A stretch of DNA of 64,000 bases from a virus: positions 62,001 to 126,000 of IMG/VR virus record IMGVR_UViG_3300042350_004528; one strand, given 5' to 3'. The number at the start of each line of letters is the position of its first letter. Position 1 is the stretch's first letter. The position numbers and the translations under genes are program-made. The notes beneath the pieces are model-generated. The model made no database searches, was not told the origin of the DNA, and saw nothing but the letters and a program-made list of their open reading frames with translations. This document shows positions 1 through 64,000 of this stretch, piece after piece.

Positions 1-2861
1 TCTCCCATGGATATATAATCATCTGTTATTGTATTAAACGTTAGAGATGGTAAGTCTTCAGATCTAGCATAATTTAAACTCCTACTTAAATCCGAATTAA
101 TCGATATATTTTTTAAATTTTCATTCATTGAGGCGTAAAAACCACCAAATACATTATTATTACCTTTTAAAAAAGTAGGTTTATCTTTATATTTTTCATT
201 GTCAACAGAATTAACTATTAAATCAATTTTTAAATCACAATAATAATTAGTGTTAGGTTTTAAATCAATATAATGTTTTATTTCGGTTGGTTTTTGATCT
301 GAATGTATTGAATAAAGATTTATATTATTATTTGTTAATTTATAGGTTATTTTATCATATAAAAAATTATTACCCACACCAATTAATTTACCAGTACCGT
401 CATCTCTATTAGCTGGCGATTTAAGTACATTATTTAATTTACTAATACTCGCATTATAATTCGATTGTGTGTATGTATTACTAGTATAATTAGATAGTTC
501 TGTAAAAATTGGTTTAAGTACCGATTTTGCATTTTCAACTGTCCCATCACCAAATTTAATGTATTTTAAGCCAAAATTTCCAACATTTGTGTAATTAACA
601 CCGTCTTCCGTTAACGTTCTTGTTGCTCTAGCTAAATCATTTGCTATGACAAATTTATTTTGATCGCTAGCCATTTTATCAAAAACATTTTTTGTCACAC
701 CAACAATCTCAAATTCAGCAAGTTTTTGTGCAACGTTTGATCCAAAGTTAGTTATAGACCTATATGGTAAACCAGAATAAGCTGAAAATAATGAGTATTT
801 ACTATATAACTCACCTAAAATTCTACTAGTTTCTTTAGATGGGTATACCGCTAAATCTGGCTCACCGAGTTGAAATAGCGATAGTATATTAGTTGGGTTT
901 GATTGTTTTACCCCTGTTTTTTGTGGACTCGCAAAAGCTTTGATTCTATCCAAAGCTTTATAAATTTCTTCAACAAAATTAACTTCAAACCATTCATTAT
1001 TAATTGTTTCATTACCTGGATATGCCAATGTTACCCTTTCAGTGCTTTTACCATTAATATATTCTGTTTTTGTTTTGTAATAATTTGGAAATGGCGTGTG
1101 TATTATGTTACCAAATTCTTTCTTGTAATCACTAAATTTTTTTTGAATGTTTATTCTTTGTGTATTTGTTTCAAGTTGTCTTAAAGCACTTCTACCCGTA
1201 ATATCCAATAGTATTAAAAATGTTTGCATATTATTGGATAAAATCCTTAATATGTTACTCATATTTGGTTTATAACCCAAAGTTATACCGATATTATTAA
1301 TTTGTTCTGTTATAAAATTTTCTTCAACAGTTGCCTGTAATTTTGATATATTTTTAAAAACAATTGACATCATTTCATTGTAATTATCTAAAAAAACAAC
1401 ATTTTTAATATCTTTTGCGTCTGTACCGTTATATAAAAAAATATCAAGAGTTAATATTTTATCTATCTTAAAGTTTTTGGTTGATGTGTATTTTTTAAAT
1501 AGTAAACTATTGGGGTCGCTTTCTGGGTTATTTGTAAACTGTACTTGTTTAATTTCGTTTATTAAATCATTTGCAAATGTTGTTTCCCCGCCAGACGATG
1601 TTTTAATATTGGCTATATTTTTTATAGCCTCGTTCATCGTGTTAAGATATTGAAAAAGTTGCGTTGGGGATTCGTTTTGTTCAACAACCACAAAACTACC
1701 ACCCTCTTCTGGTATTGGTTGATATAGGATTATATTATTTTCACTAGTGACTATTTTATAATTATCTGGCGAATTTGATATAAAATTTCTAACTGAAGGA
1801 TCGTAATTCTCTAATACGTTTTTTTCTTTTAATAGAATTTCATTATAATCGATAGCCTCATCGGTTCTAATTGTGTTAATAACATCCGCTGGTATTTTTT
1901 TTAACGCCTCAGCTAAATCAAATAATGTGGGGTAACTATCTATTATGTAATTTTCATATTGTTGAATATTATTATTAACCGATTCTTTTATTTTTTGATT
2001 TTGTTTATCGTATAATGATGTTAATATTTTTTTACCCAAAAAACTACCATCTTCAAGTTGGTACATATAAGGTGCAACATAAGCATATATTATTAAAAAA
2101 GTATTAAATAAAGCAAATATTTCACTTTGAAATTCAGCTGTTATATTATAGTTCCCAGTTGATGGGTCAAATCTTGTATTTGATTTTAATAAAACTAACG
2201 GAACTTCAACAGCCTTACCATAATAACCTTTATATGTTAAAAGAAATTTTGGGTAAGGATATGTATAAAAAATATTGTACGGGTTATCTTTTTCGTTACC
2301 ACGTTCAAATAAAACTCTACCTTGTACATCTGTAAATTGTATTGTAATTAATGGTAAATTACTTGCATTAATTCGTATACTAATATTTGTAATACCAAAT
2401 GTTTCTGGGTCTAATAAATAATCACTATTTTGTTTGTCATTTGCTGAATCACTTGTAAAAAAATCTGTCCACTCTGAAGTGAATTTTCCTTTATTTCTAT
2501 ACGAACCATCAGCTCTTTTTTCATTTTTTAACGGATTTAAAAAATTTATGTTAATAGCTTCAGAGATATTTTCTTGTCTTCTTGTGTTACCGCCACTATT
2601 AACAACAGCAGATTGGGGTCTTTTATAAACTTTTAATGACGCATATATTACCAAATCTTCTTGTTTTACATATCGATCAACGATTTCATTGTACTGATTA
2701 ACAACTTTGTTTGGGTCGATAACTAAAACACCCTGATTTTCTTTTCTTTTTAAATCTTCGGGTTTTAATAAATAAGGATTTGTGGTAACTTTACTTACAC
2801 CATCAACAGAATTACCACCTTTTTTAAATAATATTTTTTCGTTAATTCCGTTAATCGCCAT
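1..2861 (-). CDS. Large baseplate/tail structural protein, 3' end cut off
   Basis: An open frame runs on the minus strand from the ATG at 2861 to the left window edge without a stop, giving at least 953 residues; the C-terminus lies outside. The start is fixed by the ATG, which overlaps the end of the gp53-like gene by 11 bp, the usual tight packing of this operon. The N-terminal 260 residues hold motifs such as DPETFGITNISIRI, FTDVQGRVLFERG and LTYKGYYGKAVEVPL, followed by long Asn-, Lys- and Ile-rich stretches. I do not recognise a named domain. Its position after tape measure, giant baseplate protein and gp53-like protein suggests a baseplate wedge or hub protein (inference). No signal peptide or membrane segment was seen. 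Confidence 0.75.
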   Translation of the reverse strand, partial: MAINGINEKILFKKGGNSVDGVSKVTTNPYLLKPEDLKRKENQGVLVIDPNKVVNQYNEIVDRYVKQEDLVIYASLKVYKRPQSAVVNSGGNTRRQENISEAININFLNPLKNEKRADGSYRNKGKFTSEWTDFFTSDSANDKQNSDYLLDPETFGITNISIRINASNLPLITIQFTDVQGRVLFERGNEKDNPYNIFYTYPYPKFLLTYKGYYGKAVEVPLVLLKSNTRFDPSTGNYNITAEFQSEIFALFNTFLIIYAYVAPYMYQLEDGSFLGKKILTSLYDKQNQKIKESVNNNIQQYENYIIDSYPTLFDLAEALKKIPADVINTIRTDEAIDYNEILLKEKNVLENYDPSVRNFISNSPDNYKIVTSENNIILYQPIPEEGGSFVVVEQNESPTQLFQYLNTMNEAIKNIANIKTSSGGETTFANDLINEIKQVQFTNNPESDPNSLLFKKYTSTKNFKIDKILTLDIFLYNGTDAKDIKNVVFLDNYNEMMSIVFKNISKLQATVEENFITEQINNIGITLGYKPNMSNILRILSNNMQTFLILLDITGRSALRQLETNTQRINIQKKFSDYKKEFGNIIHTPFPNYYKTKTEYINGKSTERVTLAYPGNETINNEWFEVNFVEEIYKALDRIKAFASPQKTGVKQSNPTNILSLFQLGEPDLAVYPSKETSRILGELYSKYSLFSAYSGLPYRSITNFGSNVAQKLAEFEIVGVTKNVFDKMASDQNKFVIANDLARATRTLTEDGVNYTNVGNFGLKYIKFGDGTVENAKSVLKPIFTELSNYTSNTYTQSNYNASISKLNNVLKSPANRDDGTGKLIGVGNNFLYDKITYKLTNNNINLYSIHSDQKPTEIKHYIDLKPNTNYYCDLKIDLIVNSVDNEKYKDKPTFLKGNNNVFGGFYASMNENLKNISINSDLSRSLNYARSEDLPSLTFNTITDDYISMG

Positions 2862-3171
2862 AATAATCTAATCGTTGAACTAGTTTTCTTTCATATTCTC
2901 TTAATGTAACATCCAATGGTTGTGGTATTCTAACCGCTTGACCATCCTTAATGTTCCACTCTAAACCACCAAATTCGGGATTCGCCATCAATATTAACCA
3001 AGAGTAATAAGGTACTCCATAATATTCTTGACTAACTTTATCTAACCTGGTTTTTCTAATGTCGTAAATTATCATAGTATCCGTACTCTTTTCGTCCAAT
3101 TTGACAAAAGGGGGTGATATGATTGTTTCATCATTATTTAATTTTTTATATCTGTTGTAATACCCTGACAT
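2851..3171 (-). CDS. gp53/LysM-like baseplate wedge protein
   Basis: This 106-residue protein carries the pattern of small T4 gp53-like and LysM-containing tail proteins: a Leu-Asp start (TRLDKVSQEYYG), the YYSWLILMANPEF segment near residues 55-67, and a final loop with G-QAVRIPQPL. In T4, gp53 joins baseplate wedges together; LysM-type folds in other contractile tails bind the baseplate rim. It lies between two very large baseplate proteins, overlapping the next gene by 11 bp and one base after the stop of the previous one, so it is translated from the same message. The family call rests on pattern recognition only. Confidence 0.6.
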   Translation of the reverse strand: MSGYYNRYKKLNNDETIISPPFVKLDEKSTDTMIIYDIRKTRLDKVSQEYYGVPYYSWLILMANPEFGGLEWNIKDGQAVRIPQPLDVTLREYERKLVQRLDYYGD

Positions 3172-3172
3172 A

Positions 3173-6100
3173 TTATATTATACCCAATTCTTTTTGATAT
3201 TTATTAAATTCTGTTTCGGTTGCTTTTTCAATAATTTCTGGATCCTCGCTTTGGGATGTAATATTAAACAAACCTCTTGTATTTGTAAACAAGATATAGT
3301 TATATAGTGAACTACCTTTAACTTCATAAGTGTCTTTTATAACAACAGTATAGTCGTCAACACCACCTTTTAATAGTTTATTGGCAATAAAGTCTGGTTT
3401 AAAAATGGTGTATGTTTCATTATCAATTAATATCTTATTTAGTTTTTTTACTACATTTTCTTCATTTTTAATGTATTCGTTATAAAGTGGATTAGTTTTT
3501 TGATTTGCAGCTGTCACATAATCTTTTATAATTGTAAATATAGACGTTAATATATTATCAATTTTAGCTAATTTTTTATCCTGTTGTTGTTTTTTAGCTT
3601 TTTCGTTTCCTGTGATACCCTTTGTTGGTTTTTCAGCTAAAATCTTTTTAGATAAATCGGCTTTATCCGTATCACTTAAATCGGCAAAAATTTTAATAAA
3701 AAATAGGTCTATAAAACCACTTAAATTTATTGTATCACCACTCATTGTGTTATAGTTTGTTGAACTTTGTTTTGGTACAAATTGTATTAAACTTTTTGGT
3801 ATAATATAGTTATATGGTACAAAATCATTTATTTGATTTATAATTGATTCGGTTACAGTTCCAGCTGTACTTCCAGTACTTAATGTGTAATAACTTATAT
3901 TTGTATTTACAAAATTTGCGTTATCACCATAATAAAACAAACTGGTTAAATCATTAGCGACTACTTGCGTATAAAAATCTTTAGACTCATCAAATTTTAT
4001 ATCTAAATCAAATTTTTTAGACATAAAATTATCATTTAACATTATATCTAGCGCTTTGTTTGAAAACTCAAAAAATTCATAATTTAATTTTTCAAAGGTA
4101 TAAGTCATCGGATAATGTTCGGCGTAGGATCCTGTTGTATCGTCATTACCTGTTGGTTGAACGCTCAATGTAGTTGTCGTACCAGGAATTGCGTTTTTAT
4201 CATACGATAAATTTAATGTAATTCCACTTGTAACCTCAAAGTTTGCGGCTGTTGGGGATAACGAAACGTTATTTTTAATCGCAACAGATTCAGGTAAGCT
4301 ATTATTAAATGTATATGCGTTACCCGAAATTTGTTGTATTTTTGAATCTTTAGATATTTGTTTAAAGAAATAGTTTCCGTTACCCAAAGACAAAAATTTA
4401 AGTTTATTACCGTAATTTAATTCAGAGTCATCAATAACAATTTTAATGTCAGCAAATTCTAATAATTCATAATTATTAAATGACATTGTTTTATATTTGT
4501 AATATGGGTCATAACCAAAAAGTGTTTCAGCCGAAGTTTTTAGTTTGTACTCATTCGGTATCACTTCGTATCTATATGTTTTTGTTTCGTCAGTTTTAAT
4601 ATCATAACCATCTAAAACAACAGACAAACCATTTACCAAACTAACCAATTTTCCAGTATTTCTTTCCAAATCACGTAAAACAACCCTTTTTTCTTCAGTA
4701 ACACCACTAATGTATGTTTTTAATTTTTCAATTAAAAAATCAGTAAATATCTTTTGGTGCGTAGATTCAAAATTTTGTAAATATTGGTCAAAAACATTTT
4801 TGCTTTTATCAGTTTTATGCCAAAAATGACATAAATTTAATTTAATCTTAAGAGCCATTTCCTCACCTAAAGCTAAAACAATATCATTTATGTTTTCACT
4901 GTAATCAGTATAATTTTTAAAATAAAAACCAGCAACTTCCGCATTTGTCTTTGTTGTGTTGCTTTGATAACCACCTGTAAAGTTGCCTGGATCAAACCTA
5001 CTTAAATCATCGAATGTGCCAGCTGTTGAAACTAACGTATTACCATCACCAATTTTATACATATAATTTTGTGGATTAAGATGTAATTTTAATGGCGATA
5101 ATTTAGCCGTTTTCATTTGATCGGATAAATTTTTATTTAATAAATCATACGAGCCATACTCAACATAATTTCTTTCAATAGCTTCTTTATCAAAAATAGT
5201 AAATAAGTTATACTTACCATTTGTTGTACCAGTTGTTATACCAGTTATATCATTAAAAACATCATCGTTATTTGGAAGTAAGCCCATCTCGGCTAAAGGA
5301 TCCGTAAGGTCAATACCCTGATTACTTGTCGTTGAGCCAGTTGTGCCAGTTATTATATTATTTGAATTTGTTTTTGTTAACCTTTTATTATAGTTTTTAT
5401 TTAAAACCAAATCCATTAATGTCATGTTTGAATCCGTAACTGTGTTAAAATTCATATTACCATTAAAAACTTCAGCATATGTTTCATAAAGTTGTTTAAA
5501 TATATCCCTATAATGTACCTCATACCAATTAAAGTAGGATTTGTCCAGATATTGATTTGGGTTGTTTGGGTCTTTCGACACGTTACTAAATTCTAAAACA
5601 AACGCCTGTTCTCCATAATTTCTCCACTTTATTTCTTCCCAATACTTTTTATTTGTTACTGGGGCTTGCGATCCATTTAATGTATTCTGAGTCAATAAAT
5701 CCTTTTCATTATCAGCTTTTCTTAGATAAAATTTACCTTGGTCGGAAACTATTTCATATGGTTGATATACTGTTGATTGGTTATATGCGTTCGCTGTAAA
5801 CAAATCCATAGAATAATTACCACCTGGTGTCGTTGGTATTCTTTTTTTAGTAATTACACCGATAGTTCCATATGGAACGTCATCAAGGAAATCGGCTGGA
5901 ACTATTCTCTCAGCAGCAGCTACAATTGGTATTAAATCTAATGTATTATTATCAAAGAAACTTCTTTCTAAATTAATTAAATTTCTTTCAAATAAATCTT
6001 TGTTCGCAAATGTTCTATCATCGTAAACATCAGCATTGGCATAATAGTTAAAAGATAACGCATTTTGTAACTCGTCAACATATTTTCTTAGGCCAGAACC

Positions 6101-9100
6101 ACCAATGTATTTAAAACTTAATTGTACATCGGCAATCATTGGTTGTGCCCCAATGCCCTCTGGGTTTAAATCCCAAACAAGTGGTTCATAAGATATGCTC
6201 AAATTATCAATTGCGATTTTTGTATGATAAAAATCGCCAATTCTTAAAACGCAAATAGGTGGTTTACCAAATGCTGTGTTTGAAGCATCGCAAGAGTCTT
6301 CACCATGTTTTCTTTTTATGGTTTCGCCTGGTCTTAAGCATTGTTGCAAAAATGTTAATCTAGCGTTTAATCCTTCGGGTGTAATCGCATGAAATGCTGG
6401 TTGGAAATACTTTAATTTTTGTTTTAAAGAATCGTACATAAAAGGTGTATCTGCTCTAAGTAATTCAAAATAATCACATTCGGTGATCATTTTGTTAATA
6501 ATTCTTTGCGCAATTTCTCTTTTTGTAACATTTTCGTATGTAAGTGGTTTTTCTTCTTGTGTGATAATCGTAGTTTCAACTGGAATGGCTTCTTTTGGTT
6601 TTTTAATTTCCTCTGGCTTGTTGATAACCTCCACTTTAATTTCAGCTCTTCTCGCAAACGAACTTACAATTGATAGTGCACCACAAACAACATCTTTATA
6701 TGGTCTGTCAATTTTAGCCTCAATTGTGCCAATGTGACTTGAATTAACACCTGGTATCCAATTACCTGTTATTGCTTTTTTAGCTAAAGCGTCTGTCTCA
6801 AAACAACAATATTTAACCTTTGTTGTGCTATTAGGGTCTGGTGCGTCAACCGTGTAAAAAATATTTTTATTTGGGCCAGCTGTCTGTGGATTTGGTATCA
6901 TTTCTTTTATAGCATCCGTTGATGTAATACCTTTTGCTTCAGTTAATACAAAAGTAATCGTATCTTTTGTATCTGGCTTAGCACCATCTCTTTTAAAACT
7001 TACAATTGATTGTGTCCCAGTATATAGTTGTTCTAAGTAACTATCAAACCAATCATTAGCCTCAAGTGGGTCATCATTGTCATAATAAATTTTACCCAAA
7101 TCACCTTTACTAATTACCTTTGTTACTAACCATTTAAGTGTTGAAATAAACCTTCTTCTTGATAATATGTTGTTATAATTTGCCGTACCTTGGTCTGGGC
7201 CCAAAGGTGATGCGTGTGTTTCTATTGTAATTTTTAAATCAAATCCTTTATACTTTGGATCGGATAAATCTTGTTCAATAGTTTGAAACTGTTTTTGCAT
7301 ACCGTACCACTTTGGTTTTCCAGATTCGGTTGATTCCATGTAATTTTCGGCGGAATCTTTTCCTATTGTATAATTATATCTAATCCATTCTGGTGGTATT
7401 ATACCCGATGATCTATAATTATTTTTAATTGCTTCAGCATTATTAGTTATATCAACACCCTTTGTTAATTCATAATATCTTGTAAATAAAATATCAAAAG
7501 ATTCTATTTTACCAGTATCATATATTGGGCTAATATTTTTATCAAAATCATTAGGCCTTAATGGTACATCATTTTCAAAAAATAAACAATCTCCATCAAT
7601 TATTGATTTTGGTTTTTCTCTATCAATAGTTATTGTTTGGTCAGCTTCGGGTTGTTTGTACGTTATTACCTTTTCAAGTTTTGGTTTTAATTTTTCATTT
7701 GATTTTGTTAAATCAAGATCACCAATAACTTTTTTAAAATAATCAATATCAGATTGTGTGAATTGATTCCATATTCTTGCTAACTCAAAAACATCAAAAT
7801 CTAAACAACCAGCCCAAAAAGCTGCGAGTAATTCATCAACTTCACCGTCTGTTAATCTTGCTAATTCTTTCTGAGTTAATAAATTTAATATTGATGGGTG
7901 ATCAACAACAATTTTCCAACTTAATGTTCCAGTTCTTTCTGAATTATTATATGTGTAAATTGGTTCGGGTCTACCTAAAAATTGATGGGTTGTCCAATTT
8001 GCAGATGTGTTGTCAGTAAATTTAATATCATATGGTGGAAACCACATAACTCTACCACCATTAGGGCCTTTTTCGCAAGCTGGTAAATCTGTTTTACCAT
8101 AATAGTTGTTTGCTTTATAATCTCTCCAAGCTAAGTTTTCAATTGAAAACATGTATTTTCTTGCACGTCTTTCACCAAAATATTCAACAACGGCATCACC
8201 AGAACCATCACCTAGTCGGCCATAACCAGTATTAACATTTAACTCAGATGGAAATATATTGTAATTACCAAATCTATCGATAACGGAATTTCGCTCCTTT
8301 CTTATTAATTCTTTATATCTAACTAAGTCTGTTACTTTATTGTAAGGTTTAATTTTTGTCCAAACACGACAAAGCTCAGCTTCGTTATACATTTCTCTAT
8401 CACTTCTTTTCCCTGTTGGATCTAAACCTGGAACTAAATAACGATAACCAATAACATCACCTTGTTTATTTAATCTTTCTGTTTTCTTTGGTAATATGGT
8501 TCCGTTTGCTCTAGACATAAAATCATAACCATCGTAAAATTTGGTTATGGTTTGATCAATAGGCGAATTAAACACACCAAATTCAGTTTGAATTCCTTTT
8601 TCAAGCAATTGGCTTGTTGTGTATAATATTGAACATTCTCTAAAATTACCTTGTTTAAATTTGTTTACACTCAATAATGAGCTAGTACCATCTATGTTAA
8701 TTGGTACTGGTTGTGCTTTTTGATTTGTTTTGAAATCAAAAGCTTTATCTTGAGCTGTTGATGATTTCCAAATAAAGTGCGTTTTAACCGAACCGTATTC
8801 ACTCACACCTTGTGGTCTGTCAATACCATCCGTATCAGATCCGCTGTAACCTGGTTCTTCATATTGATTTATAAGGGTTAAATTACCCTTTTTAAGCGAT
8901 TCGACAATAGCTTGGTTACTTCTAACCTGATGTCCATCGGCATCTTGTAGTAAATAAAAAGGATCGTCATACTTACCTTTATTTCCGATATAATATCTAC
9001 CCTCTGGTGTTTCACCAGCTCCTATACCAAAGTAACCACCAATTTTTCTTAACTCTTGTAACTCTTCTTGCCCTAAGAATAGTGTTGTTTCTTGATCGGC

Positions 9101-10630
9101 TAAATAATCTGGTTGGTATTTGTTTTTACCAACATTATAAAATAAAGAATATCTTTGGCCTGAACCAGTTCTTCTTATAAAATACCCATCTCTATCTTCT
9201 TTTCTTGTTACTTGTTTACCCAATAAATTATCAATAAATTTGGCAAAGCCGCTTTTTGGTTCGCCGTCTGAATTAAATTCAACAACATTACCAAAACATT
9301 TAGGCGCCAAATCATCGTCAGTACTCATCGCAAAATCAAATGCTATTGGATTTGTAACACCAGCTAAACTACCAGCAAATTCTGCGGCTTTTCCTAATGT
9401 AGTCGATGCCACACTAATTTCATAATTTCTTTCAAATAAATTAAACCAACCAAACGGATTTCTAACGATATTAGCCGCAGCAATTGGATTTGTTAAAGCT
9501 TCATCTAAGTTTGTACCGCCAAGAGTTTTTCTTTCAATAGCACGTTTAATTCTACTTTCAAAATTAAATTTTAACTCTAAAGCGGCAATATTCATCAATA
9601 ACGTTTCGTTTGTTAACGGAGGCGTTCCACCGTTTAATAAAAACGACATAGGATCCGCAGAATTTGTCATAATTGCTAACGGATTTATTGATGTTTGTAT
9701 GTTTAAGAATGAACTTGGTTCATATTCTTGTGGCCCAGCATAATTAAAAACACCAGAATTATAAGCATCCACATATGGTTTACTAAAAACGTCTGGTTTT
9801 AAACTTAGAACTGTTGGTTCAAATTGATTGATCTCAACTGGAAAATATCTATTTTGTTGTAATTGTAGTTGCAATGCAACTTCTGGCGTCTGATTTGAAA
9901 GTAACGATACGCTTATGGCATTTGGTATATTTAAATCGTTAATTAACGTTAGTTTACCAATTGATTGCAATAATGAGGTATATGTGTAACCACCTTGGCT
10001 TAAATAATCATATAACGGATCATTTTCTGAAGGGTCACTAATATTAATTGGTTTGTTTTTCTTAAATAATTTTTGTCTTTCTACATTCGCGGCGTTATCA
10101 ACTGTACCTGGGTTTAACACAACACTGTCACCAATTGATGTGTCTTGACCAATTCCACTAAGATACCCAGAAGATATATTTGCTAAAATATCTGGTGGTG
10201 TTTGTAAGTTTCTATTTAAATTCTTTTGTCTCGGATTGATAGAATCAGTCACAACATTACCAGGATTGGTTACGTTATAATCGTTGATGTCAGTTGGTAA
10301 GCCTCTACCAGAAAGGTATTGTTGAGTTAAACTTTGATTTGCGGTGATATTACCTATACCAGTTGCAATTTCATTAGGTGTTTGTAAGTTTTTATTTAAA
10401 TTCTTTTGTCTTGGGTTGACAGAATCGGTCACAACATTACCAGGATCGGTTAATTTAACCGAAGCCTTATCTGTTTTAATAACCGCATCCTTACCTAATG
10501 CATCAATATATGCCGCATATAACGCAGCACCACTCAAATCAACCAAACCCAGAACAACATCTGGTGGTGTTTTTAAATTTAATTTTAGAACCTCGTCTCT
10601 AAATTGTTCAGAAAATATCTTAAGACCCAT
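3173..10630 (-). CDS. Giant multidomain baseplate protein (2485 aa) with OmpA-like segment
   Basis: One uninterrupted frame of 2485 residues. Residues 1-190 contain repeated modules (NPGNVVTDS, PRQKNLN, LQTPPDIL), about 60 residues each. Residues about 863-910 (FPPYDIKF, FLGRPEPIYTYNNSERTG) and about 1458-1515 (RIGDFYHTKIAIDNLSISYE, GAQPMIADVQLSF) resemble the beta-barrel modules of contractile-tail tube and baseplate proteins. Residues about 1045-1195 look like an OmpA C-terminal domain: FDILFTRYY, then ETHASPLG and YNNILSRRRFISTL, matching the GHTD and N-LS-RRA pattern. The C-terminal third is Asn/Thr-rich. It lies directly after the tape measure gene, so a structural role in the baseplate or tail tip is inferred. 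It is far larger than any T4 baseplate protein and may fuse several functions. Confidence 0.75.
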   Translation of the reverse strand: MGLKIFSEQFRDEVLKLNLKTPPDVVLGLVDLSGAALYAAYIDALGKDAVIKTDKASVKLTDPGNVVTDSVNPRQKNLNKNLQTPNEIATGIGNITANQSLTQQYLSGRGLPTDINDYNVTNPGNVVTDSINPRQKNLNRNLQTPPDILANISSGYLSGIGQDTSIGDSVVLNPGTVDNAANVERQKLFKKNKPINISDPSENDPLYDYLSQGGYTYTSLLQSIGKLTLINDLNIPNAISVSLLSNQTPEVALQLQLQQNRYFPVEINQFEPTVLSLKPDVFSKPYVDAYNSGVFNYAGPQEYEPSSFLNIQTSINPLAIMTNSADPMSFLLNGGTPPLTNETLLMNIAALELKFNFESRIKRAIERKTLGGTNLDEALTNPIAAANIVRNPFGWFNLFERNYEISVASTTLGKAAEFAGSLAGVTNPIAFDFAMSTDDDLAPKCFGNVVEFNSDGEPKSGFAKFIDNLLGKQVTRKEDRDGYFIRRTGSGQRYSLFYNVGKNKYQPDYLADQETTLFLGQEELQELRKIGGYFGIGAGETPEGRYYIGNKGKYDDPFYLLQDADGHQVRSNQAIVESLKKGNLTLINQYEEPGYSGSDTDGIDRPQGVSEYGSVKTHFIWKSSTAQDKAFDFKTNQKAQPVPINIDGTSSLLSVNKFKQGNFRECSILYTTSQLLEKGIQTEFGVFNSPIDQTITKFYDGYDFMSRANGTILPKKTERLNKQGDVIGYRYLVPGLDPTGKRSDREMYNEAELCRVWTKIKPYNKVTDLVRYKELIRKERNSVIDRFGNYNIFPSELNVNTGYGRLGDGSGDAVVEYFGERRARKYMFSIENLAWRDYKANNYYGKTDLPACEKGPNGGRVMWFPPYDIKFTDNTSANWTTHQFLGRPEPIYTYNNSERTGTLSWKIVVDHPSILNLLTQKELARLTDGEVDELLAAFWAGCLDFDVFELARIWNQFTQSDIDYFKKVIGDLDLTKSNEKLKPKLEKVITYKQPEADQTITIDREKPKSIIDGDCLFFENDVPLRPNDFDKNISPIYDTGKIESFDILFTRYYELTKGVDITNNAEAIKNNYRSSGIIPPEWIRYNYTIGKDSAENYMESTESGKPKWYGMQKQFQTIEQDLSDPKYKGFDLKITIETHASPLGPDQGTANYNNILSRRRFISTLKWLVTKVISKGDLGKIYYDNDDPLEANDWFDSYLEQLYTGTQSIVSFKRDGAKPDTKDTITFVLTEAKGITSTDAIKEMIPNPQTAGPNKNIFYTVDAPDPNSTTKVKYCCFETDALAKKAITGNWIPGVNSSHIGTIEAKIDRPYKDVVCGALSIVSSFARRAEIKVEVINKPEEIKKPKEAIPVETTIITQEEKPLTYENVTKREIAQRIINKMITECDYFELLRADTPFMYDSLKQKLKYFQPAFHAITPEGLNARLTFLQQCLRPGETIKRKHGEDSCDASNTAFGKPPICVLRIGDFYHTKIAIDNLSISYEPLVWDLNPEGIGAQPMIADVQLSFKYIGGSGLRKYVDELQNALSFNYYANADVYDDRTFANKDLFERNLINLERSFFDNNTLDLIPIVAAAERIVPADFLDDVPYGTIGVITKKRIPTTPGGNYSMDLFTANAYNQSTVYQPYEIVSDQGKFYLRKADNEKDLLTQNTLNGSQAPVTNKKYWEEIKWRNYGEQAFVLEFSNVSKDPNNPNQYLDKSYFNWYEVHYRDIFKQLYETYAEVFNGNMNFNTVTDSNMTLMDLVLNKNYNKRLTKTNSNNIITGTTGSTTSNQGIDLTDPLAEMGLLPNNDDVFNDITGITTGTTNGKYNLFTIFDKEAIERNYVEYGSYDLLNKNLSDQMKTAKLSPLKLHLNPQNYMYKIGDGNTLVSTAGTFDDLSRFDPGNFTGGYQSNTTKTNAEVAGFYFKNYTDYSENINDIVLALGEEMALKIKLNLCHFWHKTDKSKNVFDQYLQNFESTHQKIFTDFLIEKLKTYISGVTEEKRVVLRDLERNTGKLVSLVNGLSVVLDGYDIKTDETKTYRYEVIPNEYKLKTSAETLFGYDPYYKYKTMSFNNYELLEFADIKIVIDDSELNYGNKLKFLSLGNGNYFFKQISKDSKIQQISGNAYTFNNSLPESVAIKNNVSLSPTAANFEVTSGITLNLSYDKNAIPGTTTTLSVQPTGNDDTTGSYAEHYPMTYTFEKLNYEFFEFSNKALDIMLNDNFMSKKFDLDIKFDESKDFYTQVVANDLTSLFYYGDNANFVNTNISYYTLSTGSTAGTVTESIINQINDFVPYNYIIPKSLIQFVPKQSSTNYNTMSGDTINLSGFIDLFFIKIFADLSDTDKADLSKKILAEKPTKGITGNEKAKKQQQDKKLAKIDNILTSIFTIIKDYVTAANQKTNPLYNEYIKNEENVVKKLNKILIDNETYTIFKPDFIANKLLKGGVDDYTVVIKDTYEVKGSSLYNYILFTNTRGLFNITSQSEDPEIIEKATETEFNKYQKELGII
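10197..10450 (-). repeat. Two direct repeats of about 74 bp, 180 bp apart, in the giant baseplate gene
   Basis: 10197-10270 and 10377-10450 agree at most positions and encode the two NPGNVVTDS/PRQKNLN modules. The exact 180-bp period means a 60-residue repeat unit near the N-terminus of the giant baseplate protein. Confidence 0.8.
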
Positions 10631-10646
10631 TTTATTGAATAAATTT

Positions 10647-13445
10647 TTATATTAATGGTTGTATTGGTGCAACATTACCATTTTGGTAGTTACCAAAACC
10701 CCTATTGTATGAATCCGTAATTGATTTAAGCCTAGAACCAATCAAATCTCTTGCACCATACATTTGATCCCAAGTAACAACTTTTCCATCGTCTGATTTT
10801 ATTGTAATAACTCCACTATGTTGAACTGCGTTTGTTGAGCCTCGACCACCAGAACCTGCGGCTCTTTCAGCGGCTGCTTGATCTATAAATTGAACCATAT
10901 CTCCTTTGTTAAATTTAGCGTATGTACCGTCTTTATAAATAACACCATCGTCAAATGCTCCAGCGTCATAAGCATCTATACCAGCGTTAGCGGCATCTAG
11001 CCCAATAGATATGGCGGTTCCAACACCTGGGAATGTTGATGCAACACCCGATCCTAAAGCAAGTGCGGCTTGTCCCCAATCACCTTCAGCGGCTTGGCTA
11101 ATAGCATCTATAATACCTATAGCTAAGCCAACACCTGGTATTCTTTTAGCTATTTGTTTACCAACTAACTTACCAGCTGTTTGCGCCCCTAATTTAGCGC
11201 CAATTTTTTTACCAGCAACGGGTATACCTTTTTTAAGTAAAGCTTCTCCAGTCTTTAAACCCGCTTTAGTTGTAAAATTACTAAATGATTTATCACCTTC
11301 CATTTTGCCAGCTAATTCAGATTGGGCGTTTTCGCCGTACATGCCTTTGAGAAAATCACTACTAGCTATTGCTTCTTGTTGCATTTTTAAACCAGCGTTT
11401 TTCATTTTATCACCCAAACCAAATGGTAATGAATCACCTATAATAGCAAGTAAAGCACCCATACCATTTTTTAATATTGGTGTTACAAATGTTATAATTT
11501 CACTGATAATTGGTATCGCAACTTCTTTAAACAACAATCCAAGTGTTTTACCAACCTTAGTCATAAAACTACCGTCACCTTTAAATATCTCTTCGACTTT
11601 TTCAAAGATTGATTTTGCTTTATCTAATAATATTTTAAAACCTTCAGCCAAACCATTTGATCCCATGATTTCTTCGGTAACAAATTTAGCTATTCTGGTT
11701 CCAGCACCCTCAACCATTTGTAAAAATGATTCAAAATCTGTACTACCAAATAATTTATTAAATACAGTTGAAAATCCTAACATAAATCTATCAACGATCA
11801 TTGATAATCTTTCAAGAAGATTTTTTCTTTGTATTGCGGCATCTTCATTTTTCTTTCTAGCATCAATTATTGCCTTTAATTGGTTTTTGTCCGTGATATT
11901 TTCAAGTAATTTTGTTGTACCATCAGACATTCTTATTTCGTATTTACCCTGTTGGTTTAATTGCATTAAACTTGCAATACCTAAACGATCCTCTTCTTCT
12001 AAACCCATTAAACTAAAACCAGCTTTACCGAGTGCGGTCATTTTATCCGCAATCTTAGCTTGTTCTAAAGCAGTATTTTTAAGTTCATTATAATCTTGAC
12101 CTAATGTTTCAGCAGCTATTTGGAGCATTTTTCTTTCAGCTGGTGGTATAATAAAATCTTTACCACTTTTGATTATAGCACCTTTTACTAAACCAGTAAC
12201 TCTTTCAGCTAATTTAGCTGGATCATTCATGGATTCAAATGCGAGTTGCATTGGATCACCAAAATTCTCAGCAAATTTTCCACCTAACACTTGCATTTTT
12301 GCGGATGCCTCAACAGCTTTTTCTAAATCAGAAAAAGAATCTGTAAACGATTCGGTTGATTTTACAATATCAAATCTAATTGCGGTAGCTTTTGCCGCTA
12401 ATTTTGTTAAATTATCTAAACCTCTACCAAAACCAATACCACTTAAACTTTCAACAAGACCTTTGTATGTTTTTAATACTTTTGTGGAGTTTAAATTCAT
12501 TTTAGCGGCCACATTTCTGGCTTTATCGGTTAAGTTAATTGTTCTTTCGAGTGATATACCAATATTATCAAAGCTAGATGCTAATTCAGCGGCACCTTGT
12601 ACGCCTAAATTTGTACCTAAACCTAATTCAATTAATTGTTCAACCTCACGTTCGTTGAATAATCTATTCTTACCAGTGGTTTCACTAAATGTTGACATTA
12701 ACATTGCAACATCTTTCATTGTTCCACCAAATTTCATGGCTGACAATGTAAGTGATGCAAAATTATTTAATAAACCCCTCGATTCTTCAGCCGTTAATCC
12801 AATATCAGCCGCTAAATTTCCAACTGTACTTTGTATTTCTAAAAATGTATTAAAGGCTTTTTTAAGCGGAGCTAAAACCATCTTAACAAGAATGCTACCA
12901 ACCTTTATTAAGGTTGATGCGACAGTTCCTAATATAGAAAATACCGAACCTAATACGCTACCAATACTAACCATAACGTCAGATATAGCAGCGCCGACAG
13001 ATCCCATTCTACCCAACAATGGTATAGTTCTTCTCATTTGTTGTTGTGTAACCTTATTCATTTGGTTATCCAACTTCATTTTGTCTCTTTGTTTCGTTAA
13101 AGCATCAGCAAATGCTGTGTCACCTTTTTTTCTAGCTTTTAATATTTTTAACTCTAGTTTTTCAATTAAAGCATCATTTTCTTTAATTTTTTTACTAAAC
13201 TCTAAATTTTGTTTTTGTTGTTCTCTGATTTTTTTACCAACACTAGCAACTCTCTTTAATACATTTAACCCTTTGACATCGGATTTTAACATATCTTTTC
13301 TTGCTTTACCAACGTTCATTTCTGCGGTGTATACATCATTAAGTATATCACGCATTTGTTCAGCATTAACGACACCAGCAGCTAGTGCTCGTTCAAGAAC
13401 ACCGCCAGCTTCAGTAAATTGCCTAAAAAGATCTCCTTGAGCCAT
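10647..13445 (-). CDS. Tail tape measure protein
   Basis: This 932-residue protein has the composition of a tape measure: an alpha-helical, coiled-coil N-terminus (residues 80-140, rich in Lys, Glu, Gln), a hydrophobic Gly/Ala/Val/Leu region around residues 145-200 that could span a membrane, long helical stretches, and a second hydrophobic Gly/Ala-rich region near residues 770-850 (KLGAQTAGKLVGKQIAKR, GVGLAIGIIDAI). Tape measures fill the tail tube, set its length and leave with the DNA on injection. It is shorter than many myovirus tape measures but similar to T4 gp29 in scale. It is transcribed just before the giant baseplate gene. Two long antisense frames opposite it are composition shadows. 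Confidence 0.8.
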   Translation of the reverse strand: MAQGDLFRQFTEAGGVLERALAAGVVNAEQMRDILNDVYTAEMNVGKARKDMLKSDVKGLNVLKRVASVGKKIREQQKQNLEFSKKIKENDALIEKLELKILKARKKGDTAFADALTKQRDKMKLDNQMNKVTQQQMRRTIPLLGRMGSVGAAISDVMVSIGSVLGSVFSILGTVASTLIKVGSILVKMVLAPLKKAFNTFLEIQSTVGNLAADIGLTAEESRGLLNNFASLTLSAMKFGGTMKDVAMLMSTFSETTGKNRLFNEREVEQLIELGLGTNLGVQGAAELASSFDNIGISLERTINLTDKARNVAAKMNLNSTKVLKTYKGLVESLSGIGFGRGLDNLTKLAAKATAIRFDIVKSTESFTDSFSDLEKAVEASAKMQVLGGKFAENFGDPMQLAFESMNDPAKLAERVTGLVKGAIIKSGKDFIIPPAERKMLQIAAETLGQDYNELKNTALEQAKIADKMTALGKAGFSLMGLEEEDRLGIASLMQLNQQGKYEIRMSDGTTKLLENITDKNQLKAIIDARKKNEDAAIQRKNLLERLSMIVDRFMLGFSTVFNKLFGSTDFESFLQMVEGAGTRIAKFVTEEIMGSNGLAEGFKILLDKAKSIFEKVEEIFKGDGSFMTKVGKTLGLLFKEVAIPIISEIITFVTPILKNGMGALLAIIGDSLPFGLGDKMKNAGLKMQQEAIASSDFLKGMYGENAQSELAGKMEGDKSFSNFTTKAGLKTGEALLKKGIPVAGKKIGAKLGAQTAGKLVGKQIAKRIPGVGLAIGIIDAISQAAEGDWGQAALALGSGVASTFPGVGTAISIGLDAANAGIDAYDAGAFDDGVIYKDGTYAKFNKGDMVQFIDQAAAERAAGSGGRGSTNAVQHSGVITIKSDDGKVVTWDQMYGARDLIGSRLKSITDSYNRGFGNYQNGNVAPIQPLI

Positions 13446-13453
13446 TCGTTAAA

Positions 13454-14125
13454 TTAAAAATCTATTGTAATTATTTTTCCACCACTACCTAATAAAGCGT
13501 TGTTAATATTATAAGATGATTTATTATTATTTAAATCATTATAAAAACTTCTAAAATCATTTTGATTAAAAGCTCTATTTTTAATTACCATACCAACTAA
13601 ATCAGTTAACTTATCATCATTAAATATGATTGATATTGATTTACCTTTTAAAAGTACTAAAGTATCACCTTCTAAATTTGTCGATGATATTAAATAACTG
13701 AATTTTGAATTAAAAGTATTTTGGTCTAAATCAGCCGCTGGTAAAACCCTGTGAGTTTTCATTAAGGCGTAAATTTTATAAATATCTCTATGGTGTTTTG
13801 TTGGTAAATCAACTGTTCTACCATCAATATCAACTCTAGTTGCACCACTACCTCTTAACAATTGATCAGCTGCGTATTGAATCTCTCTTGTATTTTGGTC
13901 TGTCTTGGACATTATATTTAATAGTTTTTGATCTCTATCACTTAACCCAAGTCCTCTTTTAACTTTGTTCATTAATTGATTTATGATACCCCTATCATTT
14001 GGTTTAAACACTTGTTTAATATCTTGTTGACTACCTTTAAGAACTTCATTAATGTTTTCATCATTTGTTGTGAAATCATTATTTTCGATCATACGTATTC
14101 TTTCTTTTATTTTTTCGATAGACAT
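13454..14125 (-). CDS. Unknown tail-operon protein (223 aa)
   Basis: I do not recognise this protein. It is hydrophilic, without signal peptide or membrane segment. The N-terminal 50 residues are acidic and probably helical; the middle contains LSDRDQKLLNIM and VDIDGRTVDLPTKHHRDIYK; the C-terminus ends in a Gly/Ser turn and KIITIDF. It is the first gene of the transcript that continues into tape measure and baseplate genes: a TATTTATA late promoter lies 16 nt before its ATG, and a terminator of the previous operon lies just upstream. By position it could be a tail assembly factor or small baseplate protein (inference). Confidence 0.65.
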   Translation of the reverse strand: MSIEKIKERIRMIENNDFTTNDENINEVLKGSQQDIKQVFKPNDRGIINQLMNKVKRGLGLSDRDQKLLNIMSKTDQNTREIQYAADQLLRGSGATRVDIDGRTVDLPTKHHRDIYKIYALMKTHRVLPAADLDQNTFNSKFSYLISSTNLEGDTLVLLKGKSISIIFNDDKLTDLVGMVIKNRAFNQNDFRSFYNDLNNNKSSYNINNALLGSGGKIITIDF

Positions 14126-14141
14126 GATTTTTTACTTTTTA

Positions 14142-14149
14142 TATAAATA
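14142..14149 (-). promoter_or_regulatory. Late promoter TATTTATA before the tape-measure operon
   Basis: On the minus strand the sequence reads AACTATTTATATAAAAAG, with TATTTATA ending 16 nt before the ATG at 14125. The same octamer precedes other late genes in this window on both strands. It sits just downstream of a terminator, so it restarts transcription for the 14125 to left-edge operon. Confidence 0.6.
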
Positions 14150-14159
14150 GTTTTAAATT

Positions 14160-14185
14160 AAAAAACCCACAAGAAATTGTGGGTT
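14160..14185 (-). terminator. Intrinsic terminator after the gp26-like operon
   Basis: A perfect 8-bp stem (AACCCACA at 14164-14171 with TGTGGGTT at 14178-14185, loop of 6) is followed on the minus strand by a T-run given by the A-tract at 14160-14165. It lies 4 nt after the stop of the overlapping C-terminal frame at 14190. Confidence 0.8.
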
Positions 14186-14189
14186 CTAT

Positions 14190-14459
14190 TTATTTTCTTT
14201 TAGAATTAGCTTTGGCAACTTCTCTTTCTCTATGTTCCTTAACTTTTTTATTCTCTTCCATTAGTATATCAATAAAAGCCCTTCTCTCATAAACTGGCAT
14301 ATGTAATATATCAGCGTAGCTAAAATTACCGTGTTTTATGAGAATGTAGAACTCATAGAGTATATCTTTCTTATAAGTCGAGGTAAGGCCAAAGAAATTT
14401 TGAGGTAATCGGAAGTTCACCAAAAAAAAATTCACCACTTGGCGCTTGGATTGATACAT
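14190..14459 (-). CDS. Second frame overlapping the gp26-like gene (probable frameshift extension or gp51-like protein)
   Basis: This frame overlaps the 3' end of the gp26-like gene by 89 nt in the +1 frame. Its convincing part is the C-terminal 65 residues (NFFGLTSTYKKDILYEFYIL, then YADILHMPVYERRAFIDIL and a charged tail), typical of the second product of tail assembly chaperone pairs. The ATG at 14459 has no visible ribosome binding site, and a run of nine T lies inside the overlap (14422-14430). I therefore infer that it is made as a fusion with the upstream protein by slippage at the T-run, as in lambda G/GT or P2 E/E', although independent initiation is possible. It is not a random shadow, because it continues 180 nt beyond the upstream stop up to a terminator. 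Confidence 0.6.
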   Translation of the reverse strand: MYQSKRQVVNFFLVNFRLPQNFFGLTSTYKKDILYEFYILIKHGNFSYADILHMPVYERRAFIDILMEENKKVKEHREREVAKANSKRK

Positions 14460-15126
14460 TAAGATCTAAACCTGGTTCATTATCATTAATGTACTTTCTA
14501 AGAGCCCCAGAATCACCAACTGGCATCTGATCAATAAATGATTGAATTTGTCCTCTATCTCTTATACCATCAATTTCTGTAACTTGAGCTGTTAATCTCA
14601 TGGTTAATAATTGAGAAATAGCATTTTGACCAAGCTTCTTTCTTCTAGCTTCATCTTCTTTAACCAGTTTTTCATCTTCATCGGCTGTTAAATATTTAAA
14701 TTTAACTTTCTTTTTACTTCTTGGTAAGAAAAAATCACATTCACCATTTTCATCTGGATTAATAGAAATTTCTTTAGCCTGGAATTGACTGATATCAATT
14801 TCGGTTTCAAATCTTTCCCCAGTCTTAGGGTCAGATAACTCAACTGGATACATTTCACCATAACCAGTAGCTCTTAAAAAGAAGAGAATTGCGTTTTTAT
14901 CACCAGAAAGCATTTGACCAGCTTTTAAATCTTGGTCGATTACTTTTTTGTCTAACAAAACGTCAATAACTTTACCACTCTGTAAAAGGTTTGGTGATGT
15001 CAAGATGTTTTCATCAGCAGCTGTTAAGTAAGCCACTTTAACAGTTGATTTTTTATTTTTGTAAAATTTACCTTGCGAAGGCAAAGAAATCACGTCATGC
15101 GCTGGTTCCATAAATGAATTATCCAT
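14371..15126 (-). CDS. T4 gp26-like baseplate hub protein / tail assembly chaperone
   Basis: The 251-residue protein begins with the hallmark of the T4 gp26/baseplate family: VISLPSQGKFYKN near residues 12-24, then VAYLTAADENIL, matching the family's LPS-G-xxY and LT-x-DE motifs. The middle carries KFKYLTADEDEKLVKEDE, a helical segment usual in this family. In T4 gp26 takes part in hub assembly. The gene starts at the ATG at 15126 and ends in a T9 run region overlapping a second frame, suggesting a two-product chaperone locus. It heads a short operon ended by the terminator at 14160-14185. Upstream, CTATTTAAGAA (15162-15172) is only a poor match to the late promoter octamer. Confidence 0.65.
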   Translation of the reverse strand: MDNSFMEPAHDVISLPSQGKFYKNKKSTVKVAYLTAADENILTSPNLLQSGKVIDVLLDKKVIDQDLKAGQMLSGDKNAILFFLRATGYGEMYPVELSDPKTGERFETEIDISQFQAKEISINPDENGECDFFLPRSKKKVKFKYLTADEDEKLVKEDEARRKKLGQNAISQLLTMRLTAQVTEIDGIRDRGQIQSFIDQMPVGDSGALRKYINDNEPGLDLNVSIQAPSGEFFFGELPITSKFLWPYLDL

Positions 15127-15195
15127 ATAATAATTTTTTTTGTTCTTTAATTATAATCTATTCTTAAATAGTGTAAACTATCTTTTTTTTATTTT

Positions 15196-15223
15196 TTACC
15201 GTTTACTTGAGATTTCACGGTAA
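15196..15223. repeat. 7-bp inverted repeat in a divergent intergenic region
   Basis: TTACCGT (15196-15202) is repeated inverted as ACGGTAA (15217-15223), 14 nt apart, between the divergent gp26-like gene and the Vsr-like gene. It could be an operator or a weak hairpin in the leader of the 15246 gene; the sequence alone does not decide. Confidence 0.4.
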
Positions 15224-15245
15224 TTATAGTTAATAATAGAACAAT

Positions 15246-15647
15246 ATGGCTAAAAAGAAAAGTAAAATCGGTAAAATGTTTAAAAAAATGAATGGTACAT
15301 CAAGTCTTGAGACAACCTTTGGTGAATTACTAACTTCGATGGGTGTGTCATTTGAACCACATTTTATCTTTAAAAATAGGGAATATGATTTTTTATTAAC
15401 TGATTACAATATATTGGTTGAAACCCATGGATGTTTTTTTCATTGCTGTAAAACGCACAACCCAGAACCAAAATACGCTTTCCAAAGAAAAAATTTAAAA
15501 AACGATCAACATAAAGTTAAGATTGTTAAGTTTGATAAGACTTACACTTTATTGGTGATTTGGGAACATGAAATGAAAGAAACTAAAAACGTTAAAAAAA
15601 AGATAAACGAATTTATCAACAAATACGGTAATCTATTGAATGGATAA
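15246..15647 (+). CDS. Vsr-type endonuclease
   Basis: This 133-residue protein matches the very-short-patch repair endonuclease fold along its length. E22 sits in LETTFGELLTSMG (Vsr E25 region), D48 in REYDFLL (Vsr D51), and ETHGCFFHCC (59-68) corresponds to the Vsr segment with T63, H64 and H69. LLVIWEHE (102-109) matches the Vsr WEC segment. In bacteria Vsr nicks next to T:G mismatches; phage Vsr-like nucleases of the EDxHD type act as homing endonucleases. It is the only plus-strand gene between minus-strand tail operons and has no partner cytosine methylase here, so a free-standing homing or genome-editing nuclease is a plausible reading. The catalytic residues look intact. The basic N-terminus (MAKKKSKIGK) may bind DNA. 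Confidence 0.8.
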   Translation: MAKKKSKIGKMFKKMNGTSSLETTFGELLTSMGVSFEPHFIFKNREYDFLLTDYNILVETHGCFFHCCKTHNPEPKYAFQRKNLKNDQHKVKIVKFDKTYTLLVIWEHEMKETKNVKKKINEFINKYGNLLNG

Positions 15648-15689
15648 AAAAAAGACCCGATTGCTGATCTTACGGTAAGCAAATCGGGT
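15646..15689 (-). terminator. Intrinsic terminator after the tail tube gene
   Basis: ACCCGATT (15655-15662) pairs with AATCGGGT (15682-15689), with extra pairs inside (GCT with AGC, CTTAC with GTAAG). Read on the minus strand the hairpin is followed by eight T (A-tract at 15646-15653). It serves the tail tube gene ending at 15714 and directly abuts the stop of the convergent Vsr-like gene. Confidence 0.8.
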
Positions 15690-15713
15690 ACTGTTATTAT
15701 CTTTATTACAAAA

Positions 15714-16202
15714 TTAGTATACCAAGATACATCTATCTGGTCTAAGAGTAGCTGTGATTTCAGCAATATCTTCTGCACTGTAATCCAATGAACCAAAGTC
15801 AACGTTGGTCAAGAATGTTCCCTGAAGGATCCATTTTTCAACAACAACACCAGTTGGGTCTAACATCTCAAGTTCGATGTCTTTCTTATAACCAGCTGCG
15901 TAACCCATACGACCTGTAACAGATTCGGCATGTAGACGAACCCACTCCATTAACGCTTGAGCGGCTGATGGCCCAATAGGGTCTTTAAATGTAACGTCAA
16001 TAGATTCCCAGTTAAATCTACCAGCTACATAAGTTGATGTATTCAAAAACGGGATTTCAACCTCACCAATGGTGATCTTAGGTCTTGACGTTGAAATTAC
16101 AAACCATTCGTTAATACCCAATGAACTTGGAAATCTTAGGATAAACCTGTTTTGTTTCTTCGGTTCGTAAGGTACAGGCATTTTCATTAATAAGTTCGCC
16201 AT
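15714..16202 (-). CDS. gp19: Tail tube protein, T4 gp19-like
   Basis: The 162-residue product has the length and pattern of T4 gp19, the subunit that stacks in hexameric rings to form the inner tail tube: NRFILRFPS at residues 18-26, KITIGEVEIPFLNTSTYVAG, the WESIDVTFKDP strand and a C-terminal YSAEDIAEITATLRPDRC. It is a single-gene transcript between two terminators, with late promoter TATTTATA 35 nt before its ATG, as expected for a protein needed in large amounts. It neighbours the sheath gene, as gp18 and gp19 do in T4, but the order is reversed by separate promoters rather than one operon. Confidence 0.88.
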   Translation of the reverse strand: MANLLMKMPVPYEPKKQNRFILRFPSSLGINEWFVISTSRPKITIGEVEIPFLNTSTYVAGRFNWESIDVTFKDPIGPSAAQALMEWVRLHAESVTGRMGYAAGYKKDIELEMLDPTGVVVEKWILQGTFLTNVDFGSLDYSAEDIAEITATLRPDRCILVY

Positions 16203-16237
16203 AATTTTCTATTTTTTTTAATTGATTATTTCTTTTA

Positions 16238-16245
16238 TATAAATA
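16238..16245 (-). promoter_or_regulatory. Late promoter TATTTATA before the tail tube gene
   Basis: The minus strand reads CCAGATATTTATATAAAAG. The octamer ends 35 nt before the ATG at 16202 and shares the AGATATTTAT core with the copies before the sheath gene and the 32888 gene. Confidence 0.6.
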
Positions 16246-16357
16246 TCTGGTAAAATCGCTTTGTTCAGATACTTTTTTATTTTACAATAAATAGTTGAAA
16301 AAAAAATTTTTGTAAACACTTGACTTTATCATTTTTTTTCCTTACTATTGAATAGGG

Positions 16358-16373
16358 CCTTTTATATAAAAGG
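16358..16373. repeat. 16-bp perfect palindrome with degenerate copies
   Basis: CCTTTTATATAAAAGG is its own reverse complement. Related sequences follow within 130 nt: CTCTTATATAAAAGG at 16453-16467 and GATATAAGGTACT near 16473. Each has a GGTACT or GGAACTT flank. A dimeric regulator site is possible; function unknown. Confidence 0.5.
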
Positions 16374-16511
16374 TACTTTTAATACATACTATATACATAA
16401 ATAGTTAACAATATTAATAAATAATAGATAAATAATAAAATGTATAATGGTACTCTTATATAAAAGGAACTTATGATATAAGGTACTGCGCAATTTTTAA
16501 AATTGGTACAT

Positions 16512-16539
16512 AAAAAAAGGGCTCGAGTAGAGCCCTTTT
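16512..16539 (-). terminator. Intrinsic terminator after the tail sheath gene
   Basis: A perfect 10-bp stem, AAAAGGGCTC (16515-16524) with GAGCCCTTTT (16530-16539), loop GAGTA. On the minus strand it is followed by seven T (A-tract from 16512). It lies 18 nt after the sheath stop codon. Confidence 0.85.
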
Positions 16540-16557
16540 AAATTTATTCTATTTTTA

Positions 16558-19500
16558 TTAGATATTATCGAATGATACGCTTGTTGGTGTAACCACGAAT
16601 TCCAATTCAATGAATTCCAATGTTGGTGTTGGTTTAAGGAAGATTTTACCTCTAAGTGTATTTCTATCATTATCCTCAACTTCATTCACCAATGAAACTC
16701 TAAAGTCGGTTAAACCTCTTTCTTTTCTGATGTTATCCAATATTGGGTTAACAAGTGATAAGAATTGACTTCTAACCTGCGCATCATTTGGATCAAACAA
16801 TAATCTGTTTGCTACTGCTACAATTAATTTTCTTGCTTGTAACAATAATCTTCTGATGTTTAATCTGTTCAATGCACTATCTCTCAATTGAAGGTTTCTG
16901 TTACCCCAAATTACATTTCCTACGTCAGAGAATGTAGCGATAGGGTTAATTCTACCTGGGTAAAGAATGTCCCTGCTTTCTTGATCCAATGCGATACGAG
17001 CTCTGATACAGTTAACGATACCTCTATTGTAACCTGCGGTTGCAAACCAAGGATGTGCTACGTTATCAGTAAAGGCTAAGTTTCTTACAACCTCAGCTGT
17101 TGGTGGGATGTAAAGGTTAGCATTATTCTCGGTATCTGAAATTTGAATCCAAGGATAGTATACAGCGGTATAGTTAGAATCGATTTCTGTTGTTTCCAAT
17201 TCATCGATGATATCATTAGGGAATAACCAATCTTCTGTGTTAGCAGCGTTGTTATTACCAATTAACTTGATATCAGGTAAAGTTGGTAAGTAAATTGAAT
17301 CTAATCTTTTTTCTTCAACTATTTCAATGGTGTCTCTAACCAACTCTGTGTTGTTAAGTATATCGATACCAGGTGTAGCTAAGATGTTGATTACTGTTTG
17401 TTCTGGATTTTCAAAAGTTTTAACACCATACAAGTATGAGTAGTAATCTGAAGTACCAAACAAGTCACCATATTCAACACTTGTGAATGTATCAAATCCA
17501 GCGGCTACGAAACCATTTCTACCGATTTTATAATCATCACCATTAGTTCTTTGTTCTCTGTAAATATCCCAACCATCAAATCCTCCAGACAATAAAGCTG
17601 TGAATTTTCTTGTTTTAATGTCGTGATATGGGTGAGTTAACGTTGAAGCAATGACAACTGGATCAACAAAAGTACCAACACCAGCTGCAAATACATTATT
17701 TCCATTTGTATCTACAATTGTACCAGCGTTAATATCCAAGTGGAAACCTTTTGTTTTAGTTGTCCAATCTAAACCATCATTGTAAGCATTATCACCAGTT
17801 AAAGAAACTTTACCTTTAAATTGTAATAAGTCAGCATCAAAACCGTACTCAAGGTCGGTAAAACCTAAGTAAATCTTTCTAACTTTATCACCAAGAGAAA
17901 ATATCGGTGTAGAGAATGGTGGGTTTACGATTAATTCACCTGGAGCGTAGTATTTTGTTTTGTAAGATAATTCAGGTACACCGCAGAAATCAGCTTCAGT
18001 TGAACCTGTTCCAAATGTTCTAAACTCATATCCTTCAAAACCTGAAGCAACCGCATCAATTGGGGCGTTTTCAGCCATTTCAACAACCACATAAGAACTT
18101 CTTAATGGGTATTTGTTGTCAATGGTACCAATTCTTCTACCAATGTAATTGTCTTGCGACTCGTCCATAGATACAGATAAAAATCTTTCAAGGAAGAATG
18201 GGTTCTTATCACTATCAGCAAATGCTCTAATGTAAACGTCAAAAGTTTTTCTGTCTAAATCAACGTTACCGATTGAAACTTTAATATCCGTGTTAGCGTT
18301 ACTACCATCAGATATAGATATAAATCTAAATAATCTTTGTGGTAAACCACCTCTTAACTCAGATACGAAAAATGGTGTTGCGGGTGATTGAAATTGGAAT
18401 TTTAAATGATCCCAAGTATTAATTGGTATCAAATCAAAGTGCAAACCTTTAATTTCATTAAAGTTCCAACCTTTCTTTATAACAGAATCGTAAACTTCTT
18501 CAACAAATAAGAAAGCATCTTTATCAAACGCCTGTGTACCTAAAACATTTTTAATATAGTTTTTCTTGGTTTTATCAAGCGAAACGGTATAAGAGAAATT
18601 TGTACCACCAGTAGTTGTACCAGTAATTTCAAAAGTCGCATACGGGTTAGTTAAAGCAGCATCAAATTGGTCATAAGCTACTGTTGTTGAATCAACATTG
18701 TAACCCAATACGTTCGAAATATATTGACCCCTACTTCTTAATGTTGCAACAGTCTTTTTATGGTATTTTTGATTTGGTGAACAAACGTAATCGTAAACAA
18801 CTAATTTAATCTTACCAGAATAAATTGTCGCTGTGGTACCAGTGATATCGTAGGCAAACAATGCAAAAGAGGTTCCTTCGTATTGATCAGATGTTTCATT
18901 AAAGGTAAATTCTTTTATCAAGATATCATCTGTTCTGTCAGCAACTGGAATACCAATAGCCAATTCATACGCATCTAAGAAAGCGGGTGTTGCTGGGCCA
19001 GTGCCAGTTAATACCTGAGCATTTCTATCTGTAACAAGTGCTGTTTGTTCAGAGCTGTCCAAAATACCCCAATAAGATACATTGTTTTTATACCAATCTT
19101 TTAGAGTGTAGTTTGTTACATTGAAGAAGTTATAATAAGCCGTATCGAATTTAGTTGTATCAACACCAGTTAATGTTGATATATGATCAATAACCTCTGT
19201 TGAGGTACCAGATAATACAAAAGTACCAGGTTGACCAACAGGTACATCGATATCAACCGTAAAGTCAAATACATAAGTTGTATCTGTATACGCTAATGTG
19301 TTTTTATTACATGTTCCTAAAGTCCTAATTGCATAACCCATACCAGCATCATAGCCAGAAAGACCCAATACACGGGTTACAAATAACTGATTTGATTGAC
19401 TTAAGTACGATTTTGCAATGTACGGTAATTCATATTTTACGATTTGAGTGTTTCTAAATCTTTCTGGGCTAGTACCACCAAAACTAACTTTAAATTCATC

Positions 19501-19650
19501 ATAATTTCTGATGAAAATAGGTTGGAAGGCAGGCCCTTTCTTTGTTTCACCCACTAATCCTAGGGTTGTAACACCAACTGTCTCAGTAGTAAATGTTAAA
19601 TCTTTTTCTGAGGTATAGACACCTGGTGATGCATAAACTTTGTTTGCCAT
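16558..19650 (-). CDS. gp18: Tail sheath protein, T4 gp18-like
   Basis: The N-terminus (VYASPGVYTSEKDLTF, then GLVGETKKGPAFQPIFIRN and the YDEFKVSFGG segment) is the standard sheath opening, and the C-terminal 150 residues (REDIxYPGRINPIATF-type segment, then a NRLLFDPND and FLSLVNPIL region) form the conserved sheath core with the strand-donating end. The sheath contracts to drive the tube through the host envelope. At 1030 residues it is about half as long again as T4 gp18, so the middle (roughly 200-700) probably holds extra surface domains. It is a single-gene transcript with its own late promoter and terminator. Confidence 0.92.
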   Translation of the reverse strand: MANKVYASPGVYTSEKDLTFTTETVGVTTLGLVGETKKGPAFQPIFIRNYDEFKVSFGGTSPERFRNTQIVKYELPYIAKSYLSQSNQLFVTRVLGLSGYDAGMGYAIRTLGTCNKNTLAYTDTTYVFDFTVDIDVPVGQPGTFVLSGTSTEVIDHISTLTGVDTTKFDTAYYNFFNVTNYTLKDWYKNNVSYWGILDSSEQTALVTDRNAQVLTGTGPATPAFLDAYELAIGIPVADRTDDILIKEFTFNETSDQYEGTSFALFAYDITGTTATIYSGKIKLVVYDYVCSPNQKYHKKTVATLRSRGQYISNVLGYNVDSTTVAYDQFDAALTNPYATFEITGTTTGGTNFSYTVSLDKTKKNYIKNVLGTQAFDKDAFLFVEEVYDSVIKKGWNFNEIKGLHFDLIPINTWDHLKFQFQSPATPFFVSELRGGLPQRLFRFISISDGSNANTDIKVSIGNVDLDRKTFDVYIRAFADSDKNPFFLERFLSVSMDESQDNYIGRRIGTIDNKYPLRSSYVVVEMAENAPIDAVASGFEGYEFRTFGTGSTEADFCGVPELSYKTKYYAPGELIVNPPFSTPIFSLGDKVRKIYLGFTDLEYGFDADLLQFKGKVSLTGDNAYNDGLDWTTKTKGFHLDINAGTIVDTNGNNVFAAGVGTFVDPVVIASTLTHPYHDIKTRKFTALLSGGFDGWDIYREQRTNGDDYKIGRNGFVAAGFDTFTSVEYGDLFGTSDYYSYLYGVKTFENPEQTVINILATPGIDILNNTELVRDTIEIVEEKRLDSIYLPTLPDIKLIGNNNAANTEDWLFPNDIIDELETTEIDSNYTAVYYPWIQISDTENNANLYIPPTAEVVRNLAFTDNVAHPWFATAGYNRGIVNCIRARIALDQESRDILYPGRINPIATFSDVGNVIWGNRNLQLRDSALNRLNIRRLLLQARKLIVAVANRLLFDPNDAQVRSQFLSLVNPILDNIRKERGLTDFRVSLVNEVEDNDRNTLRGKIFLKPTPTLEFIELEFVVTPTSVSFDNI

Positions 19651-19691
19651 ATTTGTTTAATTTTAATTTTTTTTATTTACCTTTTACTTAC

Positions 19692-19699
19692 AATAAATA
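19692..19699 (-). promoter_or_regulatory. Late promoter TATTTATT before the sheath gene
   Basis: The minus strand reads GAGATATTTATTGTAAG, one change from the TATTTATA consensus, ending 41 nt before the ATG at 19650. Confidence 0.5.
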
Positions 19700-19756
19700 T
19701 CTCTGATTTTTTCAAAAAACAAGAAATACTATTTACTTTTTAAATTATTTTACGAG

Positions 19757-20524
19757 TTATGACTTTTCAACAACTGTAAATGTTCTACTTATTGCTGGAG
19801 TCACCTCAAAATCTTCTGGATCAAGAATAAAACCTTGTAACATAAACGAATAAAGCTGTACATAAAACCTTTTATTATCTAAGTCCGTGATTTGACTTTC
19901 ATCGGATGTATCTTCCAAAATAATTGGTATGTAATGACCATTTACAACAGCATAAGCTTGTCGACTTTGGAAATGCTTAAAAACTATTGCGTTAAATTTA
20001 TTTAGATCCTGTTGTCTGTAAGCAAAAATTCTAACATCGTAATTAATGTCAATTGGAATTGGTTGTGGTATTTTGTAAATATCAACACCCTTTCTATTAC
20101 CATCCCAAGTTGGTACTTCCGAATAAATAAATGACTTACCTTGTGGTATATTGTATATCAAAGACGGATTCGTACCTGGTTTAGTGTCAGGTTGTCTAAC
20201 TATGTTTACGAATGGTATTTTAATGTTTTTGTATTCATCTGAAAAGTTCCATGTTTTAGAAAACTCAGTCCATTTTTGGATACCCATCATAAAAACTGGA
20301 ACTTTATTACCGTTTAGAGTCAAAGCCATATTTTCGGTTACAAAATCTTTAAAACCAGCATCTAAGTCAATATGTAAAACACCCTTAGGTAAATAAGTAT
20401 CTTTATCGATAATCATGTCCTTCATATTTTCAGCAGCACCACTTTCCATGATGTAAGGATACTCGATATTAGGCCTATCTCTCGATATATTTATTTTTTT
20501 CTTATAAGAACCTGGTAATGCCAT
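19757..20524 (-). CDS. Tail terminator / sheath-stabilising protein, T4 gp15-like
   Basis: The 255-residue protein follows the gp15 layout: a short strand ending in KWTEFSKTW (about residues 84-92), KIPFVNIVRQPDT (about 102-114), then a PIPIDINYDVRIFAYRQQDL segment (about 155-174) and the NKFNAIVFKHFQSRQAY helix, an extended VNGHYIPIILED strand, and a final FYVQLYSFMLQGFILDP strand. T4 gp15 caps the tail and links it to the neck. The gene follows the gp14-like neck gene by one base and precedes the sheath gene, which fits this function. Assignment rests on pattern and position. Confidence 0.6.
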   Translation of the reverse strand: MALPGSYKKKINISRDRPNIEYPYIMESGAAENMKDMIIDKDTYLPKGVLHIDLDAGFKDFVTENMALTLNGNKVPVFMMGIQKWTEFSKTWNFSDEYKNIKIPFVNIVRQPDTKPGTNPSLIYNIPQGKSFIYSEVPTWDGNRKGVDIYKIPQPIPIDINYDVRIFAYRQQDLNKFNAIVFKHFQSRQAYAVVNGHYIPIILEDTSDESQITDLDNKRFYVQLYSFMLQGFILDPEDFEVTPAISRTFTVVEKS

Positions 20525-20525
20525 A

Positions 20526-21044
20526 TTAAATACCGTTAAATTGATCTGGATCCGCTGTCACACAGCTAATTGTTCTAAAGTAACTTTTATACCCAAATTG
20601 TGTGTGTGCGTTGTCCGAATTTATTTTACCATCATCAAATACCTCAAAGTATTTTAGATTATTTTCTCTGTCCGAATAACCAACAATATCACCATAACTA
20701 ATATCAACACCCTTTTCATCCAATTGCTTGTTTAAAACAGTGAACGACAGATTGCCATATTCTTGATACCTTAATCTACCTTCGGCATATGATTTATTAT
20801 CAGCTTGTTCTAACGACAATAAAACTTTTAATTCAACTGGTGGTAAAAACCTAACCTCACGAGCCTCACTTTCACCATACACATCGTCATTATTACTATT
20901 AACCTTATCTATTCTGTACAAAACAATAGTGAAATTAGCATCCTCCTCAATAACTTCTCTAGCCATATCCAATTCAAGATCAAAATCTTTTTCGTCATAA
21001 AATCGAGATAATCTGGTTATTGGTATCCTATTTTTACGTTCCAT
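20526..21044 (-). CDS. Neck protein, possibly T4 gp14-like
   Basis: A 172-residue acidic protein starting MERKNRIPITRLSRFYDE. Features include FTIVLYRIDKVNSN, ESEAREVRFLPPVELKVL and the last third SYGDIVGYSDRENNLKYFEV with HTQFGYKSYFRTISC, which resembles the end of T4 gp14, where a strand and an aromatic QFG turn are also found. Neck proteins seal the head portal and receive the tail. It is the first gene of the operon with the gp15-like terminator; the late promoter octamer ends 11 nt before its ATG. A general head-tail connector role is more certain than the gp14 identity. Confidence 0.5.
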   Translation of the reverse strand: MERKNRIPITRLSRFYDEKDFDLELDMAREVIEEDANFTIVLYRIDKVNSNNDDVYGESEAREVRFLPPVELKVLLSLEQADNKSYAEGRLRYQEYGNLSFTVLNKQLDEKGVDISYGDIVGYSDRENNLKYFEVFDDGKINSDNAHTQFGYKSYFRTISCVTADPDQFNGI

Positions 21045-21055
21045 ATTATTTTTAT

Positions 21056-21063
21056 TATAAATA
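21056..21063 (-). promoter_or_regulatory. Late promoter TATTTATA before the gp14/gp15-like operon
   Basis: The minus strand reads AGACTATTTATAATAAAA, ending 11 nt before the ATG at 21044. The leader would be only a few bases, consistent with translation that does not need a Shine-Dalgarno site. Confidence 0.6.
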
Positions 21064-21081
21064 GTCTAAACAAACTCTATA

Positions 21082-21112
21082 TTGACTTTATGGAAAATAA
21101 TTACTATTTTTG
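21082..21112 (+). promoter_or_regulatory. Early promoter of Bacteroidetes type
   Basis: TTG at 21082-21084 and TATTTTTG at 21105-21112, spaced by 20 bp, match the Bacteroidetes promoter form (TTG or TTTG at -33, TAnnTTTG at -7). The ATG at 21124 follows 11 nt later. This makes the upstream TTG at 21082 part of the promoter rather than a start codon. Confidence 0.6.
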
Positions 21113-21123
21113 TCATAAAAAGA

Positions 21124-21627
21124 ATGAGAGATCATATATTAGAATATTGTTCCGTTGATATAATGGAAGAACACATGTTTTTGGACGTTATCTTCGATAA
21201 CGCTTTACTTGGGGTCTGCTATACAATGGAAGATGGGTTTATCCCAGCTTATAATATCGATTTGGTCATCGATAAGATTGCCCAAAATGGTGATTTAACA
21301 TATCAAGAAGCCCTTAATGTTTTTAATAATGATATTTTGGATCGTCATCCAATGATATCTTTTATAAAAAAAAGTGATGAGTCCGAAGAAGAATTATCGG
21401 ATTATAATAAAGAAATGCTATTCTTACCAGATTATAACAAAAACACGCTTGTTGGTGTAAAAATACAACAAGATAGAAATGTGATTGCTGTTTATGATGA
21501 TTTTATGTGTGTTCAATCATTAATGGATGATGGTCTGACGGAAGAAGATGCTATTGAACATTTTGAGTACAACACTCGAGGTTCATATGTAGGAGAAAAC
21601 ACACCTGCGTTTTTAACAATGTTTTAA
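21124..21627 (+). CDS. Unknown early protein (167 aa)
   Basis: Acidic protein without signal peptide or membrane segment. I chose the ATG at 21124 (MRDHILEYCS) because the longer frame would start inside the promoter. It contains a repeated theme: FDNALLGVCYTMEDGFIPAY with a following DLTYQEALNVF in the first half, and VGVKIQQDRNVIAVYDDFMC with GLTEEDAIEHFEYN in the second half, so it may be an internal duplication of a strand-helix module. Its end lies 3 nt before the SNF2-type helicase, so the two share a message under the early promoter. Function is not recognised. Confidence 0.65.
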   Translation: MRDHILEYCSVDIMEEHMFLDVIFDNALLGVCYTMEDGFIPAYNIDLVIDKIAQNGDLTYQEALNVFNNDILDRHPMISFIKKSDESEEELSDYNKEMLFLPDYNKNTLVGVKIQQDRNVIAVYDDFMCVQSLMDDGLTEEDAIEHFEYNTRGSYVGENTPAFLTMF

Positions 21628-21629
21628 AA

Positions 21630-23411
21630 ATGAATTTACCAATAGAAAAACTAGCTCTGAATATTTTAAAAACATATGAGGGTGCTAACGATTATATACG
21701 ACAAATACAAAAAGATTTTTTCAAAAATAAATCTTTTATACCAACAAAAAATCAATCTGATTATATCATAAAATTTCATAATATTGCACCGCATAGTGTA
21801 AAAAAAGAAGTTGCGATACACAAATCTTGTAGGGAATTTGTTAAAGACCAATTAAAATTAGATTTTTTACCAGATAAAATTTATATAGATAAGTTATTAT
21901 CCAGAAAAGAAGATATGCTCCATATCTGGGGTTGTTTTGGTGGGGATTGTGGTTATTATCAAACAATATTCATTTCAAAGGAATGTATAAAAAAATTAAA
22001 AAAAGTACCAGAAATTGACTTTTCAAAATACGAAAGGGAGCCAAAACCACATCAAATAGAGGCAATAAATAAATTACTTGAAAATGAAAAATTTATTTTG
22101 GCGGATGATATGGGTCTTGGTAAAACCACATCTTCCATAATAGCCGCACTTGAAGGTGGTTTTAAAAAAATATTGGTTGTATGTCCAGCATCTTTAAAGT
22201 TAAACTGGAAAAAGGAAATAATGAATTATGATTCTGGCGATAACATTTCAATAGTTGATGGAGTCGATTTCAGAGCAAAAAAATGGACTATCGTAAACTA
22301 CGATATTTTAAAGAATTTCCATTACTTACCACAAAGGGGTGTTAAATTATCTGATTTACCCCCATCACCAATAGATTTTCATAAATTTGATTTGGTTATT
22401 GCTGACGAAGCACATTATTTAAAGAACTCAACATCAAATCGAACAAAGATTTTTAACAATTTTACATCAAAAATACAAAATAGATGGTTCTTAACTGGAA
22501 CACCAATAACAAACAAACCTGTTGATTTTTATAATTTATTATACCTATGCGAATCTCCGATTGCAATAAACTGGATGTTTTATGTTAGAAGATATTGTGC
22601 GGCAAAACAATTTAATAGAAAAGGTAGTAAACAAAAATATTGGGTAACCTCTGGCGCATCTAACTTAGACGAACTTAGGGAATACTCTGCTGATTGTATA
22701 CTGAGAAGAACTAAAAAAGATTCGATCGACTTACCACAAAAAACAATAAAACCAATATACTTACCAATAGAATTGTGTACAAACTACAATAGTTACATTG
22801 CTGAATATGAGGCGTGGGTTGAGGAAATGTTGGCTATTGGTGAAAAACCATCAGTTACCGATCACCTAACAAAACTAATAAAAGTTAGGCAACTTTTATC
22901 CCATGATAAAACAAAACACACAATTGAGTTAGCTGAAGATTTAATTGAAAACGGTCATAAAGTTATTATATTCAGTTGTTTCACGCAATCCATAAACTCA
23001 ATACATGAACATTTTGGTAAAAGTTCTGTGATAATAGATGGTTCCGTATCAAAAGAAAAAAGACAACTTGCGGTAGATAGGTTTCAATCAGACGACAAAG
23101 TAAAAGTTTTCTGCGGTAATATAGTTGCTGCTGGTGTTGGTTTAACTTTAACTGAAGGTACGATTGTTATATTCAACGACCTAGATTGGACACCAACTAA
23201 TCATGCACAAGCTGAAGATAGGGCCCATAGGATTGGACAAGTTAATGATGTTCACATTATATACCCACTATTTGATGAGACTTTAGATGTCATAATGTTC
23301 AACACATTAAGACGAAAAATGAAAATAATCAACCAGGTTATGGGAGATAATATGATTACCGATGACTTATCGGTTGGTCAAGAAGTGATTAAAGATTTAA
23401 TGAAACAATAA
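21630..23411 (+). CDS. SNF2-family DNA helicase/translocase
   Basis: Residues about 150-590 form a complete SNF2 ATPase: Walker A DDMGLGKTTSS (about 158-168), CPASLKLNWKKE, DEAHYLKN (about 258), LTGTPITNKP, then the second lobe with IIFSCFTQSI, AGVGLTLTEG and motif VI QAEDRAHRIGQ (about 526-536). The N-terminal 130 residues are a separate region. The closest general type is the SMARCAL1/HARP-like fork-remodelling group, and in T4 the comparable role, remodelling of forks and recombination intermediates, is played by UvsW. It is transcribed with the early 21124 gene. Its last 15 bp overlap the convergent GP88-like gene. Confidence 0.88.
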   Translation: MNLPIEKLALNILKTYEGANDYIRQIQKDFFKNKSFIPTKNQSDYIIKFHNIAPHSVKKEVAIHKSCREFVKDQLKLDFLPDKIYIDKLLSRKEDMLHIWGCFGGDCGYYQTIFISKECIKKLKKVPEIDFSKYEREPKPHQIEAINKLLENEKFILADDMGLGKTTSSIIAALEGGFKKILVVCPASLKLNWKKEIMNYDSGDNISIVDGVDFRAKKWTIVNYDILKNFHYLPQRGVKLSDLPPSPIDFHKFDLVIADEAHYLKNSTSNRTKIFNNFTSKIQNRWFLTGTPITNKPVDFYNLLYLCESPIAINWMFYVRRYCAAKQFNRKGSKQKYWVTSGASNLDELREYSADCILRRTKKDSIDLPQKTIKPIYLPIELCTNYNSYIAEYEAWVEEMLAIGEKPSVTDHLTKLIKVRQLLSHDKTKHTIELAEDLIENGHKVIIFSCFTQSINSIHEHFGKSSVIIDGSVSKEKRQLAVDRFQSDDKVKVFCGNIVAAGVGLTLTEGTIVIFNDLDWTPTNHAQAEDRAHRIGQVNDVHIIYPLFDETLDVIMFNTLRRKMKIINQVMGDNMITDDLSVGQEVIKDLMKQ

Positions 23412-24563
23412 GAATGAGTATTTAACGTCAGCTCTTTGAGCCCCGATGTCACCCTCACCTTTTGGCGCAATCATTACATTATATTGTAGCGGTTGACCTT
23501 CTGGCGTTTTAATCAATTCATCGTAGGTTAAAATTGTTTGTGGATCCACATTATAAGTTAACCCAAGTCTACTTTTTAATATTTCAGCCCCGTTTTCTTT
23601 AGCATAAACAGGTCTACCTTTATCATCAAGTACATAATTACGTTTACTATCATCTTTTAAATAAAGATCATCAAACAATTCTTTTGGTACTGTTTCAGCT
23701 TGCTTTTTATCCTCAAGATTTTTTATTTTTGATCTTTCTCTTTTGTTAGCGTCTGTTGAAAAGTTAACAACCATATCTGGATCAGACAAATTAACAACAT
23801 CGCCCATTTTAGTATATGCGTATGATTTAACATTATAACCCTCAGCCTTAAGTTCCTTGGTTATATTTAAAGCGATTTGTAAATATTTCTTTGTAAAAAA
23901 GTCACCAGCATCATTCCATCTAAATTCAATAACAGCATCTGGGTTTTTAACTGCAACAACCTCTAATTCGTTTTTAAGTAATTTTTCAAATCTAGCTGGA
24001 TAATTAAGTAACAAATTTAATATTCTAGTTTGATTAACAAAAACATCTGGATATAAAACATAACTACCTTTTCTTGCATAACATATTGTAGCACAAGCAC
24101 CAGCGCCTGGACAAGTGTTAACAAAATAAAATTGGGAATTTTCAATATCATAAACCAAACCGCGAAGAGCTGGTATACCGATATTAACAGATATAACACC
24201 ACCATCGGTTGATTTTTTCATTTTATCGTTAACGCTAATAAGCTTATTTGGCATTGATGTTATATTCTTTATAAAAGAATCAATATCGATTTCACCAGAT
24301 GCAGTCTTTGGTATTCTTTTATTGTGTATATAAGGTTTATCTGGGGATAATTTTTCCCTATCCTTTGGTTTTTTTTCTTGGTTATCTAAAATCGTATTTA
24401 AATACTCAACCAAAGCTGGGCCCATAATACATTTTTTACTAACATCAGCAAACTCCCCTTCCCAATCAATTTCATTTAACTCTTCTTCGGTAATCATTTC
24501 ACCAGATAACATTTTCATTCTGGTAATCTCTTCAAATAATATAGCGTTTTTATATTTATCCAT
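23397..24563 (-). CDS. GP88-family phage protein
   Basis: The 388-residue protein has the signature of the phage GP88 family: the cysteine cluster CPGAGACATICYARKGSY (about residues 150-167), then EFRWNDAGDFFTKKYLQIA and YTKMGDVV in the next 100 residues. The family's activity is not known. The three cysteines in C-x5-C-x3-C spacing and the alternating strand-helix layout suggest an iron-sulphur or zinc site (inference). It lies alone on the minus strand, converging on the helicase gene with a 15-bp overlap and diverging from the gp13-like gene across a symmetrical late promoter. Confidence 0.7.
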   Translation of the reverse strand: MDKYKNAILFEEITRMKMLSGEMITEEELNEIDWEGEFADVSKKCIMGPALVEYLNTILDNQEKKPKDREKLSPDKPYIHNKRIPKTASGEIDIDSFIKNITSMPNKLISVNDKMKKSTDGGVISVNIGIPALRGLVYDIENSQFYFVNTCPGAGACATICYARKGSYVLYPDVFVNQTRILNLLLNYPARFEKLLKNELEVVAVKNPDAVIEFRWNDAGDFFTKKYLQIALNITKELKAEGYNVKSYAYTKMGDVVNLSDPDMVVNFSTDANKRERSKIKNLEDKKQAETVPKELFDDLYLKDDSKRNYVLDDKGRPVYAKENGAEILKSRLGLTYNVDPQTILTYDELIKTPEGQPLQYNVMIAPKGEGDIGAQRADVKYSFLLFH

Positions 24564-24570
24564 TATATCC

Positions 24571-24590
24571 GATATTTATAGATAAATATC
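24571..24590. promoter_or_regulatory. Symmetrical late promoter element
   Basis: GATATTTATAGATAAATATC has two perfect 9-bp arms around an AG centre. Read on the plus strand it contains TATTTATA before the 24597 gene; on the minus strand TATTTATC before the 24563 gene. The start codons are 6 nt and 7 nt from its edges, so both genes would be nearly leaderless. Confidence 0.55.
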
Positions 24591-24596
24591 ATTACC

Positions 24597-25688
24597 ATGA
24601 GAATAAATCCAGAAGAAAAACAAAAGATATTTAAACAAGTCAAACACAGATTAGGGGCCCCTATTAGAAAAATACAGCTTGAAGAGGAGCAAATGGATAG
24701 TTTATTAGAAATTGCCACAGAAGATTATATTGAATTTATTCAAAACTACATAATCGAACACCAATGGCCCGCTTTGATTGGGCTAAACGTGTCTGAGGCT
24801 GATCTAACTAGAGCTTTTATCACTAGGGGGCAAGATTTTGTGACCCAATATACTTATTCCTATTCAAAAATTGTTGGACTTGGCGCTGGAGAAGGTGGCT
24901 TTGTTCTTAAAAAAGATTTTATTGAACTAGTTAAAGGTCAACAAATTTATGAGGTGCCAGCAAATCGTGAAATAAATGAGGTCATGTGGTTTACACCAGC
25001 AACTATCGACCAAGCGGTAATCGACCCGTTTATTGGTGTTTGGAGTAATGCGTTTGGTGGTGAATATATTGGTCTTGGTAGTTATTACATTTTACCAGCG
25101 TTTGATATTTTAATGAGAGCGTCAGATAGAAATCTTAAAAACAGAATCGTTAGATCTGAATTAATTTACAAAATAACAAACGCCCCAAATGGAAAAAAGT
25201 ATATACATTTAATGAATACCCCTGGTGATCGTTACGATTTTAGAAGTAGTCTTTTTGACCAGGGTAAGGTTTGGTATTGGTATTACGACATTAACCCACA
25301 AGATAAAGACGCTTGTTTTAGGGCAAATAAAGACATAATAAAATCGCCTATGGATGTACCATTGGATAATATGTCGTTTGATGATTTAAATGACCCATCA
25401 AAAGTTTGGGTTAGACGATATTTTACTGCACTTTGTAAAGAAACCCTTGGTAGGGTTAGAGGTACATTTGGTGGTAAAATACCAGTACCAGATGCACAAA
25501 TGGAAATTGAATATCAGTCATTATTATCTGAAGGTAAAGATGAGATGGTAACTTTAAAAACGGAATTAAGCACTATGTTAGGTAGGTTAAGTCCACTTGA
25601 AATACTTAAAAGAGTTTCTGAAGAAGCTACTTATGTAAACACATCATTAAAATTCAGGGCGTTTCCTAAACCAATTAAAGTAATTTAA
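24597..25688 (+). CDS. Neck protein, T4 gp13-like
   Basis: A 363-residue protein opening with VKHRLGAPIRKIQLEEEQMD, followed by a helical ATEDYIEFIQ segment, a pattern seen in myovirus gp13-like neck proteins. Later segments are FVLKKDFIELVKGQQIYEVP (about 102-121), ASDRNLKNRIVRSELIYKI, and a C-terminal helical VRRYFTALCKETLGRVRG followed by EIEYQSLLSEGKDEM. Gp13 sits with gp14 between portal and tail. It opens the plus-strand structural operon to 29572. Pattern-based call. Confidence 0.6.
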   Translation: MRINPEEKQKIFKQVKHRLGAPIRKIQLEEEQMDSLLEIATEDYIEFIQNYIIEHQWPALIGLNVSEADLTRAFITRGQDFVTQYTYSYSKIVGLGAGEGGFVLKKDFIELVKGQQIYEVPANREINEVMWFTPATIDQAVIDPFIGVWSNAFGGEYIGLGSYYILPAFDILMRASDRNLKNRIVRSELIYKITNAPNGKKYIHLMNTPGDRYDFRSSLFDQGKVWYWYYDINPQDKDACFRANKDIIKSPMDVPLDNMSFDDLNDPSKVWVRRYFTALCKETLGRVRGTFGGKIPVPDAQMEIEYQSLLSEGKDEMVTLKTELSTMLGRLSPLEILKRVSEEATYVNTSLKFRAFPKPIKVI

Positions 25689-25692
25689 TATT

Positions 25693-26019
25693 ATGGCAAA
25701 TATCACAAAAATAGATTTAACAAGACAGGCTAAATTAAATGAATTAACTTTACCTGAAGTTGAAAACTTAATTGAGGAAGGTGAAACTCTTTTATATAAA
25801 AAAACAGATGGGTCACTAGGTATGGTCACAAAAGAATCTGGGGTTGCTAGTGAAGTTAATCCAGGTGGTGATGTGATAAAAAATTTACCGATACCCCCAC
25901 TACCAGTATCATTTCCCGACCCATTTGAGGGGTACGCCCTTACTGTTGTAAGAGATGGTTTTAATTTTAAATTGGTATGGGCACTTGTTGACACAAATAT
26001 TGATTATAACACACCATGA
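25693..26019 (+). CDS. Small fibre-attachment or decoration protein
   Basis: This 108-residue protein is a paralogue of the N-terminal 110 residues of its downstream neighbour: both share a Leu-rich opening with K-I-x-L segments (TRQAKLNELTLPEVENLI versus TEQLKISQLNFGDLNAIL), a strand with GE(T/S), a GDVIK(N/S)L turn and a closing GYAL-VV--DG-NFKLVWxLVDTN. The gene therefore looks like a stand-alone copy of a fibre N-terminal or head-decoration module. It ends by overlapping the next start (ATGA at 26016-26019). No enzymatic motif is visible. Confidence 0.65.
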   Translation: MANITKIDLTRQAKLNELTLPEVENLIEEGETLLYKKTDGSLGMVTKESGVASEVNPGGDVIKNLPIPPLPVSFPDPFEGYALTVVRDGFNFKLVWALVDTNIDYNTP

Positions 26020-27686
26020 GCGCAGTTTCTAAATTATTTACAACTGAACAATTAAAAATATCACAATTAAATTTTGGTGATTTAAATGCTATTTTATCTG
26101 ATGGCGAAAGTACTATTTACGTTGACGCAAACAATGTTTTAAAAATTGCAACAAAAAATGGTTTGTTAGTTGAAGAAAAAAATGCGGCGGGTGATGTAAT
26201 AAAATCATTAGATGCTGACGAATTACCAAGTACTTTTCCTTTGGCAAATACTGGGTATGCGTTAATTGCGGTTCAAGACGGTACTAATTTTAAATTAGTT
26301 TGGGGTTTAGTTGACACCAATGGTAATTATAATGTGATTGGCGGATCCACAACTTATACTGTGGTGTTCACCGACCCATCGGTACAAATATTTAATCCAG
26401 CAACCCCAGGCAATTATCCGTTTAATGGTATTATTAATATAACTGTTTCTGGTGATGGCGCACTTGCGGGTAAACGATATAGTATTGATGGCGGAACGAC
26501 ATTCACATCAATATTATACACACCAAGCTATGAATGGCAAACACTTGGTAGTTTAACTGGTGAAACATATAATTTAATTGTTGAAGATGTTAATAACGAA
26601 ACTTTACATACCGATACCATAACATTAAATCCGCCAGATTATAGCTGGGATTTTATAAGTCAAGGTTTATATACCCCACCAGATTTAATCCCAGTTGAAC
26701 ATTTAATTTATAAAAGCGATGATACAAACCCAACTATACCTGGTATCGAAATTCGCGTAAAAGTTATCGTAGAAGATGATGGGGCGGATTATTACCCAGC
26801 TTTATATAAATACGATTTTTATCTCGATGGCATCTTGATTTTAGATTCGCCTTATACACAAGACACAGAATACGTGATAAGCTCTGGTGTGGGTACTGGC
26901 GAAGGTACTTGGACAGCGGTTGTTACCAGAAAAAACCCAGGTTATGTTCGTTTAGGGGTTTTAAATATATTCAGTTCTCCAACATATTACCCAAGTGTTT
27001 TTACTTGGTCAACCGACAACGGAAATACGTTTTCTTCACCAGCGAATAATACACCACCATTTAGTTTAAATCCAATAACAAATGAAATTACTATATCATA
27101 TTCAGCGGATTCGTTAGATGTTGGGTCAAATAAAACAATATATATGAAAGAAGGTTTTAATATATATCAATATACCCACAGTTTAACACAATCACCAATT
27201 ACATCAGTTGAAATTAATCCTGGTGTGCTCGTTACTGGTACAACTGGCCTCATTAATGATTTTAATTTTTCCAGCTCATTTATTTTTAGCGATAGCTACG
27301 ATATACCAAATATTATACCTAGAAATAGCCCAATGTGGTCAAGTCCTTCACCAGGTGCAACTTTAAGTTTTAAAATTTTATATTTGGATACATCTTATTA
27401 TGGTTCTTTAACAACACAATTATCATTGAGAATTGAAGATATAAATGGAACTTTAGTGGCAACAGAAATTGCGACATTATCAAATGACGACCCCATTAAT
27501 GGACAAGAGTTTTCTTTTAATATACCCAATTTTGACACATTAATTGGCTCTCCACCCACTGGTTTTAGTTTATTTGGAGAAGTTATCAGGTTTAGATTTA
27601 CATTTACTCCAGATAATACGGTTATGCCACCGAATCCAGACAACGATATTTTATCTAAATTAAAATTTGTTAAATTTTTACCATAA
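26016..27686 (+). CDS. Tail fibre or decoration protein with Ig-like repeats
   Basis: The first 110 residues repeat the fold of the preceding small protein; the remaining 440 are beta-rich, with Ig/fibronectin-like features (TYTVVFTDPSVQIFNPAT, GDGALAGKRYSIDGGTTF, TWTAVVTRKNPGY) and Gly, Thr, Ser, Asn and Pro prominent. No signal peptide or catalytic motif was seen. Such proteins are typically adhesins or surface-exposed virion proteins. It is tightly coupled to the genes on either side and in the late operon with a neck protein, so it is presumably part of the particle (inference). Confidence 0.6.
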   Translation: MSAVSKLFTTEQLKISQLNFGDLNAILSDGESTIYVDANNVLKIATKNGLLVEEKNAAGDVIKSLDADELPSTFPLANTGYALIAVQDGTNFKLVWGLVDTNGNYNVIGGSTTYTVVFTDPSVQIFNPATPGNYPFNGIINITVSGDGALAGKRYSIDGGTTFTSILYTPSYEWQTLGSLTGETYNLIVEDVNNETLHTDTITLNPPDYSWDFISQGLYTPPDLIPVEHLIYKSDDTNPTIPGIEIRVKVIVEDDGADYYPALYKYDFYLDGILILDSPYTQDTEYVISSGVGTGEGTWTAVVTRKNPGYVRLGVLNIFSSPTYYPSVFTWSTDNGNTFSSPANNTPPFSLNPITNEITISYSADSLDVGSNKTIYMKEGFNIYQYTHSLTQSPITSVEINPGVLVTGTTGLINDFNFSSSFIFSDSYDIPNIIPRNSPMWSSPSPGATLSFKILYLDTSYYGSLTTQLSLRIEDINGTLVATEIATLSNDDPINGQEFSFNIPNFDTLIGSPPTGFSLFGEVIRFRFTFTPDNTVMPPNPDNDILSKLKFVKFLP

Positions 27687-27692
27687 TATTAT

Positions 27693-29168
27693 ATGTTTAA
27701 AACTGAGTTAGAAAAAGGAACTTACTATGATTTTGTCTTAACAAACGATTGTAGATCATTTAATAGAAATATTAACAATAGTCTTTTATTTCATATTGAT
27801 GTTACGGAAGATTTATGTGATAAATCTGGTTTTAAGTTAAAAGAAGATGTATTGATAAAAAATATATCACTAACTGGTTATGATAATTTTTTTATACCAG
27901 CAGAAAATTCATTGTCAGGCGTCATAATCGATCCAGAAATTGAATATCAATTTATATCTGGCGACACATTTTGTCTTCATGAAGTTTCTGGTTACACAAA
28001 AAACCTTAAATATAATATAGAAGAGCACGGGGGTTATAACCAATTAGATGGCGGTTTTTATCAAGGTTTTTTTAAATTATTTGGTTATCCAGTTGAATTT
28101 TTCCCATCAAGAATGAGAAAGGGGTGGACTGTTAACATGTTATTACATTTACCAACTGGAGCAACGAGTGGGACAACAACTGGAGCAACGAGTGGGACAA
28201 CATTAAATGATATTTTTAACAATCCAGGTTTTGTTTTTTACATTGGAACACGAGCTGAAAATAAATTTTCAGATTTAACCGATGTTGAGGTTACAAAATT
28301 AAAAGATGATTACTCGTTTCAATTTTTAGACACATATAATTTATATACCGTAAATTATTACACGTTAAACGGTTTACCATATACTGGTTATTTTAATTAT
28401 TATAATGGTATACCTTACATTGGTAGATCGTATAATTCACTAACATCAGTCCCGTTAACATATAACAACAAATATAAAGACATTTTAAATAATGCATTGG
28501 GTATAAGAATTACACCAGATGGAAGAGTGGGTTATAGGACAATATATGAAACGGATCCTTGCTACACTGGACAAACACAAGAGGTTAGTGGTATAACAAA
28601 CAACTCGTTTATTGATTATACATTACTCTGTGATGATTTTACAACACACAAAATTATCACAAAATATTTCACAATTGAAGATTCGTATACAAAATTACCT
28701 GTTGTAAACCTTTCGGACGAAAAATACGTGTTAGTCACAGTTACATTTGAGAGAGATTTTAGTTATGACAATAAGTGTCAATTAAAATATGGTGAATATA
28801 AGAAAGGTGCTTTAAGTATTTTATTAAACGGATTTACGGTTTATCGTAATCATAAATTTACTGAAATTATACCTCATGAGTTAGACGTTGAATCAAAATA
28901 TCAAGAAGGTGTTCCTTTTAATATATCATATGGTGGCGGTACACAAGGATTGTATGAAGCGGTTTATTTAGATGGGGCCAAAGAGGTTGACGGCATACTT
29001 GAAAAGTTTTTTGCTGGAACATTTGATGGTGGTGTTAAATTTATCGAAATGTACTCAACCCCATTATATTCTATTGAAATAAGGGATACAATTAAAAATA
29101 AATTATCAGAATACGATTTATTTTTCCCAAAAGGAGGTAGGCGTGTATTTATTAAAAACATAATCTAA
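27693..29168 (+). CDS. Beta-rich virion protein, probable fibre or receptor-binding part
   Basis: The 491-residue protein is rich in Tyr, Thr, Asn and Gly. The N-terminus (ELEKGTYYDFVLTNDCRS) precedes a strand-rich body with GIRITPDGRVGYRTIYE and a Lam-G-like VLVTVTFERDFSY segment. A short tandem repeat, two 8-residue units (TGATSGTT), at about residues 155-170 is encoded by two 24-bp repeats and resembles the TGIT repeat of the 56543 gene. These are common in loop inserts of phage fibres. Its last base overlaps the next start codon. Specific function is not known. Confidence 0.55.
   Translation: MFKTELEKGTYYDFVLTNDCRSFNRNINNSLLFHIDVTEDLCDKSGFKLKEDVLIKNISLTGYDNFFIPAENSLSGVIIDPEIEYQFISGDTFCLHEVSGYTKNLKYNIEEHGGYNQLDGGFYQGFFKLFGYPVEFFPSRMRKGWTVNMLLHLPTGATSGTTTGATSGTTLNDIFNNPGFVFYIGTRAENKFSDLTDVEVTKLKDDYSFQFLDTYNLYTVNYYTLNGLPYTGYFNYYNGIPYIGRSYNSLTSVPLTYNNKYKDILNNALGIRITPDGRVGYRTIYETDPCYTGQTQEVSGITNNSFIDYTLLCDDFTTHKIITKYFTIEDSYTKLPVVNLSDEKYVLVTVTFERDFSYDNKCQLKYGEYKKGALSILLNGFTVYRNHKFTEIIPHELDVESKYQEGVPFNISYGGGTQGLYEAVYLDGAKEVDGILEKFFAGTFDGGVKFIEMYSTPLYSIEIRDTIKNKLSEYDLFFPKGGRRVFIKNII
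28155..28202 (+). repeat. Two 24-bp tandem repeats in the fibre gene
   Basis: The unit 28155-28178 is repeated exactly at 28179-28202. Both encode TGATSGTT. They are in frame, so changes in copy number would lengthen or shorten the loop without a frameshift. Confidence 0.75.
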
Positions 29169-29572
29169 TGGTATTTTCAATAAGACAATATTCAACTTTA
29201 CCCACATTAAAAATGAGGTTATACCGAGATGGTAGAAACGATTATAATCGTTTTGAGGAGTTATTGGAAAATTCCGTTATAACTTTCGCTATGAAAGAAG
29301 AAAAAACTGGAATTTATAAAATAGCAAACAAAGAAGCTAAAATTATTTTAAAAGATCCTTGTTCCGAAAATAGTAAAAAAGAATATTACATAGCGTATGA
29401 TTTTACCAGTGAAGATACTGAAAAACCTGGGATTTACATAGGCGAGTTCAAAATTAATTTTTTGGATGCAACACTACAACCTAATGGCGAACTTATCGTT
29501 CCTATCGGCGAACAATTGTATATTCATATCCTTGATTCTTTCGTAAAAAACGACATCACATATATAAATTAA
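29168..29572 (+). CDS. Small beta-rich virion protein, BppU-like fold possible
   Basis: A 134-residue protein starting MVFSIRQYSTLPTLKMRLYR. The segments VITFAMKEEKTGIYKIANKE, YYIAYDFTSEDT, KPGIYIGEFKINFLD and LIVPIGEQLYIHILDSF follow the order of the Ig-like N-terminal domain of baseplate upper proteins (BppU/DUF2479-like): a membrane-free beta sandwich that attaches fibres. It is the last gene of the 24597 operon, directly after the fibre-like gene and overlapping its stop by one base, which suits a fibre attachment role. The fold call is an inference. Confidence 0.5.
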   Translation: MVFSIRQYSTLPTLKMRLYRDGRNDYNRFEELLENSVITFAMKEEKTGIYKIANKEAKIILKDPCSENSKKEYYIAYDFTSEDTEKPGIYIGEFKINFLDATLQPNGELIVPIGEQLYIHILDSFVKNDITYIN

Positions 29573-29581
29573 CGGCCAGGA

Positions 29582-29613
29582 TTTGCTTTTTAATGAATAG
29601 TTTACTATCTTTG
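29582..29613 (+). promoter_or_regulatory. Early promoter of Bacteroidetes type before the DNA polymerase gene
   Basis: TTTG at 29582-29585 and TATCTTTG at 29606-29613 with a 20-bp spacer match the Bacteroidetes consensus exactly. The polymerase ATG at 29634 follows 20 nt later. Confidence 0.75.
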
Positions 29614-29633
29614 TGGCAAATTTGGGGTAAAAT

Positions 29634-32600
29634 ATGTCTGATTATAAAATATCGTTGAGTGAAGTCGAGTCGTTTTTATTAGGTCATGATGACGAAAAAT
29701 ATATCGTAAATTTAGAGTACGATAAAGAAACGAATTTAATTTACAAGTTCAAACAACTACCTGACGGTACAAAAACGACCGAAACCGAACCGCTTAAGTC
29801 CTTTATGTGGATGAAACACCTCGGCGAGTTAAAAGAAAACCTTAATTTTTACGGTAAAAACGACCTGAATATTCAAAATGCTAGAAAAGAATACGGTATA
29901 ACCATAACTGAACTTGATCACCAAAATCACCCTAAGCTTGAGACTGGTTACCAATATTTGGTAACTTGCGATCAGGGGCATGAAAGGATGTTGCAGTTTT
30001 TTAGAAACGGAGGTCTCTATGGTGGTGTGTATGATAGACGTAATGGTATAAATGAAAACTTCTTGATTTTGAGTCCTATTGAGCAATACCTAATATCAAC
30101 AGGTAAAAGGCTTTTTAAGGGTTATGAGGACTACGATAATCTAGAAAAATTCGTATTCGACTTAGAGACAACTGGCTTGGATCCTAAAACTTCTAGAATA
30201 TTTTTAGTTGGTTGTAAGTCAAATAATGGCTTTGAGGAATTGTTTGATTGTGAAACCGATGGTGACAATGCTGACAGAAGCGAAGTTGCCGCGATAGCTA
30301 AATTTTTTGCGGTTATCGATTATTTAAAACCAACAATAATTGGCGGGTACAATAGTGCAAACTTTGACTGGGATTTTATTTTTAAAAGATGTGAGATACT
30401 TGGTATTGATATAACTAAAATCGCCAAAACACTAAAAAACGGTGAAGTTATTAATAATCGAGATGGTATATTAAAATTGGGTAATGAGATTGAAAACTAT
30501 GTCCAAACAAATATGTTTGGATATTCGATTATTGATATCATACACTCAGTTAGACGTGCACAAGCGATTGACTCTAGTATGAAATCAGCGTCATTAAAAT
30601 ACGTTTGTAAGTATAATAAAGTAGCAAAAAAGAATCGTGTTTATATTAAAGGTGATAAAATTGGCGCTTTATGGTCTAGCGATAAAAAATATTATTTTGA
30701 TGATAAGACTGGTTCTTATTTAGAGATAAAACCAAAATTTGAAAAAATGGATTATATCACAAGAGAAATTGTTCGAGATAATCCTAAAAAAATATTTGTT
30801 TTCGGTGATAATGATGAGCGTGATGGTTTTGGTGGCCAGGCTGGTCAAATGAGGGGTGAAAAAAATTCAATTGGAATACCAACAAAGAAAAAACCAACAA
30901 TGGATCCCGATGCGTTCTATTGCGATTCCGAATTTGAAGAAAATAAGAAAAAGATTAATTATGCGGTAACGCAAATTTTATCAAAAATACGAGATGGTTA
31001 TAGTGTTGTTTTTCCATCAGATGGTCTTGGTACTGGTTTAGCTGAATTACCAAAAAGAGCGCCAAAAACTTATCAGTTTTTAGTTGCAAATATTAATGCG
31101 ATTGAAAAATATATTAACAATGATTGGATTGAAGTCGATGGTAAATATATAGTTAAAAGGTATTTGATGGATGACTTATGGGAAACCATGGAAGTTGACA
31201 ACATCTATAATCAAACATCTTTTATGTTGGCTAAAATGATCCCAACTACATATCAAAGAGTGTCAACTATGGGTACCGCTGGGTTGTGGAAACTACTAAT
31301 GTTAACATGGTCTTATGAGAAAAATTTAGCAATACCAGTTTCGGACAGAAAAAGAGATTTTGTTGGTGGTCTATCAAGATTATTAAAAGTTGGGTTTTCA
31401 AAAGACCTGAGAAAAATGGACTTTAACTCACTATATCCAGCTATACAATTAGCACATGATGTGTTCCCGTCTGTCGATGTTAGTGGTGTGATGAAATCTT
31501 TCTTAAAATATTTCCACTCTGAAAGATTTAAAGCAAAGGACTTGGCTAAAAAATATGGTAAAGAGGGTAATAAACAACTTGAGTCACTCTACAAAAGAAA
31601 ACAATTACCGCTTAAAATCTTTATCAACTCGATGTTCGGTGCGCTTGGCGCCCCAAATGCGTTCCCATGGGCTGAAATGGATGTCGCTGAGGGTATAACA
31701 TGTAGAGCTAGACAGTACCTCCGCTTAATGGTTAAATTCTTTATGAAAAGGGGTTACCAACCAACTGTACTTGACACTGACGGTGTTAACTTCATGGCGC
31801 CAAGTACAGGTGAAGAATATTTTTATTATGTGGGTAAAGGTTATAATAGTGAAGTTGTTGCGGGTAAAGAATACAGAGGTGTACATGCCGTTGTTGCTGA
31901 ATTTAATGATTTATATATGAAAGGCGAGATGGCACTTGGTTTAGATGGTATGTGGCCAGCGACACTAAATTTAGCTCGTAAAAACTACGCTCTACTTGAA
32001 AATGATGGTAGTATTAGTTTAACTGGAAATACGATTAAATCTAAAAAGCTACCAATTTATATTGAAGAGTTTTTGGATAAGTCTATTGTTTTACTTTTAA
32101 ATGGTAAGGGTTATGAATTCGTCCAACTTTACTACGATTACATCGGTAAAATATGTGATAAAAAAATACCTTTGGCTAAAATCGCAACCAAAGCGAGGGT
32201 TAAAAAAACCATCGAGCAATATAGAAACAGAGGTGTTAATAAAAATGGGCAACCGTTACCAAAGCAAGCTCATATGGAATTAGCTATTTTAAATAACATA
32301 TCGGTTAGTTTGGGTGATACACTTTATTATGTAAATAACGGCACAAAAAAATCCCATGGCGATATTCAAACAACTAAAAAATGCAAACTAAAAGCAGCTG
32401 AAGTTAGATTGTATGAAATTAATAATGGTAAATCACCTGGCCCAGAGTATTATGATATAACTGAAAAAATAAATTGCTATCTTCTTGATGAAAAACAAAT
32501 GGAAGTTAACCCAGAAGCCGTTGGGGAATATAATGTTGAAAAATATGTTGCAATGTTTAATTCGAGAATCAAAGGACTTTTGGTTAATTTTGATATTAAG

Positions 32601-32840
32601 GTTAGAAACCAAATACTAATTAACAACCCAGAGGAAAAAAAGAATTGGATGGTTTCTGAACTTGAGATGGTTAATAGCCAACCAAATAAAGAATCTGATC
32701 AAGATACAATTGAAGAGTTGTTCACACCATCTGGTCTTGAAAAAGATTATTGGGGTAGATATAACTATAACCCAGATTTTTGGTTTACCGATAATACCAG
32801 CTTTACTATCCCAGGTTTAGGTCGAGAAGTACCAGTTTAA
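29634..32840 (+). CDS. gp43: Family B DNA polymerase with 3'-5' exonuclease and nested FGDN/GGQA domain
   Basis: The 1068-residue protein has the family B set: exonuclease motif I VFDLETTGLD (about 174-183), motif II GGYNSANFDWDF (about 236-247), a motif III candidate KRYLMDDLWETM (about 508-519), polymerase motif A DFNSLYP (about 596), motif B KIFINSMFGALG (about 660) and motif C DTDGVNF (about 714). Residues about 377-497, between exonuclease motifs II and III, hold an extra domain (FVFGDNDERDGFGGQAGQM, NSIGIPTKKKP, FPSDGLGTGLAEL, RAPKTYQF) usually seen as a separate phage protein. It is under an early promoter and replicates the phage genome. The extra domain interrupts the exonuclease fold but all catalytic acidic residues are still visible. 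Confidence 0.9.
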   Translation: MSDYKISLSEVESFLLGHDDEKYIVNLEYDKETNLIYKFKQLPDGTKTTETEPLKSFMWMKHLGELKENLNFYGKNDLNIQNARKEYGITITELDHQNHPKLETGYQYLVTCDQGHERMLQFFRNGGLYGGVYDRRNGINENFLILSPIEQYLISTGKRLFKGYEDYDNLEKFVFDLETTGLDPKTSRIFLVGCKSNNGFEELFDCETDGDNADRSEVAAIAKFFAVIDYLKPTIIGGYNSANFDWDFIFKRCEILGIDITKIAKTLKNGEVINNRDGILKLGNEIENYVQTNMFGYSIIDIIHSVRRAQAIDSSMKSASLKYVCKYNKVAKKNRVYIKGDKIGALWSSDKKYYFDDKTGSYLEIKPKFEKMDYITREIVRDNPKKIFVFGDNDERDGFGGQAGQMRGEKNSIGIPTKKKPTMDPDAFYCDSEFEENKKKINYAVTQILSKIRDGYSVVFPSDGLGTGLAELPKRAPKTYQFLVANINAIEKYINNDWIEVDGKYIVKRYLMDDLWETMEVDNIYNQTSFMLAKMIPTTYQRVSTMGTAGLWKLLMLTWSYEKNLAIPVSDRKRDFVGGLSRLLKVGFSKDLRKMDFNSLYPAIQLAHDVFPSVDVSGVMKSFLKYFHSERFKAKDLAKKYGKEGNKQLESLYKRKQLPLKIFINSMFGALGAPNAFPWAEMDVAEGITCRARQYLRLMVKFFMKRGYQPTVLDTDGVNFMAPSTGEEYFYYVGKGYNSEVVAGKEYRGVHAVVAEFNDLYMKGEMALGLDGMWPATLNLARKNYALLENDGSISLTGNTIKSKKLPIYIEEFLDKSIVLLLNGKGYEFVQLYYDYIGKICDKKIPLAKIATKARVKKTIEQYRNRGVNKNGQPLPKQAHMELAILNNISVSLGDTLYYVNNGTKKSHGDIQTTKKCKLKAAEVRLYEINNGKSPGPEYYDITEKINCYLLDEKQMEVNPEAVGEYNVEKYVAMFNSRIKGLLVNFDIKVRNQILINNPEEKKNWMVSELEMVNSQPNKESDQDTIEELFTPSGLEKDYWGRYNYNPDFWFTDNTSFTIPGLGREVPV

Positions 32841-32862
32841 TTAACAAATGCATTTTCCTAGA

Positions 32863-32870
32863 TATTTATA
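32863..32870 (+). promoter_or_regulatory. Late promoter TATTTATA before the 32888 operon
   Basis: CTAGATATTTATAATAAAA lies between the polymerase stop and the ATG at 32888; the octamer ends 17 nt before the ATG. This separates the late structural genes from the early polymerase. Confidence 0.6.
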
Positions 32871-32887
32871 ATAAAATATTAAATAAC

Positions 32888-33418
32888 ATGGAAGATGGTA
32901 TAAAAGAGTTTGTTAATTTGGATGGTAGTATTATTAGTAGTAAAGTTCCTAATATTGACCCAAAAACCTCTGCCAAAACAACGACAGATAAAAGTGTAAG
33001 GATGAGAACTCAACCTTATAACTGGACAATATATAACGTAAAATTACAAGAAAAAGAACTACCTTATTCCAACGAAGCTAATAAAATGGCTAAAGATCCA
33101 GAAAGTTTTTACAAATTTTTGGAATCTGTTGGTGAATCTGAAAAATTTGAAGAGTACTTTGAAGCCAAATCAACGCCAGAATCTAAACTAAAAGAAATTA
33201 GTAAGGAAAAAGCGTATAAAATGATGGAGACTCTTTTAGCGAAAAAAAATCAAGTTGGCGATGTTTTAACAAAACAAGTTCCCACAATCGATGAAATTAA
33301 AAATAAAGAAGTTTTATTATTAGATAAACTAACAAAAATCGCCGAGACAATTAAGGAAGTAATGTCTGAGGACGAAAAAAAAGTTATTTTATCTTATTTC
33401 GGTGAAAAGATAAGATAA
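32888..33418 (+). CDS. Unknown late protein (176 aa)
   Basis: A hydrophilic Lys/Glu-rich protein with a helical C-terminal half (SKEKAYKMMETLLAKK, DKLTKIAETIKEVMSEDEKK), no signal peptide and no recognised motif. The N-terminal part carries a TRQPYNWTIYNVKLQ-like segment (RTQPYNWTIYNVKLQEKELP). It is the first gene after a late promoter and is followed within one base by the next gene, so it may be a minor head protein or an internal scaffold-like component; the sequence does not decide. Confidence 0.6.
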   Translation: MEDGIKEFVNLDGSIISSKVPNIDPKTSAKTTTDKSVRMRTQPYNWTIYNVKLQEKELPYSNEANKMAKDPESFYKFLESVGESEKFEEYFEAKSTPESKLKEISKEKAYKMMETLLAKKNQVGDVLTKQVPTIDEIKNKEVLLLDKLTKIAETIKEVMSEDEKKVILSYFGEKIR

Positions 33419-33419
33419 A

Positions 33420-33887
33420 ATGTCAAACTCAAAATTAATCGGTAAAATATTCCCAGTACCCGAAAAAGTATTGAAAGAGCTTGGGAAAAACTTAAAAAAA
33501 TTCTCGGACAAAAGAGAATCTAAAGGTTTTAATCGAGCTATTTTTATTCTTGAAAGAAAGGCTTGCACATATGAGCAACTTAAAAGAATAAAAAATTACT
33601 TTGATTATATAACTGACGAAAATTATGATGAGATTGAATATTTATTAAATGGTGGGGATGTTATGAAAAATTGGGTTAATTATACTTTAGATCAAGCAAG
33701 AAAAAGTGTTTATGGTACAAAATCAGCTAGAAAAAACGCTGGAATGGAAAACCAATTTAGGTCTGACGCTGAAGACAACGTGAATCCAGTTACACCAACA
33801 TTAAAATCAACACCAGAATTTATGTCAACATCAGAGTTGATGGAAGAAGTAAATAAAATAAAAGAAATATACAAAAATTTAAATTAA
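33420..33887 (+). CDS. Unknown late protein (155 aa)
   Basis: Basic N-terminal half (LIGKIFPVPEKVLKELGKNL, then IFILERKACTYEQLKRIKNY), followed by a LLNGGDVMKNWVNYTLDQAR segment and a Ser/Thr/Glu-rich C-terminus. The segment with YEQLKRIKNYFDYI resembles small phage proteins of unknown role. No motif, signal or membrane region recognised. It is in the middle of a tightly spaced operon of small late genes; the start is one base after the previous stop. Confidence 0.6.
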   Translation: MSNSKLIGKIFPVPEKVLKELGKNLKKFSDKRESKGFNRAIFILERKACTYEQLKRIKNYFDYITDENYDEIEYLLNGGDVMKNWVNYTLDQARKSVYGTKSARKNAGMENQFRSDAEDNVNPVTPTLKSTPEFMSTSELMEEVNKIKEIYKNLN

Positions 33888-33888
33888 A

Positions 33889-34155
33889 ATGGCAGACACC
33901 GTTAGAATTCCAGCCTCAGAACAGCTTAGAAAAGTCGCTGTTGATGAAAGAGAGGGTAAATTATTCCCTATCAATGAATATAAACCAACTTCATCAGAGT
34001 ATGGCGCAGGTCACCCAAATGCGTTATCAGATGGTGACGAAAAAGGAAAAGGCGAAACACAGACAATTGGTGGTAAAACAGATATTTTAACCAGAAGTGC
34101 GTTAAAAGCTGTGAATCAATATAGTGACTCAGCACCATATACTTCACCAGAATAA
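33889..34155 (+). CDS. Small Gly/Ser/Lys-rich late protein (88 aa)
   Basis: An 88-residue hydrophilic, probably disordered protein (RIPASEQLRKVAVDEREGKL, EYGAGHPNALSDGDEKGKGE). It has no recognised motif. It is coupled to its neighbours by one-base spacing, so it is likely expressed with them, perhaps a small virion or scaffold component (inference). Confidence 0.55.
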   Translation: MADTVRIPASEQLRKVAVDEREGKLFPINEYKPTSSEYGAGHPNALSDGDEKGKGETQTIGGKTDILTRSALKAVNQYSDSAPYTSPE

Positions 34156-34173
34156 CTTTACATTTCGAAATTT

Positions 34174-34701
34174 ATGCTTATACTTGAACAATCTGAAAGA
34201 GATAAATTAACCTTATTAAAAAAAGCAATTGAAGATAAGGTTGAAATTTCTTTTTGGTATAAAGGTATTAAATTTAGAGATCCAAAAGAAAAGAATTATA
34301 CAAGACAAAATTGGAGATTTGCTCAACCAACCGACCTGGGTAAAAGTAAAGCAACCGACAAATGGATGCTTAGAGCCTACCAAATCGGTGGAACTACAAA
34401 CTCAAATCAGAAAGCATGGAAAACTTTTTTAGTTGATGAAATGAGTAGTATAACTTTAATGAATGGTGATAATAGCTCATATAAACCTTTTCAGGCACCA
34501 GCGGGTTCTGGATTCAGTACAGCGGGTGATAAAAAGATGAAAAATGACAGACCAGAATTAAAATTAGATTTGAGTAAAAAACCAATTGATAACCAAAATA
34601 AGATAGAACAACCACCAGTTGAAAATCCAGAGAAAGAACAGTTAGCTGAAAGCAAAGGGTTTTTAAATTGGATTTTAAATTTTAACTATGAATCAGAATG
34701 A
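34174..34701 (+). CDS. WYL-like domain protein in the late operon
   Basis: Residues 1-105 look like a WYL domain: ERDKLTLLKKAIEDKVEISF, then W-Y-K-G-I, NWRFAQPTDLGKSKATDKWM, LRAYQIGG and a closing KTFLVDEMSSITLMNG. WYL domains are SH3-like folds that bind nucleotides or DNA ends and act as ligand sensors in bacterial regulators. Residues 110-175 are low-complexity (Lys, Asn, Pro, Glu), ending in a hydrophobic FLNWILNFNYE. No DNA-binding domain is attached. It sits among small late genes. The WYL call is moderate. Confidence 0.5.
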   Translation: MLILEQSERDKLTLLKKAIEDKVEISFWYKGIKFRDPKEKNYTRQNWRFAQPTDLGKSKATDKWMLRAYQIGGTTNSNQKAWKTFLVDEMSSITLMNGDNSSYKPFQAPAGSGFSTAGDKKMKNDRPELKLDLSKKPIDNQNKIEQPPVENPEKEQLAESKGFLNWILNFNYESE

Positions 34702-35248
34702 TAAAATGAATTTTTTAGCACAATCAATACAAAGTGCTAGAAAAGTTATGGAAAAAGTTGAGGGTGTTTCAGTAACCGCAAAAAGTGATTATGGTAAAAA
34801 ACCCATGACTGAAGAAGATATTGACAGGATGTTAGACTCAGATGGTAATGATTTGATTTCAGAAGCACAAATGCAAAAAAAATCAAATAATATGAGAAAT
34901 TTATCAACATCAAAAATGCCAGCGGCGATTTTAAAGTCTTTTCAAGAAAACCCAATCATAGATCCAACAGCTCCAGTTGGTATGGAATCAATGATGCAAG
35001 AAATAACAAAAAAAGTTGCTCCAGTAAAAACGGAGACGATTAACGAAGGCCATGGTATTCTTTACGAATCACAAAAAACGGCCCCAGTTATGGACACCAA
35101 ATTAATTGAATATATTATCAAAAAGACGGTAGAAGAAACATTAGAACAAGTTAGTAAAAAAACCGCTATTGATGAAAATATCCAAATTAAAATTGGTGAT
35201 AAAACCTTTGGGGGGAAGTTAACCGCCCTCAAGGAAGTTAAAAAATAA
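34688..35248 (+). CDS. Unknown helical late protein (186 aa)
   Basis: It overlaps the previous gene by 14 bp and starts MNQNDKMNFLAQSIQSARKV. The middle (PMTEEDIDRMLDSDGNDLIS) and the last 50 residues (DTKLIEYIIKKTVEETLEQV, then IKIGDKTFGGKLTALKEVKK) are helical and charged. No family recognised; a scaffolding or internal head protein is possible because of its helical, charged character and operon position. Confidence 0.55.
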   Translation: MNQNDKMNFLAQSIQSARKVMEKVEGVSVTAKSDYGKKPMTEEDIDRMLDSDGNDLISEAQMQKKSNNMRNLSTSKMPAAILKSFQENPIIDPTAPVGMESMMQEITKKVAPVKTETINEGHGILYESQKTAPVMDTKLIEYIIKKTVEETLEQVSKKTAIDENIQIKIGDKTFGGKLTALKEVKK

Positions 35249-35273
35249 AATAAACATTTTAAAAAGAAAAAAC

Positions 35274-35435
35274 ATGAACAAAGAACAAGTATTAGGTTTA
35301 GTGCGTCACATTTTAACTTTTGTTGGTGGTATTTTAGTTGCAAAAGGACTTGCAACTGAAACACAATCAGTTGAGTTAGTTGGTGCTTTAGCAACCGCAA
35401 TTGGTGGCATTTGGTCGATTTTGTCAAAGAAATAA
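35274..35435 (+). CDS. Putative holin (53 aa, one membrane segment)
   Basis: A short frame of 53 residues with start ATG at 35274: an N-terminal helix with HILTFVGGILVAKGLA, then ETQSVELVGALATAIGGIWS and a terminal basic SKK. The hydrophobic stretches at residues 13-26 and 34-50 could form one or two membrane helices. Size, polarity and placement resemble small phage holins, which open the inner membrane for lysis. No endolysin is recognisable nearby. Its start is 25 nt after the preceding stop. Evidence for function is only compositional. Confidence 0.55.
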   Translation: MNKEQVLGLVRHILTFVGGILVAKGLATETQSVELVGALATAIGGIWSILSKK

Positions 35436-35461
35436 TAAGCTTAAAACAAAATTAATAGCAC

Positions 35462-35650
35462 ATGGGTAAAACAATTAAATTCTGCAAAAACAAATGCTGC
35501 CCAGTTGTTGAAATACAAGAAAATGCCATTGTCTTAGGTGACAAAAATGGCCCAGAAGGTATTACAACATGGACAAAAAGTCAATTTAAAGACTTTGTTG
35601 AGGCGGCAAAAAATGGTAAATTTGATAAAGTTGTCGAAGAAACCAATTAA
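35462..35650 (+). CDS. Small Cys-containing protein, DUF397-like layout
   Basis: A 62-residue protein with CKNKCCPVVEIQENAIVLGD and ITTWTKSQFKDFVEAAKNGK. The layout, a Cys-Val-Glu strand, a short loop and a Trp/Phe-containing helix ending in a G-K-F motif, resembles the DUF397 type of small domain, though the similarity may be coincidental. It is the last gene before a strong terminator, in the same late transcript as the holin-like gene. Function unknown. Confidence 0.5.
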   Translation: MGKTIKFCKNKCCPVVEIQENAIVLGDKNGPEGITTWTKSQFKDFVEAAKNGKFDKVVEETN

Positions 35651-35671
35651 ATTATTAGAAAATAATTAATT

Positions 35672-35703
35672 AAAGGGGTTAAGTGATTAACCCCTTTTTT
35701 TTT
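35672..35703 (+). terminator. Intrinsic terminator after the 32888-35650 operon
   Basis: AAAGGGGTTAA (35672-35682) pairs with TTAACCCCTTT (35687-35697) over 11 bp with a GTGA loop, followed by a T-run to 35703. Confidence 0.9.
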
Positions 35704-35728
35704 GCGTAATATTTCTTATTATTGTTAT

Positions 35729-36124
35729 ATGAATGAAATAGTTTGGGTAAACGGAACTTTTGACATCTTACATAACGGTCATTTTAGATTAATTAACTAC
35801 GCATCGTCATTAGGTAAACTAATAATCGGAATTGATAGTGATGCCAGAGTGAAAAAAATAAAAGGTGATAATAGGCCATACCATAACCAATTTGAAAGGC
35901 ACTATAATTTAATATCGATAAAGGGGGTTTATAACGTATTAATCTTTGATAGTGATGAAGAGTTAAAAGAATTAATAAAAATGAACTCACCAGACTACTT
36001 TGTTATTGGTTCTGATTATAAAGATAAAAAAATAATTGGCGCTGAATACGCGAAAGAAATGATCTTCTTTAACAGAATAAATTTCTCAACAACAGAAATC
36101 TTAAAATTATGGGACATAAAATAA
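35729..36124 (+). CDS. Nucleotidyltransferase of the cytidylyltransferase-like family
   Basis: The 131-residue product shows the family signature: [20 protein letters not shown] at residues 6-25 (HxGH active-site motif HNGH) and [13 protein letters not shown] plus IGSDYKDK later. This fold includes glycerol-3-phosphate cytidylyltransferase and the HldE adenylyltransferase domain, which activate sugars or polyols for cell-surface polymers. The start at 35729 (MNEIVWVN) places the conserved strand correctly; the earlier TTG falls inside the terminator T-run. It opens a long cluster of sugar genes and overlaps the next gene by 16 bp. Confidence 0.85.
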
Positions 36125-36510
36125 AACCAAAAGTCATCAATGCAAAAGAATGCGAAAGTTGTAATATACCAAAAGGCTGGGGGCACGAAATTATTTTTGA
36201 AAATAATGAACTATATTGTGGTAAATTACTTTGTTTTAAAGCTGGGGCTAAGTTTTCTATGCATTACCACATGATAAAAGATGAAGCGTGGTATGTTAAA
36301 GAAGGTAAATTCATTTACAGGTGGATTGACACGGATAATGCCGATATTCATGAAATTGAATTACGAGAGGGCGACAGTGTTAGGCAATTACCAGGTCAAC
36401 CGCACCAATTAGAAGCGGTTACCGATGGTATCGTTTTTGAGGTTTCAACACAACATTTTGATTATGATTCCTATCGCGTATTAAAAGGTGATTCAAATAA
36501 ACCCCAATAA
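36109..36510 (+). CDS. Cupin-domain protein (sugar isomerase/epimerase type)
   Basis: A 133-residue single cupin: [20 protein letters not shown], then [20 protein letters not shown] (metal ligands H-x-H and E) and the second motif [20 protein letters not shown]. Cupins of this length next to nucleotidyltransferases act on phosphosugars or as mannose-6-phosphate isomerase-like proteins. The ending [20 protein letters not shown] is also a usual cupin end. Metal-binding residues are present. Likely part of the sugar pathway here; exact substrate unknown. Confidence 0.8.
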
Positions 36511-36524
36511 AATTAATAAAATAC

Positions 36525-36555
36525 TTGTTTTTTAGCGTATTTTTTTTTATTATTG
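36525..36555 (+). promoter_or_regulatory. Possible early-type promoter before the first glycosyltransferase
   Basis: TTG at 36525-36527 and TATTATTG at 36548-36555 with a 20-bp spacer fit the Bacteroidetes form with one mismatch in the -7 box. A short hairpin (TGGGT with ACCCA) follows directly. The gene starts at 36578. Confidence 0.35.
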
Positions 36556-36577
36556 GGTAAAACCCAGTTATAAATAT

Positions 36578-37804
36578 ATGGCAAAAATTAAAATTTTAGT
36601 AGCCCCAGGTGATAAAGCGGGTTCTGGTAAATTTAGATGCGTTGATCCGCATGTAAACCTACAAAATAATTTTTCTGACGAATTTTTTATCGATATTGAT
36701 TATGCGATAGATTTTAATAATGTGGAGTATTTAAAAAAGTATGATGTTATTTTTATACACAGAATACCGCAGCATAAACACAAAGAAGCTGTAAACATAA
36801 TTAAAAATTTAAAGAAAATTGGATTAAAGGTAATCATTGATACAGATGACCACTGGAATTTAGATCCATCACATGGTTTATATCATTCAGCTAAAAGGGA
36901 AAATATCTCAGGTATTTTAGTTGAGTGTATTAAAATGGCCGACATGGTTACAGTACCAACTACAATTTTAGCTGATGAAGTTAAAAAATACAATAAAAAT
37001 GTTTTTGTTTTACCAAACGCAATTGACCCAAATGAAGAACAATTTAAACCTAAAAAAACAGAATCTAATTTAATTAGATTTGGTTGGTTAGGTGGTTCTT
37101 CCCACATAAAAGATATTGAGTTATTAAAAGGTTTAGGTAATACGCAAAAATCTTTTGATAAAAAAACACAATTTGTTTTATGTGGATTTGATACCCGAGG
37201 TACTGTTCAAATGTTGGATCCAAACACAGGTGAGATAAAACAAAGACCAATGCAACCACAAGAAACAACCTGGTTTATGTATGAGTTGTTTTTAACCGAC
37301 AGTTATAAAAACTTAGAGGGTGATGCTGATTATTTAAAATACTTAGTTTCGTTTGAAGATGATCCAAATTACAGTGTGTTAAATAAACCTTATCGTAGAA
37401 TTTGGACAAAACCCATTAGTCAATATGCGACTGGGTATAATCATTTTGACATTGCGTTGGCCCCACTTAACGACTCTCAATTTAATAAGTATAAATCTCA
37501 ACTTAAAGTGATCGAAGCTGGATTTCATAAAAAAGCTTTGATTGCTCAAAACTACGGGCCATATACGATTGATTTGATTGGCGCTATTGATAAAGGTGGT
37601 GCCTGGAACCCAAAAGGTAATTGCTTACTTGTTGAAACTTCTAAAAACCATAAACAATGGACTAAAAATGCTAAAAAATTAATTGACAATCCAGATTTAA
37701 TCACCGAACTTGGTGAAAAATTATATGAAACGGTTAAAGATAAATACGATTTAAATAACGTTACAAAATTAAGATCAGAACTATACAAAAATTTAATAAA
37801 ATGA
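36578..37804 (+). CDS. Glycosyltransferase of the GT-B fold
   Basis: A 408-residue protein with the two-lobe GT-B layout: an N-terminal lobe with KYDVIFIHRIPQHKHKE and VIIDTDDHWNLDP, a VPTTILADEVKKY link and NVFVLPNAIDP, then a C-terminal lobe with IRFGWLGGSSHIKDIELLKG and FDIALAPLNDSQFNKYKSQL followed by KVIEAGFHKKALIA. The latter includes the donor-binding strand and the E-x7-like segment typical of GT4 enzymes. Probably transfers a sugar from a nucleotide sugar. Its end overlaps the next start by 4 bp. Confidence 0.8.
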   Translation: MAKIKILVAPGDKAGSGKFRCVDPHVNLQNNFSDEFFIDIDYAIDFNNVEYLKKYDVIFIHRIPQHKHKEAVNIIKNLKKIGLKVIIDTDDHWNLDPSHGLYHSAKRENISGILVECIKMADMVTVPTTILADEVKKYNKNVFVLPNAIDPNEEQFKPKKTESNLIRFGWLGGSSHIKDIELLKGLGNTQKSFDKKTQFVLCGFDTRGTVQMLDPNTGEIKQRPMQPQETTWFMYELFLTDSYKNLEGDADYLKYLVSFEDDPNYSVLNKPYRRIWTKPISQYATGYNHFDIALAPLNDSQFNKYKSQLKVIEAGFHKKALIAQNYGPYTIDLIGAIDKGGAWNPKGNCLLVETSKNHKQWTKNAKKLIDNPDLITELGEKLYETVKDKYDLNNVTKLRSELYKNLIK

Positions 37805-38373
37805 TACCAGCAGAAACAATTGAAAAAAACAAAAAAAGTTATTATAGCGCAGCTAAAGGCTATAAAGTTTGTGAATTAGAATTAGTTGACAAATTAGCTG
37901 ATATGGGTTTATTCGAAACACCCGCATCGACCATGTTAAGCCTACACAACGCATTTCCAGGTGGTTTAGTTGATCACTTGTTAAGAGTTACATCATATGC
38001 TGTTAAACTAAACGATATGTTACCAGAATCACTTAAACAACCTAAGGAAAGTGTTGTTAGGGTGAGCCTATTACACTCCATTGGTAAAATTGGGTTATAT
38101 TCATTATGTAAGAGTGAATGGCATATTAAAAACCAAGGTAAAATGTATGAATTTAACGAAGATCTAACATCAATGACAATTGGTGAAAGAAGCATTTATT
38201 ACATTATGTCCAATGGATTTGGTGGTATTTTAAGTGATATTGAATACCAAGCGATATTAAATCACGATAAGGGGTCATCGGATAAAATGTCTGAATGGCA
38301 CACATCATCTTTAGGTGAAACTTTAAAGATGGCAATAAAATTAGCTATAATGGAAGAAAAGACAAAGAAATAA
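37801..38373 (+). CDS. HD-domain-like protein with changed metal motif
   Basis: The 190-residue product has the helical HD phosphohydrolase scaffold: HNAFPGGLVDHLLRVTSYAV (about 49-68, H59 in place), then VRVSLLHSIGKIGLYSLC (87-104). The central HD motif is H92-S93 instead of H-D, so a key metal ligand is missing. A later HD-type residue pair is ILNHDKG. HD enzymes hydrolyse nucleotides or phosphate esters; the changed motif suggests loss or change of activity. Related HD proteins are common in large myoviruses. It is embedded between a glycosyltransferase and dUTPase. Confidence 0.6.
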   Translation: MIPAETIEKNKKSYYSAAKGYKVCELELVDKLADMGLFETPASTMLSLHNAFPGGLVDHLLRVTSYAVKLNDMLPESLKQPKESVVRVSLLHSIGKIGLYSLCKSEWHIKNQGKMYEFNEDLTSMTIGERSIYYIMSNGFGGILSDIEYQAILNHDKGSSDKMSEWHTSSLGETLKMAIKLAIMEEKTKK

Positions 38374-38374
38374 T

Positions 38375-38980
38375 ATGAGCGGAAATAATAAAGAAAAGAC
38401 CGAATTAGAAAGATTGATGAATTTAAACGTAAATGATTTTCTAACCGATGAGGAAAAAAGTCAAATGAGCGACATTTTCAATCAAGTTGGTATGGAAGAT
38501 TGGATTTACGAGCCTGGCGATAGTTCGATGAAGTTAAAGATTAAAATCATTAATAATTCAACAAATCCAGACCCAACTTATCAAAAAATTGGCGATAGTG
38601 GGTTTGATTTTATGGCTAATTTACCTGAAGGTGAAATGATAGTGGTGGGGCCACTTAAACGAGCCCTTATACCAACTGGGTTACACTTTCAAATACCTAT
38701 TGGGTTTGAATTACAGGTCAGACCAAGGAGCGGCTTGGCGCTTAAAAATGGCATTACTGTTTTAAACACACCTGGAACTGTTGATTCTGGTTATAGAGGT
38801 GAAATAAAAATTATTTTATACAACACCGATGAAGCCCCATTTGTGGTTAGAAATGGTGACAGAATTGCGCAAGGTGTAATAGCACCAGTGCAATTCACAA
38901 AAACAACGAAATTTATACGAGTGAATAATTTAGACGAGTCTGACAGGGGAACTGGAGGATTTGGTTCAACTGGAGTTTAA
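38375..38980 (+). CDS. dut: dUTP diphosphatase
   Basis: Residues 50-201 hold all five motifs of trimeric dUTPase: DSGFDF, RPRSGLALKNG, NTPGTVDSGYRGEI, GDRIAQGVI and a C-terminal RGTGGFGSTGV. The first 45 residues are a phage-specific extension (ELERLMNLNVNDFLTDEEKS). The enzyme removes dUTP to protect phage DNA from uracil and supplies dUMP for thymidylate. Standard catalytic residues are in place. It follows the HD-like gene by one base; function in nucleotide metabolism fits nearby replication genes. Confidence 0.95.
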   Translation: MSGNNKEKTELERLMNLNVNDFLTDEEKSQMSDIFNQVGMEDWIYEPGDSSMKLKIKIINNSTNPDPTYQKIGDSGFDFMANLPEGEMIVVGPLKRALIPTGLHFQIPIGFELQVRPRSGLALKNGITVLNTPGTVDSGYRGEIKIILYNTDEAPFVVRNGDRIAQGVIAPVQFTKTTKFIRVNNLDESDRGTGGFGSTGV

Positions 38981-39262
38981 ATGAGAGAATATTTTAAAGC
39001 ACAGTTAGCTTATTACCCACAAATAACGGAAGAAATTTTAGATAAAATTGAATTTAAAACCGTTTGGTCTGGAAAAAGAATACAACCTGGTGATAAAGTT
39101 GTATATGCGTATGTTTATTTATTAAATACTGATGACCTTAAAGCAATCTCTTTTTTAGAAAGAGAATTACATGAAATAAGTGCTAAATTCAAATTGATCA
39201 GAGTAGAAGAAGACATTATGCCAATTTTGGCGTTTAAAGAAGATACAAAAAAAAGAGATTAA
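38981..39262 (+). CDS. Unknown small protein (93 aa)
   Basis: Starts directly after the dUTPase stop. It contains YFKAQLAYYPQITEEILDKI, GDKVVYAYVYLLNTDDLKAI and SAKFKLIRVEEDIMPILAFK. A mixed alpha/beta layout without signal peptide or membrane segment. I do not recognise a family. Tight spacing on both sides implies translation with dUTPase and the following glycosyltransferase. Confidence 0.55.
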   Translation: MREYFKAQLAYYPQITEEILDKIEFKTVWSGKRIQPGDKVVYAYVYLLNTDDLKAISFLERELHEISAKFKLIRVEEDIMPILAFKEDTKKRD

Positions 39263-39263
39263 A

Positions 39264-39935
39264 ATGGATACTTTTTCAATAACAATTGCTTTCTCAACGA
39301 GAAAAATAAATCAAGAGTATGTTGAACATGTTAAAAAATCATGTGCATGCCCAGATTTAGAGTTGTTGGTTTATGAAAACAATGGTGATAAAAGTTTAAC
39401 TGAAATTTATAATGAAGTTTTAAAAACAGCAAAAAATGATATCATTGTTTTCTGTCATGATGATTTAATTTTTGATACACCTTATTGGGGTAGAAAATTA
39501 GTTAAACATTTCAAAAGAAACCCAGATTACGGTATAATTGGAATTGCTGGTACCAACAATTTAATAAATGGTAGGTGGTGGTCGTTAAGGGAATCAATGC
39601 ACGGCATTGTCAATCATACGGATGGTAATAGAAAATGGACAAGTATGTTCTCTCAACCACAAGGCAATAAAATAAAACAAATGGTTATACTTGATGGTTT
39701 GTTTTTTGCTGTTGATAAGACAAAAATTAAACATGGTTTTGATGAGGATTTTAATGGGTTTCATTTTTACGACTTATCATTTTGCATACCAAATCATTTA
39801 GATGGTGTTAAGATTGGTGTTATAACGGATATAATGATCACACACTTATCTGTTGGTATGACAAACCAAAAATGGGAAGATAATAAAAATTTATTGGAAA
39901 AAAAATATGCGGATAAGTTTCCGATGAGAATATGA
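39264..39935 (+). CDS. Glycosyltransferase-like protein, GT2-type
   Basis: Residues 1-110 look like a GT-A fold: FSITIAFSTRKINQEYVEHV, LLVYENNGDKSLTEIYNEVL and KNDIIVFCHDDLIFDTPYWG, in which HDDL replaces the usual DxD metal motif. Later GIIGIAGTNNLINGRWWSL and VILDGLFFAVDKTKI follow family order. These proteins add sugars to lipids, proteins or polymers. The gene end overlaps the next start by 4 bp. Substrate unknown. Confidence 0.7.
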   Translation: MDTFSITIAFSTRKINQEYVEHVKKSCACPDLELLVYENNGDKSLTEIYNEVLKTAKNDIIVFCHDDLIFDTPYWGRKLVKHFKRNPDYGIIGIAGTNNLINGRWWSLRESMHGIVNHTDGNRKWTSMFSQPQGNKIKQMVILDGLFFAVDKTKIKHGFDEDFNGFHFYDLSFCIPNHLDGVKIGVITDIMITHLSVGMTNQKWEDNKNLLEKKYADKFPMRI

Positions 39936-40594
39936 AAAATATTAGTGGTTTAAAAAATATCCATGTGGGTGAAGATATCTACATTTTAGCATCTGGTAAA
40001 TCTGTTGATTTTTTTGATGAAGATTTTTTTGATGGTAAAATACTTATCGGTGTTAACCAAGCGTATAAATTTACTTGGTGTGATTACCTGGTTAGAAAAG
40101 AAGTTAAATTTATTAAACAGAGTATAGAAACAGATTCCGTTGTTATTGTTTCTGAGTACGATAGTGGTAATTTAAATTCTGGTGAACAAAAGTTAAATAC
40201 AAACAAAATTGATCACCCTAATTTATATTATTTTGAACACTTGGATAATCAACATGCAAGGCTTGACACATCTGTTTTTGGTACAGATAAAATTGTCGTT
40301 AGTTTCTCAACTATTACATCAGCCATACACATTGCAGCCTACATGGGCGCTAAAAACATTATTTTAATTGGTCATGATTGTGGTACGATTGATGGCGAAA
40401 TGACGTTTAAAGGGTATTATGATTCCATTAAAGATACACCATGGGTGAGCTGGGATCAGTATAAATCTTGGTTAAAAATAATTGAAGGGCAAACGATAGA
40501 AGTTAAAAAACAAGTAAAAAAACACTATGGTGCTAATGTTGTATCAATGCTACCGTTTGTTTCACTGAACCTAGAAAATCATTTATATTTGTGA
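39932..40594 (+). CDS. DUF115-like putative glycosyltransferase or maf-like protein
   Basis: The 220-residue protein carries YILASGKSVDFFDEDFFDGK (nucleotide-binding-like loop ASGKS) near residue 18-37, ILIGVNQAYKFTWCDYLVRK, and SAIHIAAYMGAKNIILIGHD followed by CGTIDG near residues 130-155. This order matches the DUF115/Maf group, which transfers nonulosonic acids to flagellin in other bacteria. In this cluster of nonulosonic acid genes that is a striking fit, although the length is shorter than typical Maf proteins. Family call by motif only. Confidence 0.6.
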   Translation: MKNISGLKNIHVGEDIYILASGKSVDFFDEDFFDGKILIGVNQAYKFTWCDYLVRKEVKFIKQSIETDSVVIVSEYDSGNLNSGEQKLNTNKIDHPNLYYFEHLDNQHARLDTSVFGTDKIVVSFSTITSAIHIAAYMGAKNIILIGHDCGTIDGEMTFKGYYDSIKDTPWVSWDQYKSWLKIIEGQTIEVKKQVKKHYGANVVSMLPFVSLNLENHLYL

Positions 40595-41223
40595 TAAAAT
40601 ACATTATACCAGCAAGACGAAACTCAAAAGGGTTCCCATTTAAAAATAGAAAATTAATAAATTATACGTTAGATAATTTACCAAAAAACGTATATGACGA
40701 TGTTATTTTAACTACCGATGATGAAAAGTTATTGGAAATTGGTTTAGAATATGGTATAAAATGTATTAATAGAAATCCAAGTTTAGCTTTAGATAAAACT
40801 TCAACTAAAGAAGTTATGGATGACCTAAAGTTTCAGGGTATTATTACTAACACAGACATTGTTGTTATGTTATATTTAACATATCCGCAAAGAAATTGGT
40901 TAGATATAACTAACGCTTTACAGTTTTTTGATAATAAAAATGCAAAAAGCCTTTTGTGTAAAAAAGAAATAACAACAACCCACCCATATTTATATTTACT
41001 TGAAGTTGGTGATTTTAAGGGTAAACAATTAATCCCCCACAATCTATACAGAAGGCAAGATTATCCAAAAGTTTTTGAAATATCTCACTTTATATCGATT
41101 TTTAAAGTCAGTGAACTCAAAAATTTAAATAATAATCTTTATAATAACGACACCGTTTTTTATCCAATTGATGATATAATTGATGTTGACACTGATAAAG
41201 ATTTAGAAAGGTTTTTAGAATAA
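40591..41223 (+). CDS. neuA: Acylneuraminate cytidylyltransferase-like (CMP-nonulosonate synthetase)
   Basis: The 210-residue product starts IKYIIPARRNSKGFPFKNRK, the NeuA/PseF nucleotide-binding motif, with TLDNLPKNVYDDVILTTDD and LDKTSTKEVMDDLKF afterwards. Residues VVMLYLTYPQRNWLDITNAL continue the fold. It activates a nonulosonic acid to its CMP form. The start codon is GTG at 40591, just overlapping the preceding stop. Together with the NeuB-like synthase at 47127 and a sialyltransferase it forms the core of a sialic-acid-like pathway. Whether the substrate is neuraminic, legionaminic or pseudaminic acid cannot be read from sequence alone. Confidence 0.8.
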   Translation: MIKYIIPARRNSKGFPFKNRKLINYTLDNLPKNVYDDVILTTDDEKLLEIGLEYGIKCINRNPSLALDKTSTKEVMDDLKFQGIITNTDIVVMLYLTYPQRNWLDITNALQFFDNKNAKSLLCKKEITTTHPYLYLLEVGDFKGKQLIPHNLYRRQDYPKVFEISHFISIFKVSELKNLNNNLYNNDTVFYPIDDIIDVDTDKDLERFLE

Positions 41224-42374
41224 TGGGTATTTTTATAAAAAATAAAACAAAAAGGGTACAAAAAGATGACACAAAACAACCAGTGTTAACTAATACTGCA
41301 ACTAATAAATCTTTAATAGGTGAAGAGGTTGTCGTTGCTGAAAAAAAAGCAATAAAAAAAGGATTTGGGGATAAAAAAATTGTAAACAAAGAACCAGTAA
41401 AGGCCACAATTAATTCTGTGGCGGTTGGTAAAGAGGAAAAAAAGTCCGTGTTGTTATTTGAAAACAACGAAAAAAATGAACCGACCACAAATTCATTAAT
41501 TAATAAAATTAATAAATCTTCAGGTAGAAATTCAATTTTTGACAAAGTTGTTGCCCCAGAAATTAAAAATTCAAATGTAGCTAAATCAAATGACAAAGTT
41601 GTTAACGACATTTATGATAAAGCTAGAAAAAATATTAGTTTTATAAAAAATAAAAATAATAAGTACTATGATTTTGTTTTCACTAAAGGGTACATAAATG
41701 AAAAAGATATTAAACATGTTAACACTGAACTAGATAAACAATTAAATAATTTAAAAATAAATCCGTCAACAATGGATTTATACTTTTTTAAATCGTTTAT
41801 AAAAGATAAAACAATCGCTCTTATAGCTAACTCGTCTGATTTATTAAATAAAAAACTTGGTGCGGAAATAGATTCTCATGACATTGTAGTTAGATTTAAT
41901 TCATATAAAATATTAAAAGAGGATACTGGGGAAAAATTAACTATACATGTTAGCATTTATTTACAAAATGAAAATTTAAATAATTTTGCACCTATTAGAT
42001 TTATCCTTTCGGGTAATAAAATAAACTGGGCTAAAAAAATATTAACATTAAATAAGTTTAACCAATCTACAATATTAAAGTATAATCACCACTCAACATT
42101 ACCAGGTAATTTTAGAGACGATTCGCCAACCACAACGGGATTCGCCACCTTAATTTTACTACTTAAAATTGGTGGTTTTCAAAAAATTAATATGTTTGGT
42201 TTTGATTTTTATCAAAACGGTAATGATAGTTTATTTAGAACGGACGTTGGTATGGAATCCCCAATATCTACCGTTCATGATTATTTCTTCGAAAAAGAAT
42301 TTATGATGGAATATTCATATGAATATGACGATAAAAAAAATATAATTACTTTTTATGATTATAGCACATTTTAA
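41223..42374 (+). CDS. GT29-type sialyltransferase
   Basis: The C-terminal 190 residues carry GT29 sialylmotifs: an L-motif KTIALIANSSDLLNKKLGAE followed by IDSHDIVVRFNSY (about residues 195-227), an S-motif PTTTGFATLILLLKIGGF (about 302-319) with NMFGFDF, and a VS-like HDYFFEKEF (about 352-360). GT29 enzymes use CMP-sialic acid to cap glycans and are best known from eukaryotes, with some bacterial and viral members. The N-terminal 150 residues are Lys/Asn-rich and disordered. It directly follows the NeuA-like gene with a one-base overlap, so substrate and transferase are produced together. Confidence 0.75.
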   Translation: MGIFIKNKTKRVQKDDTKQPVLTNTATNKSLIGEEVVVAEKKAIKKGFGDKKIVNKEPVKATINSVAVGKEEKKSVLLFENNEKNEPTTNSLINKINKSSGRNSIFDKVVAPEIKNSNVAKSNDKVVNDIYDKARKNISFIKNKNNKYYDFVFTKGYINEKDIKHVNTELDKQLNNLKINPSTMDLYFFKSFIKDKTIALIANSSDLLNKKLGAEIDSHDIVVRFNSYKILKEDTGEKLTIHVSIYLQNENLNNFAPIRFILSGNKINWAKKILTLNKFNQSTILKYNHHSTLPGNFRDDSPTTTGFATLILLLKIGGFQKINMFGFDFYQNGNDSLFRTDVGMESPISTVHDYFFEKEFMMEYSYEYDDKKNIITFYDYSTF

Positions 42375-43203
42375 AGAAACGCCAATAGCACATGCACCAG
42401 AAGCGATTAGTGATGTTATAAATAAATATACAGATCATAAATCGTATGTTTTTGGCTACGGTTACCCGAATAAAAAATTAATACCAAAAACCGATATACT
42501 CCATTTACATAATAAGGATAGAAATTATAATTTTAATAAAAAAGTAATACAGTATCATAGTGAACCTTTTAGGGTAACATTGGATGTAAAAACAAAAAAA
42601 TTAGTAATAGCTCAGTACCATGCAACCTTACCAGAATATAATAATTGTACCGTTGTTAGAAACCCAATTGACATTTATGATGTAAAATTTTTACCAAAAT
42701 ACCAAAATAAAAAAATAAGAATTGGTTATTCTCCGTCAACAGTCAGACCACTATCAATTTGGGCAGATAAAGGATATACTGAAACATATCCCATTTTACA
42801 AAAAATAAAATCTAAATACGGAAACTCCGTTGAAATTGATATAATTGTAAATGTTTCATTAGACGAATGTTTAAAAAGAAAATCTCTATGTAATATTTTT
42901 ATTGATGAAGTAAAAACAATATCATATCATAGATCTGGGTTAGAATCGTTATCAATGGGTATTCCAACAATATGTTCAATTGGCCCATCCGTTGAAAAAC
43001 TTTTATTAAATTCTTCTGGTGCGCCAAATAGCCCGTTTATTAATGTAAATCATAATCAGTTAGAAAAAAAACTAATTGAATTAATAAATTTGGGGGTGGG
43101 TAATTTGTTGGAAATTGGTTACAATAATAGACTTTGGATGGAAAAATATTGGTCACCAGATACTATCGCAAACGAATATATTGAAATATATAAAAAAATA
43201 TAA
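42355..43203 (+). CDS. Glycosyltransferase, GT4-like
   Basis: A 282-residue protein with a GT-B-like pattern: HFKETPIAHAPEAISDVINK at the start, ILHLHNKDRNYNFNKKVIQYH, then KKIRIGYSPSTVRPLSIWAD and RSGLESLSMGIPTICSIGPS, the family's E-x-M-G-x-P-like donor-site segment. It overlaps the sialyltransferase end by 20 bp. The next gene begins one base after its stop. Substrate unknown. Confidence 0.65.
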   Translation: MIIAHFKETPIAHAPEAISDVINKYTDHKSYVFGYGYPNKKLIPKTDILHLHNKDRNYNFNKKVIQYHSEPFRVTLDVKTKKLVIAQYHATLPEYNNCTVVRNPIDIYDVKFLPKYQNKKIRIGYSPSTVRPLSIWADKGYTETYPILQKIKSKYGNSVEIDIIVNVSLDECLKRKSLCNIFIDEVKTISYHRSGLESLSMGIPTICSIGPSVEKLLLNSSGAPNSPFINVNHNQLEKKLIELINLGVGNLLEIGYNNRLWMEKYWSPDTIANEYIEIYKKI

Positions 43204-43204
43204 A

Positions 43205-43876
43205 ATGAAAAAATATTCAATTATAATACCAACGATGTGGATGTCTAGTCATTTATTTAAAATGTTAGACTTTTATGAGGAAAATGAATTAATACAAGAG
43301 GTTATAATTATAGATAATGCGCCAGAAAAGGGGCAACCAATACCAAAACAATTAAGTAAGTTAAAACTACATACTAAGGGTAAAAACATATATGTTAACC
43401 CAGCCTGGAATTTTGGTGTTTCATTAGCAATTAGTGATTATATTATAATTGCTAATGATGATATATTATTTAATAAAAAAGATTTTGATGAGTTACTAAA
43501 TAAGTCTTTTGAGTTTTTAAACGAAAACACCATAATTGGCCCATCAATGTATTGTTTTAAACAAAATCCCGAGAATTATAGTTTGCGATATAATGGTTTA
43601 AAAATCGAAAAGCTTAATGTAGGATTTACTTATGGTTTTGGTACATTTATGATAATGAAAAAAAACTCTTATACAATAATACCAGATGATATTTTAATAT
43701 TTCATGGAGACGTCATTCAACACAGAACAAATGATGTGTTTTTATTTAGTGGTATTGAGATAGATACACCGATGAGCGTAACACTTAAAAGTGATCCACA
43801 AATACATAATTTAGCTAAATTAGACCACGCCAAATCATTAAAGTATGATGTCAAAAAATTAATTAAATTTAAATAA
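43205..43876 (+). CDS. Glycosyltransferase family 2-like
   Basis: I start at the ATG at 43205 (MKKYSIIIPTMWMSSHLFKM), since a longer frame would run backwards through the preceding gene. The GT-A fold shows in IIDNAPEKGQPIPKQLSKLK, NPAWNFGVSLAISDYIIIAN, and the metal motif NDDILFNKKDF. The C-terminal half has GFTYGFGTFMIMKKNSYTII and LFSGIEIDTPMSVTLKSDP. 223 residues, a minimal GT2 without membrane segment. The stop is directly followed by the aminotransferase-like gene. Confidence 0.75.
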   Translation: MKKYSIIIPTMWMSSHLFKMLDFYEENELIQEVIIIDNAPEKGQPIPKQLSKLKLHTKGKNIYVNPAWNFGVSLAISDYIIIANDDILFNKKDFDELLNKSFEFLNENTIIGPSMYCFKQNPENYSLRYNGLKIEKLNVGFTYGFGTFMIMKKNSYTIIPDDILIFHGDVIQHRTNDVFLFSGIEIDTPMSVTLKSDPQIHNLAKLDHAKSLKYDVKKLIKFK

Positions 43877-44521
43877 ATGGCTAACGGAATTTACAAAATA
43901 ACAGAAGAATTTGAAAAAGCGTTAAGTGATTACACAGGCGCACCATATGTTGTTACATTAGATAACCAATCAAACGGTTTATTTTTATCATTATACTACG
44001 AAAATAATATTAAAAAAAGTATAACAACCCCAAAAATTACAATACCATCAAGAACATACCCATCGGTACCGTGTGAAATAATACACGCGGGCTTAAAAGT
44101 TGATTTTTATCCTATTGAGGGGACAAAATTAAAAGGCGCTTATGAATTAAAGGGTAGTAATGTCTGGGATTCCGCTTTAAGGTTTACCGCAAATATGTAT
44201 TTACCATCAACACATATGTGCATATCTTTTACGGGCCCATATAAACATTTTAAATTAAGTAAAGGAGGTGCTATTTTAACTGATAGCCATGAAGCTTATT
44301 TATGGTTTAAGAGGGCTAGATATAGTGGTAGGAGGGAATGCTCTTATCATGACGATCATTTTGATATGTTGGGTTGGAATTTTTATATGATGCCAGAATT
44401 AGCGGCACGTGGGTTGTTGTTAATGAATCAATTTTACAACATCGATGGCACAAAAAAAGAAAACGCGGATTTAGAATTACCATATCCAGATTTATCAAAG
44501 TTTGATATTTATAAACAATGA
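43877..44521 (+). CDS. Short DegT/DnrJ/EryC1-type aminotransferase
   Basis: The 214-residue protein reads like the N-terminal large domain of PLP-dependent sugar aminotransferases: ALSDYTGAPYVVTLDNQSNG, ITIPSRTYPSVPCEIIHAGL, VWDSALRFTANMY (pyridoxal-contacting Asp) and TGPYKHFKLSKGGAILTD with the likely PLP lysine near residue 123. The usual C-terminal domain is missing: family members have about 370 residues. In nonulosonic acid pathways such an enzyme (PseC/LegC type) makes the amino group. Truncation could mean a minimal enzyme or loss of function. It is coupled to glycosyltransferase genes on both sides. Confidence 0.7.
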   Translation: MANGIYKITEEFEKALSDYTGAPYVVTLDNQSNGLFLSLYYENNIKKSITTPKITIPSRTYPSVPCEIIHAGLKVDFYPIEGTKLKGAYELKGSNVWDSALRFTANMYLPSTHMCISFTGPYKHFKLSKGGAILTDSHEAYLWFKRARYSGRRECSYHDDHFDMLGWNFYMMPELAARGLLLMNQFYNIDGTKKENADLELPYPDLSKFDIYKQ

Positions 44522-45240
44522 AACACATAATTGTCTTTTTGGCTTATGAAAATTTTGATATTATTAAAAAATCATTTAATTCGTTAAAAAATTGCGATTC
44601 GGATTTTTTTATTATTGAAAATAACTCTAAAAATTCAAATATCATAAAAGAATTTTTTATAAATGAAAATTTAGTCGGGTATATTCAATTTATAGAAAAT
44701 GCTGCGGCAAATGCTGTAAATATTTTTATTAAAAAATATTATAACTTATTATCCCAATATGATTATGTGACAATAACTGATGGTGATTTATTTCTATATG
44801 ACGCAACAGAAACATTTGGTGAAATAATTTCATCGTTTAATCATAATAATTGTTATGTTTGTGGCGTTGCCTTATATAAAGGTAATTATTATGAAAATAC
44901 AACCAATAGAATTATTGGTACCGAATATTATATTGAACATATGTTAAGTAAGTCGGAACATAAATTAGAGGCAATAAAAGGTAGAACAGGTAATCATTTA
45001 TTGACCTTTAATAAAGAAAGTCTACACGTTATTAAAGACATCCATTATATTGATTCAAATATTTTTAAAAAAATAAAAGAGCTGGGTGGATCTTGTTATA
45101 GAACAACAAAAAATTTGGCCTATCATTTAACTTGGGATGTATATTTTGATGGTAATCCATATTATGAGAATAAAAAAAATAATTTAAAAGAAATCTGGTC
45201 ACAATCTGATTTTGATTTTAAATATAATGTTATTATATGA
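44518..45240 (+). CDS. Glycosyltransferase-like, GT-A fold
   Basis: 240 residues: HIIVFLAYENFDIIKKSFNS, DFFIIENNSKNSNIIKEFFI, NAAANAVNIFIKKYYNLLSQ, and YDYVTITDGDLFLYDATETF, in which the DGD motif is the probable metal-binding DxD. The C-terminal part has TGNHLLTFNKESLHVIKDIH. A typical compact GT2-like enzyme, without transmembrane segments. Overlaps neighbours by 4 bp on both sides. Confidence 0.65.
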   Translation: MKHIIVFLAYENFDIIKKSFNSLKNCDSDFFIIENNSKNSNIIKEFFINENLVGYIQFIENAAANAVNIFIKKYYNLLSQYDYVTITDGDLFLYDATETFGEIISSFNHNNCYVCGVALYKGNYYENTTNRIIGTEYYIEHMLSKSEHKLEAIKGRTGNHLLTFNKESLHVIKDIHYIDSNIFKKIKELGGSCYRTTKNLAYHLTWDVYFDGNPYYENKKNNLKEIWSQSDFDFKYNVII

Positions 45241-45824
45241 AAAGAGCATTAATTGGTGCTGGTGGTTTTGCACGTGAAATTAAATCGCATATTGGTGATG
45301 AATCAATGATATGTTTTGTTGATGATAGTTACTATGTTGGTGATACCTATACGTTACCATTAAGTCACTTTAATCCAAATGAATATGAGGTATTGATTGC
45401 TATCGGAGACCCACGTGCAAGATATGAGATAAGTAATCGCTTACCTAAAGATACTAAATATTTTACGCATATTGATAAACGAGCAAATATATTAGATGAA
45501 AATATTGAAATTGGCGAGGGTAGTATTATTTGTGCTGGCTGCATATTAACAACAAATATTAAAATAGGTAAACATGCCCATTTAAATTTACAAACAACAA
45601 TCGGGCATGATACAACCATAGGTAACTTTTTTACAACAGCCCCTGGAGCAAAAATATCTGGTAATTGTGTAATACACGATTTAGTTTACATTGGGACAAA
45701 CGCTTCTGTTAGAGAAAAAATAACGATCCATAGCTTAACAACAATAGGTTTAAATGCTGGTGTGGTAAAAGATATAACTGAACCAGGTGTTTACGGCGGA
45801 ACGCCATGTAAAAAAATTAAATAA
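45237..45824 (+). CDS. neuD: NeuD/PglD-like acyltransferase
   Basis: The 195-residue protein begins KRALIGAGGFAREIKSHIGD, the Rossmann-like start of NeuD/PglD enzymes, and its second half is a left-handed beta helix of hexapeptide repeats (IEIGEGSIICAGCILTTNIK, IGKHAHLNLQTTIGHDTTIG, APGAKISGNCVIHDLVYIG). These enzymes transfer acetyl groups to amino or hydroxyl groups of sugars, including sialic acids. The gene follows a glycosyltransferase by a 4-bp overlap and is the natural acetylation partner of the aminotransferase at 43877. Catalytic His of the GHDTTIG segment is present. Confidence 0.85.
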   Translation: MKRALIGAGGFAREIKSHIGDESMICFVDDSYYVGDTYTLPLSHFNPNEYEVLIAIGDPRARYEISNRLPKDTKYFTHIDKRANILDENIEIGEGSIICAGCILTTNIKIGKHAHLNLQTTIGHDTTIGNFFTTAPGAKISGNCVIHDLVYIGTNASVREKITIHSLTTIGLNAGVVKDITEPGVYGGTPCKKIK

Positions 45825-45825
45825 T

Positions 45826-46440
45826 ATGCAAAATACAGTAGAATCTTTAAATTTAATTAAAAAAATATCAGATGAGATTAATAATATGACATTTCATCAC
45901 CATTATTATGTTTTATATGATATAGCTAAAGAATTTGGAACCTCACCAATTAACTATGTTGAAATCGGTTGTTATGCTGGGGGCTCCGCTTGTCTTATGC
46001 TACAAAGGCCAAATACTAACGTAATTAGTATTGATTTAGGTGTACCAATTAAACCAGAAGTAGTTAAAAATAATGTAAAAAAATTAAATATTTTAAATAA
46101 CAATTACAATTATATACAAGGTAACTCACAAAAAAATGAAACGGTTAGTGAGTTAAAAAAATTGGTTGAATTGATAGATATTTTATTTATTGACGGTGAC
46201 CATAGTTATAATGGTGTTATTAACGATTTTAATTTGTATTCTAAAATGGTAAAACCAGGTGGTTATATTATTTTTGATGATTATAACGACAAACAACATA
46301 GCCCTCAAGTTAAAGTAGCTGTTGACGACTTATTAAAAAATAACTATGAGTATGAAATATTTGGTACATTACCAAATATTTTTGGCGCTAGGCCTAGTGA
46401 ATTAAAAGAGGGTAATTGTTTTATAATTAAAAAAAAATAA
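45826..46440 (+). CDS. SAM-dependent methyltransferase
   Basis: I use the ATG at 45826 (MQNTVESLNLIKK). The class I fold is clear: motif I YVEIGCYAGGSACLML, IDLGVPIKPEVVKNNVKKLN, then IDILFIDGDHSYNGVINDFN and KPGGYIIFDDY. The set DGDHSY is typical of the CmcI/TylF-like group (methyltransferase 24), which includes sugar O-methyltransferases and hydroxylases. 204 residues. It is flanked by acyltransferase and glycosyltransferase genes, so a sugar is its likely target (inference). Confidence 0.75.
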   Translation: MQNTVESLNLIKKISDEINNMTFHHHYYVLYDIAKEFGTSPINYVEIGCYAGGSACLMLQRPNTNVISIDLGVPIKPEVVKNNVKKLNILNNNYNYIQGNSQKNETVSELKKLVELIDILFIDGDHSYNGVINDFNLYSKMVKPGGYIIFDDYNDKQHSPQVKVAVDDLLKNNYEYEIFGTLPNIFGARPSELKEGNCFIIKKK

Positions 46441-46441
46441 T

Positions 46442-47122
46442 ATGTTAGCAATTGTCATATCCACGTATCAAAGAAATGATGGTACAACACCCATTCATTT
46501 AACCAAAGCATTAACTTCGATTAAAAATCAAACATACCAAAATTATATGGTATTTTTAATTGGCGATCGCTATGATAATAATGATGAGTTTATAAGATTA
46601 GCGACATCAATAATTGATTCTGATAAAATGGTGTTTGTTAATTTACCAAATGCTGTTGAAAGAGAAAAATATCCGTTTGGTGATGTACGTCTGTGGTCAT
46701 CTGGCGGCGTAAATGCAGTTAATTTCGGTATTAAACTTGCTTTGGAACAAAATTATAATTATATTTGTAGACTAGATCACGATGACTGGTGGGCGCCAGA
46801 ACATTTGGATTTAATAAAAGATAAATTAAACGAAGATCATATAATAATAGCAACGAAAGGTATGCATTTCACTGATAAAATATTACCTGTAAAAGATAGT
46901 AACCCATTCTACCCTAAAAGTTCAGATTTATTACATTCGTCTGTTTGTATAAATTTTAAAAAAACTCCGTTAAGGTATCGCGATGTTTTTGCCGAAGAAG
47001 GTAGACCTTATGCGGCTGATGCTGATTTATGGGATAGATTGTCTTATTATATGGTAAAAAACAATAAAACAGGTTATTTAATAAACAAGGTAACGTGTTA
47101 TCATAGTAATGAAAGAAGATGA
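46442..47122 (+). CDS. Glycosyltransferase family 2-like
   Basis: A 226-residue GT-A-type protein: LAIVISTYQRNDGTTPIHLT, SIKNQTYQNYMVFLIGDRYD and NYNYICRLDHDDWWAPEHLD with HDD as the metal motif. The C-terminal LNEDHIIIATKGMHFTD and YAADADLWDRLSYYMVKNNK follow family order. It is the gene immediately before the NeuB-like synthase. Probably adds a sugar to the same glycan. Substrate unknown. Confidence 0.75.
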   Translation: MLAIVISTYQRNDGTTPIHLTKALTSIKNQTYQNYMVFLIGDRYDNNDEFIRLATSIIDSDKMVFVNLPNAVEREKYPFGDVRLWSSGGVNAVNFGIKLALEQNYNYICRLDHDDWWAPEHLDLIKDKLNEDHIIIATKGMHFTDKILPVKDSNPFYPKSSDLLHSSVCINFKKTPLRYRDVFAEEGRPYAADADLWDRLSYYMVKNNKTGYLINKVTCYHSNERR

Positions 47123-47126
47123 CTAA

Positions 47127-47972
47127 ATGAAAAAGGTAAAAATAATAGCGGAAATAGGGATTAATCACAATGGCGATATTGAAATTGCCAAACAATTAAT
47201 TATGGTGGCGAAAGCGGCTGGATGTGATTACGTAAAATTTCAGAAGAGAAACCCAGATGTGTGTGTTCCAGAAGACCAAAAAAATAAAATTCGCCAAACG
47301 CCATGGGGTGAAATGACATATCTGGAATACAAATGGAGAACTGAATTTAATTATGAACAATACTCTGAAATTGATGAGTTTTGCAAACAAATCGGTATAA
47401 AATGGTTTGTGTCTGTTTGGGACAAAGATAGCGTAGAGTTTATGGATATCTTTAGAAGATTAGGTAAAGCCTACGATGGTACAATGAAAATACCATCAGC
47501 GTTGATTACGGACTTAGAACTTTGTAAATACGCAAGAGCCAATTGTGATAAATTAATTATTTCAACTGGAATGAGTACTGAAAAAGAGGTTAGAGCCTGT
47601 ATTAGTACCTGCAATCCAGATGTTGTTATGCACACAAACTCAACTTACCCATGTCCTGTTGAAGAATTAAATTTGAATTACATAAATTGGCTTAAAAGTT
47701 GGTACCCAGGCTTAGATATAGGATATAGTGGTCACGAGTATGGTTTAGTTACAACATTTGCAACAATACCTATGGGTGTCACTTGGATTGAAAGACATAT
47801 CACCTTGGATAGAAATATGTGGGGTTCCGATCACTCAGCTTCAATAGAACCATCTGGTTTATTCAAGCTAGTTAAAGGTATACGTGACATTGAGTCATCT
47901 TTAAGTATCCCAATGAAACCTAGAGAAGTTTTTGGCGGGGAATTAGCTAAACAAAAAAGCTTGAGGAAATAA
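47127..47972 (+). CDS. neuB: NeuB-type nonulosonic acid synthase
   Basis: A 281-residue TIM-barrel enzyme with the family's sequence: AEIGINHNGDIEIAKQLIMV, CDYVKFQKRNPDVCVPEDQK, KWFVSVWDKDSVEFMDIF, KIPSALITDLELCKYARANC, ISTGMSTEKEVRACI, IGYSGHEYG and ERHITLDRNMWGSDHSASIE, including the metal-binding His residues in GHE and RHI. The enzyme condenses phosphoenolpyruvate with a hexosamine to form a nonulosonic acid. The usual C-terminal SAF (antifreeze-like) domain is missing, so it is shorter than bacterial NeuB at about 340-350 residues. It is next to a HAD-like phosphatase. Confidence 0.85.
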   Translation: MKKVKIIAEIGINHNGDIEIAKQLIMVAKAAGCDYVKFQKRNPDVCVPEDQKNKIRQTPWGEMTYLEYKWRTEFNYEQYSEIDEFCKQIGIKWFVSVWDKDSVEFMDIFRRLGKAYDGTMKIPSALITDLELCKYARANCDKLIISTGMSTEKEVRACISTCNPDVVMHTNSTYPCPVEELNLNYINWLKSWYPGLDIGYSGHEYGLVTTFATIPMGVTWIERHITLDRNMWGSDHSASIEPSGLFKLVKGIRDIESSLSIPMKPREVFGGELAKQKSLRK

Positions 47973-48298
47973 TGAACATTTACGTAGACGTAGATAACAC
48001 AATAACCGAAACTTCTGGTATGGATTATCAGAATGCTAAACCTATATACGCGAAAATCTCAATCATAAATAAATTATACGATTTAGGCCATACAATTACT
48101 TATTGGACAGCTAGGGGTTCCATTTCAGGTATTGACTATTATTCACTCACGAAATTACAACTAGATTCGTGGGGTGTAAAATATCACAATTTCATGGTTG
48201 GAAAACCAGCTTTTGATCTTTTAATTGATGATAAAACAATAAACAACATTAATGAAAACCTTTTTACATGGGCAACCAAAGAAGAAGAAAAAAACTAA
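47972..48298 (+). CDS. Small HAD-family phosphatase
   Basis: The 108-residue protein holds the HAD motifs: DVDNTITETSGM (motif I, D6 and D8, DxDNT), ITYWTARGSISGIDYYSL (motif II T) and VGKPAFDLLIDDKTI (Lys and DD, motifs III-IV). Such small enzymes hydrolyse sugar phosphates; NulO pathways use a phosphatase after the NeuB step (9-phosphate form). It starts on the last base of neuB and overlaps the next gene by 31 bp. A sugar or sugar-phosphate target is the inference. Confidence 0.75.
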   Translation: MNIYVDVDNTITETSGMDYQNAKPIYAKISIINKLYDLGHTITYWTARGSISGIDYYSLTKLQLDSWGVKYHNFMVGKPAFDLLIDDKTINNINENLFTWATKEEEKN

Positions 48299-49005
48299 CA
48301 CCAGAAGAAGAGCTAGAGGCTTTTGAGGCTATTAATCGAGGCCATTCTGGTAATATATTTGATAAAATTAAAATTGATATTAAATCAAAAACACCAAATC
48401 AAAAAAAATTAGTAAACGAAATAAAAGCCAAGGAGATTGTAATATGCTCTGGCTTACCAGGTACTGGTAAAACATTTTTGTCTTGTGCCGTTGCTTTAGA
48501 ATTATTAAAGCACGACCCAAGGTATAAAAAAATTGTTATTGTTAAATCCGTTACTACTTTAAAAGATGAAGAGATTGGGTTTTTGAAAGGAACCATGAAA
48601 GAAAAAATGGAACCGTTTATGTACTCTTTTATGCATAATTTTGAAAAAGTAATCGGTAAGTATAACGTGGAAGCTTTAAGGGCCGCTGGAATGATAGAAG
48701 AGCTCCCAATAGCATACATGAGGGGTATTAATATAGATAATTCAATTACAATCATCGATGAAGCACAAAATATATCAATAGATAACATAAGAACCATAAT
48801 GACACGTCTCGGTGAAAATTCAAAAATGATTTTTCTTGGGGATGAGAACCAAATTGATATGAAGAAAAAGTCTGAAAGTTCATTGAACTTCATCATCAAT
48901 AAGTTTAAAGATTTTGAAGAGGTTGGTACTGTTGTTCTGGGTGAAGACGATGTCGTTAGAAACCCACTAATCAAGAAAATTGAACAGATTTTCAGAGAAA
49001 AGTAA
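48268..49005 (+). CDS. phoH: PhoH-like ATPase
   Basis: The 245-residue product has Walker A SGLPGTGKTFLSCAVALE (61-78), VIVKSVTTLKDEEIGFLKG, Walker B ITIIDEAQNISIDNIRTIMT and a SKMIFLGDENQIDMKKK motif. PhoH-like ATPases are very common in large phages; the domain is a P-loop NTPase of the RNA-helicase-like or nuclease-associated type, with a function in phage growth not established. The first 50 residues are charged. Its start overlaps the HAD-like gene by 31 bp. No PIN nuclease domain is attached. Confidence 0.9.
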   Translation: MGNQRRRKKLTPEEELEAFEAINRGHSGNIFDKIKIDIKSKTPNQKKLVNEIKAKEIVICSGLPGTGKTFLSCAVALELLKHDPRYKKIVIVKSVTTLKDEEIGFLKGTMKEKMEPFMYSFMHNFEKVIGKYNVEALRAAGMIEELPIAYMRGINIDNSITIIDEAQNISIDNIRTIMTRLGENSKMIFLGDENQIDMKKKSESSLNFIINKFKDFEEVGTVVLGEDDVVRNPLIKKIEQIFREK

Positions 49006-49031
49006 TAATAACTGTTTACTTTTTACACTTT

Positions 49032-49096
49032 AATCATAAGTTTGCAGAAATAACGCAAAAATAAACGTTTTGCAAAAATAATGCAAACTTATGATT
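49032..49096. repeat. Nested inverted repeats around the 49091 gene's start codon
   Basis: AATCATAAGTTTGCA (49032-49046) is exactly repeated inverted as TGCAAACTTATGATT (49082-49096), whose ATG at 49091 is the start of the next gene. An inner pair GCAAAA (49055-49060) and TTTTGC (49068-49073) and direct copies of GCAAAAATA (49055-49063, 49072-49080) lie between. A poor early promoter with TAAGTTTG at 49037-49044 overlaps the left arm. Folded as RNA, the arms bury the start codon; as DNA, they could bind a dimeric regulator. Confidence 0.75.
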
Positions 49097-49726
49097 ATTG
49101 GTATTACTATTAACAACATTGTTAGAGACCACATAAGCCAACTTAAAAAGGCTTATACCCTATTAACAGAAGAGGAGGCTATTGAGCCAATTAACCCCTT
49201 TGATTTGGAATCTTCTTTTCCAAATAAAACATCAACAGAATTGATACAGGAGTTTACTGTAACCGAAACTAGTGATGAAATGCCATTAAATGAAGTTAAC
49301 GAAGAATTTAATGTGTATGAGTTTATGTACCACGAAGCCTCATTTGAGATCTTTGGTAGATCTGAGGAATCTATTGATGGTATTGTTCGCAAATTAAAAG
49401 AATACGAAAAAAAATTAAAGGTGAATATTGTTTTAATTAACAAGGAGTCGCCGAGATCAAAGTGTGCTACATTATTCTTTTTATCAAAAAACGGATTTGA
49501 TTTTGATCGAATTTTATTCCCAAAAGATTATAAGAATTTTTGGGATGAAATTGATGTGTTAATAACCGACAACCCAAAGGCACTCAAGAAAAAACCTAAA
49601 AATAAGTATTCAATAAAGGTTAAAAATGATTTTAACATTGACATAAAATCTGATTTTACTATTATTGACTTAAATGATTATAAAACTTTAAAAAGTATAA
49701 TAAAAATGATAAAAGAAAAAGTTTAA
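49091..49726 (+). CDS. HAD-like protein with lost catalytic aspartates
   Basis: The 211-residue protein starts MIIGITINNIVRDHISQLKK, where HAD nucleotidases of the same type have DxDN; here T6 and N8 replace both catalytic aspartates. The remaining fold appears kept: SFEIFGRSEESIDGIVRKLK, FFLSKNGFDFDRILFPKD, VLITDNPKALKKKPKNKYS. A catalytically dead HAD suggests a binding or regulatory role. Its start codon is buried in a 15-bp inverted repeat, so expression is probably regulated. It precedes two glycosyltransferase-like genes; no other family recognised. Confidence 0.6.
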   Translation: MIIGITINNIVRDHISQLKKAYTLLTEEEAIEPINPFDLESSFPNKTSTELIQEFTVTETSDEMPLNEVNEEFNVYEFMYHEASFEIFGRSEESIDGIVRKLKEYEKKLKVNIVLINKESPRSKCATLFFLSKNGFDFDRILFPKDYKNFWDEIDVLITDNPKALKKKPKNKYSIKVKNDFNIDIKSDFTIIDLNDYKTLKSIIKMIKEKV

Positions 49727-49727
49727 A

Positions 49728-50804
49728 ATGGAAAAAATAAACGAGACATTAAAAAACATCGAAAGTGCGATCGAAAAAGTAAAAAACAAAGAAAGTAAAA
49801 TCGTATTTTTATCACCAGACACAAAAGGTACCGCTAGAGCGAGTGTGTCGTACATTTACCGACAAGCCTTAATATTAAAAAATGCGGGCTACACAATTAA
49901 CATTTTACATGAAAAAAATGACTACATCAAAGTTGGTAGTTGGTTGGGTGAGGATTACGACAATTTAGAGCACAAGTCAATCGAAAACAATGATTTGACT
50001 GTCGGGCCTCAGGATATTATTATTGTTCCTGAAATATATGGAAATGTTTTTGAACAAATATTACAACTACCTGTACAAAAAGTTATTCTTGCCCAATCTT
50101 ATGATTATTTGTTAGATAGTTTTTCACCTGGTAAATCCTGGTTAGATTTTGATGTTATGACTTGTTTGACAACATCAAAAACTTTATCCGATACTATAAG
50201 CGAATTAGTACCTTCAAGTAATATTGAATTTGTTAACCCAGGAATCGCTGAATGTTTTTCACCAAGCGAAAAACCGCAAATGCCTGTCATTGCAATTCAT
50301 TGTAGAGATCAAAGAAAAGCGGCAAAAATAATTAAAAGTTTTTATCTAAAATACCCATTATATCGTTTTATTTCTTTTAAAGATATGCACGGAATGACTG
50401 AAAGTGATTTTGCAAAAAATTTAAAAGAATGTGCGTTATCTGTTTGGGTTGACGATGATAGTACATTTGGTACATTTCCTGTTGAATCTATGAAATGCAA
50501 TGTTCCTGTTATCGGTAAAGTGCCTAACATTATTCCAGAGTGGATGAATGATGACAACGGTATTTGGGTTTACGATGAAAATCAAATTGCTGATTTAGCA
50601 TTTAATTATATAAAAAATTGGATGGAAGATAGCTTACCAGAAAACCTATTAAAAGTAAGTGAAACTGTTGATGGTAAGTACACCATGGAATTATTTGAAA
50701 AAGCAACAATTGAGGTCTATGACACAATGTTTAAAAAGTGTCTGGATAGACTTAATAGAATAAAAGAAACCTTTGAAAAAACACTAGAAACTAATGAAAA
50801 CTAA
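49728..50804 (+). CDS. Glycosyltransferase-like, GT-B fold
   Basis: A 358-residue protein with a helical start (ETLKNIESAIEKVKNKESK), a GT-B N-lobe (IVFLSPDTKGTARASVSYIY, YRQALILKNAGYTINILHE), a VPEIYGNVFEQILQLPV link and a C-lobe with MPVIAIHCRDQRKAAKIIKS, CALSVWVDDDSTFGTFPVES and VPVIGKVPNIIPEW. The segment ESMKCNVPVIGKVPN is a donor-binding motif in GT4 enzymes. The end overlaps the next gene by 11 bp. Substrate unknown. Confidence 0.7.
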   Translation: MEKINETLKNIESAIEKVKNKESKIVFLSPDTKGTARASVSYIYRQALILKNAGYTINILHEKNDYIKVGSWLGEDYDNLEHKSIENNDLTVGPQDIIIVPEIYGNVFEQILQLPVQKVILAQSYDYLLDSFSPGKSWLDFDVMTCLTTSKTLSDTISELVPSSNIEFVNPGIAECFSPSEKPQMPVIAIHCRDQRKAAKIIKSFYLKYPLYRFISFKDMHGMTESDFAKNLKECALSVWVDDDSTFGTFPVESMKCNVPVIGKVPNIIPEWMNDDNGIWVYDENQIADLAFNYIKNWMEDSLPENLLKVSETVDGKYTMELFEKATIEVYDTMFKKCLDRLNRIKETFEKTLETNEN

Positions 50805-51618
50805 TATAGACTTAACAGTTGTTATCCCCGTACACTCAATTGCGGATGAAAAATTTAATGAATTATTGAGCGGTGCGTTAAATAGTATTGAAAATAATAA
50901 TATACACCCATCAAACGTAATGATTGTTAGATGCGGTTGTTCTGAAGTTAAAGAAGTTTTGAAAAAATTTGATTTTTCAAAATATTCTTTTCATGTAACA
51001 TTACTTGAAAATAAAACAGGAAAATCATTTCAAAACCAAATAAACGAAGCTGCAAAAAATATAGAAACAAAATATTTTAGCTTTTTAGAATTTGATGACG
51101 AGTATTCAGTTAATTGGTTTAAAAATGTTAAACAATATACGGAAGCTTACCCTGAAATTGACATGTTTTTACCCATTATAACCGATGTTACAAATGAAAA
51201 TAATTTTGTTGGATTTACTAATGAAGCAGCTTGGGCTTATAATTTTTCTGATACATTAGGCCAGATTGACCATGAGGTTTTAAATGAATTCCCAAACATC
51301 AATCCAGATGGTATGGTTGTTAAAACCGAAGTCTTTAAAAATATCGGCGGTTACAAATCTTCGATTAAACTCACATTTAATTATGAATTTTTACTAAGAT
51401 TTACTAAAGGTGGTAGAAATATTATGGTTATACCTAAAATTGGTTATAAACATGTCAATATGCGACCAGGTTCTTTATTCTGGGAATATAAAAATAGTGA
51501 AATCCCAGAAATGAGAATTACACCAGAAGAAGCTAAGTTTTGGATGGAAGCTGCTAAAAAAGAATTTTTTTATACTGAAGATAGACCAATAACATACGAA
51601 GAAAATGAAACAGCTTAA
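50794..51618 (+). CDS. Glycosyltransferase family 2-like
   Basis: 274 residues: DLTVVIPVHSIADEKFNELL and ENKTGKSFQNQINEAAKNIE open a GT-A fold; the metal motif is FLEFDDEYSVNWFKNVKQY (FDDE). Further on, PDGMVVKTEVFKNIGGYKSS and TFNYEFLLRFTKGGRNIMVI match GT2 acceptor-side segments. The C-terminus is acidic and ends near the late sigma gene. Transfers an unknown sugar. Confidence 0.75.
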   Translation: MKTNIDLTVVIPVHSIADEKFNELLSGALNSIENNNIHPSNVMIVRCGCSEVKEVLKKFDFSKYSFHVTLLENKTGKSFQNQINEAAKNIETKYFSFLEFDDEYSVNWFKNVKQYTEAYPEIDMFLPIITDVTNENNFVGFTNEAAWAYNFSDTLGQIDHEVLNEFPNINPDGMVVKTEVFKNIGGYKSSIKLTFNYEFLLRFTKGGRNIMVIPKIGYKHVNMRPGSLFWEYKNSEIPEMRITPEEAKFWMEAAKKEFFYTEDRPITYEENETA

Positions 51619-51620
51619 AC

Positions 51621-52334
51621 ATGTCAAGAAAGAAAAAAGACCGCAATTATTATGGCGCGGATCAAGAGTCGGCGGTTGTTGCTTTCTTAAACGCTAAGAC
51701 GGTATCGGAGAAAGAAAAAATTTATCGCGAGTTCTTACAAGAACCGATTAATAAAATGATCGAAAGTATTATTAGAACTTACAAACTATATCGACAATCA
51801 TACGAATTTAACGATTTACACGCAGACACTTTGTCTTTTTTAATGACAAAGTTTGACAAATTTAACCCCGAAAAAGGTAATAAATCATTTTCTTATTTTG
51901 GTACTGTTTGTAAAAACTACCTTTACAATGAAATGATGAAGGAATATAAAAAAAGTACTTCATTTACAAATATCGATGATAGTGAACAAGATTTTTTAAG
52001 GAGGGACGATTTACTATATAGAATTGATGAGCAAGAAATTGATTTATCTGATTTTATTGATAAATTATGTAACTCAATAAAGGAAGAGCTTAAAAACGAC
52101 AACTTAAATGAAAATGAATTTAAGGTTGGTCATTCCCTAGTTAAAATATTAGAAGATTGGAAAGAATTATTCGCGCAAAATGATACGGGCAAAAATTCTA
52201 CCAAATTCAACAAAAACTTAATTTTACTCTATATCAGAAACATGACTGGTTTAAATACAAAAGAAATCAGAAACAGTATGAAAAGATATAAAAGTTTATA
52301 CGGCTTATTTAAAGATAGATATTTAGATGAGTGA
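51621..52334 (+). CDS. gp55: Late-transcription sigma factor, T4 gp55-like
   Basis: The 237-residue protein has the sigma region 2 pattern expected for a gp55 type: FNDLHADTLSFLMTKFDKFN, then PEKGNKSFSYFGTVCKNYLY (about residues 63-102), followed by a charged stretch and a C-terminal TGLNTKEIRNSMKRYKSLYG helix. In T4 gp55 guides host RNA polymerase to TATAAATA late promoters. Here the late octamer is TATTTATA. It directly follows the glycosylation cluster in the same direction, with a TATTTATA-driven operon beginning 24 nt after its stop. Confidence 0.75.
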   Translation: MSRKKKDRNYYGADQESAVVAFLNAKTVSEKEKIYREFLQEPINKMIESIIRTYKLYRQSYEFNDLHADTLSFLMTKFDKFNPEKGNKSFSYFGTVCKNYLYNEMMKEYKKSTSFTNIDDSEQDFLRRDDLLYRIDEQEIDLSDFIDKLCNSIKEELKNDNLNENEFKVGHSLVKILEDWKELFAQNDTGKNSTKFNKNLILLYIRNMTGLNTKEIRNSMKRYKSLYGLFKDRYLDE

Positions 52335-52342
52335 TATTTATA
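52335..52342 (+). promoter_or_regulatory. Late promoter TATTTATA before the 52358 baseplate operon
   Basis: GTGATATTTATAGTTAAAAC follows the stop of the gp55-like gene at once; the octamer ends 15 nt before the ATG at 52358. It is therefore directly downstream of the sigma factor likely to read it. Confidence 0.6.
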
Positions 52343-52357
52343 GTTAAAACAAATACT

Positions 52358-52738
52358 ATGATTAACAATCAAAGAAAGAAAAAAATTGATGTTTCTGAAG
52401 AAAGCATGAAAGAACTCATGCAAGAAACATATAATGAAATCGTTGATGAAAGAAATAAAGCCTTAACTGCTTATAAAAAATTCAGTAAAGACATTAATGA
52501 AAATTCAGATATAGCTTTAGTTGGTAAGATTACAAATGATCTTTTAAAAATAATTGATGGAACCATCGAAAAAAAACTAAGGTTGATTAAAATTCAAAGT
52601 GATATTTTGTATAAAAACGGTAAAGGTGGATCCGCCGATAATGGTGCTCCGATGGTTATTACAGAAGAAGATAGAAAATGGGCCGAGGAGTTTTTAAAAA
52701 AACAAAATAACAATGAAAATGAAAAAGAATACGAATAA
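52358..52738 (+). CDS. Small helical late protein (126 aa)
   Basis: I start at 52358 (MINNQRKKKIDVSEESMKEL) because the late promoter lies between this ATG and the upstream frame. Helical, charged, with IDGTIEKKLRLIKIQSDIL in the middle and AEEFLKKQNNNENEKEYE at the end. No recognised motif. Because it opens the baseplate operon it may be a small tail assembly or head protein; its stop overlaps the next start by one base. Confidence 0.55.
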   Translation: MINNQRKKKIDVSEESMKELMQETYNEIVDERNKALTAYKKFSKDINENSDIALVGKITNDLLKIIDGTIEKKLRLIKIQSDILYKNGKGGSADNGAPMVITEEDRKWAEEFLKKQNNNENEKEYE

Positions 52739-54675
52739 TGAGTCAACAAAGTGAAATATTTTCAAGGTATCGATCACTTTTTAACAGTAGTTCAGTTAGA
52801 CCTCTTGAAAGTGAAACTTCAAGAAAGTTAAACAACATGGACTTTGTTGATTTTTTATTTGAATTAGTAAAAGCGACAAAAGGTCAAAAACAATTTAAAA
52901 ACATTATACTAAAAGGTAGTTTATCTAAACTAAAAAAAAGTGATGAATTAAATAAAACTATAAAAAAAGCTTTATTATCTCAGTTTGGTTGTGATGATAC
53001 TTTAATTATTCCAACGAAATACACAACTAAGTCATCGCTTGGAATCGAATTAGATAAAGGAGAAATTGATCCTTTTGGTATGTTTGGTATTGATCCAGAT
53101 AGTCAAGTTGGTAGATTGATGTACGAAGGTAACGACCCCAAAAAACACATTAATTACTTATTATTTAAATCTCAGGGGGTTGGCGCTATAAACCCAGTTG
53201 AGATAAATTATGAGGGCAGAGTTTTGTTTCGAATATACGCAAAAACACCAAACACACTTGTTTTTAAATTTGGGGAGTTTTACGAAAATAAACTTTACGT
53301 TGAGTGGTTAAGTGATTATATAGAGGCTATGCAACCAATATTTAACACAGTTAATTTTACAACAATATTAACTGATATTATTACTGGAGCAATTTCTTTA
53401 AAGGCCAATAAAAACAAAATAGAAATCAGAAAACAGAGTGGTGTTATCAAAGCTCTGCAAAAAATATTTGGTTTTTGTTCAGAATCCGATGATAATGCTG
53501 GTGCACCAAACCAACCAACTAATAATATATTAAAAGACCCATTATTACAAAATTCAAATTTTAATGGTGAAAATATTATTGGGAATCAAAGTGGCTTGGG
53601 TGACTTTAACAACGCAAACCAACCAAGTGATGACCCTTTTGATTTTGATTTTAATGATTTGGATGATATTGAGCGAGATGCTGATTTAAAGTCTAGGGGT
53701 GTTATTCGGTTTTCTACCTGTGGTGATTTAGATTTGGATATAAATCCAGATGATATTGTAAGTGGTTTAGAATTATTATTTGCTAACGCCGATCAAAATA
53801 ATGTTTACAGTTATGATGGTACAGTAAATAATGAACTCCCAGAAACCGCCACAACCAATCCGTTGTATGATAATTCACAAATCCTACCAAATTCGGACAA
53901 AGCTGCGGATTTTTTTGACAATGCGTTAAAAAATGGTGCAAATAACGCAATAAATCAGGGTGAGACAAATATTATTATTGATTTACCTACAATGAACGCT
54001 GAATTACAGTTAAACATTTTAAAAGCGATACCATATGCGTTAATGCAAATGGTTTTAAGCCCAAAGGTTGTCCTAGTACCCAAACTATTTACGGTATTGA
54101 GTGGCGACACAGGAAAAAAATCGCCAAATGATTTTATAAAAAGTATGATGCCATCTATTTCAAAAATAGGTGAGAACATAACAAGTATGTTAATACAAAA
54201 TATATTTGACGCAATAAAATCGGATCTAACTAGATTAGCTGGAGAATTGGCGATCGCATATCTGAAACAGCGTGGCATGGATTATTTGGCAACCTTAAGA
54301 TCATTATTAAGTTTACTTGGTTTATTTAGTGGTGGTGGCGGGGGCTGTGGGGGTGTTTTAGATAAGTTATTAAAACTATTAAAACTATCAAATTTTGGCC
54401 CGATGCCAATGTTACCACCACCATTAGTACTTATTGCTGGTGCTATAAAACCTGGAATGAACAGCGTGTCAATGATAAACGACATCAAATCTAGTTTAAC
54501 CGAAAAAGGTATAGAAACCGCACCAACATTACCTGATGGCACACCAAACAATATGATGATCGCAATAGAAGAAACTGTTAAAACAATGGTTACACACATT
54601 AAAACAAATTCGACCATACAAACTTTTGGTATATCTGCGGTTGGCCCAGTTCAGGGGTATGGTCAAATTCAATAG
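52738..54675 (+). CDS. Unknown structural protein of the baseplate operon (645 aa)
   Basis: Residues 1-330 contain EIFSRYRSLFNSSSVRPLES, FVDFLFELVKATKGQKQFKN and FKFGEFYENKLYVEWLSDYI; the middle is Asp/Asn-rich and probably disordered (FDFDFNDLDDIERDADLKS). The C-terminal 150 residues have hydrophobic helices, a Gly-rich turn (LGLFSGGGGGCGGVLDKL) and PMPMLPPPLVLIAGAIKP, reminiscent of membrane-active or hub tail proteins. No family recognised. Its position before the gp5-like spike gene suggests a baseplate hub component (inference). Confidence 0.55.
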   Translation: MSQQSEIFSRYRSLFNSSSVRPLESETSRKLNNMDFVDFLFELVKATKGQKQFKNIILKGSLSKLKKSDELNKTIKKALLSQFGCDDTLIIPTKYTTKSSLGIELDKGEIDPFGMFGIDPDSQVGRLMYEGNDPKKHINYLLFKSQGVGAINPVEINYEGRVLFRIYAKTPNTLVFKFGEFYENKLYVEWLSDYIEAMQPIFNTVNFTTILTDIITGAISLKANKNKIEIRKQSGVIKALQKIFGFCSESDDNAGAPNQPTNNILKDPLLQNSNFNGENIIGNQSGLGDFNNANQPSDDPFDFDFNDLDDIERDADLKSRGVIRFSTCGDLDLDINPDDIVSGLELLFANADQNNVYSYDGTVNNELPETATTNPLYDNSQILPNSDKAADFFDNALKNGANNAINQGETNIIIDLPTMNAELQLNILKAIPYALMQMVLSPKVVLVPKLFTVLSGDTGKKSPNDFIKSMMPSISKIGENITSMLIQNIFDAIKSDLTRLAGELAIAYLKQRGMDYLATLRSLLSLLGLFSGGGGGCGGVLDKLLKLLKLSNFGPMPMLPPPLVLIAGAIKPGMNSVSMINDIKSSLTEKGIETAPTLPDGTPNNMMIAIEETVKTMVTHIKTNSTIQTFGISAVGPVQGYGQIQ

Positions 54676-54685
54676 TCAAGTATTT

Positions 54686-54898
54686 ATGAAAAACGAAAAG
54701 TTACAAGAAATTATAGATAATTGCAAAAACAAACCAAATAAAGATTTGGCAAATGTTTTAGTTACGCTTGAAGTTGATTTTAATAATATTAAATCAACAA
54801 TACTAGAATTAACAGAAACATTAAAAGAACTTGAAATTACATATGATACTGTATACGATGAATTACAAAAGAGATTAAAATTTGAAGATAAAAAATGA
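54686..54898 (+). CDS. Small helical protein (70 aa)
   Basis: I use the ATG at 54686 (MKNEKLQEIIDNCKNKPNKD), since the longer version would overlap the preceding gene's end. It forms a heptad-like coiled coil (VLVTLEVDFNNIKSTILELT, then LKELEITYDTVYDELQKRL). Such short coiled coils near spike genes are often chaperones or trimerisation factors. Its end overlaps the spike gene's start by 4 bp. TATTTAT directly precedes and includes part of the start codon; a promoter use is doubtful. Confidence 0.5.
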   Translation: MKNEKLQEIIDNCKNKPNKDLANVLVTLEVDFNNIKSTILELTETLKELEITYDTVYDELQKRLKFEDKK

Positions 54899-56529
54899 AG
54901 GCCGATTATAAAATAGGTGTATGTTTTGACAATGAAGATCCTAAGAATTTAGGTAGGATCAGAGCAATTCCTATTGATATTTTGGGTAAATTTGCGACAT
55001 TAAAAGACATAAAGGATTATATAAAAAGAGAGGATGATAAAGCCATAGCCGCTCTAAAATATAATCCTTGGTATTCGACTAAATATCAAAATTTTAAAGA
55101 AAAAGACAAATATGTTTGCGAACCATTTTTACCAAAAAATATTGGTGTTACGCCAAATACGGGTCAATTAGTCAAAATAATAACATATGAGGATTTAGAT
55201 CAAAAACTTGAATTTATTGGGCCGTATACGATAGATCAAATAACTCTTACTGAAGAATATAGAAATGTCGTAAGTAATTTACAAAAAACTTTACCAATAT
55301 CAGATGTTTTACCCAAAAAGGGTAAAACATTTATATCTGGGTACTCAAACGAACAAATTATTCTGGGTGATAATGAATTTTTAATTAGATTAGATCATAT
55401 AAATGGCGGAGAAAAAACGAGAAAAACCAGTTATCCGTTTATACAATTATCACAATTTTTTAATAGTTACGATGTTAAAGAAAAAACAACAACTATTATA
55501 GAAACACCAGACATTCCAATTGATTTTATTTGTGAGTTATTTTTACAATATTCACCAAAAAAAAATTCGAATGAAAAAAACTTTACAGCTGAGGTTATCT
55601 TATATGATGCTTCAAAGCAAATAAATAGAAGAGGTGAGATAGGTTTAACCAAAGACACCTACTCCCCTGCGACACAATATATAACAAATTCATATACAAA
55701 TTATGTTGTTAAACATTATATAAACTCATCTAATGGGGCTGAATTTATAAAAATTATTGAAGATATAATATCTGGGTATAATTCTGGTGGTTTAATAAAA
55801 TACTACGATGTAAATAACACATCATCAGAACAAAAAACTGAAAATAATAGTGCAACAATAATTGTATATAACAATGTACCAGCTACGCCAAACGCTGGGG
55901 GTGCTTTAGGCGACTCAAATATTGTATCAAACATTAAAAGTTGGTTATTTAGACTAACTCCTGGTACAAAATTAACTAATTACCTTGGCAATCTAACGCA
56001 ACCTAATTTACCCGCTAATAATATTGAAACTATTAGATACAAAGATTATGTTAAATTAGATTCGTTAATATCAAAGTATACCGTTGATAAAAAATATGGT
56101 AACTTGGCGATCAATAATTCAAAAACAACAACCGTCAAAAAACCAGTCGCTGAATCTTTAAACAAACCACAATCGGTACATACAATTTATTCTGACAAAT
56201 TTTTATTTTTAAGTAGTTTAAATTCTTTAAATATTATTGATAATTTAAATTTTGACGGACTACCATCCGATAAAATAGCTGAAATTTTAAGCGGATTAAA
56301 TCAAAATGCGAGAACATATGGGTTTATTAGGGGTGAAAAATTAATGGAATTACTTAATGAGATTTTAGATATGTTTAAAAAACATGGTCATCAAGCTGGT
56401 GTAGACCCAACAGCCTCAATAATTCAATCAACACAAGAAGCTGTTGAAAATATAAAAAAGAAAATAAAGGATGAATTAAAGGAAGGTCAAAATAATGTGA
56501 TAATCAATCATAACTTAAGACTTAATTAA
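54895..56529 (+). CDS. gp5-like central spike/baseplate hub protein (OB-fold)
   Basis: The N-terminus is the OB-fold of phage spike proteins: YKIGVCFDNEDPKNLGRIRA followed by IPIDIL, matching the G-V-x-N-x-D-P-x-x-x-G-R-V consensus of gp5/VgrG-like proteins. After residue 120 it continues with CEPFLPKNIGVTPNTGQLVK and ITYEDLDQKLEFIGPY, completing the fold. The middle and C-terminus (Asn-rich, with MELLNEILDMFKKHGHQ near residues 480-500) have no lysozyme motif, unlike T4 gp5. The final segment INHNLRLN may be a helix start. It likely sits at the tail tip. Confidence 0.65.
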   Translation: MKADYKIGVCFDNEDPKNLGRIRAIPIDILGKFATLKDIKDYIKREDDKAIAALKYNPWYSTKYQNFKEKDKYVCEPFLPKNIGVTPNTGQLVKIITYEDLDQKLEFIGPYTIDQITLTEEYRNVVSNLQKTLPISDVLPKKGKTFISGYSNEQIILGDNEFLIRLDHINGGEKTRKTSYPFIQLSQFFNSYDVKEKTTTIIETPDIPIDFICELFLQYSPKKNSNEKNFTAEVILYDASKQINRRGEIGLTKDTYSPATQYITNSYTNYVVKHYINSSNGAEFIKIIEDIISGYNSGGLIKYYDVNNTSSEQKTENNSATIIVYNNVPATPNAGGALGDSNIVSNIKSWLFRLTPGTKLTNYLGNLTQPNLPANNIETIRYKDYVKLDSLISKYTVDKKYGNLAINNSKTTTVKKPVAESLNKPQSVHTIYSDKFLFLSSLNSLNIIDNLNFDGLPSDKIAEILSGLNQNARTYGFIRGEKLMELLNEILDMFKKHGHQAGVDPTASIIQSTQEAVENIKKKIKDELKEGQNNVIINHNLRLN

Positions 56530-56542
56530 AATATTTATATTT

Positions 56543-58108
56543 ATGGGAATTTACCGCACATATTTTGACAAGAATAATACGATAGTAAAAGATTCTTTAG
56601 TTAATACAGGCAGAAACCAGGTTTCTGAGCTATACTTTGGTGATAAAGTAAGTAGATTTTTATTTTACTGTTCATTTGATGAGATAAAAAAGAAAGTTGA
56701 AAACAAAGAAATTATCATCAATAATGATGTTAAACATTATTTAAGAATAAAAAATACATCAAATTTTGATGTGTCACCTTTTTTATCCGATAGTAACAAT
56801 CTAGTTTTTACGGATAAATATAGATCCTCTTCATTTGATTTAGAATTAAAACCAGTTAAAGAATTTTGGGATGAGGGTATGGGGTATGATTTCCAACTTA
56901 GCCCATTTTCGAGACCCCAAGACCGCGATTTTAATGAAGAACCGTCAAACTGGTTTAATGGTACCTATGTTAATGAATTTTTAACACCTGGTGTTACATT
57001 AGGTAATAGATTAGCCCTACAACATTTCGATAGGGGTAATGAGGATGTTTTAATGGACATCACTGATTTCGTTAATGATGTGATAACTACTGGGACAACA
57101 ACAGGTATAACAACTGGAATCACAACAGGTATAACAACTGGGATTACTACGGGCATCACCACTGGAATCACAACTGGGGTTACCAGCGGGATTACCACTG
57201 GAATCACAACAGGTATAACAACTGGGATTACCACTGGAATCACAACAGGTATAACAACTGGTATTACTACGGGAGTAACAAGTAGTTACAATGGTTTTTG
57301 TTTAAAATACACAGACCCGTATGAATCTTTGGTTTTTGATGATTCTAGAGCGTATGTTTTAGGGTTATTTACAAAATACACACAAACATTTTTTGAACCG
57401 TTTATTGAAACACACTACAATGATCATATTGTCGATGATAGAGTTGATTTCTTTTTAAATAAATTAAATAGATTGTATCTTTATGTTAATATTGACGGAA
57501 AACTGACTAACTTGGATGAATTACCAACATTTACAATAAATGGGGTTGTAACAATAAACCCATTTATAGTTAAACAACAAACAAAGGGTGTTTATTACGT
57601 TGAATTTTTCGCATCAAGTGAGGTGTATGACTCTTATACTGAATATAAAGATGTTTGGTCTAACATAAAAATTAATGGTGTTAACAGACCAGATATAAGA
57701 TTACGCTTCGTGCCAAAAGAAGACAACGATTACTACCAACTCGGTTCTGATGTCTCGGAACCAATTAGATATGGGATATCAGTTAGCGGTATTAAAAGAG
57801 AAGAAAAGGTTAATCAAGGTGAAAAAAGACGTGTCAACGTTCACCTCAGAAAGCCATATACAGTTGAACAACAAGATGTAAAAACAAATGTATATTACAA
57901 ATTGTATATTAAACAAGGGCCAAATGTTATTGATATACTTGATTGGCAACCAGTTAACAAACTATATAATTCGAATACCTTTAATATCGATACAACCTGG
58001 TTGGTGCCACAAGTATATTACGTTGACATTAAAGTCGAAAGAAATGATGAAATTAATGTCTATAACGAAGAATTAAAATTCACTGTATTAAGTAAATTAA
58101 AAGGATAA
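56543..58108 (+). CDS. Virion protein with sixteen TGIT repeats
   Basis: A 521-residue structural-type protein. The start GIYRTYFDKNNTIVKDSLVN with LVNTGRNQVSELYFGDKVSR and the DVLMDITDFVND/FCLKYTDPYESL pair around the insert suggest a beta-sandwich (DNRLRE-like) virion domain. Residues 183-246 are a run of sixteen tetrapeptides, mostly TGIT, coded by 12-bp tandem units; two later beta domains follow (PTFTINGVVTINPFIVKQQ, KRRVNVHLRKPYTVEQQDV). It lies in the baseplate operon after the spike gene. Receptor or fibre roles are possible; no enzymatic motif. Confidence 0.6.
   Translation: MGIYRTYFDKNNTIVKDSLVNTGRNQVSELYFGDKVSRFLFYCSFDEIKKKVENKEIIINNDVKHYLRIKNTSNFDVSPFLSDSNNLVFTDKYRSSSFDLELKPVKEFWDEGMGYDFQLSPFSRPQDRDFNEEPSNWFNGTYVNEFLTPGVTLGNRLALQHFDRGNEDVLMDITDFVNDVITTGTTTGITTGITTGITTGITTGITTGITTGVTSGITTGITTGITTGITTGITTGITTGITTGVTSSYNGFCLKYTDPYESLVFDDSRAYVLGLFTKYTQTFFEPFIETHYNDHIVDDRVDFFLNKLNRLYLYVNIDGKLTNLDELPTFTINGVVTINPFIVKQQTKGVYYVEFFASSEVYDSYTEYKDVWSNIKINGVNRPDIRLRFVPKEDNDYYQLGSDVSEPIRYGISVSGIKREEKVNQGEKRRVNVHLRKPYTVEQQDVKTNVYYKLYIKQGPNVIDILDWQPVNKLYNSNTFNIDTTWLVPQVYYVDIKVERNDEINVYNEELKFTVLSKLKG
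57089..57280 (+). repeat. Sixteen 12-bp in-frame tandem units (TGIT repeats)
   Basis: The block encodes TGTT, six TGIT, TGVT, SGIT, six TGIT and TGVT. Units differ mainly at third codon positions, so they are older than a recent expansion. Because each unit is 12 bp, changes in copy number keep the frame. Confidence 0.9.
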
Positions 58109-58509
58109 TGGTACTCACATATATTAACCCACTTAGTAAAAACTATAAAGGTCAATACACTTACGAGTTTATATTTTCAAAAACAAATGAAATAAACTTT
58201 GGTGATGATTGGGACGTTTCTCCAGCCGCTAGTGGAACGCTAACACCGCCACCAATTGATGACATCGAAACTGTGGCTATACTAAAGACAAATGATATTG
58301 AATTGGATTTGGCAATTTATTCCGATAATTTTTCAATGTATGATTGCGTTGAAAACGTAATAGCTATGGGTTGGGAAAAAGAGTCACCCAATAATGAGGT
58401 TAGACTTGTGTTTCATTTTGGTGAATCCTATGAGAGTGTGAAAGAAAAACTATACAGTAGAGATAAAATAATTATAATGATAAAAACTCCAGAAAATGAA
58501 GAAATCTGA
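58108..58509 (+). CDS. Small virion protein (133 aa)
   Basis: Starts on the last base of the previous stop. Beta-rich: VLTYINPLSKNYKGQYTYEF, IDDIETVAILKTNDIELDLA and YDCVENVIAMGWEKESPNNE. It has the shape of a small fibre or baseplate-associated protein and may be a counterpart of the 29168 gene product. No recognised family. Its end overlaps the following gene by 14 bp. Confidence 0.55.
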   Translation: MVLTYINPLSKNYKGQYTYEFIFSKTNEINFGDDWDVSPAASGTLTPPPIDDIETVAILKTNDIELDLAIYSDNFSMYDCVENVIAMGWEKESPNNEVRLVFHFGESYESVKEKLYSRDKIIIMIKTPENEEI

Positions 58510-59185
58510 TTTTATACAAAAATTAAAAGAAAATAAAGAAGTACCGAGTGTGGGTGACATTGAAAAAGCCTCACAAAATGTTGAAAAAATGGGTGCGGTT
58601 GTAAAACAATTTGGTGACCACCTTCAATCTTTAAAAGACATGGGTGTTTTGGGTGAAGATTTTGACGCATCAAAAGATTATGAATCTGAGACCGAATTTT
58701 TTAGTGACATGATCGATCATTTGATGTATAAAAAATACAAAATGACTTATTTTAAACCCGTTGAAAAAAAACAACTTGAAACTAAACCTAACGAGCCAGA
58801 AATTAATGACCCACAATTAAAAATTGATTTCCCAAAAGAAAAAACTTTCGAACCAGAAAAAGAGGAGGAAATAAAACCAATCTCACAAATGTCAGATTCG
58901 GAGTTTAAAGAGACTATGGATAAAAAATTGATGTTTGGTGGGGATGGTTCAATATTTTATGTGGTAAATTTAATTAAAAAAGGGGTTGAAGAGCTTAAAA
59001 ATAACCCAGATTCTGGAAAAAACGCATTAAGACCCGCTTATATAGCATTACAAGACATAATTAGAAAAAATCTTGAAGAAAATTTTGCGGATTCAAAAAT
59101 CTTCACTATTATTGCGGAGGCGGAAACGCCAAAAATCAGTAAAAAAGAAATTTTAGAATACTTAAACCGCAATGAACATGAGTAA
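58496..59185 (+). CDS. Charged protein, possible scaffold or regulator (229 aa)
   Basis: The N-terminal half is helical (MKKSDFIQKLKENKEVPSVG, DIEKASQNVEKMGAVVKQFG); residues 95-150 are Pro/Glu/Lys-rich and disordered (PNEPEINDPQLKIDFPKEKT); the C-terminal half is helical again (YVVNLIKKGVEELKNNPDSG). No domain is recognised. Highly charged, flexible proteins of this kind near tail and head genes often are scaffolds or adaptors. Confidence 0.5.
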   Translation: MKKSDFIQKLKENKEVPSVGDIEKASQNVEKMGAVVKQFGDHLQSLKDMGVLGEDFDASKDYESETEFFSDMIDHLMYKKYKMTYFKPVEKKQLETKPNEPEINDPQLKIDFPKEKTFEPEKEEEIKPISQMSDSEFKETMDKKLMFGGDGSIFYVVNLIKKGVEELKNNPDSGKNALRPAYIALQDIIRKNLEENFADSKIFTIIAEAETPKISKKEILEYLNRNEHE

Positions 59186-59294
59186 TACAAAAGAAAAAGA
59201 GGCCCCAGTTATCATTCCGACAACTACGCCAACAGAAGATCCGTCAAAGATCAAATTCCCAAAACCGAATGTTTTACCAAAACCTCAGGCATAA
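59172..59294 (+). CDS. Tiny Pro/Thr-rich protein (40 aa)
   Basis: A short frame beginning ATGAACATG at 59172 (or the second ATG at 59178) overlaps the previous gene by 14 bp. Product is Pro- and Thr-rich (EAPVIIPTTTPTEDPSKIKF, KPNVLPKPQA). It is supported only by tight coupling and lack of other coding use of the gap; it may be a real small virion protein. Confidence 0.4.
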   Translation: MNMSNTKEKEAPVIIPTTTPTEDPSKIKFPKPNVLPKPQA

Positions 59295-59295
59295 A

Positions 59296-59327
59296 TTTGG
59301 TTATTAAATTTTTTTTGCTTATCTTTG
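59296..59327 (+). promoter_or_regulatory. Early promoter of Bacteroidetes type before the 59357 gene
   Basis: TTTG (59296-59299), 20-bp spacer, TATCTTTG (59320-59327). The -7 box and spacer are the same as in the polymerase promoter at 29582. The last base of the -7 box is also the first base of the terminator stem. Confidence 0.75.
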
Positions 59328-59356
59328 CCCTATAAATAAAAATATAGGGCTTTTTT
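59327..59356 (+). terminator. Terminator hairpin overlapping the early promoter
   Basis: GCCCTATA (59327-59334) pairs with TATAGGGC (59343-59350), loop of 8, then six T and the ATG at 59357. RNA entering from the late operon forms the whole stem; RNA started at the overlapping promoter would begin inside the left arm. Confidence 0.65.
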
Positions 59357-60496
59357 ATGGAAAAAACTGAAAGACAATCGAATATCGACCTAACTGGATA
59401 TCCTAAGTTGATAAACAACGATATTCTAAACAAAATCGCTAATAGACGCCATCCTATGGCTAAAATGCCATATTATCACAAAAAAAATGAACCACAAAAA
59501 CTTCACGAAGAAGATATAATTGAGGATCGTTTTAAAGGTTTAGTCGATTCCTACACCAACACATTTGGCGGTAGTAAGGAACATATTAACCAGATTCGTG
59601 TCATGATGAACGCTGGGGCCAATGGTATGGAAATAATGCGCTCAGAGAAACCAAAACGCAGAGAGTTGGTTAGCTTAGTTGAACGGATTATGCGAGAAGA
59701 ATTTAATATTGATCGTGATGAGGTTTTATTTGACTTGGAAATTGTTGATGTCGGTTCGTGTGAACTTCCAGACGAAATGGATACCGAAAAAGAAATTAAG
59801 GATGATTTCGAACAAACCGATGATTTTGATATACTAAAGAAAAGGACTATTAACGCTTTTTCTCAAGGAGCTGCGTTGGCATCACATTATATTTTTCATA
59901 TGTATAAGAATGATTTTGAACGAATATGTCCAGATATCACTCCAACATACCAAAGAGCGCTTATAGCAAACGATTTGTTTTACTTTATGTTAGATGACAG
60001 TAGTTTACAAAGCCAACTTTGTGGTGGCGAAAGTGGCGCCAACGCGGGGTATTGTCGTTTAAATTTTGATGGTGATATACCTGTTATTGAAGCTAAAGCA
60101 ATTAGTGCACCGATACTACTACATGAAGTTACAAAAGCCCTAATAACATTTTTTTCGATTCCAGGTATTCAAAACATGGATAAAGAAACTATTGATGAAA
60201 CGGATTATGTGATGGCTGAATTGTGGGATATTCGTTTTGGTACAACACTTTGGGTTAATTTCCACTCACTTATAGATGAAAGAGATTATGACATTAAAAA
60301 ATTAATCTTTGTTGAAGTATTTAAAATGGATTCAGAGATGTTTGTTAAAGACTTCATGTACAATGTCATGAATAAACCCGAATTAGCTAAAAAAGAGATT
60401 GATTTTATCGTTAGAAAAATCAGAAATAAAATCACCGAATACCAATTTGAAAAGGATTCTGACGGTATCGACTTGTCCGATTTGGGTATTTTCTAA
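59357..60496 (+). CDS. Unknown protein (379 aa) under an early promoter
   Basis: Acidic, no signal peptide. The N-terminal part has IDLTGYPKLINNDILNKIAN and MRSEKPKRRELVSLVERIMR; the middle has DDFDILKKRTINAFSQGAAL, APILLHEVTKALITFFSIPG, and the C-terminal region is helical (DSEMFVKDFMYNVMNKPELA). The HEVTKAL segment lacks the second His of a zinc-protease HExxH motif. I do not recognise the family. It is placed directly before the terminase, with an early promoter, so an early DNA-packaging or host-takeover role cannot be told apart by sequence. Confidence 0.65.
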   Translation: MEKTERQSNIDLTGYPKLINNDILNKIANRRHPMAKMPYYHKKNEPQKLHEEDIIEDRFKGLVDSYTNTFGGSKEHINQIRVMMNAGANGMEIMRSEKPKRRELVSLVERIMREEFNIDRDEVLFDLEIVDVGSCELPDEMDTEKEIKDDFEQTDDFDILKKRTINAFSQGAALASHYIFHMYKNDFERICPDITPTYQRALIANDLFYFMLDDSSLQSQLCGGESGANAGYCRLNFDGDIPVIEAKAISAPILLHEVTKALITFFSIPGIQNMDKETIDETDYVMAELWDIRFGTTLWVNFHSLIDERDYDIKKLIFVEVFKMDSEMFVKDFMYNVMNKPELAKKEIDFIVRKIRNKITEYQFEKDSDGIDLSDLGIF

Positions 60497-60504
60497 AATA
60501 AAAG

Positions 60505-60512
60505 TATTTATA
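60505..60512 (+). promoter_or_regulatory. Late promoter TATTTATA before the terminase gene
   Basis: AAGTATTTATATGAAAA, ending 12 nt before the GTG start of the terminase at 60525. It separates the packaging genes from the early gene upstream. Confidence 0.55.
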
Positions 60513-60524
60513 TGAAAATACTTT

Positions 60525-62309
60525 GTGAATATAACAGATAAAAGACAACTACTATTAGAGTACACAAAATGTGCTAAAGACCCTTCTTATGCAATTGAAA
60601 GTTATTTTGAAACTTTTGATAAAACACAAGAGGGTTTTGTGCCATTTAAATTATTTGACAAACAAAAGTTATTAATTAGTAATTACGAAACTAATCGATT
60701 TAATTTAGTTTTAAAATATAGACAAGCTGGTATATCAACGGTAACTGCGGCATACGCTGCGGTAAAAACAGCTTTTGCTATTTCAGATAACCCAGAGAGG
60801 GTGCTTATTCTAGCGAACAAACAAGAAACTGCCGTTGAATTCTTAAATAAGATAACAGGTTTTATCAAACAATTACCTGATTGGACTAACATTACATTCG
60901 ATAAAGCATCCCAAAAACATGTTAAACTATCAAATGGGTCAGAATTAAAGGCAGTTGCAACATCTACGGATGCGTTACGTGGTTATACACCAACAATAAT
61001 GATTCTGGACGAAGCTGCGTTTATTGAGGGTGGCCAAGCTCTTTGGTCAGCGTGTTTAGCTGCGATAGGTACTGGTGGTAAGGCGTTTTTAATATCCACA
61101 CCAAATGGTTTGGATGAAATCTACTATGAGGCGTATGAGGGTGCTATAAGTGGAACTAATAAATTTAAAGTAACACATTTAAAGTGGTGGCAAGATCCCC
61201 GTTTTAATAAAGATCTTTGTCTAATTAAAACAAACGACATTATAAATTGGATTCAAAAACCAGAAGCGGAAAAAGACGAGCATATTATTGAAAGCGCCGT
61301 TGCTTTACATTATGATATTATTATAAAGTTCATAGAAGAGGGTTATAAACCACATTCAACATGGTATGAGAATATGTGCCGTGATATGAACTTAAATAAG
61401 CGAATGATTAACCAAGAATTGGAGTGCGCTTTTATTGGTTCTGGTGACAACGTTATTGAGGGTGAGGTGGTAAGAAGACAAGAAGAGACCAACGTTATGG
61501 AACCATCATTCAAAGATAGAGAATGGGATAATAATGTTTGGGTTTGGAAAATGCCACAAAAAGGTCATAGATATATTTTAGCGTTGGATGTATCTCGTGG
61601 TGATTCCGAAGATGCGACTGGTATGTGTATTATTGACTACGATACATATGAACAGGTTTTAGAGTATCATGGAAAGGTTCCACCTGACATTGCGGCTCAA
61701 CTTGTTGATCATTACGGTAGAATGTATAATGCATTATCAACTTTTGATATAACTGGTGGTATGGGAATTGCTGCAACATCTAAGTTAAAGGAAATGAACT
61801 ACCCAAAATCATTACTACATTATGATAATCTAAACGATGATGCTTTTTATATACCACCACCAGATGCGGTACCTGGAATTAATTTTGCATCAAAAAACAG
61901 AAGAAGTCAAATCGTTGCCGCATTAGAGGAAGCGGTATCTAGAGGTGATTTTAAAATACGAAGTGAAAGATTGATAGCCGAACTTAAGAAGTTTATATAC
62001 AAAAACGGAAAACCAGACCATATGAAAGGATCTCACGATGATCTTATTATGGCTTTGGGTATGTGTTTATTCGTGGCTAACACATCATTTAAAAAGCTAC
62101 AAGAGTCTGATAGTATGACAAAGGCTATGTTGGATAGTTGGAGAACAAATATTAATACAACTTCAACAAAAAGTAGCTATTTATTAGAAGATACAATAAA
62201 ATCAGTACCAGATGAAGGTAGAGTCTACAATAAAAGAGAAGTAAATGACAATATTTTACAAAATACACGTGACTTTTCCTGGCTTTTTGGTAATATTAAT
62301 AAAAGATAG
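60525..62309 (+). CDS. terL: Terminase large subunit, T4 gp17-like
   Basis: The 594-residue packaging motor has an ATPase with Walker A-like LKYRQAGISTVTAAYAAV (about 63-80), Walker B IMILDEAAFIEGGQALW (about 157-173) and a coupling motif FLISTPNG, followed by a nuclease domain with LALDVSRGDSEDATGMCI (about 350-367), FDITGGMG and a SHDDLIMALGM end motif (about 503). It cuts and pumps genomic DNA through the portal. Start codon GTG at 60525. Like T4 gp17 it is followed by the portal gene, with one small gene between. Confidence 0.95.
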   Translation: MNITDKRQLLLEYTKCAKDPSYAIESYFETFDKTQEGFVPFKLFDKQKLLISNYETNRFNLVLKYRQAGISTVTAAYAAVKTAFAISDNPERVLILANKQETAVEFLNKITGFIKQLPDWTNITFDKASQKHVKLSNGSELKAVATSTDALRGYTPTIMILDEAAFIEGGQALWSACLAAIGTGGKAFLISTPNGLDEIYYEAYEGAISGTNKFKVTHLKWWQDPRFNKDLCLIKTNDIINWIQKPEAEKDEHIIESAVALHYDIIIKFIEEGYKPHSTWYENMCRDMNLNKRMINQELECAFIGSGDNVIEGEVVRRQEETNVMEPSFKDREWDNNVWVWKMPQKGHRYILALDVSRGDSEDATGMCIIDYDTYEQVLEYHGKVPPDIAAQLVDHYGRMYNALSTFDITGGMGIAATSKLKEMNYPKSLLHYDNLNDDAFYIPPPDAVPGINFASKNRRSQIVAALEEAVSRGDFKIRSERLIAELKKFIYKNGKPDHMKGSHDDLIMALGMCLFVANTSFKKLQESDSMTKAMLDSWRTNINTTSTKSSYLLEDTIKSVPDEGRVYNKREVNDNILQNTRDFSWLFGNINKR

Positions 62310-62315
62310 ATCATT

Positions 62316-62543
62316 GTGGCTAATAAAAAAACAGTTATATCGAGAATAAATTCAATTGGCGCAATGCGTCAAAATATTACTGGTGTACAAGTAAATGATA
62401 AAATTAGTGGTAGGGCGTTAAAAAAAGCATATTGCTCTATTGACAATGATAGTATAACCACTTATGTCCAAAAAAAAGAATGGGTTATAAGTTTAAACGA
62501 TTACCTATTTCCACCTTATGTGGAATGTGAATATGTAGTATGA
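62316..62543 (+). CDS. Small protein between terminase and portal (75 aa)
   Basis: GTG start at 62316, six bases after the terminase stop. The product (KKTVISRINSIGAMRQNITG, then AYCSIDNDSITTYVQKKEWV) is basic at the start and has no membrane segment. In T4-like phages small genes occupy this place; no family is recognised. Its stop is two bases before the portal start. Confidence 0.6.
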   Translation: MANKKTVISRINSIGAMRQNITGVQVNDKISGRALKKAYCSIDNDSITTYVQKKEWVISLNDYLFPPYVECEYVV

Positions 62544-62544
62544 T

Positions 62545-64000
62545 ATGGCAGAAAAATTAACAGTATTTCAAAGATTAGGTCGCGTGTTGGGATCACAAAG
62601 TGGTGATCCAGCATATATTATCGACCCAAAATCCTTCGCTAATTTAGATGCGAAAGAATTAGAACAAAAAAAATTAGAGGCTCAACAAACCTACTATCTA
62701 CAAAATCAGTGGAAAAAAATTGACAATGAGCTTTACCAAAAAGCTGTATATTATGAGCCAACAAGAATGGCTTCATATTTCGATTATGAAGCCATGGAGT
62801 ATACACCAGAAATAGCAGCTGCGTTAGATATTTTTGCTGATGAGGCAACAACTTCAAACGAAAGTGGTAAAATTTTAAGCATTTATTCGGACAGTACCCG
62901 AATTAAGAATGAATTAATTGACTTATTTGAAAATGTGTTGGATATCAATACAAACTTAACTTCGTGGGCTAGAAATTTATGTAAATACGGAGATAATTTT
63001 GTATATAACAAAATCGTACCCAAAAAAGGTATTGTTGGTTGTGTACAATTACCAAATATTGAAATTACAAGAACCGAGCCTGGCTTTGTTCCAGTTAGAA
63101 ACTTAGATCAGTACCAAGAAGAAAATGCGATTCAGTTTCATTGGAAAGATAAAAATATAGATTTTAATTCATTCGAAGTTTCGCACTTTAGATTATTAGG
63201 TGATGATAGAAAATTACCTTATGGTACATCAATGCTTGAGAAAGTTAGAAGGATCTGGAAACAATTATTACTATCTGAAGATGCAATGTTGGTTTACCGT
63301 GTTACCAGAGCCCCAGAAAGAAGAGTTTATAAAATCTTTGTTGGTAACATGGATGACAAAGACGTTGATGGTTATGTTGACAAGATTGCAAATAATTTTA
63401 AAAGGATTAATATCGTAAATTCACAAAATGGTCAACAAGATACTAGATATAATCCATTAGCTGTCGATCAAGACTATTTTATTCCAGTAAGAGACCCAGC
63501 ATTAACAATGCCAATTGAGACTCTTCCTGGCGCACAAAACTTATCGGAAATCGCGGACATCGAATACATCCAGAAAAAAATGTTAGCGGCTCTTAGAGTA
63601 CCTAAAGCATTTTTGGGGTTTGATGAGGCAACTGGTGAAGGTAAAAACTTAGCCATACTTGATATTCGTTTTGCTAGAGCGGTACATAGAATACAAAAAG
63701 CCCTTATTCAAGAGTTAAATAAGATGGCGATTATTCATCTTTACCTTAAAGGTTATGAAGATGATTTAAATAATTTCACATTATCGTTAACGACACCATC
63801 AACACAAGCAGACATCCTTAAAGTACAAAACTGGAAGGAAAAAATTCAGCTATATCGCGATGCGGTATCTGATGCTGGAAATGGGTATGGTGCGGTATCG
63901 ATGACATGGGCCAAAAAAGAAATACTCGGTATGTCAGAAGAAGATATCAAACTTGATATTCAAAGACAAGCTGTTGAGAAAGCTGGTGGTGAAGAAATTA
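62545..64000 (+). CDS. gp20: Portal protein, T4 gp20-like, cut at the window end
   Basis: From the ATG at 62545 the frame is open for 485 codons to the window edge. Signature segments are MASYFDYEAMEYTPEIAAAL (about 74-93), KILSIYSDSTRIKNELIDLF, WARNLCKYGDNFVYNKIVPK and DDRKLPYGTSMLEKVRRIWK, then ALRVPKAFLGFDEATGEGKN with LAILDIRFARAVHRIQKALI. T4 gp20 has about 520 residues, so most of the protein is visible and only the C-terminal part is missing. It forms the twelve-subunit ring at the head vertex and directs packaging. Confidence 0.93.
   Translation, partial: MAEKLTVFQRLGRVLGSQSGDPAYIIDPKSFANLDAKELEQKKLEAQQTYYLQNQWKKIDNELYQKAVYYEPTRMASYFDYEAMEYTPEIAAALDIFADEATTSNESGKILSIYSDSTRIKNELIDLFENVLDINTNLTSWARNLCKYGDNFVYNKIVPKKGIVGCVQLPNIEITRTEPGFVPVRNLDQYQEENAIQFHWKDKNIDFNSFEVSHFRLLGDDRKLPYGTSMLEKVRRIWKQLLLSEDAMLVYRVTRAPERRVYKIFVGNMDDKDVDGYVDKIANNFKRINIVNSQNGQQDTRYNPLAVDQDYFIPVRDPALTMPIETLPGAQNLSEIADIEYIQKKMLAALRVPKAFLGFDEATGEGKNLAILDIRFARAVHRIQKALIQELNKMAIIHLYLKGYEDDLNNFTLSLTTPSTQADILKVQNWKEKIQLYRDAVSDAGNGYGAVSMTWAKKEILGMSEEDIKLDIQRQAVEKAGGEEI

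Follow-up and report, generated by a model that had tools for sequence, protein, structure and literature searches.

A DUF7831 domain predicted to fold independently inside the exonuclease of a phage family B DNA polymerase

We analyzed 64,000 nucleotides of viral DNA (the window; positions 62,001 to 126,000 of IMG/VR record IMGVR_UViG_3300042350_004528, which is 298,833 bp or 298.8 kb long), where an open reading frame of 1068 codons encodes a DNA polymerase (Table 1). Pfam assigns DNA_pol_B_exo1 to residues 215-324 and DNA_pol_B to residues 617-705, and the protein matches the PHROG 262 DNA polymerase (E = 1e-47). Its sequence and fold matches in the PDB are archaeal and eukaryotic family B polymerases (PolB; 9N, KOD and Pol epsilon structures), with E-values down to 4e-29 when the whole-protein model is searched against archaeal PolB structures. 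In an alignment of 53 sequences, the residues D176, E178, D245, Y510, D514, D596, D714 and D716 are invariant or nearly so. Judged by its sequence, the protein is a PolB with all of its exonuclease and polymerase catalytic motifs intact, including exonuclease motifs II and III (Exo II and Exo III), both of which a first-pass annotation of the letters had considered undamaged. The polymerase of the window, like its nearest copies, also carries a second, smaller lineage-specific stretch of about 27 extra residues near positions 915-951 (window 32376-32486), which is absent from the polymerases of L003, L004 and L009. Elsewhere in the window, a CTP-transferase-like gene is followed by a cupin gene (35702-36507), possibly a sugar or nucleotide-sugar pair.

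Table 1. Coordinates within the window of the polymerase gene, its motifs and the nested domain
Feature	Position	Strand	Basis or detail
Family B DNA polymerase ORF, host of the insert	29634..32840	+	1068 aa
Exonuclease motif I, D176-E178	30159..30167	+	53-sequence alignment
Exonuclease motif II, YNSANFDW, D245	30348..30371	+	53-sequence alignment
Polymerase strand before insert, residues 352-356	30687..30701	+	predicted strand
Folded insert, DUF7831 domain, residues 366-497	30729..31124	+	AlphaFold, with edges from insert-free relatives
PF25176 match, residues 372-485	30747..31088	+	Pfam, E = 4e-43
FGDN signature, residues 390-393, end of strand 2	30801..30812	+	F in 95, G in 95, D in 98 and N in 100 of 101 members
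GGQA signature, residues 400-403	30831..30842	+	kept in 96 of 101 family members
GIPTK signature, residues 414-418	30873..30887	+	T417 in 101 and K418 in 100 of 101 members
DGLGTGLA glycine loop, residues 463-470	31020..31043	+	G466 invariant; G464 in 97, T467 in 91 and G468 in 96 of 101 members
Polymerase strand after insert, residues 498-502, into Exo III helix	31125..31139	+	predicted strand; helix from 503
Exonuclease motif III, Y510-D514	31161..31175	+	53-sequence alignment
Polymerase motif A, DFNSLYP, residues 596-602	31419..31439	+	53-sequence alignment
Polymerase motif C, DTD, residues 714-716	31773..31781	+	53-sequence alignment

The first-pass annotation had recognized, nested between Exo II and Exo III, the FGDN, GGQA, GIPTK and DGLGTGLA pattern of a small phage protein family, which it named as DUF7831, and had proposed as checks a domain search of this region alone, a predicted structure and a search for other polymerases with the same insertion. 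All four motifs lie where it had placed them, and the insert sits after D245 and before Y510 and D514. The family assignment is borne out by Pfam, in which PF25176 (DUF7831) scores 146.5 bits against a curated cut-off of 27 and is covered from position 4 to 117 of 118; the insert searched alone matches DUF7831 at 2e-44, and PHROG 2072 matches it as well. The window copy has each of the 26 residues that the family conserves at 90% or more (within FGDN, GxGGQA, MRGExN, GIxTK, GxGTG and AP). The limits given earlier (residues 377-497, 30765-31125) were right in place and wrong at the edge, as the folded domain starts at residue 366. NCBIfam holds no match to the insert, a PDB sequence search with it returned chance-level matches only, and the best Foldseek matches in the PDB, to tyrosine phosphatases, are not significant (E = 0.2, TM about 0.33). 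The polymerase was also searched for Hint and LAGLIDADG domains, and neither matched. As the first reading had held, the insert is not an intein, because these matches are absent and because the domain is known as a stand-alone family.

Structure prediction agrees with a separate domain. AlphaFold models the insert alone with high confidence (pLDDT 96.3, pTM 0.89, 101 homologues) as four strands in the order strand-helix-strand-helix-strand-helix-strand-helix. In the model of the full polymerase (pLDDT 86.5, pTM 0.74, 53 relatives), the same elements reappear unchanged at residues 369-496, between two polymerase strands, the second of which leads into the helix (503-535) that bears the Exo III residues. 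From their order, these two strands probably pair as a hairpin. The insert model superimposes on models of stand-alone DUF7831 proteins with TM-scores of 0.86-0.94 (0.94 for a Hyperionvirus member, 0.90 for members from Tupanvirus and phage Seuss). We conclude that a complete DUF7831 domain, predicted by these models to fold independently, is nested between Exo II and Exo III.

We then compared relatives of the polymerase obtained from IMG/VR searches. Each locus search gave its best 80 matches, so that the counts are not a census, and the contigs compared can be related to each other and may be fragments. Among the matches listed, at least 18 of 173 distinct polymerases, from uncultured phage contigs, carry DUF7831 at the same site, and about 155, many of them roughly 50% identical, do not. 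The spacing between Exo II and Exo III, where it can be measured, is 260-269 residues in 17 sequences and 140-159 residues in 144, with nothing between; the spacing pattern failed in 12 of the 173, 11 of which are without DUF7831, and the six inspected among these 11 have a short linker or no insert. Because insert-free relatives have a short linker there (for example TEERSLEDGY and REVGSKGTENLMERFPGKF), this is a clean site of presence or absence. Each of 12 insert-bearing records tested has one DUF7831 copy, located in the polymerase frame, as does the window's own record. The 34 insert-free records, some of them 180-215 kb long and all possibly fragments, have none. Two other departures from the usual gene were seen among relatives. 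An insert-free relative, L019 (6004-10536; also L015 and L021), has an intein-like insertion of about 350 residues bearing LAGLIDADG at motif C, which parts the D from the TD. In the 320-kb contig L043, the polymerase occupies two frames (4894-7212 and 7164-8165) that overlap by about 50 bases and are split just past motif C, through a frameshift, a sequencing error or a split gene.

Insert-bearing polymerases reach down to 59% identity with that of the window and include the more distant L047. The insertion happened long ago in the replicative-type PolB of a jumbo-phage lineage, between two strands that lie just ahead of the Exo III helix. In a core tree of the polymerase built with the insert masked, 17 insert-bearing polymerases cluster (support 67), and L047 falls at the base of an insert-free sister clade (support 100), a position with which a second tree concurs. 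The placement of L047 therefore implies either that the insert was gained once and lost once, or that it was gained twice at one site; an AU test on the insert tree does not reject the grouping of all PolB inserts in a single clade (p = 0.25). Inserts diverge faster than their surroundings: L164 and L009 are 46% identical in the insert versus 82-83% in the flanks. The insert's pN/pS is 0.05-0.46, or 0.8-2.4 times that of the core. Taken together, these sequence comparisons indicate that the insert changes at about twice the rate of the polymerase, yet under purifying selection. Most PolB inserts keep the signature residues. In one sublineage (L164, L165 and L167-L169), the domain is retained with a degenerate signature: FGDN has become YDEN, YSDN or YSEN, GGQA has become GQQS, GEQS or GEES, with changes in the GTG loop as well. 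An intact pocket is therefore dispensable in this sublineage. The position of L164 also differs between the core tree (support 87) and the insert tree, and this conflict makes faster evolution or exchange of the insert possible.

Outside this lineage, DUF7831 usually stands alone as a protein of 120-200 aa, found in phages of Caulobacter, Rhizobium, Ruegeria, Microcystis and others, in some bacterial contigs (Acidobacteria, Hymenobacter, Methylobacterium) and in giant viruses, with predicted models for Hyperionvirus, Tupanvirus and Yasminevirus. It also occurs as a module of ORFs of 1600-3560 aa (L049, L059, L075, L084, L089, L090, L091, L113 and L115), where the partners include a cpYpsA-SLOG domain (L049), a weak ART-PolyVal match (L059) and a guanylate kinase (L091), and otherwise little that is recognisable. 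These giant ORFs have the architecture of polyvalent proteins, the multidomain conflict proteins of phages and plasmids (PMC5512222); this holds for the family, not for the window copy. In L048 and L050, DUF7831 forms the N-terminus of proteins of 724-859 aa with no other Pfam match. We know of no ligand or activity for any DUF7831 protein, and our literature search found no paper that names the family.

The genes next to stand-alone DUF7831 suggest a biochemical setting. At four loci (L046, L060, L065 and L102), the gene lies at most three genes from a pair encoding NadM-Nudix and NadV/NAMPT, which is a phage NAD salvage set (PMC9503650). Among 88 near genes, within two positions of DUF7831, the commonest Pfam families are NUDIX (5) and CTP_transf_like (4), followed by two SLOG, one NADAR and one NAPRTase among the 25 families listed; the CBASS inhibitor Acb3 is also found there. 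In a control of 88 farther genes, from which one gene, the NadV of the L065 pair, was excluded by hand, the 25 families listed do not include NUDIX, NADAR or NAPRTase, and SLOG and CTP_transf_like occur once each. This control is small, independence among the loci is incomplete, and each table gives the top 25 families. We read the greater frequency of NAD/ADP-ribose genes near stand-alone DUF7831 as an association, not as proof of function. No gene is common to all of the neighbourhoods, which form partial groups only, and an 'RNA 2'-phosphotransferase' label near L034 belongs to a low-complexity protein and was not used. The window's record itself has a NAPRTase/NAMPT-family (NadV-type) gene (G000:C1:234585-235274) and a Nudix domain (182852-183196, in a 624-aa frame), both far from the polymerase. 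Overall, the neighbourhoods and fusions of stand-alone DUF7831 lend indirect support to a link with NAD or ADP-ribose.

With a probability of roughly 0.4, we favor the explanation that the insert is a module that binds or processes a ligand of the NAD/ADP-ribose type and is tethered to the replisome. The polymerase insert would do in cis what free-standing DUF7831 does in trans: it may bind, and perhaps hydrolyze, a small NAD+/ADP-ribose-type or nucleotide-type ligand in a putative pocket formed by the FGDN, GGQA, TK and GLGTGLA loops. The polymerase tether would carry this activity to the replication fork, where replication could be shielded from a host defence based on NAD/ADP-ribose, or made responsive to such a metabolite. 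The first-pass annotation had supposed that a domain placed here could alter processivity, proofreading or nucleotide sensing. The pocket, the type of ligand and the benefit of tethering are inferred. Against this explanation, no DUF7831 protein has a ligand or activity known to us, the insert has no fold match in the PDB, the neighbourhood control is small, and the sublineage of L164 keeps the domain after losing much of the FGDN, GGQA and GTGLA signature.

The same sublineage is a point in favor of the main rival, which we consider rather unlikely, namely that the insert is a non-catalytic, rigid surface platform that binds a replisome partner, or the fingers or exonuclease, and for which any old ligand pocket is dispensable. 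The poxvirus-specific inserts of vaccinia E9 provide a precedent: insert 3 binds the A20 cofactor, and insert 2, a small domain within the exonuclease that possibly contacts the fingers, is an example of a separate PolB exonuclease domain without a known enzymatic role (PMC5682278). The roughly doubled evolutionary rate and the placement of the domain between two exonuclease strands also suit a platform. However, most lineages keep the signature that they share with stand-alone members, 26 of 26 positions in the window copy, which a pure scaffold would not need.

The fast evolution and the decay of the signature in one lineage could also be expected of a tolerated passenger, a mobile or recombining gene that was inserted by chance, does no harm at the surface and persists through inertia; the absence of the domain from most relatives, with a possible loss in the sister clade, fits this account too. 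We regard it as improbable. Down to 59% identity, and in the distant L047, the open frame, the predicted fold and, in most cases, the signature have been kept, and the pN/pS of the insert is well below 1.

The first-pass annotation had further suggested that the domain is possibly macro-like, a description that our searches did not establish. Pfam finds no macro domain (PF01661) in the polymerase at E ≤ 1, nor anywhere in the 298.8-kb record, and no macro chain is among the 50 PDB fold matches listed for the insert. Against viral macro models, the insert reaches a TM-score of 0.47 at E = 1.3-2.5. With hhalign, SVVFPSDGLGTGLAELP aligns with the STG/GTG loop of macro alignments, a local match with a probability of just 5-12%. 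Like a macro domain, the insert appears to have a GTG-type loop after a strand, at a strand-loop-helix element. It also has a strand that ends in Asn and precedes a Gly-rich stretch, and the order of its elements, FGDN-GGQA...TK...GLGTG, is comparable; unlike the six-stranded mixed sheet of a macro domain, it is predicted to have four strands, and it lacks a significant profile, fold or Pfam match. Since the tests are weak or negative, we do not class the insert as a macro domain, although it might work like one.

If it did, the polymerase might carry its own domain for removing or sensing ADP-ribose, clearing or reading marks that the host places on DNA, as a counter to DarTG-type defence. 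DarT puts ADP-ribose on single-stranded DNA and stalls replication (PMC7003065), DarG undoes the mark via a macrodomain or a NADAR domain, and mutations in the DNA polymerase can allow coliphages to evade DarTG (PMC11481870). An ADP-ribose module borne by the polymerase would make sense because DarT stalls replication and polymerase mutations escape DarTG. In the enzymatic form of this proposal, a macro-like domain strips DarT-type ADP-ribose from the phage's single-stranded DNA and lets the fork pass; the GTG-loop profile match, at the corresponding strand-loop-helix element, and the NAD/ADP-ribose gene context speak for it. Both forms strike us as decidedly improbable, given for the enzymatic one the lack of a macro match in Pfam or the PDB, the low hhalign probability, the four strands versus six and, in the model, the position of the insert by the exonuclease.

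Finally, a misassembly or sequencing error that joined two genes is a negligible prospect: we found no point in its support. The same insert, at the same site and in one open frame, recurs across separate metagenomes in many contigs that are 59-100% identical, and no fewer than 16 additional distinct sequences show it.

Separate domains inserted into a PolB exonuclease were already known from vaccinia E9 and have been little explained. Here, one site exists in both natural states, with a short linker in many relatives and a whole conserved phage domain in one lineage; therefore, a comparison of insertion and deletion is straightforward. Because stand-alone copies adjoin NAD/ADP-ribose genes and take part in polyvalent-type fusions, knowing what DUF7831 does would shed light on proteins of phages, giant viruses and some bacterial genomes, and it could reveal that phage replication is directly linked to NAD/ADP-ribose-based immunity.

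Compared with archaeal and eukaryotic-type PolB, the window polymerase has the same exonuclease and polymerase motifs and the same fold, and adds a domain of 130 residues between Exo II and Exo III. Compared with stand-alone DUF7831 and PHROG 2072 phage proteins (about 130 aa), the insert matches over the whole domain, is 31-45% identical to the phage members sampled and shares their predicted fold; it differs in being nested in a DNA polymerase, whereas DUF7831 elsewhere has a gene to itself or forms part of giant polyvalent-type proteins. Vaccinia E9 insert 2 is alike at the level of the domain, as both are small separate domains within a PolB exonuclease. However, the E9 domain has about 80 aa and forms a beta barrel of six strands, whereas the window insert is of the alpha/beta type and bears a conserved glycine-rich signature.
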